From NCBI GenBank assembly GCA_947479475.1, contig CANJZW010000001.1:79313-143312 (forward strand): a stretch of 64,000 nt of DNA. The letters run 5' to 3'. Made by a program: the position numbers and the translations under genes. This document shows positions 1 through 64,000 of this stretch, piece by piece. The notes beneath the pieces were generated by a model. It was given only the letters and a program-made list of their open reading frames with translations, had not been told where the DNA came from and ran no database searches. How positions within the stretch are numbered: the first letter of the stretch is position 1; every line of letters begins with the position of its first letter. The stretch comes from Chthoniobacteraceae bacterium (GTDB lineage Bacteria; Verrucomicrobiota; Verrucomicrobiia; Chthoniobacterales; Chthoniobacteraceae).

Positions 1-18
1 GGCGGTTCCTCCGCCTTT
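1..18 (-). terminator. possible secA terminator hairpin (cut by window edge)
   Basis: A GGCGG/CCGCC stem with a 5-nt loop lies just after the secA stop codon. The place where a T-run would follow on the minus strand is outside the window, so terminator function cannot be confirmed. Confidence 0.3.
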
Positions 19-24
19 GCCCGG

Positions 25-2997
25 CTAGCCCGTCTTTCCGCAGCAGCTTTTGAACTTCCTACCGCTCCCGCAAGGGCAAGGGTCGTTGCGTCCAATTTGC
101 GCTGGCTGTGGCCCGGCCTGTGCGCGGGAGGCGAGAATCGCATCCAGGGACGGTTCAGAAATTTGGAGCCGGGATGGTTCCCGGGTTTCGGTAATGCCTC
201 CAGATTCGTCGGGAGACTGCAAAAACTGGGGTAGATTGGCTAGAAACTGTTCGAAGGCCATCAGATTGGACGCTGAACGGAACAGATTGTGAAGAATCTC
301 GCCGTTGATGTTGGCCATCAGAACCTCGAACATGTCGTAGGCTTCGGTCTTGAACTCCACGAGAGGGTCCTTCTGCCCGTAAGCTCTCAAATAGACGCCT
401 TCGCGGAGGGCATCCATTCCGTACAAATGTTCCTGCCAGAGACGGTCTATGGCATTGAGTAAAATCATCCGTTCGGTGCTGCGAAGGGCTTCCGCCTCTT
501 CATGCGCAGACTTGAGCGCGTATGCAGACCGGAGTTTTTCCATCAGGAAGTTTGCGACTTCTTCGGCTGTTCCGTTTTCGAACGGTCCCTCTTCCATGGA
601 GAGTGCCAGCGGGCAGGTGACGTTAATCCAATGCACGAGAGCCTCCGGTTCGCGGGGGCCATCGGGCGGAAGGAACTCGAGCACTTTTGCCGGAATGGTT
701 TCATCGATCACCTCCTCCAGCATCTGGTGTGGATCTTCGGTGTTGATGGCATCATTGCGCCAGCCGTAGATGACTTCGCGCTGTTTGTTCATCACGTCGT
801 CAAATTCGAGTGAACGTTTGCGCATCAAATAATTACGCTGTTCAACCCGCTTCTGCGCTGTTTCGACGGACTTATTGAGCCACGGATGTTCCAAAGACTC
901 ACCTTCCTGCAAACCGAAGCGCTCCATCATCCGCGTCATGCGATCCGCAGCGCCGAAGTTGCGCATGAGGTCGTCTTCAAAAGAAACAAAGAATCGCGAA
1001 AGTCCAGGGTCGCCTTGACGCGCGCAACGGCCTCGCAACTGACGATCAATCCGACGGGATTCGTGGCGTTCCGTGCCGATCACATATAATCCGCCCAATT
1101 CGCGAACTCCCTCGCCCAGCTTGATGTCCGTACCGCGGCCGGCCATGTTCGTAGAGATCGTCACAGCCTCTTTTTGCCCGGCGCGTGAAACGATTTCTGC
1201 CTCCTGCTGGTGGTATTTCGCGTTAAGGACGGCGTGCGGAATTTTCTCGCGCTTGAGCATGCGCGAAAGCACTTCACTCTGTTCAACACTGACCGTTCCC
1301 ACGAGCACGGGCTGCCCCTTGGTGTGGGCGTCGCGAATTTCATTGATAACTGCCGCGAACTTTTCGCGCCGAGTCTTGTAAATGAGATCGTTTAAATCCT
1401 TGCGAATGCATGGCTTGTTCGTGGGCGCCACGGCGACGTCGAGTTTGTACACATCGTGAAACTCGTTGGCTTCGGTTTCTGCAGTGCCCGTCATGCCCGC
1501 GAGTTTCCGATATAGACGGAAATAGTTTTGGATGGTGATGGTGGCCAGCGTCTGGGTTTCGCGGTCGATCGTGACCCCCTCCTTGGCTTCGACGGCCCCG
1601 TGAAGGCCGTCGCTCCAGCGCCTGCCAGGCATCTTCCGCCCGGTAAATTCGTCAACAATCACCACCTTACCTTCTTCAACGACGTAGTTTACATCGCGCT
1701 CATAGATGCAGTACGCCCGCAGAAGTTGGGTGATGTTGTGAATGCGCTCGGACTGATGGTCCATGTGAGCCTGCCGTTTGGATTTCTCCTCGGCTTTTTC
1801 CGCAGATGTGAGTCCGGAATTTTGGTCGATCTCGGCGAACTGCGTCATCAGATCCGGCAGAACAAAGGCATCGGGATCCCCGGGGCTCATGAAGTTGCGC
1901 CCCTGGTCGGTGAGGTCTGTTTCGTGGGCGCGTTCGTCGATAGTGAAGTAAAGCTCCTCTTTGACCTCAAAGAGTTCTTCCTTGTGGGTATCCGTGGCGA
2001 AATAAAGCTCAGCTTTGTCGAGGGCGCGCCGTCTCTCTGCGTCTTCCATGGCGCGCATGAGGCCTTTGTTGCGAGGTTGGCCGAGTTTAATTTTGAAAAG
2101 AACCCTGCCGTATTCTTCCTGCTTGCCGGCCTTCCATTGTTCTTCTGCCTCGCTGGCGAGCCGATTGCACAACATAGCCTGCTTGCGGACAAGATCATCC
2201 ACCATCGGCTTGAACTTGTCGAACTGGTGGGTCGAAACTGTCGCCGGCCCCGAGATGATGAGTGGGGTGCGGGCTTCGTCGATGAGGATGGAATCAACTT
2301 CATCAACGATCGCAAAAAAGTGGCCCCTCTGGACTTGCTGTTCCTTTGAGGAGGCCATGCCGTTATCACGGAGATAGTCAAAACCGAACTCCGAGTTCAT
2401 CCCGTAAGTGATGTCGCTGTAGTACTGCTCGCGGCGGTAGTCTGGAGACTGATCATGCTGGATAATCCCGGTGGTCAGCCCCAGAAATCCATAGATCTGG
2501 CTCATCCATTCCGCGTCGCGTCTGGCGAGGTAATCGTTGGTGGTGACCAGATGGGCCCCGCGACCACTCAGTCCGTTGAGAAATAGTGGAAGGGTTGCCA
2601 CCAGCGTTTTGCCTTCGCCCGTAGCCATTTCAACAATGGTTCCGCGATGCAGACAAATCCCGCCGATCAACTGGACATCAAAGTGAACCATTTCCCAGCG
2701 GGCTTCCTGCTCGCAGGCCACAAAGGTGTGTTTACGCTCTGTCAGGCGGCGGGCGGCGTTTTTGACCGCAGCAAAAGCTTCAGGCAGAAGTTCGTTGAGG
2801 AGACGTTGCTGTACGGGAGCTTCAGACTCGGAGCGGAGCCGGGTTTTCCATTCCTGCACTTTGGCGCGCAATTCGTCGTCGCTGAGCCGCTGGAATTCCA
2901 ATTCCAATTGATTGATGCGGTCCACCGTCGGTCGCAGTGCATTGAGCATGCGGGTGTTTTTGGAACCGATCACCTTCTTTAGAAACCACTGGATCAT
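25..2997 (-). CDS. secA: SecA preprotein translocase ATPase
   Basis: ATPase motor that drives exported preproteins through SecYEG. The 990-residue product has the Walker A motif ATGEGKT near residue 126, the DEAD-like VDEVDSI near 235, the late helicase motif NMAGRGTDIKLG, and a C-terminal SEC-C zinc motif with C974, C976, C985 and C986. The start is well supported because the first 25 residues align in pattern with other SecA N-termini (KKVIGSKNTR resembles KVFGSRNDR of E. coli as I recall it). It follows pyrE by only 60 nt. There is no Shine-Dalgarno sequence: the space before the ATG is taken by a terminator-like hairpin and T-run. A housekeeping SecA suits a genome region rich in exported proteins. 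Confidence 0.98.
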   Translation of the reverse strand: MIQWFLKKVIGSKNTRMLNALRPTVDRINQLELEFQRLSDDELRAKVQEWKTRLRSESEAPVQQRLLNELLPEAFAAVKNAARRLTERKHTFVACEQEARWEMVHFDVQLIGGICLHRGTIVEMATGEGKTLVATLPLFLNGLSGRGAHLVTTNDYLARRDAEWMSQIYGFLGLTTGIIQHDQSPDYRREQYYSDITYGMNSEFGFDYLRDNGMASSKEQQVQRGHFFAIVDEVDSILIDEARTPLIISGPATVSTHQFDKFKPMVDDLVRKQAMLCNRLASEAEEQWKAGKQEEYGRVLFKIKLGQPRNKGLMRAMEDAERRRALDKAELYFATDTHKEELFEVKEELYFTIDERAHETDLTDQGRNFMSPGDPDAFVLPDLMTQFAEIDQNSGLTSAEKAEEKSKRQAHMDHQSERIHNITQLLRAYCIYERDVNYVVEEGKVVIVDEFTGRKMPGRRWSDGLHGAVEAKEGVTIDRETQTLATITIQNYFRLYRKLAGMTGTAETEANEFHDVYKLDVAVAPTNKPCIRKDLNDLIYKTRREKFAAVINEIRDAHTKGQPVLVGTVSVEQSEVLSRMLKREKIPHAVLNAKYHQQEAEIVSRAGQKEAVTISTNMAGRGTDIKLGEGVRELGGLYVIGTERHESRRIDRQLRGRCARQGDPGLSRFFVSFEDDLMRNFGAADRMTRMMERFGLQEGESLEHPWLNKSVETAQKRVEQRNYLMRKRSLEFDDVMNKQREVIYGWRNDAINTEDPHQMLEEVIDETIPAKVLEFLPPDGPREPEALVHWINVTCPLALSMEEGPFENGTAEEVANFLMEKLRSAYALKSAHEEAEALRSTERMILLNAIDRLWQEHLYGMDALREGVYLRAYGQKDPLVEFKTEAYDMFEVLMANINGEILHNLFRSASNLMAFEQFLANLPQFLQSPDESGGITETREPSRLQISEPSLDAILASRAQAGPQPAQIGRNDPCPCGSGRKFKSCCGKTG

Positions 2998-3000
2998 GGG

Positions 3001-3023
3001 AAAAAAGCGGCGCCTGAGGCGCC
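3001..3023 (-). terminator. terminator-like hairpin directly before secA
   Basis: On the minus strand a perfect GGCGCC/GGCGCC stem with a 3-nt loop is followed by GCTTTTTT, then CCC and the secA ATG. This is a textbook intrinsic terminator placed between pyrE and secA with only 3 nt between the T-run and the start codon. It either ends the ridA-pyrE transcript or attenuates secA. Confidence 0.75.
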
Positions 3024-3057
3024 AAATACGTTGAGTGTTAAAGGAGGGAGAACTGGC

Positions 3058-3627
3058 CTACTTGCTGCCCGGTTTGTTTGCTGGCGTGCCCACCAGATCA
3101 GGCGGGAGATGGTCGGCGGCGAACGTTTCAACGTTCAATTGTGTGAGGCTGATGTAGGGGCAGCCGAAGTCCGGAAGGTGCCCCCCGCTGCGGTCCACAA
3201 TGGAGGCCACGGCGACAACTTCGGCTCCATGCTGCCGCACGATAGCGATGGTTTCCATCACGCGTCCGCCCCGGGTGACGACATCCTCGGCGACGAGGAA
3301 CTTGTCGCCCGGGTGGATCTGAAACCCGCGCCGGAGAACGAGCTGGTCATTTTCCTTTTCGGCGAAAATGTGCGGCAGGCCAAGGTGCCGGGCAACTTCG
3401 TGCCCGACAATCAAGCCGCCCAATGCGGGTGAAATCACGCGGGTCGCACCTGTTGGACGAGCTTTTTCAGCAAGCTGTCCGCACACTTCGGAGGCAAGCG
3501 CCGTATCCTGCAGGAGTAGGGCGCATTGAAAAAACTGGCGGCTATGCAGGCCGGAGCGCAGCAGAAAGTGCCCTTCGAGAAGGGCGCCTGCCTTGCGGAA
3601 AAGTTGCAAAACGTCGGACATGGGCAT
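3058..3627 (-). CDS. pyrE: orotate phosphoribosyltransferase
   Basis: Converts orotate and PRPP to orotidine 5'-phosphate in pyrimidine synthesis. The 189-aa length is usual for PyrE. The PRPP-binding loop is visible as VAEDVVTRGGRV around residues 110-122, and the conserved region SPALGGLIVGHEVARHLG precedes it. Two in-frame ATGs lie 6 nt apart (3627 and 3621), so the N-terminus is uncertain by two residues. The start lies 6 nt after the ridA stop, suggesting co-transcription and possibly translational coupling. The stop is followed by the hairpin before secA. Confidence 0.95.
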   Translation of the reverse strand: MPMSDVLQLFRKAGALLEGHFLLRSGLHSRQFFQCALLLQDTALASEVCGQLAEKARPTGATRVISPALGGLIVGHEVARHLGLPHIFAEKENDQLVLRRGFQIHPGDKFLVAEDVVTRGGRVMETIAIVRQHGAEVVAVASIVDRSGGHLPDFGCPYISLTQLNVETFAADHLPPDLVGTPANKPGSK

Positions 3628-3633
3628 GAATGG

Positions 3634-4011
3634 CTAGGAAACCGCGACGACCTCAATTTCAACCTGGGCGCCGCGGGGCAATGCGACAACCTGCACGGTG
3701 GAACGGGCGGGGAAGGGGGGGTGAAAAAATTCTCCGTACACAGCGTTCATCTCAGAAAACGCAGCGAGGTCTGTCATGAAAACAGTGGCTTTGACGACGT
3801 TGCCGTGGTCCATGCCATTGGCTTTCAGCACGGCCCCCACGTTTTCAAGGACGCGCTTGGCCTGTTCCGCGACCCCACCGGACACAATCTCGTTGGAAAC
3901 TGGATCGAGGGGAATTTGCCCGGCGCAGTACAGGGTGTTGCCCGCCGCTATCGCTTGGGAGTACGGACCAACGGCGGCCGGGGCCTCAGAAGTAGCGATC
4001 ACTTTTCGCAT
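3634..4011 (-). CDS. ridA: RidA/YjgF family enamine/imine deaminase
   Basis: Hydrolyses reactive 2-aminoacrylate and other enamine/imine intermediates of amino-acid metabolism. From the ATG at 4011 the protein is about 125 aa, the normal family length, and begins MRKVIATSEAPAAVGPYSQA. The internal YCAGQIPLDP and the C-terminal PARSTVQVVALPRGAQVEIE are family signatures, the latter carrying the conserved Arg. The frame stays open upstream to 4221, but that 70-residue extension is unlike the family and would overlap argG on the other strand. It is the first gene of a likely ridA-pyrE unit and is divergent from argG. Confidence 0.93.
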   Translation of the reverse strand: MRKVIATSEAPAAVGPYSQAIAAGNTLYCAGQIPLDPVSNEIVSGGVAEQAKRVLENVGAVLKANGMDHGNVVKATVFMTDLAAFSEMNAVYGEFFHPPFPARSTVQVVALPRGAQVEIEVVAVS

Positions 4012-4183
4012 AAGAGTCGGACAACCTAGCAAGCCAGGCCCCAGTGTAAAGGCTGGCGCGCATCCATGCGGCGAATGGGGGCAAAGGGAGGCGCCTTTGC
4101 CCATCTCTCGTACCCGTTGCCCACCATTGCCGCTCAAAATAGTTGGCCCGGGGCGGCGTCTCTGTTTGCATCCGGCCTGATTT

Positions 4184-5482
4184 ATGAAAATTGTGCTCGC
4201 GTACTCGGGGGGGCTCGACACTTCGGTGCTCCTCGCTTGGTTAAAGGAAACCTATCAGGCTGAAATTATTGCATTCTGTGCCGACGTCGGCCAGGAGGAA
4301 GAACTTGATGGCTTGGAGGAAAAGGCCGCCCGCACCGGGGCGTCGAAAATCTATATCGACAACCTCTGTGAGGAGTTTGCGAAGGACTTTATTTTCCCCA
4401 TGATTCAGGCCAACGCGATCTACGAGGGTCAGTATTTGCTGGGTACGTCGATTGCGCGCCCGCTCATCGCGAAACGCATGGTCGAAATCGCCAAGGCCGA
4501 AGGCGCTGACGCCGTCGGCCACGGGGCCACAGGCAAGGGCAATGACCAAGTTCGGTTTGAGCTCGCGGCCGCGGCACTCGCTCCGGAGCTCGAAGTGATC
4601 GCCCCGTGGCGCCAGGACCGGTTTCGGGAGCAATTCCCCGGCCGGGCTGAAATGATTGCTTATTGCGAAGCCCGAGGAATTCCGGTGCAGGCGACTGCAA
4701 AAAAACCCTATTCGATGGATCGCAATCTGTTGCATATCTCGTTTGAAGCAGGAATTTTGGAGGACCCTTGGTATGATGCTTCCGCACCCGAGGCAGCTGG
4801 GATGTACGTGTTGTCGGTTTCTCCGGAGCAGGCGCCTGACAAGGCTGAATACGTGCAGCTCAGTTTTGAAAAAGGGGTCTGCACAGCCGTCGGTCACGAG
4901 GGAGTCGCTGAATTGTTGGTCCAGTTAGGTTACTCCGGCACCCAGACGTTGGATTCTGAAGGGAACGTTCTCCTTTCGCCGTACTGGATCATGAAGGTGC
5001 TCAACCGCCTCGGCGGACGCAATGGAATCGGCCGCGTAGACATGGTCGAAAACCGCTTTGTTGGAATGAAGTCCCGAGGCGTCTACGAGACTCCGGGAGG
5101 AGCCATCTTACATTTTGGCCACCGCCAGATTGAGTCCCTCACAATGGACCGCGAAGTGATGCATTTGCGCGACGGGTTGATCCCTAAATACGCCTCGCTT
5201 GTGTACAATGGCTTTTGGTTCAGTCCCGAGCGCGATGCCTTGCAGGCTTTGATCACGGAAAGTCAGCGCAACGTTTCGGGTACGGTCAGACTCAAACTTT
5301 ACAAGGGTAACGTCATGGCCGCGGGGCGCAAGTCGCCTTTGAGTCTCTACAACCCGCACATCGCGACCATGGAGGCCGATCCAACCAAGGCTTACAATCA
5401 GAACGACGCAACCGGCTTTATCTCGCTCAATGCGCTGCGCTTGAAAGTCGCCTCTCGTGTGCACGGCGCGGGACAGCACTAA
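4184..5482 (+). CDS. argG: argininosuccinate synthase
   Basis: Joins citrulline and aspartate with ATP to make argininosuccinate, the penultimate step of arginine synthesis. The 432-aa product has the N-type ATP PP-loop [10 protein letters not shown] at residues 6-15, then the [15 protein letters not shown] substrate segment and the [16 protein letters not shown] region. It is transcribed alone, divergently from ridA across about 170 nt, and is closed by a strong terminator. No clear Shine-Dalgarno sequence precedes the ATG. Confidence 0.97.
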
Positions 5483-5513
5483 CCTCGCCACCGGCAGTAC
5501 AACCTGCCCTCGC

Positions 5514-5548
5514 AATCGCACGGCTATTCTGGCGGCCGTGCGATTTTC
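5514..5548 (+). terminator. argG intrinsic terminator
   Basis: An 11-bp perfect stem (AATCGCACGGC with GCCGTGCGATT) with a 10-nt loop is followed by TT, 32 nt after the argG stop. The T-tail is short but the stem is strong. Confidence 0.75.
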
Positions 5549-5569
5549 TGGCAGGCGGTCTTCAGTGTT

Positions 5570-5848
5570 TCACCGCTTGCCGCGGACCGCCTCTTTCTTT
5601 GCCTCCGCATCGGAGTGGACTTTCTGAAGTTCGCGGGCCAGCTGCTGCTCAATTTGTTGCGCGCCCTGGTGGTCGCCACTCGCGAGGGCTTTGGTGACTT
5701 GTTCGCGGAGGAAAAGCTCCTTCTCAGCCACTTTGGCGCGGGCCAGCGAGTCAATTTCGGCGATCTGAGATTTTTGGGCGGCACTCAGCGTAGAGCTTGG
5801 CGACTGCCTCTCCAGGCGGTCCATAGCGAGTTCGTAGGCGCTTTTCAT
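5570..5848 (-). CDS. small conserved-type hypothetical protein, helical
   Basis: From the ATG at 5848 this encodes 92 aa beginning MKSAYELAMDRLERQ, highly charged and predicted to be almost wholly helical, with Glu/Lys/Gln-rich stretches suggesting a coiled coil. There is no signal peptide and no membrane segment. I recall similar short proteins in Verrucomicrobiota genomes but know no function. The frame is open further upstream to 5929, but that extension would overlap the start of the divergent HAD gene, so the internal ATG is preferred. Confidence 0.65.
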   Translation of the reverse strand: MKSAYELAMDRLERQSPSSTLSAAQKSQIAEIDSLARAKVAEKELFLREQVTKALASGDHQGAQQIEQQLARELQKVHSDAEAKKEAVRGKR

Positions 5849-5894
5849 AGGGAAGTTCGTGAAAAATGTGGGCGTTTGGTTCAAGGTTGCTCTG

Positions 5895-6674
5895 ATGATC
5901 CGATTACTCAGCACAGACTTTGATGGCACACTAGTCGATCACTTTGCGACCCCGCCAGTGGATCACGCGCTCTTTTCGGTGCTTGCGGACCTGCGTGCCA
6001 GAGGAGTGCATTGGGCGGTAAACACTGGACGGGACCTTCATTTTGTGGATGACGGACTCCGGGAGTTTCATTTCCCAGTGGAACCAGACTTTGTTCTAAC
6101 AGCCGAACGCGAGGTCTTTCACAGGGGTCCCAACGGGGCATGGCAGGATTTTGGAGATTGGAATGCGCGTTGTTACTCCGCACATGACTCACTTTTTGAG
6201 TCTGCCTCAGACTTTTTGGATGATATCCGGAAGTTTCTAACCGAAACCGCCTGCGAAGCGGAACCGATCTGGGAGGGGCCGCGCATGGTCGGTCTCGCTG
6301 CGAAATCTGAGGAGGAGATGGACCGCATCTGCGTTTTCTTGGAGAGAGAACGCGCCAGAGTCCCCGGCTTCGCCTACATGCGAAACACGATTTGGGTGCG
6401 CTTTTGCCACGAGGCTTACAGCAAGGGAACCGCCCTTGGAGAACTGGCACGGCTCACTGGGATTTCCAGAGATGAAATTTTTGCTGCAGGGGACCATTAC
6501 AACGATCTGCCCATGCTTGATGGCGTGCATGCGCGCTGGGTGATGTGCCCGGAAAACGCGGTGCCAGTGGTTAAACAAACTGTTCTTACTGCGGGCGGGT
6601 ATGTGGCGAAGGGCCGTTGTAGCACGGGCGTGGTGGAGGCTCTCGCCCATTTTGGGGCGCTGATCAAAGGATAA
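5895..6674 (+). CDS. HAD-superfamily hydrolase (Cof-like, type IIB)
   Basis: Probable phosphatase of 259 aa. Motif I is TDFDGTLVD with the nucleophile and acid/base Asp at residues 8 and 10, and motif IV is GDHYNDLPML near residue 199. The cap between them fits the C2/IIB subclass, which dephosphorylates sugar phosphates and similar metabolites; the substrate cannot be read from sequence. The ATG at 5895 is chosen because the hydrophobic strand before motif I starts there. The stop overlaps the next start by one base (TAATG), so the kinase-like gene downstream is probably translationally coupled. Confidence 0.88.
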   Translation: MIRLLSTDFDGTLVDHFATPPVDHALFSVLADLRARGVHWAVNTGRDLHFVDDGLREFHFPVEPDFVLTAEREVFHRGPNGAWQDFGDWNARCYSAHDSLFESASDFLDDIRKFLTETACEAEPIWEGPRMVGLAAKSEEEMDRICVFLERERARVPGFAYMRNTIWVRFCHEAYSKGTALGELARLTGISRDEIFAAGDHYNDLPMLDGVHARWVMCPENAVPVVKQTVLTAGGYVAKGRCSTGVVEALAHFGALIKG

Positions 6675-7729
6675 TGGACGAGGGGACCATCCGCGGGAGG
6701 TTGCGCGTCATACGAGGCGCATTTCGTCCTCGGGGGATTGAGTGGCGGCCGTTTGTCGTTGAGGGGACCGCTTCCACCAACAGACTGTGGCGCGGGTCGG
6801 GTCCTTGTGGCGAATGGCTCTTAAAATGGTATCGCTATCCCAAGCCCGGCGTTCATCCAGAATCCGAGACGGCGGAATTTTTTCGGGATCAGCATTGCGA
6901 GGGCGTCGCGGAATTTGGTGCGCGTCTCGACCGTGAAGGTGCCGACGGATGGAGTACCGTCGCGTTTGTGCAGCGCTGGTTGTGTGGCGCATCTGTGTGG
7001 GGCCGGGTGGTTGCAGCGATGCGCAGCGGTTCCCCAGAAGCGGTCTTCGCTGGGGATCTGGGGCGGGCCGTAGGTGGCCTCCATCGGATTTTGGCTTCGG
7101 GAACCCCAGGCTCTTCCTTTGGCGCTGAGTCTTGGTGTCGCCAGCGACGGGCCCAGTGGATCGAGCGCATCTCTAGAGGCGTGTCCAAATTTCAAACCGC
7201 CTGCAGTGGGGATATTCCTCCGAGTGTGGACAAAGAGACATGGGAGCGTGCCCGGAGTCTTTGCGAAAACGTCCTGCATGGCTGGCGCGACCGGGAACAG
7301 AGGCTTCAGGAATTGAGAGTGGAGGGTGAAAGCATTCGTATTCATGGGGACTTACACTTGGGACAGATTTTAGAACGCGAAGGATGCTGCGGCCCGAGAC
7401 GTTTTGTGGCCGTGGATTTTGAGGGAGAGCCAACGCGTACGATTGCCGAACGTAGAGCCAAGGATTTGCCATTGCGCGACGTGGCGGGAATGTTCCGCTC
7501 CTTTGCCTATGCGGCCGCCGTCGCTGGAGTCTCTCAGGGTATTGCGGCGCACTGGAGCGCGATATTCTTGGAGGGGTGGCGTGAAATTATGCCGCTGCCT
7601 TCGGGAGAATGGCGCGTTCTACTCGACGCGTTGATCTGGGAAAAAGCCATCTACGAGGCCGAGTATGAACTGAGTCACAGACCCGACTGGCTTTGGATTC
7701 CGCTGAGCGTGTTTTCTGAAAAGTTCTAG
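6674..7729 (+). CDS. maltokinase-like phosphotransferase
   Basis: The 351-aa protein has the aminoglycoside-phosphotransferase/maltokinase fold. It contains the catalytic loop IHGDLHLGQIL near residue 223 and the metal-binding VDFEGEPTRTIAERRAKDLP near 248, followed by PLRDVAGMFRSF and, near the end, EAEYELSHRPDW. These match the kinase lobe of maltokinases (Mak/Pep2), which make maltose 1-phosphate from trehalose-derived maltose and ATP. None of the usual partners (treS, glgE, glgB) is in the window, so the sugar acceptor is uncertain. It is coupled to the HAD gene by a TAATG overlap, which suggests a kinase/phosphatase pair acting on related sugars. Confidence 0.8.
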   Translation: MDEGTIRGRLRVIRGAFRPRGIEWRPFVVEGTASTNRLWRGSGPCGEWLLKWYRYPKPGVHPESETAEFFRDQHCEGVAEFGARLDREGADGWSTVAFVQRWLCGASVWGRVVAAMRSGSPEAVFAGDLGRAVGGLHRILASGTPGSSFGAESWCRQRRAQWIERISRGVSKFQTACSGDIPPSVDKETWERARSLCENVLHGWRDREQRLQELRVEGESIRIHGDLHLGQILEREGCCGPRRFVAVDFEGEPTRTIAERRAKDLPLRDVAGMFRSFAYAAAVAGVSQGIAAHWSAIFLEGWREIMPLPSGEWRVLLDALIWEKAIYEAEYELSHRPDWLWIPLSVFSEKF

Positions 7730-7778
7730 TTTCTGAAAACCTTGCAGACGACCGGCCTATTGCGGTTTCTTCTTTCTT

Positions 7779-8777
7779 GTGAGTCTGTACCGCCGAATCA
7801 TTCGCCCCCTTCTTTTTTCTGCCGATCCAGAAATTGTCCACCACTTTGCCATGGGATGCCTGGAGACTTTCGGGCCCCTTTTAAGAGCTCTCACTCCGGA
7901 GCCAGATCCGAAGTTGGCTAAAACTGTTTTTGGAGTGCGCTTTCCTTCGCCGGTCGGCTTGGCGGCTGGCTTCGACAAAAATGCGAACGCCCTGCCCGCG
8001 TGGGAGGCCCTTGGATTTGGGTTTGCAGAAATCGGCACTGTGACCGCGAAAGGACAGCCAGGTAATCCGAAGCCACGTCTGTTTCGGTTGCCCGAGATAG
8101 AGGGGGTCATCAACCGCCTAGGTTTCAATAACGACGGGGCGGAGGCGGTTTCGGCACGGCTCGAGGCTCTGCAAAAAAGTGGCGACTGGCCACGCATTCC
8201 CGTGGGCATCAATCTTGGGAAATCAAAAGTCACGCCTCTGGAGGAGGCAAATGCCGACTATGTAGAATCCTTTGAGCGGCTGCGAGAGTTCGGAGACTAT
8301 TTTGTGCTCAACGTATCCTCACCCAATACTCCAGGGCTGAGAAAGCTGCAGGATAAAGACGCGCTGGAGGGCCTGCTATCGGCCGTCCAGGCCGCCAATA
8401 AAACACACCTGCCGCTGCTTCTGAAGATTGCACCTGACCTGGAATGGGCTGCCATTGACGAAATCATCGGGCTGGTGGAGGCGCATCAACTTTCCGGAAT
8501 CATCGCGACGAACACCACCATTGACCACTCGCAGGTCCCCGTTGAACGTCGCCAGCAGGGCGGGCTCAGCGGTCAACCTCTCAAACATCGGGCCTTGGAC
8601 GTGCTTCGCTTTATCACCGCCCGGACAGCCTTGCCAGTGATCGGAGTTGGCGGCATCGGGAGCGCGGACGATGCAAAGAAGCGCTTCGATGCCGGCGCTT
8701 CGCTGATCCAGATTTATACGGGCTTGGTGTACGAAGGGCCGGGGTTAGTTCGCAACATCCTAAAAGCCATGGTATAG
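7779..8777 (+). CDS. pyrD: dihydroorotate dehydrogenase (quinone type, class 2)
   Basis: Oxidises dihydroorotate to orotate, passing electrons to quinone. The 332-aa product begins at a GTG codon with the membrane-associating helix LYRRIIRPLLFSADPEIVHHF typical of class 2 enzymes, then GLAAGFDKNANALP, the active-site region NVSSPNTPGLRKLQ and the FMN phosphate loop VIGVGGIGS. It lies 49 nt after the maltokinase-like gene on the same strand and may share its transcript. It works with pyrE, encoded about 4 kb away on the other strand. Confidence 0.95.
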   Translation: MSLYRRIIRPLLFSADPEIVHHFAMGCLETFGPLLRALTPEPDPKLAKTVFGVRFPSPVGLAAGFDKNANALPAWEALGFGFAEIGTVTAKGQPGNPKPRLFRLPEIEGVINRLGFNNDGAEAVSARLEALQKSGDWPRIPVGINLGKSKVTPLEEANADYVESFERLREFGDYFVLNVSSPNTPGLRKLQDKDALEGLLSAVQAANKTHLPLLLKIAPDLEWAAIDEIIGLVEAHQLSGIIATNTTIDHSQVPVERRQQGGLSGQPLKHRALDVLRFITARTALPVIGVGGIGSADDAKKRFDAGASLIQIYTGLVYEGPGLVRNILKAMV

Positions 8778-8799
8778 CTCCGGTGAACGAAGCGCGTCT

Positions 8800-9804
8800 C
8801 TAGTCGGCTTTGACGGGCTCAACCCACACCTTTTTCTTTTCAAAGTCGATCGTCATGCGGGTTTGCTTGAATGGCAGCCAGCCCAGCAACATTTCGTTGG
8901 AGGAGACGCTGGTATCAAACTCGAGCGGAACTATCCGCAGGCTGCCCAATTCGGCCTCGCGCAAAACGCCGACTTGTTCGTGCTCAATGCCTCCAACTCC
9001 CATCGCTCTGCGTTTCCTAAGGCGCGGCGTGGCGAGGGAACTTTTTGGAATCGCATCCAAGGCAGTCGCTGACAGCCTCAACCCAGACCCACAGCCCGTA
9101 TCGAAAAAGGCGCGTATCGTCTGGTTGCCAATCTTGATTTTAATCCACATTCTCCCATCCTCAATCTTGAAAGGAAAAGAGGCGGCGCCCGCCGGGGGGG
9201 GGAAGGAACGTTTGTACGCGAGCACAACCTCCTTGCGTGGGCCGTCCACCGTGAGACTCGAAAACTGCTCCAGCAGGGGCAATCCCAGAAGGTTTAACCG
9301 CATGTCATCCACGGTGATTCCTGCGAATGTCGTGCGGTAGGAATGCAGGAAGACGCCGGCAATGCCACGGCCCAAAACTTTTTGGTTTCGTATTTTAACA
9401 GATTTGTATTGGGCGAGAAGGACGTCAACGTTCCCGCCAATCCCAGTGCCCTTGAGCGCGGCGCCGCGAATGGTTGGAATGCCGACGTCCGCAGCCGAAC
9501 TTGCGTCCAGAAGAATAGGAAAGGCGTTGCCCGTATCCAGAATGAGGCGCACATCCTCACCGTCAATTTGGCCTTCGATGCTGGGAATCCCCAGCGTCGT
9601 ATCCAGAGGCGCTCGAAGAATAGAGCCGGGTTGAAGCTGCCACTGATAACGTGGCCGCACTTGCCCCTTATCAAAATCCAGAGGATCCGCGGCGACGGTG
9701 TTGTTGCGTAGCAGTGAGATCGTGCTGCGGGGAGCACGATCGACGCTTTGAACGCACCCAGAGAGTAGAATTAAAAAGAGGAACGGCGCTAGACGGCGGA
9801 TCAT
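8800..9804 (-). CDS. exported retropepsin-like aspartyl protease (two DTG motifs)
   Basis: From the ATG at 9804 the 334-aa protein starts with a lipoprotein-type signal ending LLSGC (C17). It contains two retropepsin-like halves, each with an Asp-Thr-Gly triad: D90-T91-G92 (LILDTGNAF) and D235-T236-G237 (AFFDTGCGSG). It therefore looks like a single-chain version of the retroviral-protease dimer, anchored outside the inner membrane. The start ATG overlaps the stop of the upstream gene (ATGA), marking a coupled operon with the two genes before it. Substrates are unknown. Confidence 0.85.
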   Translation of the reverse strand: MIRRLAPFLFLILLSGCVQSVDRAPRSTISLLRNNTVAADPLDFDKGQVRPRYQWQLQPGSILRAPLDTTLGIPSIEGQIDGEDVRLILDTGNAFPILLDASSAADVGIPTIRGAALKGTGIGGNVDVLLAQYKSVKIRNQKVLGRGIAGVFLHSYRTTFAGITVDDMRLNLLGLPLLEQFSSLTVDGPRKEVVLAYKRSFPPPAGAASFPFKIEDGRMWIKIKIGNQTIRAFFDTGCGSGLRLSATALDAIPKSSLATPRLRKRRAMGVGGIEHEQVGVLREAELGSLRIVPLEFDTSVSSNEMLLGWLPFKQTRMTIDFEKKKVWVEPVKAD

Positions 9805-10457
9805 TGCATGGCAGGAGTTGGCCGTCGTAAGCGACGCAAACGGATTAAGATAAGACAGCCTTGAAGGCCCAACCCGACGGCTGCCATCCCTGCGGCCATC
9901 CGTGCCTTCCAGTTCCATTGAAGCGGCTTTGGTTTGAAGGGGAGTGCAATTGGGTTGGAAAAGTCACCCTCCAGCAGCATCTGCCATCCTGGCGCGGGGG
10001 TGTTTGAGCCAGAGGGAACGGTCCAAAGCAGAGTTGTGGCTCCGCTGCCTTTGGCAATTTCGACCCGGAGGGGAGAGGCGCTTGGGCGCCAATTCCAAGA
10101 GACAGTGTAAAGCTCCGGTGGCGGTTCGCTTTCCGGATGCGACAATGGAACGGGTGAGGGGTGAGGATATCCCGTATGTAACGTTACTGTTGGTTTGCCC
10201 AACTGTGAGGCAGACCATGTGCGGCCGTCGGGAAGATGAATTTGCAAAGCCTTCCCAATGCTATCCGCAGGGTTGGCTGCGTCGCGCAGCCAGGAGATCC
10301 CGGCAACGTCTGCGGTTACTTCAAGCGTCACATCCGCCCCATCCCTGAATACAAGGCGGGACAGAAGTACGTCGGAAGTGTGAGCGTGAGCAGTGATGGA
10401 AAACCAGACTGCGGACAGACAAAAACTCGCGAAGTAAAAGCGCCCGCCCGCTTTCAT
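9801..10457 (-). CDS. exported hypothetical protein with C-terminal membrane anchor
   Basis: I do not recognise this 218-aa protein. It has an N-terminal signal peptide (FCLSAVWFSITAHA), a beta-rich middle that may be Ig-like, a proline-rich linker, and near the C-terminus a hydrophobic helix (AAGMAAVGLGLQGCLILI) followed by an Arg-rich tail, which fits a type I inner-membrane protein facing the periplasm. It is the middle gene of three joined by ATGA overlaps at both ends, so it probably works with the propeller protein upstream and the aspartyl protease downstream. Confidence 0.75.
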   Translation of the reverse strand: MKAGGRFYFASFCLSAVWFSITAHAHTSDVLLSRLVFRDGADVTLEVTADVAGISWLRDAANPADSIGKALQIHLPDGRTWSASQLGKPTVTLHTGYPHPSPVPLSHPESEPPPELYTVSWNWRPSASPLRVEIAKGSGATTLLWTVPSGSNTPAPGWQMLLEGDFSNPIALPFKPKPLQWNWKARMAAGMAAVGLGLQGCLILIRLRRLRRPTPAMQ

Positions 10458-11710
10458 TTACGGTTCCAGCGGAGCACGCGACCAAACTGGTTCCATTCAG
10501 TTTCGAGAATGTTGCCTTTCGCGTCGAAGGTGATCCCGTGGGGCGAGGTGACCGTATTCTCGCGCCAATCTGCTGGGGGCACGCGCGGAGTGTTCGACTG
10601 TCCGGGAGTATCGTTGGTGCCCAGGGCGGCAACCATCTTGCCTTCCTTGTCCCAGACTGAAACGCGTCCCGCAATTTCAGCAATGCAGACATAATCTCCA
10701 TGGAAGGAAGCCGAACTTGGATTGCGGAGACCAGTGGCAATGACACCCATCAATTCGCCTTCGAGTGTCGCGTGCATGATCCGTTTGTTCCCCCGGTCGC
10801 AGAGAAACACGCGCGCCGGCTGAAACCGTGTGTCGATGTGAATTTTGTGGCAGTTCGCCAAGTTGAATGGTTCAACCGGGCCGCCGAACTGTTTTTTGAA
10901 TTTCCCAGCTGCATCAAAAACGAAAACCCACGAGGTTCCATATCCATCAACGACGTAAATATCACCGTTAGGAGCGGCGTCGGCGCTGGTCAGTTTTAAC
11001 CCGCCCCGGCTCTCTGCGTTCGCTTGGGTATAGGCCGGTTTTCCATCCTTCTGCGCCATTTCGGAGAATGCGACCTTCTTTGGTTTTCCCCCGACGGTCA
11101 GTGTGACCCCGTCGTTGTCTTGAATCGGATCAAATCCTTCAACTTTCGCACCGCTTGTGAGAACCGCTGTTCCCTTAGTCGCTATATCGGCCTTGGCCAC
11201 TTTTTGCATTCCGCCGCCAGTCAATGTGAAGGAGAGTGAATCGCCTTGGTCAACCGGTGAACTCCCCCGAAGTGTTTTTCCGTCCTTAAGGGTCACGCTG
11301 AACGCGTCCGCAATTTCCGCAGGGAATGAAGCACGGGGAATCTCGAGGACGATTTTGCCTTCTAGCGTGGCCTTGATGACCTTCTGCTGGCTCAAAACTG
11401 CGGCATAAATAAATTCGCCATCTTTAGACTTTCGGATGGAAAACCCATGGAGAGTTGCTGGCAATTCGAGGTGCTTTAAGTACACACCGTCGGGGGAATA
11501 GACCTGAAGCCCTCCTTTTTCCTGCCCTTCCACGCTTACGTAAATATGACCTGCAGAGTCCACTTGGATTTCGCCATGCCCGTTTCCAATGGTCTCAAGA
11601 CCAGCGGGCGGCTTGAGAAAGTTGGGCGCAAAATCGTAGTTTAGATCTGCCCTTGCGATGGATGTCCCCAAAACAAGGACGCTGAGGAGGGAGGAAAGAC
11701 GGGAGTTCAT
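10454..11710 (-). CDS. exported NHL/beta-propeller-like protein
   Basis: The protein of about 418 aa has a signal peptide ending near SIARA and repeated propeller-like strands such as NGHGEIQVDSAGHIYVS, APNGDIYVVDGYGTSWVFVF and SPHGITFDAKGNILETEW, typical of NHL-type blades. The middle portion has a short SRP-like stretch (FSVTLKDGKTLRGSSP) resembling dehydrogenase-associated insertions. The ATG at 11710 gives the best signal peptide; another ATG lies 12 nt upstream. It is the first gene of a three-gene ATGA-overlapped operon. Its ligand is unknown; a binding or scaffold role is likely. Confidence 0.75.
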   Translation of the reverse strand: MNSRLSSLLSVLVLGTSIARADLNYDFAPNFLKPPAGLETIGNGHGEIQVDSAGHIYVSVEGQEKGGLQVYSPDGVYLKHLELPATLHGFSIRKSKDGEFIYAAVLSQQKVIKATLEGKIVLEIPRASFPAEIADAFSVTLKDGKTLRGSSPVDQGDSLSFTLTGGGMQKVAKADIATKGTAVLTSGAKVEGFDPIQDNDGVTLTVGGKPKKVAFSEMAQKDGKPAYTQANAESRGGLKLTSADAAPNGDIYVVDGYGTSWVFVFDAAGKFKKQFGGPVEPFNLANCHKIHIDTRFQPARVFLCDRGNKRIMHATLEGELMGVIATGLRNPSSASFHGDYVCIAEIAGRVSVWDKEGKMVAALGTNDTPGQSNTPRVPPADWRENTVTSPHGITFDAKGNILETEWNQFGRVLRWNRK

Positions 11711-11817
11711 AGGGGTCTGCAATTTGGGGGGTAAGAAGTACCGCGCGTCAATCCTTCAGTGAGAGGGGTTGATGCAAATTCTAAAAATAATCTCTGACAA
11801 GAGGGTGGTGTGTGGCT

Positions 11818-11852
11818 GAAAAGAAAAGACCCGCAGGGGGTGCGGGCCTTTT
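11818..11852 (-). terminator. infC intrinsic terminator
   Basis: On the minus strand a CCCGCA/TGCGGG stem with a C5 loop is followed by TCTTTTCTTTT, about 30 nt after the infC stop codon. The other side is also T-rich on the plus strand, so it may act in both directions. Confidence 0.85.
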
Positions 11853-11880
11853 AAAAGACAGAATTAGGCGAGATGCCGAC

Positions 11881-12477
11881 TCACGACGCTACTTCCTCTT
11901 CAGTGCCTTCTTCGCCATCCTCGTCCTCTTCGTTGTCAGTGTCTTCGGGGAGATATTCCATCTTGGCAAACTTGCGTTTGCGCTTACCCGCAGGGAGAGG
12001 AGCCAGTGTCATGGTCACGGCGCGCCCCATCAGCTTGGGAGCCTGCTCCACGTTGGCCATGCAATTTAAATCCTCGCTAATTTTGTGCATAAGCTTCATT
12101 CCTAGCTCTTTATGCGCATTTTCGCGGCCTCTGAACTGGAGCTGTACACGCACCTTGTTCCCTCGATCCAAAAACTCTTCGCCGTGTCTGAGTTTTGTCT
12201 CGTAGTCGTGCTCGCTGATGTTCACTCGGAACTTGATTTCCTTCAGCTTGCTGGATGCCTGCTTCTTTTCCTTGTCCTGTTTGGAAATCTCGTACTTGAA
12301 TTTTCCAAAGTCCACAATGCGGCACACCGGTGGATTAGCCGTGGGAGCGACCTCAACAAGGTCTAGTCCCGCGGTTTGGGCGGCCCTCAGGGCATCCTGG
12401 ATTTTCAAGACGCCGAGCTGCTGGCCTGACGACGCTACGATCACACGCACCTCGCGGGCGCGGATCCTCTGATTCAC
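11881..12477 (-). CDS. infC: translation initiation factor IF-3
   Basis: IF-3 binds the 30S subunit, keeps subunits apart and checks the start codon. The product begins NQRIRAREVRVI, carries the linker/C-domain segments IVDFGKFKYEISKQ and KEIKFRVNISEHDY, and ends with an acidic tail (EDTDNEEDEDGEEG). A GTG at 12477 is the only standard start here, yet the frame stays open upstream (reading PHQSQPIQIQQYR) with ATA and ATC codons. IF-3 genes often use rare AUU/AUC/AUA starts for autoregulation, so the real start may be one of these. rpmI and rplT do not follow it, unlike in many genomes. Confidence 0.95.
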   Translation of the reverse strand: MNQRIRAREVRVIVASSGQQLGVLKIQDALRAAQTAGLDLVEVAPTANPPVCRIVDFGKFKYEISKQDKEKKQASSKLKEIKFRVNISEHDYETKLRHGEEFLDRGNKVRVQLQFRGRENAHKELGMKLMHKISEDLNCMANVEQAPKLMGRAVTMTLAPLPAGKRKRKFAKMEYLPEDTDNEEDEDGEEGTEEEVAS

Positions 12478-12732
12478 TCGATACTGCTGGATTTGTATAG
12501 GTTGGGACTGGTGGGGATCCGGCTCCGGGGAGCTGGCGGACGGACCCTGGTTGGAACAGTTACAGTACGGTTTAGAGAGTTATCCCTCCTCGCCGGCTCG
12601 CTTGCCGTCCGGCTGCAACCCCCGGACTGCTGAAAACAAACTGCCAGGCAGCCTGAATCCTCCCTTGGCCCTAAGCCTTTCTCGCCTTTGGAGCAAGGTA
12701 AAAAGTTTCAACTTCGATCGAGCTACCCCTCC

Positions 12733-13293
12733 TCAATTCCAGTTTACGCTCACCGAGCGCTTGTTTTGAAACTTGTCCACATACTGTAACTGCTTGTGGG
12801 CTACTCCGTATTCGTGGACTAATTTGGTGCACTTCACGTCAAAACAGCAGTACTCCGCAACTTCCAGCACACGGCCCTCACGCCACCAGCGGATCGCATC
12901 CAAGCCATCGCCCGTTTTTCCAACTCCCAGATTTGCAGTCGCCAAGACGTCCAGTTTCAGGCGATGCCCGAGAGTTTTTTCAATGTCCACCATCAGATCC
13001 AGGGTACGAGCGGCATGAGCCAGATCTAAAATCGTATACGCTCCTAGGACCTCGTAATCAAAGCTGATGACGTTGAACCCCACCACGAGATCAGCCTTGA
13101 TCAACTGATCGACAAGCAGATGCACTTCCTTCTCCGTATAAATCCGATACTCGCCCAGGCCGGTCGAATAAGTCACGCCGATGGACATGCCCATTTCGCG
13201 CTTCTTGTTCCATCCGCCCGCATCGTTTGCGGTGCGTTGCGTTTCCAAATCAAAATATACAATGTCCCGAGCCATCGGTTCAGTAGCGGCCAT
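12733..13293 (-). CDS. DEDDy-type 3'-5' exonuclease, RNase H-like fold
   Basis: The 186-aa protein has the exonuclease motifs in order: Exo I VYFDLET (D15, E17 from the first ATG), Exo II VVGFNVISFDYEVL, and Exo III EYCCFDVKCT, where Y-x3-D makes it the DEDDy type related to the exonuclease domain of PolB-family polymerases. No polymerase or helicase domain is attached, so it is a stand-alone nuclease, perhaps in DNA repair or RNA turnover. A second ATG 18 nt downstream is equally possible. It is divergent from purU across about 110 nt. Confidence 0.85.
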   Translation of the reverse strand: MAATEPMARDIVYFDLETQRTANDAGGWNKKREMGMSIGVTYSTGLGEYRIYTEKEVHLLVDQLIKADLVVGFNVISFDYEVLGAYTILDLAHAARTLDLMVDIEKTLGHRLKLDVLATANLGVGKTGDGLDAIRWWREGRVLEVAEYCCFDVKCTKLVHEYGVAHKQLQYVDKFQNKRSVSVNWN

Positions 13294-13405
13294 GAAAAAC
13301 AGTGCAACCGAGTCTGGGCTGAAAATCCAACCGTTTTACATATTTGAGACCCAGGATTTAAAAATTCCGTTCCCGCCCGAGCCAAAGTCGTGGCAGGGAT
13401 AGGGG

Positions 13406-14260
13406 ATGCATTCCACCCTTTTGAAAGTTTCCTGTCCGGACCGCGTCGGTCTGCTCGCGAAAATCACCAACTTTGTGGCGGAGCAGGGTGGGAACTTAAA
13501 GGAGGTCCATCAGTTTACAGACCCCTTGGAGGGCTGGTTTTTTGCGCGGATGGAAATTGAGACGCACACGTTGCGTTGTGACTTAGGGGCGCTGCGCGAC
13601 GCGTTTGAGCCTCTGGCAAAGGAGCTGCAGGCGGAGTGGTCTTTGCGTCCTTCTGGGTCGCGCCCCAAAGTGGTGCTGATGGTGAGTAAATTGGGCCACT
13701 GCCTGGCGGATCTTCTCTGGCGGTGGCGTTGCGGAGAACTTGCCTTCGATATTCCGTGCGTCATTTCCAACCACGAAACCCTACGCCCCCTTGCCGAACG
13801 TGAAGGTATTCCCTTCCACTGGATCCCCATTTCATCTGAAACGCGGCGTGAAGCCTTTGCCGAAATGGAGGCGCTTTGGAAATCCTTGGACGCAGACCTC
13901 ATCGTGCTTGCTCGATACATGCAGATTCTGCCGGCCGATCTCTGTTCACGCTGGCCCGCGCGGGTGATGAACATCCACCACAGTTTTCTACCTTCCTTTG
14001 TCGGAGCCAATCCCTACCAACGCGCCCACCAGCGAGGAGTAAAACTCATCGGTGCCACATGCCACTACGCAACTCCCGATTTGGATGAAGGGCCCATCAT
14101 CGAGCAGGAGGTGGTTCGTGTAGAGCATTTTCATTCCGAACAGGATCTGCTCCGCCTGGGCCGCGACTGCGAGCGCATGGCGCTGGCGCGCGGCCTACGC
14201 TACCATCTCGCGGAGCGCGTCTTGGTTCGCGGCAATAAAACAACGGTCTTTCGCGACTAG
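13406..14260 (+). CDS. purU: formyltetrahydrofolate deformylase
   Basis: Hydrolyses 10-formyl-THF to THF and formate, balancing one-carbon pools and feeding formate to purine synthesis. The 284-aa protein has an N-terminal ACT domain (residues 1-80, KVSCPDRVGLLAKITNF) and a C-terminal formyltransferase-fold domain with catalytic N189, H191 (MNIHHSFLPSF) and D227 (YATPDLDEGPIIEQ). This combination is specific to PurU rather than PurN. A purine-rich stretch (GGGATAGGGG) just before the ATG is a plausible ribosome-binding site. Confidence 0.96.
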   Translation: MHSTLLKVSCPDRVGLLAKITNFVAEQGGNLKEVHQFTDPLEGWFFARMEIETHTLRCDLGALRDAFEPLAKELQAEWSLRPSGSRPKVVLMVSKLGHCLADLLWRWRCGELAFDIPCVISNHETLRPLAEREGIPFHWIPISSETRREAFAEMEALWKSLDADLIVLARYMQILPADLCSRWPARVMNIHHSFLPSFVGANPYQRAHQRGVKLIGATCHYATPDLDEGPIIEQEVVRVEHFHSEQDLLRLGRDCERMALARGLRYHLAERVLVRGNKTTVFRD

Positions 14261-14278
14261 AAGGCATTGCCGGTCTTT

Positions 14279-15814
14279 TTACAGCCCGCCAGATTCGGCC
14301 ATTTTCAGGTGTAGTACCCTGCATGTGCGCGCTCTTGTTTCGCGGCAAAGAGCCCCGTCTTTTGCAAGAGACTGGCCATAGGAGGGAATCATGGCCTTGA
14401 GTTTCTTCTGCCAATCGGGGGTGAGCATCTGTTCTTTAAAGCATCGTTGCAGCAGCTCGAGCATGATTGATACGGAGGTGGATGCCCCGGGGGAGGCCCC
14501 CAAAAGCGCGGCAACCGAACCGTCCGCCGAACTCACAATCTCTGTTCCAAACTCTAATTTGCCGCCTTGATCGCGGTCTTTTTTGATGATCTGCACTCGC
14601 TGCCCAGCCTCTTCCAACTTCCAGTCCTCCAGTCTTGCGGTTGGCACAAATTTTTGAAGCGCCGCCAGTCGGTCCAGTGGGGACTGCCGAACTTGATCGA
14701 TCAAATACTTCGTGAGAGGAATGTTATGTAGCCCGGCGGACAGCATTGGGAGGATGTTGTCCACTTGCAGAGATTCAGGCAGATCCGTATAGTCACCGTG
14801 CTTTAAAAACTTAGTTGAAAATCCGGCGTATGGGCCAAAGAGGAGGGCCTTTTTACCGTCAATAATCCGAGTGTCCAAGTGAGGCACAGACATGGGAGGC
14901 GCTCCGACTTCAGCTTTGCCGTAAACCTTGGCCGAGTGCTGATTGATGACCTCTTCGTTCTGGCATACCAACCACTGGCCGCTAACGGGGAAGCCGCCGT
15001 AGCCGTTTGCCTCAGGGATCTCGGTCTCCTCCAGCAAAGGCAAAGAACCGCCGCCGGCGCCGATAAATAGAAACTTGGTTTCAATCGTCCGTTTCTCCTT
15101 GTTTGAGAGATTGATGAGCTCCACCTCCCAATGCTGATCGGCCTTGCGCCGTTCGATAAAAGTGACTTCATGGCTGAGGTGTAGGCGGACATCCGGAAGG
15201 GTTTGGAGATGCGCAAACAAAGCTCGGGTGAGTGCGCCAAAATTGATGTCGGTTCCCAATTCCATTCTGGTGACAGCCACGCTTTGGGCCGGGTCACGCC
15301 CCTCCATGATCAATGGGATCCACTTTTTTAGCTGCTCTTTTTCATCGCAATACGTCATCCCTTCAAAAAGAGGAGATTGCGTCAATAGCCCAAAGCGCTG
15401 TTTGAGATAGGCGATGTTCTCGTCCCACACAATGCTCATGTGTGGCGTGGAATTGACGAAGGTTTTTGGATCCTGAAGGCAGTGTTTCTCGACCAGATAC
15501 GCCCAGAATTGTTTGGAGACTTCGAAGGACTCTGCAATTTTCAAAGCCTTGCCCGTGTCTATGCTGCCATCTTCATTCTGTGGAGTGTAATTCAATTCGC
15601 AAAAGGCGGAATGTCCGGTGCCGGCGTTGTTCCAAGCGTCGGAGCTTTCACCTGCGATTACATCGAGCCGTTCGTAAATCTCGATTTTTAATTCGGGATG
15701 TAATTCCTTCAGAAGGACGCCCAATGTTGCGCTCATAATACCGGCGCCGATCAACACCACATCGGGGTGAGAAGTGGCTGCATGGTGTCTGTGGAAAAGG
15801 TGTGAAATAGACAT
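14279..15814 (-). CDS. mqo: malate:quinone oxidoreductase
   Basis: FAD-dependent, membrane-associated enzyme that oxidises malate to oxaloacetate and reduces quinone, replacing or backing up NAD-malate dehydrogenase in the citric-acid cycle. The 511-aa product has the FAD-binding VVLIGAGIMSATLGVLL near residue 20, the Mqo hallmark AGESSDAWNNAGTGHSAFCE, and the C-terminal GASPGASTSVSIMLELLQ. It ends 18 nt from the end of convergent purU, and no clear terminator lies between them. The electron acceptor is presumably the menaquinone made by the pathway that includes mqnC, 0.6 kb away. Confidence 0.97.
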   Translation of the reverse strand: MSISHLFHRHHAATSHPDVVLIGAGIMSATLGVLLKELHPELKIEIYERLDVIAGESSDAWNNAGTGHSAFCELNYTPQNEDGSIDTGKALKIAESFEVSKQFWAYLVEKHCLQDPKTFVNSTPHMSIVWDENIAYLKQRFGLLTQSPLFEGMTYCDEKEQLKKWIPLIMEGRDPAQSVAVTRMELGTDINFGALTRALFAHLQTLPDVRLHLSHEVTFIERRKADQHWEVELINLSNKEKRTIETKFLFIGAGGGSLPLLEETEIPEANGYGGFPVSGQWLVCQNEEVINQHSAKVYGKAEVGAPPMSVPHLDTRIIDGKKALLFGPYAGFSTKFLKHGDYTDLPESLQVDNILPMLSAGLHNIPLTKYLIDQVRQSPLDRLAALQKFVPTARLEDWKLEEAGQRVQIIKKDRDQGGKLEFGTEIVSSADGSVAALLGASPGASTSVSIMLELLQRCFKEQMLTPDWQKKLKAMIPSYGQSLAKDGALCRETRARTCRVLHLKMAESGGL

Positions 15815-15941
15815 GGGCCGTTAAAATGGGATGGTAAAAAACGTGCTTGCTGGAGCACTTTTGCTTTCCCCTCGAGCGTTTCGTAAAGACAAAAGGCATT
15901 CGCTCTGTGAGGTTTTCTTCTTTGCAGAAAAAAGAGCACAA

Positions 15942-15967
15942 AAAAACCCGCATTGACGCGGGTTTTT
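15942..15967 (-). terminator. ferredoxin-gene terminator
   Basis: A perfect AAAAACCCGC/GCGGGTTTTT inverted repeat with a 6-nt loop lies 30 nt past the ferredoxin stop. Both strands carry a T-run after the GC stem, so it can act in both directions; on the minus strand it separates the ferredoxin gene from mqo. Confidence 0.85.
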
Positions 15968-15997
15968 AAAGAATCTTGGTTGCTCGCCCCGTCTGCG

Positions 15998-16231
15998 TTA
16001 GGCGCCGTCGCTGCCGATGGCCTCAACGGGGCATCCTTCCATTGCCTCCCTGCAAAGGCCCTCCTCCTCCGGGGATTCGGGTTGTTTAAAAACGTAGGAG
16101 TGTCCTCCATCGTCATCCCTTTTGAAGTTTGCAGGTGCTGTTTCACGGCAGAGATCGCAGTCGATGCATTGATCATCCACGTAAAAGGCGCCCTGAATGT
16201 TTTGTGCGTAGCGGTTGGAAGCGTCGGCCAT
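15998..16231 (-). CDS. single-cluster [4Fe-4S] ferredoxin
   Basis: Small electron carrier of 77 aa. Three ligands form C22-x2-C25-x2-C28 (CIDCDLC) and the fourth is C67 in EGCPVEAI; C60 is an extra cysteine. This spacing fits a monocluster ferredoxin, and the acidic composition is usual. It lies upstream of mqo but behind a terminator, and is divergent from mqnC, a radical SAM enzyme that needs a low-potential reductant. A supply role for MqnC is possible but is inference from position only. Confidence 0.9.
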   Translation of the reverse strand: MADASNRYAQNIQGAFYVDDQCIDCDLCRETAPANFKRDDDGGHSYVFKQPESPEEEGLCREAMEGCPVEAIGSDGA

Positions 16232-16459
16232 GGCAAGAAGTAGTTAAAACGGATTTGTGAGACTAAGAGCAGAGTGCCGTGATGCAACCCTTTTTTCCAA
16301 ACCATGCTCTTCAGGAGGCCCGCCAGCGCCTTTTTGAAGGCCTTTCTAAAACTGTCTTCAAGATTTAGATGCCTGCAGATTTTCGCCCTCTATCAAAGGA
16401 AAGCGTCGATACGGGCACCTGTGGACGATCTTTAGTTTTCAGGCTATCTTTGGGCTTCA

Positions 16460-17554
16460 ATGAGCAATGCAACACTTCCTGAAAAGGAGTTGGTGGAAAA
16501 AGTCATCGCCGGAGCACGCGTTTCAGATGCGGAGGCCCTCCTCCTTTATCGGTTGCCGTTGAATGTGCTTGGAAGCTTGGCTGATCACCGTCGCAGCCTT
16601 GCAAAACGCAGTTCATACGATGGCCGTGGAGGGGAAGTTGTGACTTACATCGTCGACCGCAACGTGAATTACACCAACGTATGCAACGTTTATTGCAAGT
16701 TTTGCGCGTTTTATCGGACGGAGAAAGACGAAGATCATTACGTGCTGACGCATGCCCAGCTTGAGGAGAAACTTTCTGAATTGAGCGATATCGGCGGCGT
16801 TCAAGTTCTCTTGCAGGGCGGGCACCATCCCAAGCTCGGGATAGGCCACTACCTCGACATGCTTTCCTTTATCAAGGAGCGCTTTCCAAAGATAAACATC
16901 CACGGCTTCTCGCCACCGGAGTTTCATCACTTTTCCAAAGTTTTTGAAATGCCTGTTCCCGAGGTGCTTCGTCTTTTTAAAGAAGCCGGTCTAGGCTCAA
17001 TTCCAGGCGGCGGCGGAGAGATTCTTGTGGATCGAGTGCGAAACCGAATTTCTCCCCTCAAAGCAAACAGCGACCAATGGCTGGGAGTCATGGAAGCCGC
17101 GCACGATCTCGGCCTGTATTCAAGTGCAACAATGATGTTCGGTCACGTCGAGACCCTCGAGGAGCGCATCGAGCATTTGAGCAGACTCCGCGAACTCCAG
17201 GACCGCACCCATGGTTTCACGGCATTCATTTGCTGGACCTTCCAGCCCGACAACACCCTCCTCAAGGCGGATCCTGTGGGATCCTCAGAATATCTGCGCA
17301 TGCAGGCCCTCTCCCGGATTTTCCTGGATAATATAGAAAACCTTCAGAGCAGCTGGGTGACGCAGGGGCCTAAGATTGGCCAAATTGCATTAAAATTTGG
17401 GGCAAGCGATTTTGGATCGGTGATGATGGAGGAAAATGTCGTCTCAAAAGCCGGCACAAGTTTCCGCCTGCAGGCCGAAGAGATTGAACGCCTCATCAGA
17501 GAAGCAGGCTACGAGCCTCGCCGCCGAACCACCTGGTACGAATTGGTTTCGTAA
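16460..17554 (+). CDS. mqnC: cyclic dehypoxanthinylfutalosine synthase (radical SAM)
   Basis: Radical SAM enzyme that cyclises dehypoxanthine futalosine in the futalosine route to menaquinone. The 364-aa protein has the cluster motif C75-x3-C79-x2-C82 (NVCNVYCKFCAFY), then LLQGGHHPKLGI, HGFSPPEFHHF and SIPGGGGEILVDRVR, which point to MqnC more than to MqnE. No other mqn gene is in the window. It is divergent from the ferredoxin gene across about 230 nt, which must contain both promoters. Confidence 0.93.
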   Translation: MSNATLPEKELVEKVIAGARVSDAEALLLYRLPLNVLGSLADHRRSLAKRSSYDGRGGEVVTYIVDRNVNYTNVCNVYCKFCAFYRTEKDEDHYVLTHAQLEEKLSELSDIGGVQVLLQGGHHPKLGIGHYLDMLSFIKERFPKINIHGFSPPEFHHFSKVFEMPVPEVLRLFKEAGLGSIPGGGGEILVDRVRNRISPLKANSDQWLGVMEAAHDLGLYSSATMMFGHVETLEERIEHLSRLRELQDRTHGFTAFICWTFQPDNTLLKADPVGSSEYLRMQALSRIFLDNIENLQSSWVTQGPKIGQIALKFGASDFGSVMMEENVVSKAGTSFRLQAEEIERLIREAGYEPRRRTTWYELVS

Positions 17555-17687
17555 GCCGTTCAAAGCAACGAAACAGGATTCGAGATATCAAAAAAGCATC
17601 GGGACTGGGCGCGTGAAATAAGCGCACTCAGACACGAACTTTTTGGGGAATCGGCCGCGCAAAGCAGAGAGTGGGGGACGCCGATAT

Positions 17688-19031
17688 TCAGGAGCATATC
17701 CGGCGCCAGATTTCCCAGCATTTTAAAAAACCGGGGGCAAAATCTTCCGGCCGCCGTGCGGCCCACTGTTGTATTTGTGTGGGTGTAAACCATTCACCCA
17801 GCTCGATTTCAGCCGGAGGAAGCCGGAACGGGCCTTCGTGCTGGGCTTCGTATAGCATGACAAATTCGTGGCCCGTTTCATGGCATGGCGTAATCTTGGT
17901 AACTTCACGCACTGGGACACGGACGCCCAACTCTTCTTCCAACTCTCGTAATGCTGTTTCTTCGTAATCCCTTCCTGCATTCACATGGCCGGCCGCGCTG
18001 GAATCCCAGCGTTGCGGGCACACATCTTTCCAGCGTGAGCGCTTTTGGAGGAACATTTCTCCGGCCTTGTTCCGCACGAAAATGTGCACTGCGCGATGGC
18101 ACAGATTCTGGCGGTGAACTTCAAAGCGGGAGTTTTGTCCGGTGACGCGATCGTCCGAATCAACAACATCAAAAATTTTGCGATGTACATCCTGCGCTGC
18201 ATTTTCCGAGGAATTCTGACTCTGTTCGGGTTTCCAGGCGGCCAATTCACACCACTGGCGAACCGTTAACGATTCCGCACGGGAGGTGACAGGCAAGCCG
18301 AGGGATGCAGCAGCCTCGGCCCATTGGGGCAAGGCTGGCGCAATGAGTTTACCTAATTGTTTGCGCCTCTGTGAAAAGCCTAATTTCACTAGGGTGGAAA
18401 AACGGGCCCCGTCACAGTCAGGAAACTCACCCGCTGGGCGCGGTGTCAACAATACCACCGACGATTCCACCTTTGGAACGGGCAAAAAGACCGATCCGGG
18501 CAGGCTTCGCAGGAGTTCAACCTTCCATCGGCGGCCGATCAGCACGGTGGGGCTTCCGTAGTCTTTGCAGTTTGGATTTGCGGCAAAACGTTCAGCCAAC
18601 TCTTTTTGAAGGGTAAATAGAAGAGCGGTTGCGGGAGATGCTTCCGTGGTGAAGTTGAATAGAATCTGGCTTGAAACGTAATAGGGCAGGTTGCCGAAGA
18701 CTTTGATTGGCCCGCCAGGGAGGAGTTCGCGCGTGTCGAAGCGGCACGCATCCCCGTGGACTACCTGAAGTTTTGGGTAACGATCTTTGAGAAACGAAAT
18801 CAACCGATCATCTTTTTCAATCAAAAGACCGTTGGTTGAAAATTCCTGTGCGACGCTGGTTAATGAACCGAGACCCGGGCCGATTTCCAGCCAGCGTTCC
18901 CCCGGCTTGAGATCCAACTGCGAGACAATCCATGTAGCCAAATTTCTGTCATGCAAAAAGTTTTGTCCCAGGCTTTTGGTGGGTGACGCATCTAACTCTT
19001 TGAGTGTGGCCTGAAGTTCAGTAAGTTTCAA
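17688..19031 (-). CDS. rsmA: RsmA (KsgA) rRNA dimethyltransferase fused to a Nudix hydrolase
   Basis: Residues 1-268 are 16S rRNA A1518/A1519 dimethyltransferase: SPTKSLGQNFLHD at the N-terminus, SAM motif LEIGPGLGS at 48-56, catalytic NLPYY at 114-118 and GFSQRRKQL near 218. Residues 282-447 form a Nudix domain of the IDI/YfcD-like type (HRAVHIFVRN, then SSAAGHVNAG). Its Nudix box spans 348-370 and ends RELEEELGV, but the first box Glu is R354. There is no stop or shift between the parts, so it is one fused ORF. The start is TTG, without a Shine-Dalgarno sequence. It follows uppP by 12 nt. Confidence 0.9.
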   Translation of the reverse strand: MKLTELQATLKELDASPTKSLGQNFLHDRNLATWIVSQLDLKPGERWLEIGPGLGSLTSVAQEFSTNGLLIEKDDRLISFLKDRYPKLQVVHGDACRFDTRELLPGGPIKVFGNLPYYVSSQILFNFTTEASPATALLFTLQKELAERFAANPNCKDYGSPTVLIGRRWKVELLRSLPGSVFLPVPKVESSVVLLTPRPAGEFPDCDGARFSTLVKLGFSQRRKQLGKLIAPALPQWAEAAASLGLPVTSRAESLTVRQWCELAAWKPEQSQNSSENAAQDVHRKIFDVVDSDDRVTGQNSRFEVHRQNLCHRAVHIFVRNKAGEMFLQKRSRWKDVCPQRWDSSAAGHVNAGRDYEETALRELEEELGVRVPVREVTKITPCHETGHEFVMLYEAQHEGPFRLPPAEIELGEWFTPTQIQQWAARRPEDFAPGFLKCWEIWRRICS

Positions 19032-19043
19032 CGGAGAGAGGGG

Positions 19044-19820
19044 CTATGAAAAACAGAGAAGGGCCGTGCCAATGACGATTCGATAGACGCCAAACATTGC
19101 GAAGGAATGGGTTTGAACAAAGCGGAGCAGCCACTTTACGGTCACGAAAGAGACAGCTGCCGCGACAAGCGTCGAAAGTAAAAGCATGGACCAATCCTCA
19201 GTGGCTCCGTGCATAAAGGCCTTGAAGAGTTTCAATGCACTAGCGGCTAGCAAAGTGGGGATCCCCACGAGGAAGGAAAATTCCGTCGCCGTGACGCGCG
19301 ACGTGCCTGCGAGCATGGAGGCCATGATCGTGCTGCCAGAGCGCGATGCGCCGGGAAATGCAGCAGCCACGAGCTGCGCAGCTCCCACAATGGCGGCTAC
19401 AGGCCAGGTGTGCTCCGAGCGCAGTTTTTTCTGAACAACCATCCGCTCCACAAGAAGGAAGATCAAGCCGCCGATGATCAGCGCCCATGCCACTGGGCCA
19501 GTAGCTTCGGGCAAACGGAAGTGAAACTTCTCAAGAAGAATCCCGCCCGCCGCAGTGATTCCAAAGGAAAGAAGGATGAGCGCCCATAGTTGCTGGCTTT
19601 GCCTCTCCCGCCACCGCAGGAGAAGCGAAATGCGCTCCCTGAACAGGGGGATAACAGCGAGAACGGCGCCGGACTGAATCACGACGTTAAAGAGATCCGT
19701 CTGGCGCGGCAACCAGTGTTCGGCGATGAGGAGATGGCCCGTGGAAGAGACTGGAAGAAATTCAGTCAGACCCTCTATCACGCCAAGAATGATGGCCGTG
19801 AACCAGTGCGGCAGTTCCAT
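19044..19820 (-). CDS. uppP: undecaprenyl-diphosphatase (BacA/UppP)
   Basis: Integral membrane enzyme that recycles undecaprenyl diphosphate to the monophosphate carrier for peptidoglycan and other envelope polymers, and gives bacitracin tolerance. The 258-aa protein has the signature GVIEGLTEFLPVSSTGHLLI near residue 14 and the second motif AFPGASRSGSTI near 155, with about eight hydrophobic segments. It lies in a minus-strand run glnB-uppP-rsmA with gaps of 61 and 12 nt. Confidence 0.96.
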   Translation of the reverse strand: MELPHWFTAIILGVIEGLTEFLPVSSTGHLLIAEHWLPRQTDLFNVVIQSGAVLAVIPLFRERISLLLRWRERQSQQLWALILLSFGITAAGGILLEKFHFRLPEATGPVAWALIIGGLIFLLVERMVVQKKLRSEHTWPVAAIVGAAQLVAAAFPGASRSGSTIMASMLAGTSRVTATEFSFLVGIPTLLAASALKLFKAFMHGATEDWSMLLLSTLVAAAVSFVTVKWLLRFVQTHSFAMFGVYRIVIGTALLCFS

Positions 19821-19881
19821 TTCAGAAATTCAGGGGCTTGAAATTCTCAGAGGTCTTTTTGAGATCAACAATCACCTTTGC

Positions 19882-20229
<348 letters not shown>

Positions 20230-20460
20230 TCAGTAAGCTTATTGCCGCAAAACAGCAAGCGTTCAGAGATCGCGTGCCTTGTGGCATTGGCTCGCATTAA
20301 AAGGCGGTGGATGTCTTTGACGCCTGGGAAGGCAGTTTAAAGCAGTTGAAAGTCCGCCCGGTGAAGATTTTTAAAGCATCTTGGACCTCAGCGCTTGTCA
20401 GATAAGTCTAACCTGTTAACTTGAAAAACTATTTGCAACTCCTGTTGAACCGAGCTACCA

Positions 20461-20922
20461 ATGACCCTCGCCAACCTACTCTCGGACGAACAAATCATAC
20501 CCGAGATGCTGGCCACGGAGAGGTGGTCGGCAATCACGGAACTTGTTGATTTACTCACTGCGCAGGGACGCATTGCGCAGACCGACCGGGAGGACGTGTT
20601 AGAGGCGCTCCATGTGCGTGAGCGCACGATGAGCACTGGAATAGGGTTCGGGATTGCCATTCCACACGCTTCTTCTGAGAAAATTTCCGAAGTCGTCGCG
20701 GCCTTCGGAAGGTCCACCGGCGGGATCGAGTTCGGCTCGTTGGACCACGCTCCCGTGCGTTACATCGTCTTATTCATCGTCCCGAAAGACCAGTTCCAAG
20801 TGCATCTTAGGACGCTCGCTGCGATCGCTAAATTTTTGAATGACAGAGGTGTCCGGGAGCGCTTGGCCTCTGCGGAGGGATGCCGGGAGATTCTGGAGGT
20901 GTTCGGCGCACCGAGTCGCTGA
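20461..20922 (+). CDS. PTS IIA domain protein (fructose/mannitol or PtsN type)
   Basis: A stand-alone EIIA domain of 153 aa. The phosphorylated histidine is H69 in GIAIPHA, preceded by RERTMSTGIGFG. It lacks IIB and IIC domains and no transporter is adjacent, so it more likely serves regulation in the manner of the nitrogen PTS protein PtsN than sugar uptake. It lies divergent from glnB across 240 nt, which suits a nitrogen link, but this is inference from position. Confidence 0.88.
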   Translation: MTLANLLSDEQIIPEMLATERWSAITELVDLLTAQGRIAQTDREDVLEALHVRERTMSTGIGFGIAIPHASSEKISEVVAAFGRSTGGIEFGSLDHAPVRYIVLFIVPKDQFQVHLRTLAAIAKFLNDRGVRERLASAEGCREILEVFGAPSR

Positions 20923-21038
20923 ACAATCACCATCCTTCCGCTTCAGTCCCCCGGCGATGCGGTGGGAAGGTCTGGCGCTTGCCCCCCACCTTAACAAGGG
21001 GGCAAGGAAATGCCGCCTTGTGGTAAGATATTTTTTTC

Positions 21039-22811
21039 ATGGAAACTATTCCCTCAATTCTTGAAGAGCGTTTGAAGGCCGCAGTGGAGGATCCCGGTCC
21101 TACGCCTCTTTCGATCACTTCGGCCTCAGACTCTAGGTTTGGTGACTATCAGTCCAATGCAGCGATGCTTCTCGCCAAGCTGCGTAAATCCAATCCGCGT
21201 CTCGTGGCGCAACAAATTTTGGATCGACTTCAAGTTGCCGATATTTGTTCCTCCGTGGAAATTGCGGGAGCCGGATTTCTTAATTTCCGATTGCGTGAAG
21301 ACTGGCTCCAGGAGCGCGTGTCGCAGATGAAAGCGGACCCGAGGCTGGGTGTCCCGAGCCCGTTGCGGCCCTTGGGAATGGTAATCGACTTTTCTTCCCC
21401 AAACGTGGCTAAGCCCATGCATGTGGGCCACATTCGTTCGACGATATTGGGCGACTCCCTTGCTCGCATTGCCGCTTTTATAGGTCACAACGTCGTTCGC
21501 GACAACCATATCGGAGACTGGGGCACTCAATTCGGAATGCTTCTCCTAGGGTGGAAGACCATTTTAGACAGATCCGCCCTTGAGCAGGATCCGCTCCTCG
21601 AAATGGAGCGAATCTATAAGAACGTGAGCGCAAGGTGCCGGGATGACATCGCGGTTTTGGAAAAGGCACGCCACGAACTTGTTCTTCTGCAGACCGGCGA
21701 CCCGGAAAACCTTCTGCTTTGGAAGGAGATGATCCGCTTGTCGCAGTCGCAGTTTGACACGATCTACGGCCGTTTAGGCGTGCGCTTTGACGTCACACTG
21801 GGCGAAAGTTTTTACAACGAACGGCTCAAGCCGGTGGTTGAAGAATTAAAGGCGTCGCGTATCGCGCGGGAAAGTGACGGCGCTATTTGCGTGTTTTCCG
21901 ACGGAAGTCATTCTCAAGAAGAGGATGTTTTTTTGATCAAGGACAAGGATGGATGGCGCGACAATCCGGCAATCGTCCTCAAAAGCGACGGTGCGGCCAA
22001 TTACATGACGACAGATCTCGCCACACTACAATACCGGATTGAAACATGGCATCCGGATGAAATTGTTTATGTGACCGACGGGCGCCAGCAGTTGCATTTC
22101 CGTCAGATGTTCTCCATTTTCAGGCGCTGGAAGCCCGAAGCGGCGGCGACCGTCCGGCTTTCGCATGTTTGGTTTGGTTCCATTCTGGGCGACGATGGGA
22201 GGCCGTTTAAAACACGTTCAGGCGAAACGGTGCGTCTCGCTGATCTTCTAGACGAGGCTGAAGAGCGCTCGTTTGCCCAGGTAAGCGAGAGGAACCCGGC
22301 GCTTCCTGAGGCGGAACGGCGCGAGATAGCCCGTATCATAGGAATTGGAGCTGTGAAGTACGCAGATCTGCTTCCGCACAGGCAGGGGGACTACATGTTC
22401 AGCTGGGAAAGGATGTTGAGCTTTCAGGGAAACACGGCGCCCTATCTTCAAAACGCGTATGTGCGCATCCGGTCCATTTTCCGGAAGCTTGCCGAGGCAG
22501 GCGAGGCAGGCGAGGCATGGACACCAGGAGCCCCCCTGCGATTGGAGAACGGAGCGGAAATTGCTCTTGGAAAAAGGCTTCTCGAGTTTGGAGAGGTTCT
22601 GCCGCAGGTGCTTCAGGACCACCGTCCCAACACGCTTGCTAATTATTTGTATGAACTTGCAAACACGTTTCACGCTTTTTACGAGGCTTGCCCCGTCCTT
22701 AAATCGGAAGGTGATCAGCGTGCGAGCCGGCTGGAGTTATGCGACGTGTCGGCAAGAATGTTAAAAACAGGACTTGGGTTGCTCGGGATTGAAGTGCCCG
22801 AAAAGATGTAG
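21039..22811 (+). CDS. argS: arginyl-tRNA synthetase
   Basis: Charges tRNA-Arg. The 590-aa class I enzyme has an Add1-like N-terminal domain, the HIGH-type signature MHVGHIRST near residue 128 (preceded by FSSPNVAKP), and a C-terminal anticodon-binding DALR domain ending LLGIEVPEKM. Near residue 490 there is a short repeat, EAGEAGEA, encoded by a repeated GGCGAGGCA unit. It is closed by a strong hairpin shared with the convergent isomerase gene. Confidence 0.97.
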   Translation: METIPSILEERLKAAVEDPGPTPLSITSASDSRFGDYQSNAAMLLAKLRKSNPRLVAQQILDRLQVADICSSVEIAGAGFLNFRLREDWLQERVSQMKADPRLGVPSPLRPLGMVIDFSSPNVAKPMHVGHIRSTILGDSLARIAAFIGHNVVRDNHIGDWGTQFGMLLLGWKTILDRSALEQDPLLEMERIYKNVSARCRDDIAVLEKARHELVLLQTGDPENLLLWKEMIRLSQSQFDTIYGRLGVRFDVTLGESFYNERLKPVVEELKASRIARESDGAICVFSDGSHSQEEDVFLIKDKDGWRDNPAIVLKSDGAANYMTTDLATLQYRIETWHPDEIVYVTDGRQQLHFRQMFSIFRRWKPEAAATVRLSHVWFGSILGDDGRPFKTRSGETVRLADLLDEAEERSFAQVSERNPALPEAERREIARIIGIGAVKYADLLPHRQGDYMFSWERMLSFQGNTAPYLQNAYVRIRSIFRKLAEAGEAGEAWTPGAPLRLENGAEIALGKRLLEFGEVLPQVLQDHRPNTLANYLYELANTFHAFYEACPVLKSEGDQRASRLELCDVSARMLKTGLGLLGIEVPEKM

Positions 22812-22825
22812 TGGGATATCAGCAC

Positions 22826-22855
22826 AAAAAACAGCCCCGGATTGCCGGGGCTGTT
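22826..22855 (-). terminator. shared hairpin between argS and the sugar-isomerase-like gene
   Basis: An 11-bp perfect stem (AACAGCCCCGG with CCGGGGCTGTT) with a 4-nt loop is followed by a T-run on the minus strand. It is a strong terminator for the minus-strand isomerase gene and probably also stops argS transcripts. Confidence 0.85.
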
Positions 22856-22879
22856 GTGCTGGCGCTTGGGGGCCGTCCG

Positions 22880-23911
22880 CTATGCGCCCATGCCGTCTTC
22901 GAAGGAACCTCCAGCAGACGGCCACTGACAATGGTCGCGTACGTAGGCAATGCCATTAGCACTGGTGTAATCCAGGTCTTTGTGAGCGCTTTCAGCCTCA
23001 ACGACAAGGGGTGCAGAGGTCGCGCCCGTCAGCTTGCAATAACGTTGAGGGTAGCCAATTTGAAGCATGAGTTCCGCGTAACGTTGCATATTCAAATCTC
23101 CTGTCGCCAGGTCGGTGAATTGCATGGCGCGTTTCTGCCATTGGGGTTCCATCGAGCGCAAAGGTAATCCAGGCCGCACCGTATGATTTTTAATATGGCA
23201 TGCGTAGACCCGCTCTCCGACCTTTAAAAAGCGGCTTTCAAAAGATTCACCTTCCCAGCAGTGGGACGGGTCGGCGTTCACTGCGAGGGTCTCATCTCCG
23301 TCGCAGATTGAGACGAGGGAGAGAAACTCGTCAGCGGTAGCTGCCGCTGATCCCGGATGGATTTCATGGCAGAGCTTGATTCCCAACTTGCGCGCATGGT
23401 CGCGAATCTTCGCGGTTTTCTTCACAAAACGCTCCTGGCCCTCCTTGATGAGGTCGTATCCAGGCCCAGACCAAAATCCCCAAGGATAACCAGAGGCAAC
23501 TTCCCATCCGAAAGCAACGCCCCAAAACATCGGGAAGATCTTCATGTTTAATTCGGCCAGCAAATCCATAAGGCGGAGCACGTAAGTTTCTGCCCAAGCT
23601 TCAATTTCGGCGGTCGATTTTTTTGCGACGTCCTCTGGAATGAAAGGACGGATGGTCGGAGAGCCCGTCCAGGCCGTGGTGTGCACCCAGATTGGACAGT
23701 GCCCGGAAACCCCATCCAAAAGGAGTTCGTTTTTTTCAAAGATGGCACGGATATCAGAGGCGGATTTGAATCCGTCTCCGTCTTGGAGCATGTAGTTGCT
23801 AGGTTGCGCGCCCGCGGCGCCAGAACGCTTGGCATATGCGAGGAAATCGCCAAGAGACTTTGCGCCGTGCTGGGCGCCTTCGATGGAGGGATGATAGACG
23901 CTATGAGCCAT
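22880..23911 (-). CDS. sugar phosphate isomerase/epimerase family protein
   Basis: The 343-aa protein belongs to the xylose-isomerase-like TIM-barrel superfamily (AP endonuclease 2 fold). Metal-ligand-type segments can be seen: LCHEIHPGS, NADPSHCWEG and ACHIKNHTV, ending with VVEAESAHKD. There is no signal peptide. Such proteins isomerise or epimerise sugars, inositols or hydroxypyruvate, and the substrate is unknown. It stands alone, divergent from the Nif3-type gene. Confidence 0.85.
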   Translation of the reverse strand: MAHSVYHPSIEGAQHGAKSLGDFLAYAKRSGAAGAQPSNYMLQDGDGFKSASDIRAIFEKNELLLDGVSGHCPIWVHTTAWTGSPTIRPFIPEDVAKKSTAEIEAWAETYVLRLMDLLAELNMKIFPMFWGVAFGWEVASGYPWGFWSGPGYDLIKEGQERFVKKTAKIRDHARKLGIKLCHEIHPGSAAATADEFLSLVSICDGDETLAVNADPSHCWEGESFESRFLKVGERVYACHIKNHTVRPGLPLRSMEPQWQKRAMQFTDLATGDLNMQRYAELMLQIGYPQRYCKLTGATSAPLVVEAESAHKDLDYTSANGIAYVRDHCQWPSAGGSFEDGMGA

Positions 23912-24055
23912 GATTAGAAACTTTAGACCGTGTGTTGTGTTTTCGGCAAGAAAAGGCTCGTCGGAAAATGCCTGCGGTTTCCGGCATCGCAGGGCTCACT
24001 GAGGCCGCTGAGCGCTAGAGCTGGCCTAAATGTTTCGGATACCTAGAATAGGCAG

Positions 24056-24808
24056 ATGGTTCCTTTAGTGAAGCTCACCGCTTATCTAGCCGAATACCTT
24101 TCCACTGAACAGGTTTCGGATTACCCCCAAGCTTTTAACGGCCTTCAAGTTGAAAACAATGGGAAAGTAAACCGGATCGCGGCTGCCGTTGATGCTTGCG
24201 AGATTGTCCTGCAAACAGCGGTGGAGCGTGGGGTGGATCTGCTGCTTGTGCATCACGGGTTGTTTTGGAATCCGACCACCATCACCGGTCCCATGTACCG
24301 CAAGCTGCGCAGTGCCATGGCTGGCAACCTCGCGGTTTACAGCGCGCATCTCCCGCTGGATATTCACGGGCAGGTTGGAAATAATGTACTGCTTGCAAAA
24401 GCCCTTGGCTTAAAAGATCTAAAACCTTTTATGGCTCTCAAGGGCCAGCCCGCTGGACTGGTGGGAGGTTGTACGGTTTCCCGAGAGGTATTGATAAAAC
24501 GCCTGACCGTTGCCCTCAACTCCCCCGTGCACGTGTGTGCTGGGGGTCCAGAAAAACCTCGCAGGGTTGGGGTCGTGACGGGCGGAGCCGGTTCGGAGGT
24601 AGCCCGGGCAGCGGCAGAGGGGATCGACACGTTTATCACGGGTGAGGGCCCTCACTGGAGCTACACGCTCGCCGAGGAGCTGGGGGTGAACGTTTTTTAC
24701 GGGGGGCACTATGCGACAGAAACCTTTGGAGTAAAGGCGCTCGCAGAACATCTCTCAAAGCGGTTCGGGGTTCCGTGGGAGTTCATCGACCACCCGACAG
24801 GACTTTAG
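24056..24808 (+). CDS. Nif3-like dinuclear metal centre protein
   Basis: The 250-aa protein has the family hallmarks FNGLQVEN near residue 30, the metal-binding LLVHHGLFWNP near 66, YSAHLPLDIHGQVGNN near 100 and FYGGHYATETFGVKAL near the end. Members form hexameric toroids with two metals per subunit. They are often annotated as GTP cyclohydrolase I type 2, but the physiological reaction is unsettled. Transcribed alone. Confidence 0.93.
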   Translation: MVPLVKLTAYLAEYLSTEQVSDYPQAFNGLQVENNGKVNRIAAAVDACEIVLQTAVERGVDLLLVHHGLFWNPTTITGPMYRKLRSAMAGNLAVYSAHLPLDIHGQVGNNVLLAKALGLKDLKPFMALKGQPAGLVGGCTVSREVLIKRLTVALNSPVHVCAGGPEKPRRVGVVTGGAGSEVARAAAEGIDTFITGEGPHWSYTLAEELGVNVFYGGHYATETFGVKALAEHLSKRFGVPWEFIDHPTGL

Positions 24809-24854
24809 GCCAACCCTTGAATTTAAAAGGACGCACGGCGGCTTCTATCTTCCT

Positions 24855-25784
24855 TTAAAGACCGGGCGTTTGATTAGTTGGGAAGCCAAGAGCTTGGGCG
24901 GGCGCAGAACTCGCAAGCCTTCGCGCTTCTTCGACGCTAATTCCAATCCAGCGCGCGGCGTTTTCGACTCCGCGGTCCAGGCAGAGCGCGCTGCCCGCGA
25001 AGTAAGGGCTTCCAGGGAGGCGCACCACCTGGTCGCTGCCAACCTCTACCTCCAGCCTGCCGATGTTATAGCGGCCGGGGGGAGCTCCAGCTGCCGCCAT
25101 CGCATCGGTCGTAAATATAATTTTCCCGGCGGGTTTGGCTCGGAACAGATTTCTCAATACGGAAGGTGGAAGGTGGATTCCGTCTGGAATGAAGCAAGCG
25201 GTCAGCTCATCTCTGGCGAGAAGTCGGTGGATGATATTGTCATGGCGATGCATTTCACCTGGGCAACCGTTGCCAAGATGTGTACAGAGGGTCGCGCCAG
25301 AGCGTATGGCAATGTCGATCTGTTCTTCGCTCGCATTTGTGTGCCCCAGAGAAATGCGCACGCCCGCTTTGGTGGCGGCTGAGATAAAATCATCCGAACC
25401 GCTGCGCTCTGGAGCGAGCGTCACGAGCCGTATGTTCCCATTCGCGGCGTCCTGTTGGCGGCGGAACTCCGACCAATCAGGGTCCTTCATCAACTCCCCG
25501 GGATGTGCGCCCTTATAACCGGGTTCAGCGCTGAGGTACGGCCCTTCAAGGTGATAGCCGACGATGGTTTCAGCAATGCATTGCTCCTGAGCGCGGAAAC
25601 GCTCAAACGCCTCGAGCTTCCCGAGCAGGGCATCTGGAACATCCGTGATAAACGTCGCCAGAACCCTTTTCATGGCCGACTTGCGGAGCTGCTCGCAAGC
25701 GTGTCGGACGGCAGCAAGGCTCGGTGCGCTTTGGAAATCTACGCCGGCGAATCCATTGATTTGGAGGTCAAAAAGTCCGCCCAT
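24855..25784 (-). CDS. nagA: N-acetylglucosamine-6-phosphate deacetylase (short form)
   Basis: Removes acetate from GlcNAc-6-P in amino-sugar and cell-wall recycling. The 309-aa protein has GYHLEGPYLS (metal Glu), SLGHTNAS, CTHLGNG and FTTDAM, the catalytic Asp. It begins directly at the barrel with DLQINGFAGVDF, so it lacks the small beta-sandwich half present in the usual ~380-aa enzymes. The ribosome-binding site AGAGGA overlaps the stop of the hydrolase gene 6 nt upstream. It is the third gene of a likely operon whose first gene resembles NagX. Confidence 0.9.
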   Translation of the reverse strand: MGGLFDLQINGFAGVDFQSAPSLAAVRHACEQLRKSAMKRVLATFITDVPDALLGKLEAFERFRAQEQCIAETIVGYHLEGPYLSAEPGYKGAHPGELMKDPDWSEFRRQQDAANGNIRLVTLAPERSGSDDFISAATKAGVRISLGHTNASEEQIDIAIRSGATLCTHLGNGCPGEMHRHDNIIHRLLARDELTACFIPDGIHLPPSVLRNLFRAKPAGKIIFTTDAMAAAGAPPGRYNIGRLEVEVGSDQVVRLPGSPYFAGSALCLDRGVENAARWIGISVEEARRLASSAPAQALGFPTNQTPGL

Positions 25785-25790
25785 ATTCCT

Positions 25791-26582
25791 CTATTTTACG
25801 GCAAAAATTTCAGTAAAGAAACCCTTCATCGCATCCCATGAACGCCTGGCCGCAGGTTCGTTATAGGCAGCGCCTTTGCTCTTGTCCGTTCCCGCTTTTT
25901 TCTGAGTAAAAGAATGAACAGCATCTCCGTAATACACCATTTGCCAGTCCGCCCCACCCTTGCGCAATTCTTCCTGAAACTCAGCAATGTCCGATGGCTT
26001 TACAAAAGGATCGTCTGCTCCGTGAAGCACAAGAACCTTGGCCTTTATGTTTTTGCCATCTGCAGGAGTGGGAGAGTCGAGTCCGCCATGAAAACTAACA
26101 ACGCCCTGAATGTGCGCACCCGTGCGTGCGAGCTCAAGGACCGTGGTTCCCCCGAAACAAAACCCGATGGCGGCAATCTTTGATATATCTGCGAGCGAAT
26201 CTTTTTTCAGCGTGTCCAACCCTGCCGTGACTCGTTTGCGCAAGATGGGGCGATCCCCTTTATATTTGCCGGACTCGGCGGCCGCGGCCTGCATATCGGC
26301 AGGGCGCACTTCCTTGCCGTAAATGTCGGCTGCGAACGCGACAAATCCGAGTCGGGCAATATTCTCGGCGACCGCCTTGGTCTGGTCTGTGACACCCATC
26401 CAGTCGTGGACGATCAGAACTCCGGGGCGCTTGCCTGAGATCTCCGTGTCGTAGCACCGGAGCCCTTGGAGAAGCGTCTCGCCCTCCTTGTACTCGATGG
26501 TCTCAGTTTTAATTTCTGAAAGCGCCGAGACAGCCGTGCAGAAGAGGGTGATAAAAGCAAAGAGGAGCGTGTTGTTTTGCAT
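25791..26582 (-). CDS. exported dienelactone hydrolase family protein
   Basis: An alpha/beta hydrolase of 263 aa with an N-terminal signal peptide (FAFITLFCTAVSA). The DLH-type catalytic triad is visible as C142 in GFCFGG, an Asp at 190-191 in GADDPF and H223 in AVHSF. The conserved IVHDWMGV and AADIYGK precede it. The natural substrate of most secreted members is unknown. It lies between the acyltransferase-like gene (31 nt upstream) and nagA (6 nt downstream), so a role in deacylation of amino sugars is possible but unproven. Confidence 0.88.
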   Translation of the reverse strand: MQNNTLLFAFITLFCTAVSALSEIKTETIEYKEGETLLQGLRCYDTEISGKRPGVLIVHDWMGVTDQTKAVAENIARLGFVAFAADIYGKEVRPADMQAAAAESGKYKGDRPILRKRVTAGLDTLKKDSLADISKIAAIGFCFGGTTVLELARTGAHIQGVVSFHGGLDSPTPADGKNIKAKVLVLHGADDPFVKPSDIAEFQEELRKGGADWQMVYYGDAVHSFTQKKAGTDKSKGAAYNEPAARRSWDAMKGFFTEIFAVK

Positions 26583-26613
26583 GAAAAAAGAGGAGACCGC
26601 ACTGCAGAAGCGA

Positions 26614-27708
26614 TCAGACTTTTACGAAAACCCGCCGCTGGTATAACCATCGGGCAAACAGGAGCATGATTGCAATGGCTGTCATCGGTAACACCCAGGA
26701 AACGGTGGTGAGACCTTTGCCCGCGAGGCGTTCCGCAGCGGTCCGGAAGAGTCCCATGCCAGATAGAATGTATAGAAGAATGGGGTTCGAGCCTACCCAA
26801 AGAAACATAGGCGTCCAACGGCTCCACCCTCGGACATCGACGGCCCAATAAAAGAGGGAGAGAAGCACCATGCTCCAACCTCCAGCCACGAGGACGAAGG
26901 AAGAGGTCCAAAGTTTCTTGATGATGGGGAAAAACGGATGCCAAGCCCAGCCAGCGATAATCAGAGCGACGCCTGCGATCAGCAGACCTCGCAAGATATC
27001 AGCAGGTGGCCGCGGGGCACAAATCCAGCGACCGGTCAGCAGGCCCAACAAAGCAGTGACCACGGCAGGTATGGTGCTCAGTAGCCCTTCCGGGTCGTGG
27101 GTTCCGCTGTGTTTACGTCCGGGAAGCCAGGCGCTGTCAAAAGCGTTCACGATATTGTGTCCCTCGCGAAACGCATTTTCGCTGTTATCGGGGACGGCCC
27201 CGAAGGCAAAAAGCGCCGCATAACCGGCGAGAATGGAAATGGAAATGAGAAGCAGTGCCCGAGTGGAAAAAAACAAGCTGAGCAATCCTGCGACAGCGGA
27301 CGCTATGCCAATACGCTGCAACACACCAAGCCAGCGTACTTTTTCCCAGCCGTCCTTGAGCCCGCCCGAAAAGAAAACGCCCAATAAAAACAATACCAAG
27401 CCGCGCTGAAGGAGATGGATCACAGCCGGGCGCACGCCGTCCCGTTGAACCCTCCGGGGCAGTGCGATTGCCATCGAGGCGCCAGAAAGAAAAAGAAAGA
27501 GGGGAAAAATCAGGTCGTAAAAATGGAATCCTGCCCAATCCACGTGGGAAAGTTGGGAGGAAAAAAACTGAGCTAGACTGCTTTCAGGAAACAGTGAACC
27601 CAGGAGAGATTTAAAGACAGCCTCCAGTCCTAGGATCCAGCACATGTCAAAGCCACGAAGGGCGTCGAGGGAGGCTATACGGTTGTCTTGAGGAACGGGG
27701 GGAGTCAT
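26614..27708 (-). CDS. NagX/HGSNAT-like membrane protein (DUF5009-type acyltransferase)
   Basis: The 364-aa integral membrane protein begins with the family motif IASLDALRGFDM and has about ten hydrophobic segments, one with FHFYDLIFPLFLFLSGASM. This is the architecture of bacterial relatives of heparan-alpha-glucosaminide N-acetyltransferase, some of which (NagX) sit in GlcNAc operons. Being first in a run with a hydrolase and nagA supports an amino-sugar role, such as transmembrane acetyl transfer to GlcN residues. Confidence 0.85.
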   Translation of the reverse strand: MTPPVPQDNRIASLDALRGFDMCWILGLEAVFKSLLGSLFPESSLAQFFSSQLSHVDWAGFHFYDLIFPLFLFLSGASMAIALPRRVQRDGVRPAVIHLLQRGLVLFLLGVFFSGGLKDGWEKVRWLGVLQRIGIASAVAGLLSLFFSTRALLLISISILAGYAALFAFGAVPDNSENAFREGHNIVNAFDSAWLPGRKHSGTHDPEGLLSTIPAVVTALLGLLTGRWICAPRPPADILRGLLIAGVALIIAGWAWHPFFPIIKKLWTSSFVLVAGGWSMVLLSLFYWAVDVRGWSRWTPMFLWVGSNPILLYILSGMGLFRTAAERLAGKGLTTVSWVLPMTAIAIMLLFARWLYQRRVFVKV

Positions 27709-27949
27709 AGCGGGGGCAGCGGGTTCTAACTAGAGAGATGTAACACGAGTTGTATAAATCGACCGCCCAGATTTTTGCGAGCCTCTTGACAGAGAAACTG
27801 TGGCACAAATATCCCGTGAGGCTTTCACCGCGAGCTCATAGAGACATCAGTTTGAGGAATGGAGACCACCTATTACAGGCGAAATCAACGTGAGCCCAAA
27901 ACCAGAAAGCAGATGCCCCGTTAGGATCAGGAATGCGCGGGCCGAGGAA

Positions 27950-28927
27950 CTACGGCGCGACGCTCAACGAATCGGCTTTCCAGCTGCGATACGAGGGACG
28001 CGGGTTTGGGGCGCCTCCGTCTAGCTGCTTCTTTGCCCATTCAAGTCCGTCCATGTTGTCCAAAAGCCGGTCTTCGGCGTCCTCGTCTGAATGATTGAGA
28101 ATTCCGATCATTCCCCGATACCCACTATCCCGAATGAGCTTCAAAAGACGGACGTCTTCCGTCCCCACTCCGAGAGGAAGAAGCATTCGGCCCTTGGCGG
28201 GTCCGGCAACGTCGGTTCCGTTGAGATTCAGGCACATCAAGTAAGGAACCATCTTTTGGAGCATCTGTGGAAACCTATTCAAGTGGCCGTGACCCCAGTG
28301 CTGATTGTAAACGATTCCCAAATTCTGAATTCCTTCCTTTTTCAACCGCTCGATAATCTCGATCTGGTTCTCTGGCTCTCCAAACCATCCCCCGTGGTTA
28401 TAAAGGCCGAGTTTCAACCCATACGCTTGCGCCGCCTGCGCCGCCGGCTTCAATGCAGCCACTTCAGTCGTAATGCGACGCTCCTGCTCTTCGGGGCTGT
28501 CCGCCGTAGTCGGACCTCCCCCTTTGATCACCCATAGCTGCGGTTTGACTTTGTACCGCTCAAACATCTCCAACAATCCCAGTGATTGCGTGTTCAATTT
28601 TGTGGCATTGAGCTTGTCTGGGTTTGAGTTAAACATCCAACCGCTCAGCTCGATTCCGTGCCTTTGAAGCGATTGAAGCTCCTCTTCCCAATGCGGTATA
28701 TGTTCCCCTCGATAGTCATAAACAAACTTCCGAACATGAATGCGCTCGAGCATTTCTGCCCGCTGCTCCGGACTGCGTTTCAATTTGTCGTAGGGTACGA
28801 TGCACCAGGCCGCAAGGTTTTCGCGCTCGAAGATTCCGGCTGGCTCTGCTGCTGTGGTTTTTAAGGAGGCCAGAGCAAGGACGCCTACGGCAAGGAAACT
28901 AAGTGTGAGTAAATTCTGAGTTTTCAT
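27950..28927 (-). CDS. exported TIM-barrel protein, sugar isomerase/epimerase-like
   Basis: The 325-aa protein has a signal peptide (FLAVGVLALASLKTTAAEP) and a xylose-isomerase-like barrel pattern, with KLGLYNHGGWFGEPENQ and NLGIVYNQHWGHGHL as likely metal/substrate segments. Exported members of this superfamily are frequent in PVC bacteria and have no assigned reaction. It is the last gene of a four-gene operon, 54 nt after the PhyH-like gene. The 240 nt downstream, up to 27708, contain no gene that I can see. Confidence 0.75.
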   Translation of the reverse strand: MKTQNLLTLSFLAVGVLALASLKTTAAEPAGIFERENLAAWCIVPYDKLKRSPEQRAEMLERIHVRKFVYDYRGEHIPHWEEELQSLQRHGIELSGWMFNSNPDKLNATKLNTQSLGLLEMFERYKVKPQLWVIKGGGPTTADSPEEQERRITTEVAALKPAAQAAQAYGLKLGLYNHGGWFGEPENQIEIIERLKKEGIQNLGIVYNQHWGHGHLNRFPQMLQKMVPYLMCLNLNGTDVAGPAKGRMLLPLGVGTEDVRLLKLIRDSGYRGMIGILNHSDEDAEDRLLDNMDGLEWAKKQLDGGAPNPRPSYRSWKADSLSVAP

Positions 28928-28981
28928 TGAATCTGGCGGGAGAGTTTTGATTGAGGCGATTGATTTGTGTGCGTTGTTCGT

Positions 28982-29878
28982 TCAGCGCACGGCGGTCTGA
29001 GCGGGGAAGTTGTAGTCCCACTTCCACGTTTGAGTCATGTCCGGGTATTGCGTTTTACATTCCAGATACTGGTCCATCATGGTGCGCAAAGTTGGACTGA
29101 GGGTCTCCTTGTATTCGGGTGTGACCAAGTCGGAGTTGAGCAGATAAAAGTGCCATGTGGGAGGCAACGAGGCGCTGTGGTAGCCCATGTGGAGAGTTCG
29201 CCTTGGAACAGTCATTTTTTTGGTAAAACCTCTGTGCACAAGGTTGTTGTTGTACAGAACCGCCTGCCCGGCCTTCAGAGGCACGGGGATTCCCCCTGGC
29301 ATTTCCGCACCCACCGGAGCGTAGTGCTTTGAACCGCGGAAGGCCGCGTTCTCCTCCGGAGTATTCGGCCTGTGGTGGCTTCTTGGCACCACCCAAAGAG
29401 AGTTTTCATCCACAAGCGGCAGGTTAATCTGCACGCTGTTGTGAAATCGCTCGGGCGAAAAGAGCCAGTCTTCAATCTCGTCCTGAGGGATCTGAATAAT
29501 ATCTCTGTGCCAGCCCAGAGAATACTCCGTCCCCACGTTCGCGGCCAGGATGGAGGCGTTGTTGATAATCAATTCAGGTCCGAGCAATTCCTCGACCGTC
29601 TTCAAAATGACGGGATGGTGAAAAGCGTGGAGAATCGATTGGGTGTTGGGCTTGGTGAGAAGATGAAAATAATACTGCCTGGCTTCCTTGCCGAAATCGG
29701 CGATTTCGTCTCCCAGATGCTGGAAGGAGGAGGAGCGGCTCTCTTTGTCGCTGGATCTGATTTCAGGGGAGATCAGGGCATCCATGAGGACGCGGAAATC
29801 GGCAACTTCCTTTTCAGTCAGAACGTCGACGATGAGATAGCCTTCCGTATTGAATGTGTCTTTGTTGTTCGTGCTCAT
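28982..29878 (-). CDS. phytanoyl-CoA dioxygenase (PhyH) family protein
   Basis: Fe(II)/2-oxoglutarate-dependent oxygenase of 298 aa. The iron-binding facial triad is H124 and D126 (LGWHRDII) with H215 (NNNLVHRGFT), and an Arg for 2-oxoglutarate follows near residue 225. There is no signal peptide. In sugar-catabolic clusters such enzymes may oxidise unusual substrates; here it is co-transcribed with an oxidoreductase 12 nt upstream and two TIM-barrel proteins. Substrate unknown. Confidence 0.87.
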   Translation of the reverse strand: MSTNNKDTFNTEGYLIVDVLTEKEVADFRVLMDALISPEIRSSDKESRSSSFQHLGDEIADFGKEARQYYFHLLTKPNTQSILHAFHHPVILKTVEELLGPELIINNASILAANVGTEYSLGWHRDIIQIPQDEIEDWLFSPERFHNSVQINLPLVDENSLWVVPRSHHRPNTPEENAAFRGSKHYAPVGAEMPGGIPVPLKAGQAVLYNNNLVHRGFTKKMTVPRRTLHMGYHSASLPPTWHFYLLNSDLVTPEYKETLSPTLRTMMDQYLECKTQYPDMTQTWKWDYNFPAQTAVR

Positions 29879-29890
29879 TGTGTTGTTGGG

Positions 29891-31048
29891 TTACAGGACG
29901 ATTTGTTTTTGGGTGCGAGCCGATTCCAGACCGGCTTCGAGGACTTTAAGAATCTGCACCCCACTGGCGAAGTTGGGTTCAATCGGAGTTCCGGAAGCGA
30001 CGGCGCGGACGAAATCAACGGCCGCGTGCACGAAGGAATGCTCGTATCCGATGATATGACCTGGCGGCCACCAGTTAGCGGCGTAGGGGTGTGAGGCCTC
30101 GGTGGTTTGAATGGTTCTAAAACCCTGGCAGCCCTCCGCGTCATCGGCGGAATAAAAGTAGAGCTCGTTCATGCGCTCCAAATCAAACTTGAGACTGCCT
30201 TTGCTGCCGTAAATCTCAAAGGTGAGAGCATTTCTTCGGCCTGTCGCAAACCGTGTGGCTTCGAAGGAGCCGACTGCTCCGTTCTTGAACTGTACCATCA
30301 TCAGAGCGGCGTCCTCGACGGTGACTTTGCCTTTTGTTCCACCAAGAGCATCGGCCTGAAGATTTCCCGAGCTGGTTTCATCGGCCAAAGGTCTTTCGGC
30401 CACAAATTGCGCAGTCAGCCCGGAAACCGTGGCGATGGGACCAACCAGATAGTGGGCGAGGTCCACGGCATGGGAGTTGAGGTCCCATTGCGGGCCAGCC
30501 TGCGCGGTTTCGGCACGCAGTTGCCAGGTGAGCGGAAAGCCCGGATCCACGATCCAGTCTTGCTGGTAGGCGCATCGCCAGTGAAAAATCCTGCCGATTT
30601 TGCCATCGTCGATTAACTTTCGGGCGAGGCCGATGGCCGGAGTGCGGCGGTAGTTGTGGTTGAGATAGTGGACTACCTTGTGTTGCTCGCACGCGCGCAG
30701 CATTTCCTCCGCCTGGCTGGTGTTCATTGCCAGGGGCTTTTCACAAAAGATGTGCTTTCCCTCCCGGGCTGCGGCAAGCGCCACCTCGTGGTGCAAATGC
30801 TGCGGCAGCGCGATATCGACAACGTCGACGTGCGGATTGCTGATTACCTTTTTCCAGTCAGTCTCCGTCTGCTTCCAACCCCACTGGGACGCAAATTCGT
30901 GCAGTGAATTCTCATGTCTTGCGCAGACCACCTGGAGGATTGGCTGCAAAGGAATATCAAAAAACAATCCAGCTTTTTTCCAAGCGTTACTGTGTGCACG
31001 CCCCATAAACTTGGAGCCAATGAGTCCGATGCGAAGCTCGTTTTTCAT
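29891..31048 (-). CDS. Gfo/Idh/MocA family oxidoreductase
   Basis: NAD(P)-dependent sugar or inositol dehydrogenase-like protein of 385 aa. The Rossmann start is RIGLIGSKFMGRAHSNAW, followed by VDIALPQHLHHEVAL and the family-specific CEKPLAMN with the catalytic Lys. The C-terminal substrate domain includes DLNSHAVDLAHYLVG with the conserved DxxxH. It begins 3 nt after the isomerase stop, so the pair is probably translated together and acts on successive intermediates of one sugar pathway. Confidence 0.92.
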   Translation of the reverse strand: MKNELRIGLIGSKFMGRAHSNAWKKAGLFFDIPLQPILQVVCARHENSLHEFASQWGWKQTETDWKKVISNPHVDVVDIALPQHLHHEVALAAAREGKHIFCEKPLAMNTSQAEEMLRACEQHKVVHYLNHNYRRTPAIGLARKLIDDGKIGRIFHWRCAYQQDWIVDPGFPLTWQLRAETAQAGPQWDLNSHAVDLAHYLVGPIATVSGLTAQFVAERPLADETSSGNLQADALGGTKGKVTVEDAALMMVQFKNGAVGSFEATRFATGRRNALTFEIYGSKGSLKFDLERMNELYFYSADDAEGCQGFRTIQTTEASHPYAANWWPPGHIIGYEHSFVHAAVDFVRAVASGTPIEPNFASGVQILKVLEAGLESARTQKQIVL

Positions 31049-31051
31049 ACT

Positions 31052-31909
31052 CTATAAATTGGCTGCAATTGCCTTGAGTGCGCGGATGCTCTCCCTCACA
31101 ACCCAGTCTTCTCTGCCCTGGAAGTCGGGGTGTAAAAAGTCGATTTCAACGGCCAAAAAACCTTCGTAATTATTTTGGCTCAGGATCCTCGCAAGAGTCG
31201 CGTTTTGGATCAGCCCGTCTCCCGTCGGGACGCACGAGAAAAAGTGCCACTCATCCGCTGGCACGCCTTTAACCGGGCGGAGGTCTTTGATGTGAGTCGC
31301 AAGCACATGGGGCGCAAGCTTGCGCATCGCCTCGACGGGATCGTCCAGGACACGGAGAAAATTCCCGGAGTCGAAATTTACACCGAGATTGGGTGAGTTG
31401 ACGTCTTTGAGCAGCTGAAGAATTTCGTTGGAGTTGTAGTCTATGTGGTTTTCGAGTGCGAGTTTGAGTCCCGCTTTTTCTGCCAGCGCGGTGGCATTGG
31501 AAAACATGCGCGTGAGTTTTTCCAACTGCGGGCCGTGTGGTTCAGATCGATAGCGGAGACTGCTGCCCACCACGCGCATTACATTGGCGCCTATTGCTTG
31601 AGCGTGTGCCATATGCTCGATCATTTCAGCGTAGGCAGATTCGTTTTGGCCCGCCTCGAGGCCATCTGGATGGCCCCAGGCGTACACACGGTCCATTCCG
31701 AGCGAGTCCAAGTGAGCTTTGATACCCGCCAGATAGGACGCCTCGAAGTGGGGGATAAAGCAGGACTCAAGCGAGACGCCATCAATGCCAAAGCCCTCTA
31801 GAGAGAGCATGAAATTTTCAAAGGAGAGCGGAGTCTCCGGCGCGGTCTGGCCTGGATAAACCTCGCCGAATTGCCTGTGATAACAGTAGCTGTCGATTCC
31901 AACTTTCAT
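31052..31909 (-). CDS. sugar phosphate isomerase/epimerase
   Basis: The 285-aa TIM-barrel protein has metal-ligand segments LALENHIDYNSNE, GVNFDSGNFLRV, ATHIKDLRP and LAVEIDFLHPD, matching the AP endonuclease 2/xylose isomerase-like superfamily. No signal peptide, so it is cytoplasmic. First gene of the operon isomerase, Gfo/Idh/MocA oxidoreductase, PhyH, exported barrel, and downstream of a PAS-AraC regulator on the same strand. Confidence 0.9.
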   Translation of the reverse strand: MKVGIDSYCYHRQFGEVYPGQTAPETPLSFENFMLSLEGFGIDGVSLESCFIPHFEASYLAGIKAHLDSLGMDRVYAWGHPDGLEAGQNESAYAEMIEHMAHAQAIGANVMRVVGSSLRYRSEPHGPQLEKLTRMFSNATALAEKAGLKLALENHIDYNSNEILQLLKDVNSPNLGVNFDSGNFLRVLDDPVEAMRKLAPHVLATHIKDLRPVKGVPADEWHFFSCVPTGDGLIQNATLARILSQNNYEGFLAVEIDFLHPDFQGREDWVVRESIRALKAIAANL

Positions 31910-32083
31910 GATTTTTGGGCGTGTAACGGGAGGGGTGTGTGTGATGAGTTAATCCGGTTCTGGGCACTGGGTTGAATGGGGAGCTCAATGCGTTCCTAGA
32001 ATTTGAAAAAGCGTGTTGTCTCCTTGGACTCCGCTGTTTGAGAAGGCAATAAAAGATTTGAGTGGCGGTGTTTCTCAAGCAGT

Positions 32084-32104
32084 TGTCTATTTTCTGTCTA
32101 TTTT
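32084..32104. promoter_or_regulatory. direct repeat upstream of the isomerase operon, possible regulator site
   Basis: TGTCTATTTT occurs twice with an 11-bp period, about 175 nt before the isomerase start. Direct repeats in helical phase are typical AraC-family targets, and an AraC-type gene ends about 215 nt further up. The rest of the 410-nt gap (31910-32319) shows no gene that I can support. Confidence 0.3.
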
Positions 32105-32319
32105 TTGAAAACAGAAATCAGCAACGCTTGATGCTGTTCTTCAGTTAGCAAAGGCCAGGCTGAAGAAAACTGGGCGCGAGGTACGATGGACGCCCGAAAA
32201 AGGAAAGTCAGTTGGGTGCGTGGACGTTTGAAAATAAGGGAGGAGGTACTTTCGAACACTTTCCAAAGCTAAACCGAAAGGGGGTTGAGATAATAGACTC
32301 CCCGCGGCATCTTTTGGAA

Positions 32320-33093
32320 TCAGAGCGGCGTAGCCTCACCTGTGCTGCGGTACCGGAGGCGATAGGTTTTCGGGGTCATCTGGGTCTCCAGGCGAAACTC
32401 CCGCGTAAAGTGGCTCTGATCACAAAAGCCGTGGCGAAGAGCGACTTCGCTTAAGCTCCATTGGGAATAAATAAGGTCCTGACAGGATAGGCGGACACGA
32501 ATCCTGCGCAGATACTGCTGAGGGGTGAGGCGAAGCTCCCGCACAAAAAGGCGTTCAAGCGCACGGACGGAACGGTTGGAGACTGCGGCAAGGGATTTAT
32601 TGGAGATAGGGGCTGCATGGTTTTCTCGCACAAATGTCAGTGCGCGGCTCAGTCCTAAGTCTGCATGAGATGGGGCGTTGAGTTCGCCCGTGCTGGCGAT
32701 TCGGGTGATTCCCGCAGTCCCTGAGATTGCGCCATTCTCTTGCCTCACAGGGAGCTTGGTGGTGACGCACCAGTGGGAGACGTGGTCGAAGCGGCCGACG
32801 AGTTCCAGGCGGTTTAGAATAGATTCGCCCTCAATGACCTGTGAGTCATCAAGTCGGAACTGATCGGCAAGATGTTTGGGAGATAGGTCGTAATCCGTCT
32901 TGCCGAGGACGGCGTCCGGAGTGGCATCCAGAAAATAGTTGAGGAGAAAGGCTCTGTTTACCCAGCAATAGACTCCGTTCCGGTCTTTTACCCAGCATTG
33001 AACGCCTTCGACAAAGTTTAGCAGCGCAAGTAACGTCGACGCGGCCCTGGCCACGACGTTGGAGGAGTCTGCAACTGGATTGGGTGGAGGCAT
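32320..33093 (-). CDS. PAS domain-containing AraC-family transcriptional regulator
   Basis: The 257-aa protein has an N-terminal PAS sensor (about residues 20-130, GVQCWVKDRNGVYCWVNRAF then TPDAVLGKTDYDLSP) and a C-terminal double helix-turn-helix of the AraC type (residues 150-250, with SVRALERLFVRELRLTPQQY and ALRHGFCDQSHFTREFR). The signal sensed is unknown. It is encoded upstream of, and on the same strand as, the isomerase-Gfo-PhyH operon, and is the obvious candidate to control it. Confidence 0.9.
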   Translation of the reverse strand: MPPPNPVADSSNVVARAASTLLALLNFVEGVQCWVKDRNGVYCWVNRAFLLNYFLDATPDAVLGKTDYDLSPKHLADQFRLDDSQVIEGESILNRLELVGRFDHVSHWCVTTKLPVRQENGAISGTAGITRIASTGELNAPSHADLGLSRALTFVRENHAAPISNKSLAAVSNRSVRALERLFVRELRLTPQQYLRRIRVRLSCQDLIYSQWSLSEVALRHGFCDQSHFTREFRLETQMTPKTYRLRYRSTGEATPL

Positions 33094-33441
33094 CAGAGGA
33101 ATTTAACAGGCTGTGGTTGCGTGGCACGAGCGGTTTATCGGGCAGAAATCCAAGGAGAAGGCCCGGTGCATACTGAGCACAGGCCGGTGTGCCATTTTTT
33201 AGATTTTCCGCAAGGATTCACGCGATGACTTTTTCAGCATTTCTAAAATCGTATCACATCCCTTACGGGCCTTTGCTTGAGGATAGAAGGCGCTCTTCAC
33301 TATCATACCGAAGGCAAGGTTGGGTCTTCAGCTCCCGACACAACGTCGAAGTCAAGAAACAGCGCGCATTTGCTTTTGGGATAGTCAGGTTATGACCATC
33401 TAGACTCCATAGAGGCGATGCGGCGGCCTGATAAAGAAACG

Positions 33442-33513
33442 AAATTTGTTCACCATTTTTCCCGTAGCCATGTTCCAGATCCTGCCGGTGAAATCTTTGG
33501 CAGCAGTTGCCAG
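33442..33513 (-). pseudogene. WD40-repeat-like gene fragment
   Basis: In the 724-nt gap between the AraC gene and the haem-protein gene, 24 codons on the minus strand read LATAAKDFTGRIW then NMATGK, which matches one WD40 blade (LATAS.DGT.R.WD..TGK). The flanking sequence has stops and possible frameshifts and no complete blade, so this looks like a decayed gene. No other coding sequence is supported in 33094-33817. Confidence 0.45.
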
Positions 33514-33778
33514 AAAAGGGGGGTGTGGGATGCTGTGCCGCGTCGCATCGCTGACCATCCTGAACGAGCAAGGGCTGCCTCGCCTAGAGCGTTGTCGCGT
33601 CTCGGAGGTGTGCGCTATCATAATTGCCTCGTCGCGAGGGGGCCTTCGACGTGGCTTTTAAGGGGTGGTCTCCCAATCCGGGTGGAAAGGTTCCCGGTGG
33701 GGCTGCTTTCCCCTCTCCAATTTAGGACCTTTTCAAGAGATTGCCTAAGAGTTAGCCTTCAAAGTCGTAGTGTTTTGT

Positions 33779-33799
33779 CTACAGGCCCGCGCCCTGTAG
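33779..33799. promoter_or_regulatory. hairpin before the haem-protein gene
   Basis: CTACAGG and CCTGTAG form a 7-bp inverted repeat around CCGCGCC, 18 nt before the GTG start and 45 nt before the alternative ATG. It could be an operator or 5'-UTR structure; there is no T-run. Confidence 0.3.
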
Positions 33800-33817
33800 G
33801 CTCAACCGTCCCTCCCT

Positions 33818-36800
33818 GTGAGCCAATCAACTCCGACCCTCCTCATGCTAGCTTCCCTGAACTTCCGCGTCCTTCAACTCACCCTGATTTTTTCCGTCTG
33901 CATTACTGTGGCAGGATTTGCGGCACAGCCCAAACTTGTCATCCAGGACGATGACCGCGTCTTGCTCATTGGCGACGTGCTCATCGAGCGAGAAAACAAC
34001 TATGGCTATCTCGAAGCCAAAATGCGACGGGAGTTCGCGGGCAAGAAATTCAGTGTTCGGAATCTCGGTTACAGTGGAGACAGTCCCCTCGGTGCTTCGC
34101 GCGCCAGCTTCGATCCTGTGGCAAAAGGCGTGGACAGTCTTAAAGAACAACTCGAAGTGGTGAAGCCCACCGTCGCGATTTTGGGCTACGGGATGGCAGC
34201 CAGTCTGGAAAACTTGACCTACGGCAAAAACGATCCCGCGCTAAACCCCGATACGGCCCGCTACGGAATCGACCATTCTCCTGGGAAATTCAAAAGGGAC
34301 CTCACGCAGTTGATGGACCTCATCACGCAGTCGAGTCCGGGAGGGAAGGTGCGTTTTGTTTTCCTCGGGCCGCTCAAACACGAGGACTTGCGGGCGTCGC
34401 GTCCGGGACTGCCGGATCCGAGCGAACACAACGCTGTGCTTGCGGCGTTTGAGAAGGCGATGGTTGATCTCGCCGCTGAAAAAAAGGTGCCGTTCGTGCG
34501 CGCCGACTGGAAGCAAGGCGCAGGGATAAAGCTTGAGCACGGAACGGACAACGGCATCCATCTGACTGCGCAGGGCTATCGCGCGCTTGCGGAGGGCTTG
34601 GCCGCGCAACTCGGCTGGAAAGTAGACGCCAAAAATTGGGATAGAGAAACTGAAACCCAACTCGCCCTTCGCGAGGCAATCCTGCGCAAAAACTCGCTCT
34701 TCTTCCACCGCAGTCGGCCTGCGAACTACACCTACATTTTCGGTTTTAGAAAGCGCGAACAGGGACGCAACGCGGTTGAAATTCCAAAGTTCGATCCGCT
34801 CATCGACAAGGCCGAGGCAGATGTCATCGGAATTTCAGCGGGGAACAAAAGCATGTTGCCGCGCGAGCCCAAATCTCCCGCCAAGCTGGCGGCCCTTCCG
34901 CCTCTTCCCCGGCCGGAGTTCACCTTGGGGGACGGTTTGGAGATGACACTCTTTGCCGAGAATCCGCTCCTCGAAAAACCCGTTCACATGAACTGGGACA
35001 CGGCTGGCCGCCTCTGGCTTGCCACGTCGAATACTTACCCACAGGTTAACCCGGAGGATCTCGGCGCCCAAATGGAAGGCAACTCAGCTGAGTTCGGTCC
35101 CTCCACAGGGAACGACAAAATCATCCTTTTGGAGGACACCAACCACGACGGCGTGGCGGACACCTCCCGCATAGTGGCGGATCACCTGCTCATTCCAGCG
35201 GGAGTCGCCCCGGACAACAGCGGCGGCTGCTTTGTGGGTGCTAGCACCGAACTGTTGCACCTGACCAAACCGGGCAGTGACGGCTTGATGTCCGAAAGAC
35301 GCATTGTCCTAAGTGGTTTTGGCACTGAAGACACGCACCACATCGTCCACACCCTCCATTGGGGAATCGACGGCCGCCTGTATTTCCACCAAACCATCTA
35401 CATCCATTCCCATCTGGAAACCCCGTGGGGACTTGTGCGTGCCAACTCAGGAGCGGCATTTGCCTACGATCCATCGACCGAACGCGTCGAGGTCCACTCC
35501 AAGGGACTGGTGAATGCGTGGGGCCAGCAGGAGGATGTGAATGGTCAAACTTTCCTCACTTCCGGTGCAGATGGCAATGGCGTCAGTTGGGCGTTCCCCG
35601 GAGCCGTCCTCCCCCCGTCCGAAGGCGCCCGCCGCTTTATAAGCAGCATCAGCCCGGGCTCTTACCCGAAATTCTGTGGCCTCGAATTGCTCAATAGCCC
35701 GCTTTTTGGAGCTGACTGGCAAGGCAACGCCATCACGTGTGACTTCCGGGCTCATCGCATCGTGCGCTTCTCCTTCAATGATTTTACTTCTGAAGCACAA
35801 CCCAAATCCGGGTACGTCACCAAGGTGATGCCTGACATAGTGCGCACGAGTGACGCCAGTTTCCGGCCCATCGGTTTGTCCATGGGGCCCGACGGCGGAC
35901 TCTACGTGGCGGACTGGTCAAACCCGATCATCAACCACGGTGAAGTTGATTTCCGTGATCCTCGCCGAGACAAACAGCGCGGCCGCATCTGGCGCATCGC
36001 GCCCGCGGGAAGCAAGGCCTTACAGTGGACTCCCATCGTCGGAAACTCAACGGAGGCTCTGCTGGAAAAGCTTCTTTCACCCAACCGCTGGGTGTTTGAA
36101 CAGAGCCGCCGGGAACTAGCGAAGGTCCCCGTGGGAGAACTGCAAAAGGCGCTTTCCAAATGGGCCAAGGACGAACCATCCCGCCGCCAGGCCGCTTGGT
36201 TGCTGAGCGGACGCACCGCCGATACCTCCCACCTCTCTACGCTCCTCAACGGCGGCGACGCAGTGAGCATACAGGTCGGGTTGCGTGAAATTGGCAAAGC
36301 GTACGGCGCACGAGGCCTGACGGATGTGCGCGCCATTGAGCCGATGCTCAAGCACGCGAATCCGAGGGTTCGCCTTGAAGCGTTCAGGACGCTGGCCCGT
36401 ATCCCGACGGCGGAAAGTGCGGATCTTGTGATCAAAAATCTCCCTACGGATCCGGAAGACAGTTTCTTGGATTTCGCCGCTTGGACGAGCTTGAACGAGC
36501 TTGCCCGCCCATGGCTGGAGGACCTTGCCTCTCATCCCGCAAAGATCGGCGAAAACGAAGCTGCTCTGGCGCTGCTAGCCAAAACGGTAGATCCCGTGGT
36601 CAGCACGCCCTTCATCCAGCGACTTTTTAAGGGACGCTCCATCGACAAGGACGGTTCTGGTCCCTGGATTGAACTGCTAGGAAAAGCCGGAGGAGTCCCC
36701 GAGATCACCTATCTTTTCCAGTCTTTGATCAGAGAGGGCGCGTTTACTGCGACGGCCACGGTTCGTGTTGCCAACGCACTCGTTGAGGCCGCGCGCGTCC

Positions 36801-38185
36801 GTAACCTCCGCCCAGAGGGAGACCTTGCGGCGATCGGCACCTTCCTCAACGCCTCGGATCGGGCGGTAAAAATCGCCGCCCTAAATCTGGTGGGCGAATG
36901 GAAGTTGGTGCAGTTCGTCCCGAATGTTATCGAATTTGCGGGGAGTGAAAAAGATGGGCAGCTTAGAAACGAAGCGTTCAAGGCGCTGCGGACCATCGGC
37001 CAGCAACCCACGGTCACCGCCCTTCGCAAGCTGTTTGCTGAAACGAAATCCGCCGAGGTGCGGAGAGGCGCTTTGATTCCGCTTTCGGTCCACGCACCGG
37101 GCGAGGCCATCAAGGGGATTCCGGTTGTTTTTGGCGAAATTCCCTCTCCCGAGGTTGCCAAACAAGTCTGGCGTGAACTGTTCCAAAACGCGGCGTTTGC
37201 AGGACGCCTTGCCAAAGAATTTCCAAAAGATCTCTCGCCCGAATCTTACGCCTCAGCGCTACAAACCGCGCGCAGCATGGGACGTGGCGGCCAGGCTCTG
37301 GTCGATGTGATCTCTCCTTTGGCCGGTCAAACCAACGCACCCCGTAATTATACGGCGGAAATTAATGGTTTTCTCAACCAAATCAAACTTGGCGCCGACC
37401 CTGCAGATGGTGAGATCGTTTACCGTAAAAGCGGGTGTGCGCTCTGTCATGCAATCGGCGGTGCCGGCGGCAAACTTGGCCCTGACCTTTCGAGCATCGG
37501 TGCCAGCGCACCGCTGGATTACATTATCGAAAGCGTCCTCAACCCCGCGGCCAAAGTGAAAGAAGGCTATCACGCCTTTGCCTTCACGATGAAGGATGGC
37601 ACGGTGGAAAACGGCATTCCTGCCGGAGAAACGGCGACGGAAATTATCATTCGTCCGGGGCCCGGCTTTGAAAAACCGCTGATCAAGGCGAACATTCTAA
37701 AGCGTGAAAACATTGGGAGTATCATGCCCGCGGGGCTCGCCGACGGACTCGAAGGAGTTCCCAAGCGCAACCTGTTCGCCTTCCTCAGTGAAATCGGCCG
37801 TCCAGGACCCTTCGATGCCAGCAAGGGCAACGTGGCTCGCCTCTGGTGGTTCTCTGCAGACAAAACCTCCGCCCTCAGTCAGGACCCCGCAGTCCAGCGC
37901 GCGGCTCAGTCCACGTACAGCCTCGTCAACGGCCAGCTAGCCAATGAGTTTTTCTTGGGGCGCGCGTTTGCCACTGCCCGCTTCACAGCGCCGGCACCCA
38001 CCTCAAAGCCGTTGATTCTCACCGGAGTGAAGGCCGCCTGGCTCGATGGCAAACCGCTTTCCCTCAAGGACGGCCAACTCACTGAATCAATCCCGGCAGG
38101 CAATCATGCCCTCACTGTGGAAGTGGATCAGGGCGCGCGCTTCCTCAGGGCGCAGTGCGACGATGTGAGTTTCCTAGGCGACTGA
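33818..38185 (+). CDS. PVC-type haem c protein: SGNH-like, propeller, HEAT and CxxCH domains
   Basis: Exported 1455-aa protein. Order from a GTG start (ATG alternative at 33845): signal peptide to about residue 36; SGNH-like domain, 45-290; six-bladed dehydrogenase-like propeller, about 365-735 (EMTLFAENPLLEKPVHMNWD, MGPDGGLYVADW); HEAT-like helical repeats, about 750-1150; haem c domain with C1207-x2-C1210-H1211 (GCALCHAIGG) and a possible axial Met in SIMPAGL. The set matches the Pirellula/Verrucomicrobium haem-binding proteins. In the SGNH part GDS is replaced by GDV (V54), although DNGIHLT is kept, so esterase activity is doubtful. Probably a periplasmic oxidoreductase; substrate unknown. 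Confidence 0.88.
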   Translation: MSQSTPTLLMLASLNFRVLQLTLIFSVCITVAGFAAQPKLVIQDDDRVLLIGDVLIERENNYGYLEAKMRREFAGKKFSVRNLGYSGDSPLGASRASFDPVAKGVDSLKEQLEVVKPTVAILGYGMAASLENLTYGKNDPALNPDTARYGIDHSPGKFKRDLTQLMDLITQSSPGGKVRFVFLGPLKHEDLRASRPGLPDPSEHNAVLAAFEKAMVDLAAEKKVPFVRADWKQGAGIKLEHGTDNGIHLTAQGYRALAEGLAAQLGWKVDAKNWDRETETQLALREAILRKNSLFFHRSRPANYTYIFGFRKREQGRNAVEIPKFDPLIDKAEADVIGISAGNKSMLPREPKSPAKLAALPPLPRPEFTLGDGLEMTLFAENPLLEKPVHMNWDTAGRLWLATSNTYPQVNPEDLGAQMEGNSAEFGPSTGNDKIILLEDTNHDGVADTSRIVADHLLIPAGVAPDNSGGCFVGASTELLHLTKPGSDGLMSERRIVLSGFGTEDTHHIVHTLHWGIDGRLYFHQTIYIHSHLETPWGLVRANSGAAFAYDPSTERVEVHSKGLVNAWGQQEDVNGQTFLTSGADGNGVSWAFPGAVLPPSEGARRFISSISPGSYPKFCGLELLNSPLFGADWQGNAITCDFRAHRIVRFSFNDFTSEAQPKSGYVTKVMPDIVRTSDASFRPIGLSMGPDGGLYVADWSNPIINHGEVDFRDPRRDKQRGRIWRIAPAGSKALQWTPIVGNSTEALLEKLLSPNRWVFEQSRRELAKVPVGELQKALSKWAKDEPSRRQAAWLLSGRTADTSHLSTLLNGGDAVSIQVGLREIGKAYGARGLTDVRAIEPMLKHANPRVRLEAFRTLARIPTAESADLVIKNLPTDPEDSFLDFAAWTSLNELARPWLEDLASHPAKIGENEAALALLAKTVDPVVSTPFIQRLFKGRSIDKDGSGPWIELLGKAGGVPEITYLFQSLIREGAFTATATVRVANALVEAARVRNLRPEGDLAAIGTFLNASDRAVKIAALNLVGEWKLVQFVPNVIEFAGSEKDGQLRNEAFKALRTIGQQPTVTALRKLFAETKSAEVRRGALIPLSVHAPGEAIKGIPVVFGEIPSPEVAKQVWRELFQNAAFAGRLAKEFPKDLSPESYASALQTARSMGRGGQALVDVISPLAGQTNAPRNYTAEINGFLNQIKLGADPADGEIVYRKSGCALCHAIGGAGGKLGPDLSSIGASAPLDYIIESVLNPAAKVKEGYHAFAFTMKDGTVENGIPAGETATEIIIRPGPGFEKPLIKANILKRENIGSIMPAGLADGLEGVPKRNLFAFLSEIGRPGPFDASKGNVARLWWFSADKTSALSQDPAVQRAAQSTYSLVNGQLANEFFLGRAFATARFTAPAPTSKPLILTGVKAAWLDGKPLSLKDGQLTESIPAGNHALTVEVDQGARFLRAQCDDVSFLGD

Positions 38186-38314
38186 CCCGAGTTGCGGGTT
38201 GTATCTTAAAACAGCGCCCACGGTTTAATCGTCGCCCCCGTCAGGGGAGGGCCTCTGCCGGGGCGAGGCTCTGGTGATCAGTATAAGAAAGATTGTTAGG
38301 AGCGGATTACTTCG

Positions 38315-38332
38315 CGGTTCGAGATCGAACCG
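38315..38332. repeat. 18-bp palindrome
   Basis: CGGTTCGA GA TCGAACCG is a perfect 8-bp inverted repeat with a 2-nt centre, between the convergent ends of the haem-protein and LprI-like genes. No T-run follows. It might be a protein-binding site or a weak terminator. Confidence 0.4.
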
Positions 38333-38371
38333 TCGAAAACCAACCCGCCCTGGGATAACGAAAGGCGCTTT

Positions 38372-39559
38372 TTACTTCGCGGAATCTAAGCGAACGGACT
38401 CCAAGCGTAGTTCCATGAGGGACGCGTCCCAGAGGAAGGATGCAGAGTAAGACTTTTCAGTTTTTATGTCTTCGAAAGAGGCGGGAATCGACAACCTGTC
38501 CCCTTTCCATTTCGCGTCCTCCGTATTGAGAGAAAACATCCCCTCATGAAAAGAGAGTTTCTTCTTTTGGAGCAAATCCATGAAGCTGGATTTTCCGACC
38601 ACTTTGACGCCTTTGCCGTGCGTCCAGACGCAAAGGGAAGCAGGCCCCCGGCGGGTGTGAAAACTCACAAGCGCGACTTCTTTCGTCGGATGCCATAGGC
38701 CTTCACCCAAAAATCTCCCTTCCCAATCCTTCTGGGGCCAGCCGAGGATCTCTTCGGTCTGGTTCTGCACATCAATTAGGCAGGGGGATCCGAGGCGGTC
38801 ATAAATGATCCAACGCCCGTTAGGGCTAAGAGAAACCGCTTTGGGAAACTCCATCCGTTTCCCCACCGACTGTTGTAGAAGGTCGATGCTCCGGCACAAC
38901 TCGCCTCCTTCAGATTCCCCCTCCTTTTTTGCCGCCTCTTTCATTTTGGAGACAAAAAACTCCACTCTGCCCTTAGGAACCTGCCACCAGCGACTGCCGA
39001 TCCCGTGGGCCGCCACCCGGCGAATGCTATCTCCGCTGTCCGAAAGCAGGCGAAGCATCACCTCGGGCAGTCTCGGATCCAGAGAATACTCCAGTTCCCG
39101 CAAGGCCTCAATCCGGGCGTCTGGGTCTCGCGACTTGAGCTTTGCCAGTTGCACCTCTACGTCCATTTTGTTTCCTCGGGCGTCCTCCGGAGATGCGGCT
39201 GGAGCGGAACCGCCATGCGAAAGCCCCTTCAGCTCTCGCACTCGGTCGCGCGTAAGCTGCAAGGCGAGGGCAGTTCTTGCACCGGGGGTGGCTTCGCTGA
39301 GTGCGTCGTCCTTGGACTTGAGCCACTGCCGTTGCTGATCGCGAAGACGATTTTGAGCTGCCGGGTCCATTCTTTGGCGCACCTGAGCATACACCGTCGA
39401 GAGTTCGCGGTCGGCCGCCTTGAATTGGGGCTCCTTCAGCATCTGTTGGTAAAGCGCCTCCGACTGAGAGGCGGAAAGCGCGCCTTCCACAACATCTGGA
39501 GAAAAGAAGGAAGAGACGAGCGCGAGAGAAAGGAGTCGGAGCAGAGGTCTTGGGGGCAT
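38372..39559 (-). CDS. exported protein with LprI-like N-terminal domain and HEAT-like segment
   Basis: The 395-aa protein has a signal peptide (LLSLALVSSFFSPDVVEG). Residues about 30-115 resemble the lysozyme-inhibitor LprI N-terminal domain (LSTVYAQVRQRM then LRDQQRQWLKSKDDALS). Next comes one HEAT-like unit (RDPDARIEALRELEYSLDP then SDSGDSIRRVAAHGIGS) and a beta-rich C-terminal half with propeller-like strands (VSLSPNGRWIIYDRLG). No function can be assigned; the N-terminal domain would suggest envelope protection. It is convergent with the haem-protein gene. Confidence 0.72.
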   Translation of the reverse strand: MPPRPLLRLLSLALVSSFFSPDVVEGALSASQSEALYQQMLKEPQFKAADRELSTVYAQVRQRMDPAAQNRLRDQQRQWLKSKDDALSEATPGARTALALQLTRDRVRELKGLSHGGSAPAASPEDARGNKMDVEVQLAKLKSRDPDARIEALRELEYSLDPRLPEVMLRLLSDSGDSIRRVAAHGIGSRWWQVPKGRVEFFVSKMKEAAKKEGESEGGELCRSIDLLQQSVGKRMEFPKAVSLSPNGRWIIYDRLGSPCLIDVQNQTEEILGWPQKDWEGRFLGEGLWHPTKEVALVSFHTRRGPASLCVWTHGKGVKVVGKSSFMDLLQKKKLSFHEGMFSLNTEDAKWKGDRLSIPASFEDIKTEKSYSASFLWDASLMELRLESVRLDSAK

Positions 39560-39726
39560 TGGAGAGGGGGGGGTGAGAGATCTGGAATTCGGGATTGGAA
39601 TGACCAGTGAGCACTCAAAGACAATCCCCTGGCGCGGATAAAGTCATCACAAAAGGCTCGCCGGATTCGGGTGCATCTAAACAGTAGCTGCGATTTCAAC
39701 GCAACGGGATGGCCTCAAACTGCTAT

Positions 39727-39909
39727 TTACGTGCGAACCAGCGTTTTCTCGGAAGGGTTCCGCCAGAGCTGTCTGCTTTCAAAGTTTTGGCCGTCCTCGG
39801 TCTTCTCGATTTTGCCCTTGGCATCTTTGACGATGCGGATCACTGCCTGAACGTGGGCGATCGAGAACGAAGTTTGAGACGTTGGTGAGCAAGCATAACC
39901 GCACGGCAA
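39727..39909 (-). pseudogene. relic of the N-terminus of an LRR-like gene
   Basis: A 60-codon frame contains HVQAVIRIVKDAKGKIEKTE, nearly the same as HVEAVIRTVEGAKGKIEKTE near residue 24 of the LRR-like protein at 52955-53956. Similarity ends soon after TEDGQ, and neither the signal peptide nor the repeats remain. It sits just after the last ~420-aa family gene, exactly where the next LRR gene of the repeated unit would begin. Confidence 0.75.
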
Positions 39910-39967
39910 AAAGGGGGGTGGATTTTATGCTTACGAGAAGTAGAGGAACAGCGGCGATAGCTGACGG

Positions 39968-41299
39968 TCAGGGCTGGTATTTTGGAAAAATGGCCGGGGT
40001 CGGAAAACGGTCTTCGTAGCTAGAGTTTCCATCCCCGAGAAACTCTTCGCGGGGCAGGTTCACCGCGGTCCAGCTCGCAGGACGAACACGTACGACTCTG
40101 CCAGCCCGGATGCCTTCGATGATGAGGTCAGTTTCAAAACGAATCTGGATGCCGCTGCTACCCAGAGGTGCCTCGCCGGGCAATTTTGCGACCTCTAGGA
40201 TGGGACCTTTTGAGGCCATGTGTGCGGGGCCGTAATGTCCGCCTGCGTGTTTCAGTGTGTTCTCGGCCGCGTTCATCAGGACGGGCACATCCTTTTTGAA
40301 ATCGGCGTAAAGAGAGGCGTCCATGCTGCCGAACAGGGTCGCGGTTACCGTGGCGCGGCCGAACTTGCCATATTCAACGGCATCGATCCAGGCGGGTATC
40401 CAACGGCGGCGAATGAAGGCATTGTGCGTTTCGGTCTGGTTGTCGGAGGAGCGTTGCATCGATGCATCGTCGAGCCAGATATCCGAGATGTGAAACCGGG
40501 TAAAGATACCATCTGGAGTTGGCTTCCAGACGATACCGAGCAGGACGGCCCGGCCGTCAAGGGCCTTCTTTCCTTCAGCGGGCCATGCGCCTTCGGCGAC
40601 CAGGTCCTTGATGCCAAGGCATTCCCGGCCGCGCCAGACGCGGGTGGCGGCATCGAAGGTCATTTTTTCATCGGAGGCCTTGCTGTCGGTGCATTGCTTC
40701 GGTTCGCAGTTGGCGATGAGTATTCCTTCGTAGTTCTTCAGGTCTACTTCCCTGAGTTTCCAGATCTTGCCTTCTTGCAGGCAGTGACTGGGCTCGTCTT
40801 CGAGCAGGAGGACATGGTTCTCAGCAGGGAAGACGCCTATTCCTCGGTAGTGGTTTGAGTCGATGTCCTTGTTATTTACGGGCAGGACCGGCACCGAGGA
40901 AGTCTTCGGGTCTGGTGGTAGGAATGCGCGGATATGCAGCACGGTGCCGAGTGGGATGTCACGCAAATCTGCTGTCGCACCATGATATCGGACAACGCCG
41001 TACGGGAGCATGGCGAAGGGGTGCGGGTTGTTTCGATAGAACATGCCCACCCCTTGCACCCGGATGCTGCCTCGGCGGGTGGCGTGGTCTACAAACACGA
41101 GTTCACCCCGGTAGGAGTGGGCTTTTTCCAAAGACGGAAACTTTCCGGTTTCGGGGCGAAAAACCTCAGCTTGTGGTTCTTTGGTCTTCGGCTCTTCGCT
41201 GGCTGCCTCTGCTTCAATGAGCAAAGCACAGGCAAGGGTCGACAACCACAAGCGAGGAGCCATGAGCAAAAAACCGGGAACAAAAGAGAAGCGTGTCAT
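39968..41299 (-). CDS. unnamed ~420-aa exported family, copy 1 (subfamily A)
   Basis: No known domain recognised. After a signal peptide (LWLSTLACALLIEAEA) come the family blocks: [54 protein letters not shown] then [86 protein letters not shown] then EGIRAGRVVRVRPASW. It is closest to copy 3 (both end [13 protein letters not shown]). ATGs at 41299 and 41263 are both possible; longer upstream readings overlap copy 2. It lies 25 nt after copy 2 and is followed by an LRR relic. Confidence 0.85.
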   Translation of the reverse strand: MTRFSFVPGFLLMAPRLWLSTLACALLIEAEAASEEPKTKEPQAEVFRPETGKFPSLEKAHSYRGELVFVDHATRRGSIRVQGVGMFYRNNPHPFAMLPYGVVRYHGATADLRDIPLGTVLHIRAFLPPDPKTSSVPVLPVNNKDIDSNHYRGIGVFPAENHVLLLEDEPSHCLQEGKIWKLREVDLKNYEGILIANCEPKQCTDSKASDEKMTFDAATRVWRGRECLGIKDLVAEGAWPAEGKKALDGRAVLLGIVWKPTPDGIFTRFHISDIWLDDASMQRSSDNQTETHNAFIRRRWIPAWIDAVEYGKFGRATVTATLFGSMDASLYADFKKDVPVLMNAAENTLKHAGGHYGPAHMASKGPILEVAKLPGEAPLGSSGIQIRFETDLIIEGIRAGRVVRVRPASWTAVNLPREEFLGDGNSSYEDRFPTPAIFPKYQP

Positions 41300-41324
41300 A
41301 GGATGAGACGAAGCGTGGTAAAAA

Positions 41325-42587
41325 TCAGAAATTGGGGAAGATCGCGGGAGTCGGGAAGCGTTGGTCAATGCTGAAGCCCGCACCGTCTGAGACGTATTCT
41401 TCTCTGGGCATGTGCACATCAGGCCATGATGTGGGACGGACACGCACGACACGTGCGGGGCGGAGTCCTTCGGTTATGAGGTCGGTCTCGAATTGGATCT
41501 GAATGCCGCTGCTCCCCAGAGAAGCGTTTCCAAGCGTTTTGGTCACGTCGCGGATGGTGCCTCGTGCGGCCATCTGCGTCGGTCCAGCGGTGCCGCCTTC
41601 CGTATGCTTCAACGTGTTCTCGACGCCATTCATCATCGCGGGGATCCCTGTTTTGAAATCGGCGTAAAGCGACGGGTCCATGCCACCGAACAAGGTGGCA
41701 GTGACCTTTGCGCGGCCGAACTTGGCGTACTCGACGGTATCAATCCACGCGGGCATCCAACGGCTTCGGATGAACGCCTTGTGGCTCTCGGTCTGATGGC
41801 GCGTCGCGTTTTGCATGGCTTCGTCGTCCAGCCAAATGTCCGAGATGTGAAACCGGGTAAACACATTGCCTGGAGTGGGCTTCCAGGTGATGCCTAGCAG
41901 GACAGACTGGCCGCTGAGAGATTTCTTCCCGCTGGCGGGCCACGCGCCCTCGGCGATCAGGTGTTCGATCTGGAGGTATTCGCGGCCGCGCCACACGCGG
42001 GTAGCGCCATCGAAAGACATCGTTTCCTCGCGGGCCTTAAGCTCTCCGCCTTGCTTTGGTTCACGGTTGGCGACAATGGTTCCTTCGTTGTCTTTAACTT
42101 CCACTTCTTTGAGTCTCCAGACCATTCCCTCGCGCTGGCAGGCGCTGGGTTCGTCTTCGAGGAGGAGGACGTGGTTTTCGGCAGGTGCGGTGCCGGGTCC
42201 CCCAGCGTCGGCCTTTTGGCGGTTGTTGATTGGCAATACTGGAACGGCGGAGGTTTTGGGGTCGGGCGGGAGGAAAGCCCGGACTTGCAGCACAGTCCCG
42301 AGCGGAATGTCGCGCAGATCGGCCGGTGCGCCGTGATAACGCACGACGGCGTAGGGCAGCATGGCGAAGGGGCGAGGGGCGCTGAAGCGGAACACTCCCG
42401 TGGATTGCACGCGAATACTGCCGCGCCGGTTGACGTGGTCTACAAACACGAGTTCACCACGGTAGGAATGCGCTTTTTCCAGAGGGGGGAACTTCCCTGC
42501 TTCGGGACGAAAAACATCCTCCTCGGCAGATACTGCGGACAGACCCAAAGCCAAGAACAGAGAACCAAGAACAAGCCGCCGACTCAC
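41325..42587 (-). CDS. unnamed ~420-aa exported family, copy 2 (subfamily A)
   Basis: The 420-aa protein has a signal peptide ([17 protein letters not shown]) and all the family blocks: [71 protein letters not shown] and [14 protein letters not shown]. It differs from copies 1 and 3 in the C-terminus ([21 protein letters not shown]). Its ATG overlaps the stop of the DUF1552 gene by 4 nt (ATGA), so the two are translationally coupled. That is the best hint that this family works with DUF1552 proteins. Confidence 0.88.
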
Positions 42588-43957
42588 AGCGTGATCACTT
42601 TGTTGCTGTCTCCATGCTGGTCGGTCTCCACGCCCATGCGTTGGGCCATAAGGAGCAGGAGGTTGCTCATGTGGGCGTCCGAGTTCGCAGGGCGGCTGCA
42701 GAGCTGGTAATGCGCGGTGGTGAGCGCCCCGTCGTCGTTGAGTGCGTATCCTTGGAATCCAGCGGCGGTCTTGTTGAAGTCGAGATGGCTGCCGTGCTTC
42801 AGACCAAGGTTTGAGCCGCCTGCGAGCACAAGCGGGAGGTTCGCGTTGCCATGGCTGTGACCGTAGGACATGCCACTGCCGAAAAGGGCCATCGTGGAGC
42901 CTAGGAGAGACTTGCCATCGAGATCCTTGGTCTCTGCAAGCCGTGTCAGGAAGTAGCTAAACTGCTCGATGGCGAATGTATCGTAGTTGGTGAGTTTCTC
43001 CATGTAGCCGACATCGCCGCCGTGATGACTGAGCTGGTGGCGTGACTCGGTGATGCCGATCTCAGGAATGGAGAAGGCATCCCCTTCGCCGCCCAAGCTG
43101 AAGGTGGCCACGCGTGTGACATCCGTCTGGAAGGCGAGCACCATGAGGTCGTAGACAGTCCGGAAATAGTCGCCCGCCAAAGTCGCGGCGATGTCGCGAT
43201 TGGTGCGTTTGCGATCCACGTCGGAAATGCTTGGCAACGGCGTGTCCAGCCACGCATCGGCTCGGCGCGCGCGAATCTCTGCCTCACGGACTGAGGTGAG
43301 GTATTGCTCCATCCGGCCTTTATCCGCCGCCCCCATTTTCTGCTCGAGTTGGCGCACTTCGGCGAGGTTGGCGTCCAGAACGCTTCCTTTGCGCCGCAGG
43401 GCGCGCTTTTGGAATGCCTTGCCACCTTTCGGTTCCTCAAAAAGAGATGCGAAGATTTCACTGCAACGACGCAGTGCCGGTAGCCGCACGCCACCTGAGG
43501 TCCAGGCGAGGGAATCGCCGGTGAGGGCGACCTCCATCGAGGGATAACGGGTGTGCAGGGCCGTGATCTCAGCCATCTTTTGGTCCACGGAGATTGTGTT
43601 GCGGTCCGAAGGTCCGAGTTTCCCTCCGGTAAGCCAGACGGAGATGCAATTGTGGTGATGGCTGAGGGCTCCGGGGTGATGCAACCCGCTGATAGGGGTG
43701 ATGACCTCGCGGTGCTTCTCCAGAGGCTTTAGCGACCGGGAGAACTGGTAATCCCGGCCCGGTGTAGTGATCTGGTAGTTGAGCGAGTGGACGCCGTTGG
43801 CGAGATATATGAAGGCGCTGCGTTTTGGCGTGGCGGTGGCGTTCTCCGCCGCGCGGAGCGGGACCATGCATTCCAGGAAGGGTAGCGAGATGAAACTGCC
43901 GAGGGCACGGAGGGCGTGGCGGCGGTTAATCAGCCAGGATTGGGAAAGGTAGTTCAT
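42584..43957 (-). CDS. DUF1552 domain protein, copy 1
   Basis: The 457-aa protein has a twin-arginine-like leader ([20 protein letters not shown]12-R13), so it may be exported folded. The DUF1552 blocks are [57 protein letters not shown] then [11 protein letters not shown], and [16 protein letters not shown]. The His-rich motifs suggest metal binding as in the alkaline-phosphatase/sulfatase-like relatives; the reaction is unknown. A heptamer array ends a few nt before the ATG. DUF1552 genes are usually paired with DUF1592 genes, as here. Confidence 0.93.
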
Positions 43958-43958
43958 G

Positions 43959-44014
43959 GGGGTTCTTGGTAAGAGGTTCTTGGTTCTTGGTTGAAGAGGT
44001 TCTTGGTTGAAGAG
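43959..44014 (-). repeat. heptamer-type leader array a (before DUF1552 copy 1)
   Basis: In mRNA sense it reads as AAGAACC units, including two copies of a 16-bp unit (TCTTCAACCAAGAACC), and ends 1 nt before the DUF1552 ATG. It is A/C-rich and has no Shine-Dalgarno sequence. There is no inverted partner on its own 5' side because the four-helix-bundle gene lies there. Confidence 0.85.
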
Positions 44015-44016
44015 GT

Positions 44017-44391
44017 TCAGCGGGAAATGGGGGTATTCAGGAGATAGCGGATGAATCCGCCAACTTTGGAGTGGGTGAGCGCGGTTTGGTTATAGATGGC
44101 ATCAAACTCCTCACGGGTGACGTAGCATTGGTCCAAGGCTACGTAGAGCTGGCTCTGAATTTCTGAGCATGAACGCTGCGAATAGCGCAAGAACTTGATG
44201 AACTCCGGATTGCTCCCGCCGTCGAATCCCGCGGCGATGTTGTGCATCACCGAGCCGGCTGCGCGGGTAATTTGGTCCCGCAGTCCGAAATCCTTCGCAA
44301 ACGTGCCGCGCCGGGCCGAGGCATAGACAAGCTTGGTCAGCTCCCTAGCGAGCTGCCAGCCTTCAATGTCCTCAAAGCGTCGGATGATCAT
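44017..44391 (-). CDS. four-helix-bundle protein (23S rRNA IVP/S23 family)
   Basis: The 124-aa, all-helical cytoplasmic protein has the family pattern [38 protein letters not shown] and [20 protein letters not shown]. Relatives are encoded in 23S rRNA intervening sequences, in diversity-generating retroelements (Avd) and scattered in genomes; their role is mostly unknown. Here there is no rRNA, reverse transcriptase or template repeat. It is the only non-exported protein in this block and sits between two heptamer arrays, at a place where the paralogous locus at 50.2 kb has only an array. Confidence 0.92.
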
Positions 44392-44395
44392 GATT

Positions 44396-44531
44396 TTTTT
44401 CTTAGTTTCCGGTTCCTAGTTCCTGGTTCTTTGTTGTTGGTTCTTTGTTGGGAACGACTGTTTTCTGCTCAGGAAAAAACAAAGAACAAAGAACAAAGAA
44501 CTATGAACGAAGAACTATGAACGAAGAACAT
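44396..44531 (-). repeat. heptamer array b with inverted arms
   Basis: In mRNA sense a U-rich arm (GTTCTTTGTTCTTTG and related units, about 44474-44530) is followed by a core containing GCAGAAAACAGTC and then an A/C-rich arm (AAAGAACCAACAACAAAGAA and related, about 44402-44450), which ends close to the four-helix-bundle ATG. The arms can pair over about 45 nt with mismatches. The U-arm starts 4 nt past the DUF1592 stop. Confidence 0.85.
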
Positions 44532-44535
44532 TTTA

Positions 44536-46992
44536 TCATCGTTTGCGCATGAGGTCGGATTGGGCGACGGCGCGGATGATGTCTTTGATCCGGTATTGGT
44601 TTTTCTTCGCTTCCATCTCGATGGCCTTAAGGTCGTCTTGGTCATCAAAAGCGAGGGCGCGGCGGAGGCCATAAGTGCAGAGGTGCTCTATGAAGGCACG
44701 TGCGATCTTCTCTCGGTCCTCAAGCAATCGCTGTTTGAACTCGTTGGCATCTTTGAATGCGCGTCCGTCTGGCATGATGCCGGCGGGATTAATCAATGGG
44801 TCCTCACCAACGCCTGCAGGAATTTTCTCGCGGGTGCGCCACTGGCCGATGGCATCGTAGTTGTCCCAAGCAATGCCCAAAGGGTCGATCTTGGCGTGGC
44901 AGGCGGCGCAGTTGGCATCTTTGCGGTGAGCCTCCAGTTTCTCGCGGAGGGAGGCTTTTGGGCTTTGTTGTGTACTCGGCTCGATTGCGGGCACGTTCGC
45001 CGGCGGTGGCGGCGGCAGCTTACCGAGAATCACATCGCTAAGCCAGACGCCTCGGTGCACGGGGCGGTGACGTGTGCCGTCCGAAGTCAGTCCGAGCATC
45101 GCACCCATCGTGAGGAGGCCGCCGCGGTGATCTTCGGGCTTGAGGGAGACGCGCTGGAAGCCACTGATCTTCGGTTCGGGAAGTCCGTAGAAATCGCAGA
45201 GCCGTGCGTTGGCTATGCTCCAGTTCGATTCGATGAAGCTGTCGATGGGCATATTTTTGGCGTACATCTCGCGGAAAAACTCCACCGGTTCGGTACGCAT
45301 GCTGGCTTCAAGCCAGGCGTCGTAATTGGGATAGAGCTTCTTGTCCGGCGGGAACATCCCTACGCGGTGGAGTTGCAGCCACTGGCGGGCAAAGTCGTCG
45401 ATGAATCGGTTGGCCCGGCTGTCGGAGAGCATTCGGTCCACTTCCTGATTGAGGCCGTCGCTTTTGAGCGTGCCGTTTTTGGTCGCTGTGAAGAGAGAGT
45501 CGTCGGGCATTGAACTCCAGAGGAAATAGGAGAGCCGCGAGGCGAATTCCGAATCCGTGAGGCGTTCACGAGTTACCGGGTCGCCCTCTACGAGGTAAAT
45601 GAAGTGCCGGGAGGTCAGGACGCCCTGCATTGCCACACGATAGGCGTCTGCACTCTTTTCTCCCGTCTCGCGTTCGCTGTAATAGGAGCGCATATACTTC
45701 TCCAGCTCCTCCTTTTTTACGGGCCGGCGCCAGGCGCGTTCAGCAAAGCGCTGCAGATGTTCTACGACAACTTCTGGAGTTGCGTCATCGGGCGGCAACA
45801 AACCCTCGCGGCGGTTCTTTTCGGCCTCAGATACGAGCGGGCCCTCCCATTCAATCCAATCGAGCAGCACCGTAGAGAAGAGGCCGTTTCCCTTATCATC
45901 GAACATCTGCGGTGCGTTCGGATTGAGCAGCAGGGTCTCGCTGCTGTGCGTAAAGATGTAACCGCCCCTGCTTCCGAGGGCATTGCGAAAGGCGGCTCCG
46001 CTTCTTCTGTCTACCACATCCGTGGCCACCACGCAGCAGTCCAGCGTCGCGGGCATTTCAACGAATACCTCGAACTCAAACACCTGCGGACTGTTCTCGG
46101 GCGCGGTGAGGTCAAACTCGATAATGCCTTCCACTGTCTCTTCGCCGGTCCGCTTGCCGATGCTTAAGTGCGCTGGCTGGCCGCCAGGTGGGCGGATCCC
46201 ACTTGCCTGGATGCGGACTTTGTAGAGCCCGCTATGCTCCGGTCCTGTCTTGCCGAACCAATTAGGAGAGAGCGCATTCTGGGTCGTGCCAGGGAACATG
46301 AGATAACGTAGAGGCCGCTTGATGCCGAAACGGTCCAGAGCCGCCTGCTGGTCCTTTCCTCCTCCGTAACGCAGATCGGCGGCCGTCTTGCGGACTTTGC
46401 GCGCCTCGCTCGATACAACCGGAAAGGCGCGGTCGAGCACGAGTTCTGCCGCGCGGTAATAGCGCTCCATGTGCGACGGCGAAAGGGAAAGTTCCGAACC
46501 GATGCGCTCAAATCCATGCCACAGCGTGTCCGCGTTTAGCTCCCCCGGCTTGGCAGGATCGTAGCGAACGCCGAGCAGGTCATAGACCGTGTTCTGATAC
46601 TCTTTCCGGCTCAGTCTATAATGAGTCACTGCAGGACGCGCCGCCATCCGTGAGGCTCGGCCCTGCTTGAGAAGTGAGTCGAGATTCGTAACAAAAGCCG
46701 CGATCTCCTCCTGGGTCGGTTTTTTTTCCTTCTTCGGAGGCATCTCGCCACTGTTGACGTTTTCGAGTGCCTCCGCCCAATGATGGCTGTCCACGCCCAA
46801 CTTAAAATCGCGCGAGAGATGGTCGAGGCGCAAGTCGCCCTTCTCCTTCTCAGGGCCGTGGCAGCGAATGCAATGCTTCTCTAGGAAGGCTTCAAACGGT
46901 TCCGCTCCAATGACGACACCAGACAAAGGAAGGCTGGCAGTGAAGATCAGCGCCAGGACGAAGAATGAGTGAAAGCGAACGGGGGAAGTCAT
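44536..46992 (-). CDS. DUF1592-type planctomycete cytochrome, copy 1
   Basis: The 818-aa exported protein (from ATG 46992; a TTG 15 nt upstream is less likely) has a signal peptide, an N-terminal haem site C41-x2-C44-H45 ([14 protein letters not shown]), a DUF1587 block ([18 protein letters not shown]), a carbohydrate-binding-like beta domain in the middle, a DUF1592 block ([20 protein letters not shown]), a DUF1588 block with a second haem site C695-x2-C698-H699, and a DUF1585 block at the C-terminus ([18 protein letters not shown]). It is probably a periplasmic dihaem redox protein; substrate unknown. A conserved hairpin lies about 50 nt before the start. Confidence 0.93.
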
Positions 46993-47061
46993 GGTGGGAT
47001 ACAACAAATACCCAATTGTGCCATCTTTATTTGTATGTAGCTACCCCCGAAAACTCGGGGG
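46993..47061 (-). promoter_or_regulatory. conserved leader with CCCCCGA-TCGGGGG hairpin, DUF1592 copy 1
   Basis: A 7-bp perfect stem with a 4-nt AAAC/GTTT loop (47044-47061) touches the palindrome GTAGCTAC (47037-47044), and conserved sequence runs to the DUF1592 ATG. The same layout occurs before DUF1592 copy 2. No T-run follows, so it is not a simple terminator; an operator or mRNA structure is more likely. Confidence 0.55.
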
Positions 47062-47144
47062 GCACCGAGAGCGCCTCGGAATCAAAGTCAGACTCAGCCA
47101 CCTGCTCCCGAAATCCGAAGCGGGAGGTCACGGATGGATGTCGA

Positions 47145-47243
47145 CTTGACCTGAAAGGAAATCTTCGGAAGCAGAGCTTGGATCTTACCCTGCACTCTGT
47201 TGCTGAACGGCTCTTCGACCGGACACAGGCGAATCGACTTGAG
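47145..47243 (-). pseudogene. relic of the C-terminus of an LRR-like gene
   Basis: Thirty-three codons on the minus strand read LKSIRLCPVEEPFSNRVQGK then IQALLPKISFQVK, matching the last residues of the LRR-like protein at 52955 (LKSMRLVPFKEPFSEEVQVK then IKALLPKTSLQFK). The ORF is not closed at the homologous place and its upstream part is gone. It lies between the intact LRR-like gene ending at 47283 and DUF1592 copy 1, so it is what remains of the original neighbour. Confidence 0.85.
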
Positions 47244-47282
47244 AAAGGGGAATTCTATTCCTTCTGTAAGAACAAAGAGACT

Positions 47283-48572
47283 TCACTGGACAAACTTGAC
47301 GTCCACCTTCGGCAGCAGGGCTTTTACTTTGGTCTGCGTTTCGTCGGGGTAGCCTTTGCCATAGAGGACGAGCGTGAGGGACTTGAGATGAGCGAAGGCT
47401 TGCAACTGAGGGCGTCGCGCGTCGGGAAGGTCAATGCCTGAGAGGGAGAGCTCCCGGACCTGGGTCACGCTGGCGAGGGTGGCGAGATCGGAGTCGGTAA
47501 AAGTTTTGCCATCGATCGAGAGACGACGGAGCGTGGAAATGGATTTGACCGTGTCGATGGCGTCCAATGCTGGAGTGTTCACGCCGTACTCGAGCGCCAT
47601 ATATTCCATCGGCAAGTCACGCAGGTGCTTCACGACGCCAGCGGTGGCTTTTGAGCAACTGATCTCGATGCCAGTCAGCTTCTTCAGCTTTTTGAGATGA
47701 CCGGCGCTGGCATCGGTAATGAGTTTGGAGTGCCACAATTTGATGAACTCCAAGTTGGGAAACTTTTCACAGACATAACCGAGTCCCTCATCGTCGAGGT
47801 TGTTGCTGTGGAAGTTGATCCTTTTGAGCTTGGTCCAGCCCTCGAACTTTGCGAAGCCATGCCCATTCACCGGAGAGCCGCGGAAGGTGAAGCTCTCGAG
47901 GTTTTTTAGTCCGGCCAGTTGTTCAAGCCCGGCGTCGGTGGCCTGACCGAAGTACGCGAGCTCGAGAGAGGTAAGCATTGGGCACTGCGTGAGAGCTTTG
48001 AGTCGCGCGAGGCTCGGATCGCCTAAGGCGGGGTTTCCAGGCAGTCCTCTGGCGGTTCCTTCCATGCTCAGGGATTTGAGGTTCTTGAGTTTTAGCAGCG
48101 GCGGCAGCCAGGAGTCCTCGATCTTTGTTGCCACGATCTTGACGGACTCGAGGGACGGGATGTGCCCAAGGTGCTCGATAAAGGCCGCGTCGTAGGGATC
48201 TTCGGTGGTGCCTCGATAGACGTGCGCCTTACCATTCTGAATGCTGGTGCTGACGAGAGTGAGCGTGTCAAAAATCGTGATGTCAGCCCCCGCCGCTTTT
48301 TTGAGCGCCTCGGGAGTCGTGTTGATCTTTGTGAACGAGCCCGGCGCCCTCTCGATCGTGCGGATGACGGCCTCGACGTGCGGGTGCCGCTCGGTGGCGG
48401 CGAGAATGGCGGCGGCGTTGTCGGTGAGCGCATGCTTTAGAGTGGCATCGTCCGTGGCGGCGATGATGGCAGCGAGGTCGGCTTGGGAGGCGATTTTCGA
48501 AAGGTCTGGCACAGCGGCCTGCAACGCGGTGAGTGATGTGAGTAGGAGAGTGGTGAGGAGGGGGAGGTTCAT
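47283..48572 (-). CDS. exported leucine-rich-repeat-like protein, copy 1
   Basis: From ATG 48572 the 429-aa protein has a signal peptide (LLTTLLLTSLTALQAAVPD), a helical N-terminal segment with HPHVEAVIRTIERAPG, then about ten irregular leucine-rich units, for example LKNLKSLSMEG, CPMLTSLELAYFGQATDAGL, LKNLESFTFRGSPV and LRRLSIDGKTFTDSDLATLA, and ends KVKALLPKVDVKFVQ. Such repeats usually bind proteins. An upstream start reading through the heptamer array is rejected because it would precede the signal peptide with repeat-encoded residues. Paralogue of the gene at 52955. Confidence 0.88.
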   Translation of the reverse strand: MNLPLLTTLLLTSLTALQAAVPDLSKIASQADLAAIIAATDDATLKHALTDNAAAILAATERHPHVEAVIRTIERAPGSFTKINTTPEALKKAAGADITIFDTLTLVSTSIQNGKAHVYRGTTEDPYDAAFIEHLGHIPSLESVKIVATKIEDSWLPPLLKLKNLKSLSMEGTARGLPGNPALGDPSLARLKALTQCPMLTSLELAYFGQATDAGLEQLAGLKNLESFTFRGSPVNGHGFAKFEGWTKLKRINFHSNNLDDEGLGYVCEKFPNLEFIKLWHSKLITDASAGHLKKLKKLTGIEISCSKATAGVVKHLRDLPMEYMALEYGVNTPALDAIDTVKSISTLRRLSIDGKTFTDSDLATLASVTQVRELSLSGIDLPDARRPQLQAFAHLKSLTLVLYGKGYPDETQTKVKALLPKVDVKFVQ

Positions 48573-48579
48573 GGCTTCG

Positions 48580-48682
48580 CGTTCTTGGTTCTTGGTTCTT
48601 GGTTCTTGGTTTCGGATTGCCGGCGTCTTGCTGGGCGACGAAAAACCCAGCACGAAAAACTTGGGACCAAAAACTTAGAACG
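48580..48682 (-). repeat. heptamer array c with inverted arms (before LRR copy 1)
   Basis: In mRNA sense a degenerate U-rich arm (about 48645-48682) is followed by a GC-rich spacer and then four near-perfect CCAAGAA units (48580-48613), ending 8 nt before the LRR ATG. The imperfect arms could form a hairpin covering the leader. Confidence 0.8.
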
Positions 48683-48690
48683 CTAAGGCA

Positions 48691-49986
48691 TTAATATTTC
48701 GGGAAGATCGCCGGTGTGGGAAAGCGGTCTTCATGGCTGAAGTTGCCGTCACCAAGGAACTCCTCCCGAGGCACTCTGACGTTGGGCCAGTCTGCAGGAC
48801 GGACACGGACGACTCGTGTGGGGCGGATACCCTCAATGATGAGGTCCGTTTCAAAATGGATTTGGATCCCGCTGCTGCCCATAGGTTCTTCGCCGTCCAG
48901 TTTCGTGACGTCGAGGATCGAGCCTTTTGAGGCCATGTGCGCGGGTCCATAACCACCGCCCGCGTGCTTCAAGGTATTCTCGGCCGCATTCATCAGCGCA
49001 GGAACACCCTTCTTAAAATCCGCGATGATGGAGGCATCCACGTCGCCAAACAAGGTCGCGGTCACGGTCGCGCGGCCGAACTTGCCATACTCGACGGCAT
49101 CGACCCAGGCGGGTAGCCAGCGGCTCCGGATGAGGGCTTTGTGTACCTCGGCCTGATTTTTGGCGGCGCGTTGTTTAGCGGTATCGTCCAGCCAAATATC
49201 CGAGATGTGGAACTGAACCCACGCCTTTTCCGTGGTGGGCTGCCAGGTGAGTCCGAGCAGGACGGCCTGGCCATCGAGGGATTTTTTTCCTGTGGCTGGC
49301 CAAATGCCCTCGGCGATCAGGTCCTCTATCCCGAGGCATTCGCGGCCGCGCCAGATGCGGGTGGCTGCATCGAAGGTCATTGTCTCGTCGGTCGCCTTGC
49401 CTTCGCCGCCTTCCTTCAATTCGCGGCTGGCAATAATTTTTCCCTGGTTATTTTGGAGGTCCACTTCTTTGAGTTTCCAGACCTTGCCTTCGCGCTGGCA
49501 GTGGCTGGGCTCGTCCTCGAGGAGGAGAACGTGGTTCTCGGCGGGTGCCGTGCCGAGGGGACGAAAGCCGGCTGTGTTTTCCTTGTTGTTGACCGGCAAC
49601 ACTGGAACGGAGGAGGTGTTAGGGTCAGGCGGAAGAAAGGCGCGGATGTGCAGCATGGTTCCGAGCGGGATGTCCCGCAGATCCGCCGGTGAGCCGTGAT
49701 AATGCACGATGCCGTAGGGGAGCATTGCAAAGGGTCGCGGGTCGCCTCGGAATAAATCGTTTGCCCCCTGCACGCGGATGCTGCCGCGGCGGTTGGCATG
49801 ATCGACAAACACGAGTTCGCCCCGGTACGAGTGAGCCTTTTCCAAAGGAGGGAACTTCCCCGCTTCGGGGCGGAATGGCTCCTCTGCAGCGATTGCAGCG
49901 TTTGGGAGCAGCAAGAAGCCTAGGCACAACGCCACGAGACAGCGGCGCAAGGGAGTGGTGGCGTGATTGATTCTTGGAGGGATCAT
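48691..49986 (-). CDS. unnamed ~420-aa exported family, copy 3 (subfamily A)
   Basis: The 431-aa protein has a signal peptide (CLVALCLGFLLLPNAAIA) and all the subfamily A blocks: [123 protein letters not shown] and EGIRPTRVVRVRPADW. Very close to copy 1, pointing to a recent duplication. Just upstream is the DUF1552 relic, so this copy has lost its coupled DUF1552 partner; only about 80 nt separate them. Confidence 0.88.
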   Translation of the reverse strand: MIPPRINHATTPLRRCLVALCLGFLLLPNAAIAAEEPFRPEAGKFPPLEKAHSYRGELVFVDHANRRGSIRVQGANDLFRGDPRPFAMLPYGIVHYHGSPADLRDIPLGTMLHIRAFLPPDPNTSSVPVLPVNNKENTAGFRPLGTAPAENHVLLLEDEPSHCQREGKVWKLKEVDLQNNQGKIIASRELKEGGEGKATDETMTFDAATRIWRGRECLGIEDLIAEGIWPATGKKSLDGQAVLLGLTWQPTTEKAWVQFHISDIWLDDTAKQRAAKNQAEVHKALIRSRWLPAWVDAVEYGKFGRATVTATLFGDVDASIIADFKKGVPALMNAAENTLKHAGGGYGPAHMASKGSILDVTKLDGEEPMGSSGIQIHFETDLIIEGIRPTRVVRVRPADWPNVRVPREEFLGDGNFSHEDRFPTPAIFPKY

Positions 49987-50067
49987 TTGCGACAGGATAA
50001 TAGGGACAGGAGAACGAACGGGGTTAAATCGGAGATTAGTAGAGTGGTTGAGTAACGAAATGCCTGG

Positions 50068-50235
50068 CTACATCACTCCAACACTCCATTTTTTCCTTCG
50101 GGAAATTGTGATCACCTCCCCTATGCCGCCCATGCTGAAGGTGGCAAAGCGGGTGACATCCGTCTGGAAGGCGAGCGCCATGAGATCATGGAGAGTGCGG
50201 AAATAATCCTCCGCCATGGTGGAGGCAATGCGCAT
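50068..50235 (-). pseudogene. 55-codon DUF1552 relic with its own start codon
   Basis: An ATG immediately after heptamer array d opens a short frame reading [20 protein letters not shown] then [17 protein letters not shown], matching DUF1552 copy 1 ([19 protein letters not shown] then [11 protein letters not shown]). After the GG the similarity stops and the frame closes at 50068. It is an internal fragment with both ends of the gene lost, yet it starts where a full gene should start after the leader. It may be a fossil or a translated micropeptide. Confidence 0.8.
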
Positions 50236-50308
50236 GGTTCATGGTTGTTGGTTGTTGGTTGGGTTCAGAATGATTGTTTTCTGCACCGGGAACCAAGAAC
50301 AAGGAACA
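50231..50308 (-). repeat. heptamer array d with inverted arms (before the DUF1552 relic)
   Basis: In mRNA sense the U-rich arm GTTCCTTGTTCTTGGTTCCC is followed by a core with GCAGAAAACAATC and then the A/C arm CCAACCAACAACCAACAACC, ending at the relic ATG. The core matches that of array b, and both begin right after a DUF1592 stop, so the two are duplicates of one element. Confidence 0.85.
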
Positions 50309-50313
50309 TATCA

Positions 50314-52803
50314 TCAGCGTTTACGCATGAGATCGGACAGGGCCACGGCGCGGACGATGTCCTTGACCCGATAGTCGTTCTTCTTCGCTTCGGCCTTGAT
50401 AGCATTGAGGTCTTCCTGGTCGTCAAAGGTGAGCACGCGGCGGAGGCCGAAGGTGCAAAGGTGCTCGATGAAGGCTCTGGCGACCTTGTCGCGGTCTTCG
50501 AGCAGCCGTTGTTTGAAACTGGGGGCATCCTTGAAGGCACGTCCATCGGGCATCGAGCCAGCGGGATTGATCAAAGGGTCGTCGCCAACTCCTGCTGGGA
50601 CCTTTTCACGGGTGCGCCACTGGCCGATGGCATCGTAGTTTTCCCAGGCTAGTCCCAGCGGGTCTATCTTCGCATGGCAGGCGGCGCAGTTCGCATCGTT
50701 GCGGTGCGCCTCCAGTTTGTCGCGAAGCGTTGCCTTCGGGCTTTTCGCCGGGTTGGGCTCGATGGCGGGCACGTTCGCCGGCGGTGGAGGAGGCGTCTTA
50801 CCGAGGACCACCTGACTGAGCCAGACGCCGCGATGTACCGGGCGGTGGCGCGTGCCGTCCGAGGTCAGTCCGAGCACAGCGCCCATCGTCAGCAGACCGC
50901 CGCGATGATCCTCGGGCTTCAGCGAGACCCGCTCGAAACCGCCCGTCTTCGGCTCCGGGAATCCGTAAAAATTGCAGAGCCGGGCATTGGCTATGGTCCA
51001 GTCGGAATCGATGAAGTCCTCAATGGACATGTTTTTGCCGAACATCTCGCGGAAAAACTCCACGGGCTCGGCGCGCATGCTGGTTTCTAGCCACGGGTCG
51101 TAAGTTGGGTAGAGCTTTTTGTCCGGCGGGAACATCCCGACACGGTGTAGTTGCAGCCACTGACGTGCAAAATCGTCGATGAAGCGGCTGGCCCGGCTGT
51201 CCGTCAGCATCCGGTCCACTTCCTTCCTCAGGCCCTCGCCTTTGAGCTTGCCGCCTTTGGCCGCCGTTAAGAGGCTCTCGTCGGGCATCGAACTCCACAG
51301 AAAATAGGAGAGCCGCGATGTGAGTTCCGAGTCGGTGAGATGTTCGCGGGTCAGCGTATCGCCCTCGACGAGGTAGAGGAAGTGCCTCGATGTCAGGACA
51401 CCCTGCAAGGCAACACGATACGCGTCTGCTGTTGTTTCACCCGCCTCACGCTCGGTGTGATACGACCGGAGATACTCCTCTAGCTCCTCCTTCTTCACCG
51501 CCCGCCGCCAGGCGCGCTCGGCGAAGCGTTGTAAATGCTCCGCGACCACTTGAGGGTTTGAATCATTGGGCGGCAGCAAACCCGTGCGCCGGGCTTTTTC
51601 TGTCTCTGAAACCAGCGGGCCCTCCCATTCAATCCAATCTAGGAGTACCGCAGAGAAAAGACCGTGCCCCTTGTCATCGAACATCTGCGGCGCGCTCGGA
51701 TTCAGCATCTGAGTTTCGCTGCTGTGAGTAAAAATATACGCGGGCCTGGTGCCGATCGCGTAGGTAAAGGCTCCGCCGCTTCTGCCGGAGATTTCATCGG
51801 TTGCCACCACGTTAAAGTGCAGGGTTGTCGGCATCTCCAAGAAGACATCGAACTCATAGATTTGCGGACTGTCCTCCGGGACGGTGACGTCAAATTCGAT
51901 GAGACCTTCGACGGCCCCGTTGTCTTCCCTCCTCTTGCCAATCTTCAGGTGCGCGGGCTGACCGCCAATGGGACGAATCCCGCTTGCCTGGAGGCGCATC
52001 CGGTAGAGACCGCTGTGTTCCGGCCCGACTACTCCTTTCCCGAACCACTCTGGCGAGAGTGCTCCTTTGATGCCTTCATTCGAAAAGGACATGCCAGGGG
52101 CCATCAGGTAACGCAGCGGACGCTTGATGCCGAACCGGGTAAGCGCCTCCATCTGGGATTTCCCGCCACCATAACGCAAATCCGTAGCGGTTTTGCGGAC
52201 TTTACGAGCCTCGCCAGGCGCGGTGGGGAAGGCGCGGTCCAGCACGGTTGCCGCCGCACGGTAATAGCGATCTACATGAGACGGTGAAAGCGAAAGCTCT
52301 GACCCGATGCGCTCAAACCCGTGCCAGAGTGTGTCTTCGTTCAGTTCCCCCGACTTGGTGGGATCATAGCGCACGCCGAGTAGGTCATAGACAGTGTTTT
52401 GATACTCCCTCCGGCTCAGTCGATAATGCGCCACGGCTGGTCGCGCCGCCATCCGCGATGCCCGGCCCTCCTTGAGGAGCGAGTCGAGATTTGTCACAAA
52501 GGCCGCTATCTCCTCCTGCGTCGGTTTTTTATCTTTATCCTTCTTGGGTGGCATCTCGCCACTGTTGACATTTTCGATGGCCTCCGCCCAGTGATGGCTG
52601 TCGGTGCCCGACTTGAAGTCGCGGGAGAGCTGGTCAAAGCGCAAGTCCCCCTTCTCCTTCTCAGGGCCATGGCAGCGGACGCAGTGCTTCTCCAGGAAGG
52701 CTTCAAACGGTTCCGTAGCACGGCCGGCACCACGCAAGCCAATGCTGGCGGCGAGGAGCAGCGCGGCGGCTAAGGATGAGTGTAAGAGATAGGGGGGAGT
52801 CAT
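50314..52803 (-). CDS. DUF1592-type planctomycete cytochrome, copy 2
   Basis: The 829-aa protein from ATG 52803 (a TTG 12 nt upstream is less likely) is a close paralogue of copy 1 with the same order of parts: signal peptide, haem site C41-x2-C44-H45 ([14 protein letters not shown]), DUF1587 ([18 protein letters not shown]), beta domain, DUF1592 ([20 protein letters not shown]), DUF1588 with [18 protein letters not shown], and DUF1585 ([18 protein letters not shown]). It is slightly longer in the beta domain. Its former partner DUF1552 is reduced to a relic downstream, so it may now use a DUF1552 protein encoded elsewhere in the locus. Confidence 0.93.
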
Positions 52804-52872
52804 GGAGGGGTACAATCAATACCCCAGTGTGCCACCTCTGTTTGCGTGTAGCTACCCCCGAAAACTCGGGGG
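52804..52872 (-). promoter_or_regulatory. conserved leader with CCCCCGA-TCGGGGG hairpin, DUF1592 copy 2
   Basis: The same GTAGCTAC palindrome joined to a perfect 7-bp stem with a 4-nt loop (52855-52872) as upstream of copy 1, with further identity down to the start codon, including TGGCACA. The hairpin has stayed identical while the DNA around it drifted, which suggests function. Confidence 0.55.
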
Positions 52873-52954
52873 TGTCACTGGGATTGCTACGGCATCAACG
52901 TCAGACTCAGCGACCTGTGCTCAAAAAGAAAAGGGGGTGTTCACAGATGGATGC

Positions 52955-53956
52955 CTACTTGAACTGCAAGGAAGTCTTCGGTAGCAGCGCTTTAATCTTA
53001 ACCTGCACTTCTTCGCTAAACGGCTCTTTGAAAGGCACGAGGCGCATCGACTTAAGGAAGGCGAAATCTTTGAGCACGGAAAGTCTCTCGTCGGGGAAAG
53101 GAACCCTCCCGAGTTCGACATGCTCCAGTTGGGCGAGGCTGGCGATTGTTTTAAGTTCGGCATCGGTCAGCTTTGTGGCGTTCGTCAGGGTGAGGCGGCG
53201 CAGCGAGGCGATTCCTTTGATCAATGGGATGCATTCCGCTGACTCAAAACCCTCGCCGAGTTGCAATGACTCCAGCGGGAGCTTAGCAAGGTGAACCAAG
53301 GCCTGCGGATTGGCCTTCGGTGTGCCGAGTTCAAGGCTCTTGAGCTTGGTGAGCTTCGCGAGGTTTGGTGCGCCGGCATCGCTGAACTTAGCGTGGGCAA
53401 GGCTGATGCTTTCGAGGTTGGGTAGGTGATCGCAGAGTTCCTTGAGGCCCTCGTCGTTGATGCTGCTGCCGCGATGGCTGACGCGGGTGACCTTGGTCCA
53501 GCCCGAGCATTTGGCGTAGGCGATGCCGGTGATCCCAGTGCCGACGAACGAAAAGCTTTCGAGGTTTTTAAGTCCGGCGAAGATTTCCATGCCCGCATCG
53601 GTGAGTTTACCGTTATTGGTGAAACGGAGCGTTTTGAGGTTTGTGAGATTGCTGAGAGGCGTGAGCCATTCGTCATTAGCCTTTGTGGCGATCACGTTGA
53701 GCGACTCGAGTGTGGTGATGTGGCCAATGTGCTCGAAGAAGGCGGCGTCATAGGGATCGTCCTTGCGATGGTCGTGGGGACCCGCGCCCGGTACGGCGAG
53801 ATCGACGAGCTTGAGGCTCTGTCCGTCCTCTGTCTTTTCGATTTTGCCCTTCGCGCCTTCAACGGTGCGGATGACTGCTTCGACATGCGGGTCGAGGGCG
53901 AAGGCGAGGTTCGTCGCGAACGCTAGGGTCAGGAATGTGATGGTGGGGAGTTTCAT
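52955..53956 (-). CDS. exported leucine-rich-repeat-like protein, copy 2
   Basis: The 333-aa protein has a signal peptide (ITFLTLAFATNLAFALDP), the segment HVEAVIRTVEGAKGKIEKTE, then about eight leucine-rich units such as LTNLKTLRFTNNGKLTDAGM, LKNLESFSFVGTG, LPNLESISLAHAKFSDAG and LAQLEHVELG, and ends VQVKIKALLPKTSLQFK. It is shorter than copy 1 by several repeats. It precedes DUF1592 copy 2 by about 150 nt, which fits the repeated unit LRR-DUF1592-DUF1552-family. A long heptamer leader touches its start. Confidence 0.88.
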   Translation of the reverse strand: MKLPTITFLTLAFATNLAFALDPHVEAVIRTVEGAKGKIEKTEDGQSLKLVDLAVPGAGPHDHRKDDPYDAAFFEHIGHITTLESLNVIATKANDEWLTPLSNLTNLKTLRFTNNGKLTDAGMEIFAGLKNLESFSFVGTGITGIAYAKCSGWTKVTRVSHRGSSINDEGLKELCDHLPNLESISLAHAKFSDAGAPNLAKLTKLKSLELGTPKANPQALVHLAKLPLESLQLGEGFESAECIPLIKGIASLRRLTLTNATKLTDAELKTIASLAQLEHVELGRVPFPDERLSVLKDFAFLKSMRLVPFKEPFSEEVQVKIKALLPKTSLQFK

Positions 53957-53957
53957 G

Positions 53958-54010
53958 GTTCTTAGTTGTTGGTTGTTGGTTGTTGGTTGTTGGTTGTTGG
54001 TTGTTGGTTA
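53958..54010 (-). repeat. heptamer array e (before LRR copy 2)
   Basis: About seven tandem CCAACAA units in mRNA sense, the most regular array in the window, ending with CTAAGAACC against the LRR ATG. It has no inverted partner; instead it abuts the 10-bp array on its 5' side. Confidence 0.9.
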
Positions 54011-54104
54011 TTCGGGGCTATTCGGGGCTATTCGGGGCTATTCGGGGCTATTCGGGGCTATTCGGGGCTATTCGGGGCTATTCGGGGCTATTCGGGGCTA
54101 TTCG
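54011..54104. repeat. 10-bp tandem array starting at the stop codon of family copy 4
   Basis: Nine perfect copies of TTCGGGGCTA (TAGCCCCGAA in mRNA sense) and a partial tenth. The first TAG is the stop codon of family copy 4. Family copy 5 has TAGCCCCGCGTAGCG at its stop, so the repeat probably grew from a conserved post-stop sequence. Units of 10 bp put stop codons in every frame on the sense strand. Confidence 0.95.
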
Positions 54105-55348
54105 CGGCCCTCGAATCGTTCTTCTTGCGGAAGGGAGTTGACTGTCCAGGTGGCTGGGTAGAAACGGACGATACGCCCCGGGCGGTAGCCTTCGAGCATC
54201 ATCCCGCATTTGACTCTGATCTGAACGCCGCTGCACCCGGGGACCACCGGCACTTTGCCAAAGTCCACGATGTTTCCGCCTTTACGATCGTTGACGGGGT
54301 CGTAGGTCATGAGGGTAGGAAGCGCCACGGCTATACCACCTTTAGGAGCCTTTGGATCATCCTCCGGCACGGAGAACGGCCACCCAAGAGGCTTTTCATC
54401 GATGCCCTTGAGTTCGTCAAAGAGTTTGGGATCCACTCCATCGAAGAACGTGATCGTGACGTGCTGTGTGGCGTCATCCACAGCGCTCACAAAGCCCGGC
54501 AGACCGCGCTCGCGAATGTGGTTTCGGTGGCATTCGAGTTGATGCGCGGTGGCGACTGCACGGCTCGCCTCATCCAGTAAGATCTCTTTGAGGCGGCCCG
54601 GACCGTAGAGCGTGGCCCACGTGAGGTTGAAAAGGACAGTCTGGCCGGGGCGCAATGCTTTCAGGTCCGCGATGCGGTCGTTTTGGAACACGCGTGTGCG
54701 GGTGAGGAGGTCGAAAGTTTTCGCCTTGCCGTCCCCGGCGGCTTTGCTGTTCTCGAAGAGCACGGCATGAAGCTTCATCGCGGTGAGATCGACGCTCTCG
54801 ATTTTCCAGTGCTGCTTCTGCCGTGCGTGGAAGGTGAAATCGTCCTCCAAGCGTAGGCAGCGCCGGAATTCCCATTCGTCCGTTTTGCGTTTGTTCGAGG
54901 TGTCAGGCAGCGGAGTCTTGTCGTTCGGATCTCTCTGGTAAAACAATCCATGCAGGTGGGTGCCGAGCGGGACGTCCTGCAAGGCGGCCGGTGCACCGTG
55001 ATACCAGACCGAACCGAAAGGTAGCAGGCCCGATTCGAGAGGTAGATCGTGAAAACCCGCCTGCTGGCTGTCATTGCGATCCACACGAATTTGGAACCGC
55101 CGCTCGAGATGATCCACCTGGATGAGTTCGCCGGAGACTGCGTGTGCCGACCCCTCCGGGGGAAACTGACCTTCGACGATCTGATACCAGTCCGGTTTGT
55201 CACCGGGCTTTCGGTCCTTCGGGTTGACTCGCTTCTCGCTTGCCTTCACCGGTCCATCGGCGTCGGTGCGGAACATGGCTTTGTCTTCGGCGTGGAGAAG
55301 TGCCGTCAGGCACCGGAGGGCGAGGAGCGACGTGAGGATCAGGCGCAT
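54098..55348 (-). CDS. unnamed ~420-aa exported family, copy 4 (subfamily B)
   Basis: The 416-aa protein has a signal peptide (ILTSLLALRCLTALLHAED) and a subfamily B N-terminus (PDWYQIVEGQFPPEGSAHAV), then blocks homologous to subfamily A: SGELIQVDHLERRFQIRVDR, LPFGSVWYHGAPAALQD, VPLGTHLHGLFY, TRVFQNDRIADLKALRPGQT then VLFNLTWATLYGPGR, RGLPGFVSAVDDATQHVTIT, GCSGVQIRVKCGMMLEGY and RPGRIVRFYPATW. It ends ERFEGRE at a TAG that is the first unit of the 10-bp array. Function unknown. Confidence 0.87.
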   Translation of the reverse strand: MRLILTSLLALRCLTALLHAEDKAMFRTDADGPVKASEKRVNPKDRKPGDKPDWYQIVEGQFPPEGSAHAVSGELIQVDHLERRFQIRVDRNDSQQAGFHDLPLESGLLPFGSVWYHGAPAALQDVPLGTHLHGLFYQRDPNDKTPLPDTSNKRKTDEWEFRRCLRLEDDFTFHARQKQHWKIESVDLTAMKLHAVLFENSKAAGDGKAKTFDLLTRTRVFQNDRIADLKALRPGQTVLFNLTWATLYGPGRLKEILLDEASRAVATAHQLECHRNHIRERGLPGFVSAVDDATQHVTITFFDGVDPKLFDELKGIDEKPLGWPFSVPEDDPKAPKGGIAVALPTLMTYDPVNDRKGGNIVDFGKVPVVPGCSGVQIRVKCGMMLEGYRPGRIVRFYPATWTVNSLPQEERFEGRE

Positions 55349-55372
55349 TTGTTCCTTCTTCTTGGTTCTTGA
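55349..55372 (-). repeat. heptamer-type leader f (before family copy 4)
   Basis: In mRNA sense CAAGAACCAAGAAGAAGGAA runs up to the ATG. Only about two to three units; the AAGAAGGAA part could also serve as a weak Shine-Dalgarno sequence. Confidence 0.6.
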
Positions 55373-55403
55373 AACGCTGAGATTATCCCAACAAGTGAGA
55401 AGT

Positions 55404-56480
55404 TCAGCGGGCGACGATGTCAGAGATGTTCTTGTCGCAAGGGATGGAAGCTACTTTATCGAGGGAGCCATCCTTGCCGACCTTGTACGCGGTAATGCTC
55501 GCTCCGTTGAACGCGGTCACGAAGAGGAATTCCCCTTTCGGCGAGAGCGTGAAACCCCACGGGATCTTGTCTGCAGGCGTGCGACCGATTAGGGAGATGT
55601 TTCCGTTCTCGTCGATCCGGTATCGGGTGATCCAATCGAAGTCTCGTTGGTGTCCGCGGATCCCCGCGAACAGGAAGCGTCCGTCCGGGGTGATGACGAT
55701 ATCGGAGGAGGAGATACCCTCTTTGGGTTCGTGAGCTGTCACGGCGTCGCAGACATTCCTGAACTTCAAGCGGCCTTCGCTATCGCGGTCGTAAACGGAG
55801 ACGCCGAGGTTTTGCTCGTTGCTGAAGTAAACCACGGGAAGTGCGGGGTGGTAGACCATGTGGCGCGGCCCCGTGCCGGCAGGAGGGAGGACATTCGCGG
55901 GTTCCATCGGCTCGAGGCTGCCAGTCTTCGCATCGAAGCGGTATTGGAGGATGGCGTTGTTCCCCTTCACGTAGGGGATGTAGATGTTGCGGTTGTCGGG
56001 CGAGGCAAGGATGCAGTGGGCTTCCTTTCGTCCTTCGTCGCGGCCCGCGACCCATCCGGTTGGGGCGCCGTTGTCGCCAAGACCGTAAACATCCACCGCG
56101 CCGCTGCCGTAATCCGCGCTCAGCAGGAAGCGGCTTGACGGATCCGTGCTGAGATAGGCTGTGCCATGTTTCAGTTTGAAGCTCTGTTGGCTGGCGACGC
56201 CTCCGGAGGCGTCGAGGGAGACGGTCGCAGCCGGGACGCTGTCGACCGCTCCGCCGCCTGCCCCGACATAGAGGATCGGCTTGGAGGAATGCAGGGTGAT
56301 GGTTCTGGCCGGGAAGCCAAGGTCCACTTTGGACTCCACGGCGAGCTCGATGCCGGTCGGGGACGGTTTCGCTGCGATGACCCAGAGCTGTTTGCTTTCC
56401 GAGCTGGGAGCGTAAACGTGGAATGGCGGCTCGCCATTCACGACGGCGGTGAAGGCCAGCAGGGTGGCGAGGAGTTTCAT
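55404..56480 (-). CDS. exported lactonase-family seven-bladed propeller
   Basis: The 358-aa protein has a signal peptide (LLATLLAFTAVVNG) and resembles the 6-phosphogluconolactonase (Pgl/YbhE)-like lactonase family: repeated STDPSSRFLLSADYGSGAVD, ILASPDNRNIYIPYVKGN, GTGPRHMVYHPALPVVYFSN, ITPDGRFLFAGIRGHQRDFD and LSPKGEFLFVTAFNGASITA. Export makes a pentose-phosphate role unlikely; it could open a lactone formed by oxidation of a sugar by the redox proteins around it. It is flanked by heptamer leaders, between copy 4 and the 1653-aa protein. Confidence 0.85.
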   Translation of the reverse strand: MKLLATLLAFTAVVNGEPPFHVYAPSSESKQLWVIAAKPSPTGIELAVESKVDLGFPARTITLHSSKPILYVGAGGGAVDSVPAATVSLDASGGVASQQSFKLKHGTAYLSTDPSSRFLLSADYGSGAVDVYGLGDNGAPTGWVAGRDEGRKEAHCILASPDNRNIYIPYVKGNNAILQYRFDAKTGSLEPMEPANVLPPAGTGPRHMVYHPALPVVYFSNEQNLGVSVYDRDSEGRLKFRNVCDAVTAHEPKEGISSSDIVITPDGRFLFAGIRGHQRDFDWITRYRIDENGNISLIGRTPADKIPWGFTLSPKGEFLFVTAFNGASITAYKVGKDGSLDKVASIPCDKNISDIVAR

Positions 56481-56507
56481 GTTTCTGGTTCTTGGTTCTT
56501 GGTTATT
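56481..56507 (-). repeat. heptamer leader g (before the lactonase-like gene)
   Basis: AACCAAGAACCAAGAACC in mRNA sense ends a few nt before the ATG. It overlaps the last codons of the 1653-aa protein gene (stop at 56503), so there is almost no other intergenic DNA. Confidence 0.75.
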
Positions 56508-59500
56508 TTACATCCACCTCGCCCCACATGTTCGGTGTCAGCATGATTTCGCCGGGGATGTCGTCCACGAGGCCGGTGCTTTGGTTTGACCAATAGGAGC
56601 GCAGGTTGGTGTCGGTGCCGGCGGCGTCGCCGAAGGTCACGCCGAAGTCGGCATGGAGTTTTTGGCCGGGGGAAAAGGTGAGGCCGAGATCGGCGAGTGG
56701 AACGTCGGCGGTGAGGGTGTAGCCGTTGGCTTCAGTCTTCACGGTGATCTTGGCTTCGGAGATCTGACGGACGTCGTCCACCTTGGCCCCGCGCCAGGGG
56801 CTGGTGAACTCAATGGGGTTCTTGCCGCCGGGTTTGCGATGTTCGTAGAGCACGGCGATGGACTTGCCTTCGTGCGGGGCGAAAAGAAGGCGCTTATCGC
56901 CGATGACGGGCTCGCGGCGTTTGGGATCGGCTTTGGGATCGCAGGCGAATTGGAAATCCACGGTGTCGCCGGTGGCGAAGAGATTGGTCCAGTCGCGGCC
57001 GTTGTTCACCCAGGGCGAGGCGTCCTGCACTTTCCAGCTCAGATGCAGGAGCGTGGCGTCGGCGCTGAGATCGACCTGCGCTTTGAACTTGCCGCTTTTG
57101 TCCCAAGTGATTGTGCCCGGGAGGGTGGCCTCACGGGAGGGCTGCTTCGCGGCGGCGGCTCGCAGGCTTTGACGCTCGGCGGTGGCAATCTGGGCGGAGG
57201 TGACTTCCAGTTTGCCGCTCTGGCGTTTCAAGGTGCCGAAACCTTCGAGTTCATAGATGCGATACGGTCCGTGGCCGATCTGCACGAGGTAACGGCCCGT
57301 TTTTGCATCGCGACCGAAGCTGCCGCCGAAGATTTCGCCGCCGAGGCGATACTCATTTTTTAAATAGCTGACGCGCACATCCACGAAGGCTTCATCGAGA
57401 TAGAAGCCATCCGTGCTCAGCAGGAAGCATCGGCCGTGATTGCCGTTCAGGAAGACGACGTCGGATGTGTCGTCGAGCGGGGCGATGCCGAGAAAGGCCA
57501 TCGAGCCTTGCATCACGCCGGGCTCGGGCAGTGGGGCGTCGTGCGAGCCATGCACGTCGCTCCATTGGTTGGGGAAGCGCCAGAGATGGCGGCCATCGGC
57601 GGCGTAGGCGTTCATTTCGGGATCGGAGTTAAAAAGGAAACGTCCGGCGCGATCCTGCACCGTCGCGACACCACTGCGCTTGTTGCCTGGCGTGAGATTC
57701 ACCGGCGTGGCGGCGGCGATGGCTGCATCGAGCGTCGGATAATCGGGCACGCCGTTGGCCAGCATCCCCTTCGGCTTGATGGCGGCGACTTTGACCTGCG
57801 TCTTGTCGGCCACGGGCATGTAGAAGGTGAGCGAGTGCTGCATGTGACCCCATGCACTATCGCCGTAGGCGATTTGATCACCGCAGAAGTCGAACTCATC
57901 CTGTTGCGCTTCGCCATCGCCATTGCGGTCCACCCATAGCACGCCCATGCCGCGCTTCGACCACGGCTTGGAATCGCCTTTTTGGCCGAGCTTTTCGTTA
58001 GCGCGTTTTTCCGGCCACTTGGCGTAAAAAGCTCCAACATAGGCCTGCGGTGGCTGCCAGTTAAAGGCATACGCAAAGTGATGCGTGCCTGCCGTGGCGG
58101 CGATGTCCTTCACGGTGCCATCGGGCAACACTTCGCTGATGAGCGCGATCTTCCCGCGCGTGGCGACAAAGGTGCGTCCGCCCTCACGGAACCACCCATA
58201 GCTGTGAGGCTGATAGTGGCCGAGATGGCCTTCATCCCGGCTGATCACATGCGTGGGCCGCGCGGTTTTCTTCTCGATGTCCACGTCCCAGAAACATCCC
58301 AGCCCGATCCAGCGGCGCGGGTTCTCCGGGTCAAAACCGCTGCCATCGCCGCCGTAGTGCGGCATGCCGAACTTCTCGATCACGACCTCGTTCTTGCCGA
58401 GATCCCAGGCAAGAACGCGCTTCGGGTTCCAGCGATTTTCCGTCACCCACAATTTGCCATCCGGCCCGAAGGTAAGCCCAGTGGGATTCACCATGCGCTG
58501 CGGATCATACGCTCCGCGATACGGGCCGCCAGCTTTGCCTATCACGGACAGTGCTTTGCCATCGGCTGAAAAACGACGCACCTGATGCGCCGCTGCATCG
58601 CTGATGAGGATGTCGCCATTTTGGGCGAAGGTCAGGCCGCTGATGTCTCCGTGCTTGATGAGCAGCTTTTGGTCGTGCACCCGCACTACGCCGGTATCCG
58701 TGGCGGCAAACAGCTCTTTCCCGGCGCTGAGATGCCGCACGCCTGCAAGCGGGATTTTGTCAAGCGCCTTACCGGAAGCCGCGTCGAGCACGAACACGCA
58801 CTTCTTATCCCGCGAGCCGACATAGAGCCGCCCGTTCATCACGGCGATGCCTCCGAGGTTGAACTGTTTCAAATCAGACTGCGCGTTCACCTCCATCGTG
58901 TCCACCGGCAGGCCGCGCACCTTCCCGGGCCATTCGACAAGCTTCCCGGTGCTGATTTCATAACGGCAAATGGTGACCGTCCACGTCGCTTTCCAATCCG
59001 GCTTGGTGATGTCCGGCCGACCCCCCCAGGTGAAACCATCCTGCGCGCAGTAAAGATAATGTGAGTCCGCGGCGATGGCGTCGTGCTGGATGCCGAAGCC
59101 GTGCTGATGCTCGTAGCCTTGCACTAACTTGCCGTCGTTGTTCAATGCCAGCAGCGCCCAACCGCCCTCCGTGACCGGCGCGGCAAAAAACACGTGCTCC
59201 CCGTTTGTAGCTGCGGCGTGCAGCGTGCTGTGATTTGGCCCCCAGGACTCCGTCGTCGGCTCATCGCCGTTCACGAAGTTCATAAGATAGTGCGGGCGGA
59301 TGCCTTCATGGGTCACAGCGCGCCAGGCATAATTACCCGGTTTCACGAGTTTTCCGTCCTCATCGAGTCCATCCCAGATCACATCATGCTTCCCCGCCGT
59401 GAAGGCGCGGCCCGAAACGAGATTACGCACCCGCTCGCCTTTCTCGTTTTCGATGACGACGCTTGCCTTACCTTCCTGCGGTTGCGCGAAGCTCAAGTGA

Positions 59501-61464
59501 ATCTCCTGCTGACGCGCCGCCCCCGCCTCGCGATACGACGCCAGATCAAACTCCGCCCACGCAGCCGGATTGTCATCGAATGGCGCGTGCAGAGCCTGGT
59601 GATCGCTGAAGCCGAAACGCTCCTGCTGTCCTTCGTGCTCGAGCGCGATAGCGATGTGCAGTTTCTTCAAATCCCCTTTCGGCAGCGATACGCGCGCCGC
59701 ATTGGCGATCACGGCTTTTCCCCCATTCAAGACGCCGATGCGTACCTGCCTGGCAGGCGTCTTCACGAACACCGCGCTATCCGTGACTTCGATTTCCATC
59801 GGAATCCCGCCCGCACGCTCCGTGAGCAGTTTGGCGGCTTGAGGTGCCTCTGTGAGTTCCAGCTTCACCAACCGTTGTTTGCCCATTTCATGGACGATCA
59901 CCCGCGTGCCCTCGATTGCGACATGCGCTGGCGATTCGAGGCCCGTGTAGCGCACCGGAGCTGCGTTCAGCGAGTCATAGACCGAGACCTCTCCCGCCTT
60001 CGGATCGCTGACGACGAGCCTTTTGCCGTCGCTGTGGATGTAAACCCTGCCGCCGTGCTGCGTGAGACTTTGCACTTCCTTCCAGCCGCGTTCGAAGACC
60101 ACGATCGCATCCGCGTCCGCCGCGAGCAGCTTGTTTTCAAACCACGCCAGGCTCGTGCATGCCTTCAGCCCCGGCAGCGTGATGGACTTCGGCGGGCCGC
60201 TCTGCTGACCGCCTTCGTTCACCGGAATCTCAAAGGCCGCGCCATTCGGGGTCGTCACTATCATCGTGCGATCCATCCAGGCCGCGCCGCTGATGTTCTC
60301 TGGCACACTGAAGTCCTTCACGTCCGGCGTTTCCTGATGCGAAAGTCCGTTTTCATCGATGATGGGCCCACGGGCAAGCTGCACATAGCTGTAGTGCTTT
60401 TTCAGCATGCACAGCGTCTTTCCACCGAGCACGACGGGCTGCGCGCAGATCGATGGCTCCAAGTCGCCAAGTGTGTGCGGCGTGTGCGGCTCATCCTGCC
60501 AGCGCCAGCTTCCGCGCGAGGTCCAGATGTTCCCATTCGCGTCCAGCGCTAGTGCTTTAAGCCCCAGCAGCCCGCCGATACGCCGCACGACCTCGAAGCG
60601 GTTCTCCTTCTTGTTCCACTGCACGAACTGAACTACGCCGCCCATGCCTGAAACCGCAAAGAGGCCATCCCGGAGTTTCACCATGCCGCGGCCACTTGTG
60701 AGATCGTTGCTCAGAGGCAAGTAGCCGATAAAGGAGCCCGACGCGCCGCCCAGCACAACGCCCGGATCCGGCTCGAAGGCTTCGTTGAAGCGGTTGATCG
60801 TGCCGTGCCCGGCGTGCGAGAACCAATGGCGGCCGATCTTCTGCGGCCTCTCGCCTTTGAAATTTTTCGGGAAACCCTCCTTTAACGTGCTGCCCCTCCA
60901 TGCAAAGACTTTGCCCTCGCCAAAGCCAAAGAGCGTGCTGTCTGCCTCGACATGCAGTGACTGAATGCGCACCCCCGGCTGCATCATCGCGGTGCGCTCG
61001 CCGGCAGAGGGATCGAGCGAAAAAAGCGACTCCTTTTCCATGCCGATGATCCGTCCGCCGGTCGCACTGGAGGCCAGCACATCGACCTCGCCCTTTAAGC
61101 GGGTCGGCTTCGTGCCTGGAGCTGCTTTGATGGGCAATGTGTAAAGCGCTTTTTTAAGCTTCAGCACGAGCAGATCGCCCACGCGCGTCAGTTGATCGTT
61201 CCCGCGCTCATCACCCTCTGGAATCTCAAAGCTGGCCAGCAGCCGTCCATCCAGCGCATAGCGATTGAGCCGCGTGGAGCCGCCGCGCTCCCAGAGCGCA
61301 CCCTCGTCATCGAGCACCGGCCCGATGCCCGCCGCGAGCTTGCCCGCGAAGACCGTCAGCGCGTCATCCGAGTTTCCGAGCGTGCCTGCAAAACGGAGTT
61401 CGGCGGCATCCAGCGCAGTTAAAAAGGTGAGGAGGAGAAGCGCGGCGAAGGTGGGGAGGTTCAT
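56503..61464 (-). CDS. giant exported propeller/FlgD-Ig protein
   Basis: The 1653-aa protein has a signal peptide ([19 protein letters not shown]). Residues about 25-600 form propeller-like repeats. About 650-720 is a FlgD-type Ig domain ([20 protein letters not shown], then [20 protein letters not shown]). About 760-1400 is a second propeller with NHL-like units ([20 protein letters not shown]). About 1450-1653 is a beta-sandwich resembling CBM9/DOMON-type sugar or haem-binding domains ([20 protein letters not shown]). It is probably a cell-surface binding or polymer-handling protein; no catalytic motif recognised. It overlaps neither neighbour but is packed tightly between two heptamer leaders. 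Confidence 0.82.
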
Positions 61465-61492
61465 GTTCCTTGTTCTTGGTTCCTTGTTGTAG
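61465..61492 (-). repeat. heptamer leader h (before the giant gene)
   Basis: ACAAGGAACCAAGAACAAGG in mRNA sense runs to within 2 nt of the ATG. AAGGAAC units could double as weak Shine-Dalgarno sequences. No inverted partner. Confidence 0.7.
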
Positions 61493-61504
61493 CGCTACGC
61501 GGGG

Positions 61505-62782
61505 CTACTCTCGGCCCTGAAACTCTTCTTCTCTGGGCAGGGCATTGACTTTCCAAGTGGGGGGATAGAAGCGGACGATTCTTTTCGGGCGGTAGCCTTC
61601 GAGCATCATGTCCATCTTGAGCTTGATCTGAATGCCGCTGCTGCCGGGTTCGACGGGGATCTTTTTGACGTCGAGGATGCCGCCTGTTTTGCGGTCGTTC
61701 ACGGGATCGTAGGTCATAAGGCTGTCGCGCGCGACGGCGAGGCCTCCGCGCGGTTCGACGGGCGGCGGGCTGCCATCCTTCGGCGGCGGGGCGTTAGGGT
61801 CTTTGACCGTGAGTTCGTCGAAGAGCTTGGGCTCGACATTGCCAAAGAAGGTGATGGTGACGAATTGAGGCTCGTCCTCGACGGCGGTCACCCAACCGGG
61901 CAGCCCGCGCTCGCGGGTGTGGATGCGGTGGCGTTCGAGTTGCTGCGCGGTGGCAAGGTTTCGCGCTGGTTCTTCGAGCCACACGTCGGTGATGCGTCCG
62001 GGGCCGTAAAGTGTGACCCAGGTGAGGTTGAACAGGACGTTTTGGCCGGGTTGCAGGGCTTTGAGATCAGCGAAGGCATTGCCTTTGAAGATGCGGGTGC
62101 TGGCCAGGAGGTCGAAGGTCTTCGGGGAAGGGGGGGCTGGAGTGGTGGTGTTTTTGGGAACCCCAGCAGTCCCTTTCTCCACGATGCCATCAGTCACGGC
62201 TCCGCTCTGGAGCGATGCGGTGAGCTTCATGGTGGTGAGGTTCACGCTGTCGATCTTCCAGAGCTGCTTTTGCCGTTGATGATACGTGAAGTCGTCCTCG
62301 ATGCGGAAGCAGCAGCGGAAGTTGAACTCTGCGGTTTTGCGCCTGAATGCCGTGTCGGGCGGCGGCGTTTTATCATTCGGATCGGCCAGATAAAATAAGC
62401 CGTGCAAGTGTGTGCCCAGCGGGATGTCCTGAATCGCGGCCGGTGCCCCATGATACCAGACGGAACCATACGGCAGCATCCCCGCGTCGAGAGGGAGATC
62501 CCACACGCCGCGATCTTGGCTGTCATTGCGATCCACGCGAATCTGAAACCGCCGCTCGAGGTGATCCATCCTCACGAGCTCGCCCGAGACGGAATGTGCC
62601 GATCCTTCCGGTGGAAACTGACCCTCGACTAGCTGATACCAGTCCGGCGCGGCATTCGGATCCTTGGGATTCCGCTTTTTCTCGTCGGCCTTCACCGGGC
62701 CATGGGCGTCGGTGCGAAACTTGGGTTTGTCCTCGGCGTGGAGGAGTGCTGTGAAAAAGCAGAGGGTGAGGAGAAGACGCAT
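61505..62782 (-). CDS. unnamed ~420-aa exported family, copy 5 (subfamily B)
   Basis: The 425-aa protein has a signal peptide (LLLTLCFFTALLHAEDK) and is closest to copy 4: PDWYQLVEGQFPPEGSAHSV, SGELVRMDHLERRFQIRVDR, LPYGSVWYHGAPAAIQD, IPLGTHLHGLFY, TRIFKGNAFADLKALQPGQN, RGLPGWVTAVEDEPQFVTIT, GSSGIQIKLKMDMMLEGYRP and RIVRFYPPTW, ending EEFQGRE. It carries a Pro-rich insertion near residue 225 (TPAPPSPKTFD) and another near 330. It follows DUF1552 copy 3, as copy 2 follows DUF1552 copy 1, but separated by a long heptamer element. Confidence 0.88.
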   Translation of the reverse strand: MRLLLTLCFFTALLHAEDKPKFRTDAHGPVKADEKKRNPKDPNAAPDWYQLVEGQFPPEGSAHSVSGELVRMDHLERRFQIRVDRNDSQDRGVWDLPLDAGMLPYGSVWYHGAPAAIQDIPLGTHLHGLFYLADPNDKTPPPDTAFRRKTAEFNFRCCFRIEDDFTYHQRQKQLWKIDSVNLTTMKLTASLQSGAVTDGIVEKGTAGVPKNTTTPAPPSPKTFDLLASTRIFKGNAFADLKALQPGQNVLFNLTWVTLYGPGRITDVWLEEPARNLATAQQLERHRIHTRERGLPGWVTAVEDEPQFVTITFFGNVEPKLFDELTVKDPNAPPPKDGSPPPVEPRGGLAVARDSLMTYDPVNDRKTGGILDVKKIPVEPGSSGIQIKLKMDMMLEGYRPKRIVRFYPPTWKVNALPREEEFQGRE

Positions 62783-62788
62783 GCGTTA

Positions 62789-62939
62789 TTTGTTTTTGGT
62801 TCGTAGTTCGTAGTTCTTTGTTCTTTGTTCTTTGTTCTTTGTTCTTTGTTACATGGGCGTAGCGCTTCGTTCTTGGCGCGGGAGATCACATCCCCCCCAA
62901 GAACCAAGAACCAAGAACTACGAACCAAGATCTACGAAT
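62789..62939 (-). repeat. heptamer array i with inverted arms (before family copy 5)
   Basis: In mRNA sense the U-rich arm (TTCTTGGTTCTTGGTTCTTG with flanking TTCGTAG units, 62898-62939) begins 2 nt after the DUF1552 stop. A spacer of about 45 nt follows, then five AACAAAG units and two AACTACG units (62790-62850) up to the family copy 5 start. The GTAGTTC/GAACTAC parts match between the arms, so this is the best-defined hairpin of the set. Confidence 0.9.
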
Positions 62940-62940
62940 A

Positions 62941-64000
62941 TTAAGCAACAATCTGCGAGAGCGGTCCCACGCTGTCTTGGAAATTGTCGACCTTCACGTC
63001 CGCGCGTTGCAGCATGGTGAGCAACAGGTTGCTGAGGCGGGCGTCGCCATCGACTGGCCGCGAGCAAATCTTGTAGTGTTCCTGTGCGTTGGTGACGTCG
63101 TACTTGGCGATCTTCGGCAGGTTGAAATCCACGTGTGTGCCGTGCTTGTAGCCAAGCGCTTTGCCGCCAGCTAGAATGGTCGGGAGGTTGGCATTGCCGT
63201 GGCTGTGGCCGTAGGCCATGCCGCTGCCCCAGAGGACTTGAGTGGTGTCGAGCAAGGGTGTATCGCCTTCCTTGTGCGCTTTGAGCTGGTCCAGGAAATA
63301 GCTGAGCTGGCCAATGAGGAAGGTATCCGTCTCCGTGAGGCGGCGGAGCTGCTCGGGGTCACCGTTGTGGTGGCTGAGCCCGTGGCGGGTCTGCAAAATC
63401 CCGATTTCAGGGATGCCGCTGGTGCTGCCCTCGCTGCCGATGCCGCAGGTGATGACCCGCGTGGAATCGGTGCGCAGCGCCATGACCATGAGGTCGTAGA
63501 AGAGGCGGTAATACTGTCCCGCCTCGGCCATGCTGAGCTTGCGCTGGAGACTGGCGGCTTCGGCGGCGGAAACGGCGGGTTTGGGCACGTTTAGCCACTC
63601 GTCGGCGCGGCGGGTCCGCTCCTCGACCTGGCGCACGGCGGTAAGGTATTCGTCGAGCTTACTGCGGTCTTCGCTGCCGAGCTTGTTGTTCACGCGCTTC
63701 GCGTCATCGGCAACGATGTCGAGAATACTGCCACGACGGCTGAGACGGCGGCGGATGGTCTCCTTACTGTCCTTCTCGACGCCGAAGAGGACGTTGAAAA
63801 TCTGCTGCGTATTGCGCTCGGCAGGAATTTGGATGCCATCCTTCGACCACGCGAGCGAGGTGCCCTCGATGGCCATTTCGAGCGATGAAAAGCGCGTAGC
63901 ATTGCCCTGCACTTCGGCCATGAGCTGGTCGGCGGACACGGTGTTGCGGAAGGCGCCGCCGTCGCCGGGGACGTTCGCACCGGTGAGCCAGACCCTCTCG
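62941..64000 (-). CDS. DUF1552 domain protein, copy 3 (5' end beyond window)
   Basis: The open frame continues to the window edge with no start codon needed: the last codons read [20 protein letters not shown], equivalent to [11 protein letters not shown] in copy 1. About 353 residues are present. Conserved blocks are [47 protein letters not shown] and [17 protein letters not shown]. The ATG/GTG at 63939 is internal and should not be taken as the start. The Tat-type leader must lie outside. Its partner DUF1592 gene, if present, is probably just beyond the window. Confidence 0.92.

Follow-up and report, generated by a model that had tools for sequence, protein, structure and literature searches.

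Four-helix-bundle genes between inverted heptamer arrays: a probable mobile element akin to rRNA intervening sequences

Introduction

PF05635 proteins are annotated as 'four helix bundle protein' in many genomes, but to our knowledge their role is known only in a few rRNA intervening sequences (IVSs), and we know of no catalytic site in the family. ORF-bearing rRNA IVSs have been described as selfish elements, and RNase III cuts rRNA IVSs out (PMC4990558). The resemblance of Avd to PF05635 has also been noted (PMC10053308). The 23S rRNA IVSs of Leptospira, Coxiella and Azospirillum share the S23p/PF05635 protein family with the locus described here, and they place their ORF between terminal inverted repeats that form a stem.

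Heptanucleotide repeats occur in Calothrix and Nostoc. TAACTGA of Beggiatoaceae (PMC4679880) and GGGAATC of Xanthomonas (PMC4692102) are further examples, and in all of these, as at our locus, the repeats are tandem 7-mers in spacers with a patchy distribution across phyla. The Xanthomonas study describes heptameric repeats as over-represented in bacterial spacers and unexplained (PMC4692102), and the TAACTGA study reports no transmission mechanism and raises an unknown repeat-binding protein as a possible mobile element (PMC4679880). In the searched passages of these reports, no four-helix-bundle (4HB) gene is named (PMC4679880, PMC4692102). A literature search, with most subscription journals outside it, returned no publication linking heptamer repeats to PF05635, and we regard the novelty of such a link as provisional.

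Here we analyse a 4HB gene in a 64,000-nt stretch of a Chthoniobacteraceae genome (contig CANJZW010000001.1, positions 79,313 to 143,312; hereafter the window) together with its relatives. We conclude that the gene and its adjoining heptamer arrays probably constitute one mobile, selfish, IVS-like element that resides in gene spacers, with arms predicted to pair into a stem enclosing the ORF.

Results

The first-pass annotation of the window had placed a 4HB gene amid heptamer arrays, and profile matches confirmed a PF05635/TIGR02436 gene between arrays of GTTCTTG type in a DUF1592/DUF1552 spacer. In the direction of transcription, the locus reads as follows:

44536 to 47007, minus strand: DUF1592-1 gene, upstream neighbour
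44474 to 44530, minus strand: heptamer array on the upstream side of element b, about 8 copies of GTTCTTN type on the coding strand, in opposite orientation to both NAAGAAC arrays
44451 to 44473, minus strand: core of b, CCTGAGCAGAAAACAGTCGTTCCC on the coding strand, reversed in orientation in species G001
44399 to 44450, minus strand: inner heptamer array of b, of NAAGAAC type on the coding strand, in the same direction as array a
44017 to 44391, minus strand: 4HB gene (PF05635/TIGR02436), 124 aa, from profile matches and an AlphaFold2 model
43961 to 44018, minus strand: outer heptamer array a on the downstream side, of AACCAAG type on the coding strand, stopping just short of the DUF1552-1 start codon
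42584 to 43957, minus strand: DUF1552-1 gene, downstream neighbour

These parts are arranged on the coding strand as U(GTTCTTN)n–core–D(NAAGAAC)n–4HB–D(NAAGAAC)n. Element b has two 51-nt arms, inverted and complementary at 78%, with its core between them, and the gene itself is flanked by array a and the inner array of b as a direct repeat. Array a, previously taken for a mere further array, is indeed present but belongs to a U-core-D-4HB-D layout common to related species and a second genus. This U-core-D-ORF-D order, with its predicted stem, is comparable to that of the 23S rRNA IVSs. Unlike those IVSs, the window copy lies in the DUF1592/DUF1552 spacer and not in 23S rRNA, most of its relatives likewise occupy protein-gene spacers, and the stem is made of short tandem heptamers particular to each protein lineage.

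The window also contains arrays without an ORF:

50225 to 50311, minus strand: solo (ORF-less) element d, behind DUF1592-2, sharing its core with b
62789 to 62939, minus strand: solo inverted pair of heptamer arrays (62789 to 62862 and 62895 to 62939), between two genes
48573 to 48625, plus strand: single heptamer array, GTTCTTG, 4.4 copies
53949 to 54022, plus strand: single heptamer array, TGGTTGT, 7.7 copies, adjoining a 10-mer array
56473 to 56515, plus strand: single heptamer array

Comparison of the cores of b and d (coding strand CCTGAGCAGAAAACAGTCGTTC and CCGGTGCAGAAAACAATCATTC, respectively) bears out the earlier view that the two elements are homologous there. A genus-wide search with the b/d core GAMNGANTGTTTTCTGC, allowing 2 mismatches, returned hardly more matches than the reversed pattern used as control; the core is therefore no recognisable genome-wide motif. 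MITE and REP-RAYT are non-autonomous systems in which ORF-less copies share their ends with ORF-bearing ones. ORF-less copies with the same ends likewise occur alongside ORF-bearing ones here (window 50225–50311 and locus L213, below); unlike in those systems, tandem heptamer arrays make up the ends, and the fold of the protein is not that of a transposase.

Several other features accompany the block. The 10-mer TATTCGGGGC, in ten near-perfect copies at window 54009–54108, abuts the TGGTTGT repeats at 53956–54009. Four similar exported proteins of about 420–490 aa are interleaved with the DUF1592/DUF1552 genes (window 39968–42587, 48691–49986 and 54098–55348); the only one tested, at 41325–42587, gave no Pfam match. 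The second and last PF05635 gene of the genome (L001/L070, G000:C119:6343-6756) also lies between DUF1592 and DUF1552 genes, so that both of the two occupy this type of spacer, and it is followed by a 14-copy 8-mer array (ATCTCCCC/TCTCCCTG).

The window protein scored 95.2 bits against PF05635 (curated cut-off 33.8) and 89 bits against TIGR02436 (cut-off 24). AlphaFold2 models its monomer as a four-helix bundle (pLDDT 95), matched best in the PDB by XCC0516 (2gsc, TM 0.86); 2rld and Avd are also among the nearest folds. It is the only ORF within the element, which encodes no transposase or recombinase, and both its solitude and its nearest folds set the element apart from a conventional transposon or IS.

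Between co-directional neighbours, 4HB genes were oriented 44 times in sense (++) and twice in antisense (--), as called with a crude ORF caller, so the gene is probably read from host transcripts; the bias may reflect survival rather than insertion. For locus L130, the predicted RNA folds into an arm stem of about 30 bp around the ORF (z -3.5), and the predicted RNA of the window element likewise folds more stably than its shuffles (z -3.5), with an inner hairpin before the ORF.

An RNA that folds in this way could be copied by a reverse transcriptase (RT), for which the 4HB protein would serve as cofactor in the manner of Avd, and then inserted. Such a retroelement would agree with the sense-strand bias and with the resemblance of the window protein model to DGR Avd (4dwl) and to the DGR RT ribonucleoprotein (8ub7), and one relative, the L131 protein, matches both the Avd model NF033474 (31 bits) and phrog_3206 Avd. 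RNA-level excision, moreover, is established for rRNA IVSs (PMC4990558). Unlike DGR Avd, however, the window protein had no match to NF033474, and its element has no adjoining RT, template repeat or variable repeat; nor was an RT gene found beside any of the elements inspected. In the window genome, the single RVT_1 match is on contig C212 and the 4HB gene on C1. Several near-complete draft MAGs (G020, G023, G026, G028, G029 and G033), from which a gene can be missing, had no RVT_1 match despite 5–7 PF05635 matches each. The RVT_1 counts thus disfavour the RT route, which we consider unlikely.

To characterize the flanks of 4HB genes, we fetched 60 PF05635 places from species of the family, keeping 52 non-redundant loci, and added 80 loci from about 20 phyla and from ANME-1/Methanophagales archaea, these being the best matches of one database-wide scan and not a random sample. 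Periodicity was scored over 24 nt at 75%, with controls treated identically; because the arrays have 4–5 degenerate copies, most of them escaped a stricter setting of 28 nt at 82%. Short tandem repeats border most family loci; their period is usually 7, and the unit differs from locus to locus. Lag-7 self-similarity was found in 46–48% of flanks at the 52 family loci, compared with 1.5% of random and 10% of non-coding segments, and lags other than 7 and its multiples gave 0–10%; at the 80 cross-phylum loci, the values were 61% and 59% of flanks versus 2.8%. Homologues of the window gene are therefore mostly associated with such repeats, whereas dissociation from them would have spoken against the earlier reading.

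The two flanking arrays are mutually inverted. Inverted arms exceeded the 95% cross-locus null at 40 of 51 family loci (2.6 expected), compared with 5 in direct orientation, and at 64 of 80 cross-phylum loci (4 expected), 45 of which also exceeded the 99% null. Overall, the upstream array recurs as its reverse complement downstream in 78–80% of loci, and about 20% of 4HB genes have no clear inverted arms. Of 500 control ORFs from the same loci, 1.4% had inverted flanks; heptamer arrays lay on both sides of 37–47% of 4HB genes and of 1.3% of 520 control ORFs. Array copy number had a median of 4.6 at 4HB loci and was about 4.7 in solo arrays. Telomere-like ends, with the same repeat at both 3′ ends, were dropped as a candidate arrangement because the G-rich strand is here at the 5′ ends.

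The same array–4HB–array layout was present at nine annotated plasmid loci, mostly cyanobacterial, some of them within gene clusters; the occupied sites include the gaps of the cas6/cas4, cas10/cmr3 and ribonucleotide reductase gene pairs. In Azospirillum (L128), the 4HB gene lies within the 23S (LSU) rRNA gene between heptamer-like arms, indicating that the classic IVS has the same architecture. The cas6/cas4 and cas10/cmr3 copies (L122 and L126, respectively) lie within CRISPR–Cas operons, and '23S rRNA IVP' appears in a figure legend on CRISPR-linked domains (PMC10910872); such CRISPR links may reflect insertion of 4HB elements.

The repeat unit follows the protein. For locus pairs with non-homologous flanking genes only, mean heptamer distance fell from 3.19 for proteins with no detectable similarity to 2.76 at 50–60% identity, 1.91 at 60–75% and 0.45 above 75%, and none of 2,000 permutations gave an association as strong. 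GAGTGAC-type heptamers, for example, accompany proteins of 64–76% identity in Acidobacteriota and Verrucomicrobiota. The period also tracks the protein: on the protein tree, periods of 6, 7 and 8 required 10 changes, compared with 16.6 after shuffling (0 of 200 as low), with the five period-6 proteins forming one clade and the period-8 proteins clustering. A 4HB subclade with 6-mer arrays is spread over several genera of the family (L077, L080, L081, L083, L087 and L098).

Three spacers of Nostocales plasmids occur both filled and empty. Site 1 is filled in L124 and L221, empty in L211 and L212, and solo in L213 (Nostoc ATCC 53789 pNsp_c), where positions 1321–1582 hold related GGGAAC-type arms without an ORF, possibly a non-autonomous derivative. 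Site 2 reads CAGGTTCTA-AATCAGGAGTCAGAAG...4HB...CTTCTGGATTCTAG-TTATGC when filled (L130 and L220) and CAGGTTCTAGGTTATGC when empty (L216). Site 3 is filled in L127 and empty in L217, where the genes are 3 nt apart. At the junctions, site 2 has a repeated TTCTA, which is also similar to a degenerate heptamer, and filled and empty versions of the three sites are several to 10% diverged. Since the empty sites have no arrays, the arrays belong to the element. Sequence comparison thus indicates that arrays and 4HB gene come and go together, and that the arrays are probably the cassette's own ends and not its target. These comparisons strongly support the suggestion of a mobile cassette of leader plus ORF that is linked to the repeats, but insertion into a pre-existing heptamer element is not, given related empty sites without arrays and a heptamer particular to each 4HB lineage.

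These observations also bear on whether the arrays are ordinary slippage repeats that gather in spacers, where 4HB genes merely insert or survive. Arrays of this origin would be in keeping with the published excess of heptameric repeats in spacers, with solo arrays that have no 4HB gene and with the lag-7 stretches in about 10% of non-coding controls. Against such an origin stand arms that are mutually inverted and specific to a locus, heptamers that track protein identity at unrelated sites, periods that track protein clade, and related empty sites free of any array. Because heptamer and period track the protein, slippage alone is insufficient and a repeat-reading protein would suffice; we regard the slippage explanation as highly improbable.

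Within the genus of the window species, PF05635 genes were present in 4 of 12 species, all four of which have one copy, with arrays, at the DUF1592/DUF1552 spacer. The spacer is short and free of arrays in G005, G011, G010, G007 and G002, has a possible array remnant in G008 and keeps the hairpin without the ORF (solo) in G009. The gene is absent from G005 and G011, sisters of the window species (G000), G001 and G004, and from G002, sister of G003, so that its presence changes at least three times on the DUF1552-1 tree. A species of another genus (G015) has a copy at the equivalent spacer. The G003 gene resembles this copy (86% nt) more than it resembles the G000 gene (78% nt). The GTTCTTN triplet arrays follow the same distribution, with 20, 10, 15 and 1 (G004) matches in the species with a 4HB gene and 0–1 in the others, except for 7 in G009, which has the solo element. 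In G001, the core between the inverted arrays is flipped relative to G000 and G004 (L003 1380–1405 versus L005 1385–1425), as would be expected from flipping between inverted arrays.

The gene had been read as an insert at the repeat. This copy did not arrive recently: orthologues occupy the spacer in four species and also in a second genus, and the divergence between the G000 and G003 genes (78% nt, 83% aa) is about equal to that of the neighbouring gene (84% aa). The gene is nevertheless not a fixture of the spacer in all relatives, as its presence is patchy among close ones. Orthologous copies combined with patchy presence require repeated loss or repeated gain, which indicates frequent loss or gain at a site that is either old or used again and again. 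The least probable reading is that the 4HB protein is a resident, inherited and immobile regulator that controls the operon by binding the repeats of its own leader and trailer, since the orthologous copies and the sense-strand bias that would suit it are set against at least three changes in presence, empty sites in close relatives, the same protein and heptamer at unrelated loci in different phyla, and a copy inside 23S rRNA.

Discussion

We propose that the mobile, IVS-like element consists of a heptamer array, a 4HB ORF and a reverse-complement heptamer array, akin to the ORF-bearing 23S rRNA IVSs; the window locus would be one case of a widespread and largely overlooked type. The gene would be read from host transcripts, in which the arms would fold into a stem around the ORF, and RNase III could then excise the element from the host message, as it does rRNA IVSs. 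Mobilization may rely on host replication, recombination or repair functions, because no catalytic site is known for the protein family and RVT_1 was not detected in several genomes rich in these elements. Solo hairpins such as that at window 50225–50311 could arise by loss of the ORF, for instance through recombination between the two flanking direct arrays.

The crystal relative 2gsc is a homopentamer (PMC4990558). A pentameric 4HB ring may bind the heptamer arrays (about 4–5 copies), which would explain why the protein lineage matches the sequence and period of the repeat. Since the relative is pentameric and the median array has 4.6 copies, each subunit could perhaps bind one heptamer; this match in number is only suggestive, as solo arrays have a similar copy number.

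More tentatively, although we take the prospect seriously, these loci could represent a class of mobile elements spread across bacteria and some archaea that has no transposase or RT of its own and whose ends, tandem arrays of 6-, 7- or 8-mers, are selected and perhaps maintained by the ring-shaped protein they encode. The 23S rRNA IVSs would then be special cases of this class, and many orphan heptamer repeats its remains.

Exact TAACTGA arrays were not found beside 4HB genes among the fetched loci; we put forward the connection of 4HB elements with the Calothrix/Nostoc, TAACTGA and GGGAATC repeats as a proposal. It leads to three predictions: each 4HB protein binds its own heptamer, empty sites have no arrays and the period tracks the protein lineage. 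Furthermore, 4HB genes and short repeats near CRISPR loci, such as L122 and L126, may be insertions and not parts of those systems. Reports of heptamer repeats in Cyanobacteria, Xanthomonas, Beggiatoaceae and Bacteroidetes name no agent; the 4HB link offers a candidate for it, and 4HB elements are probably one origin of the unexplained 7-letter repeats in bacterial genomes.
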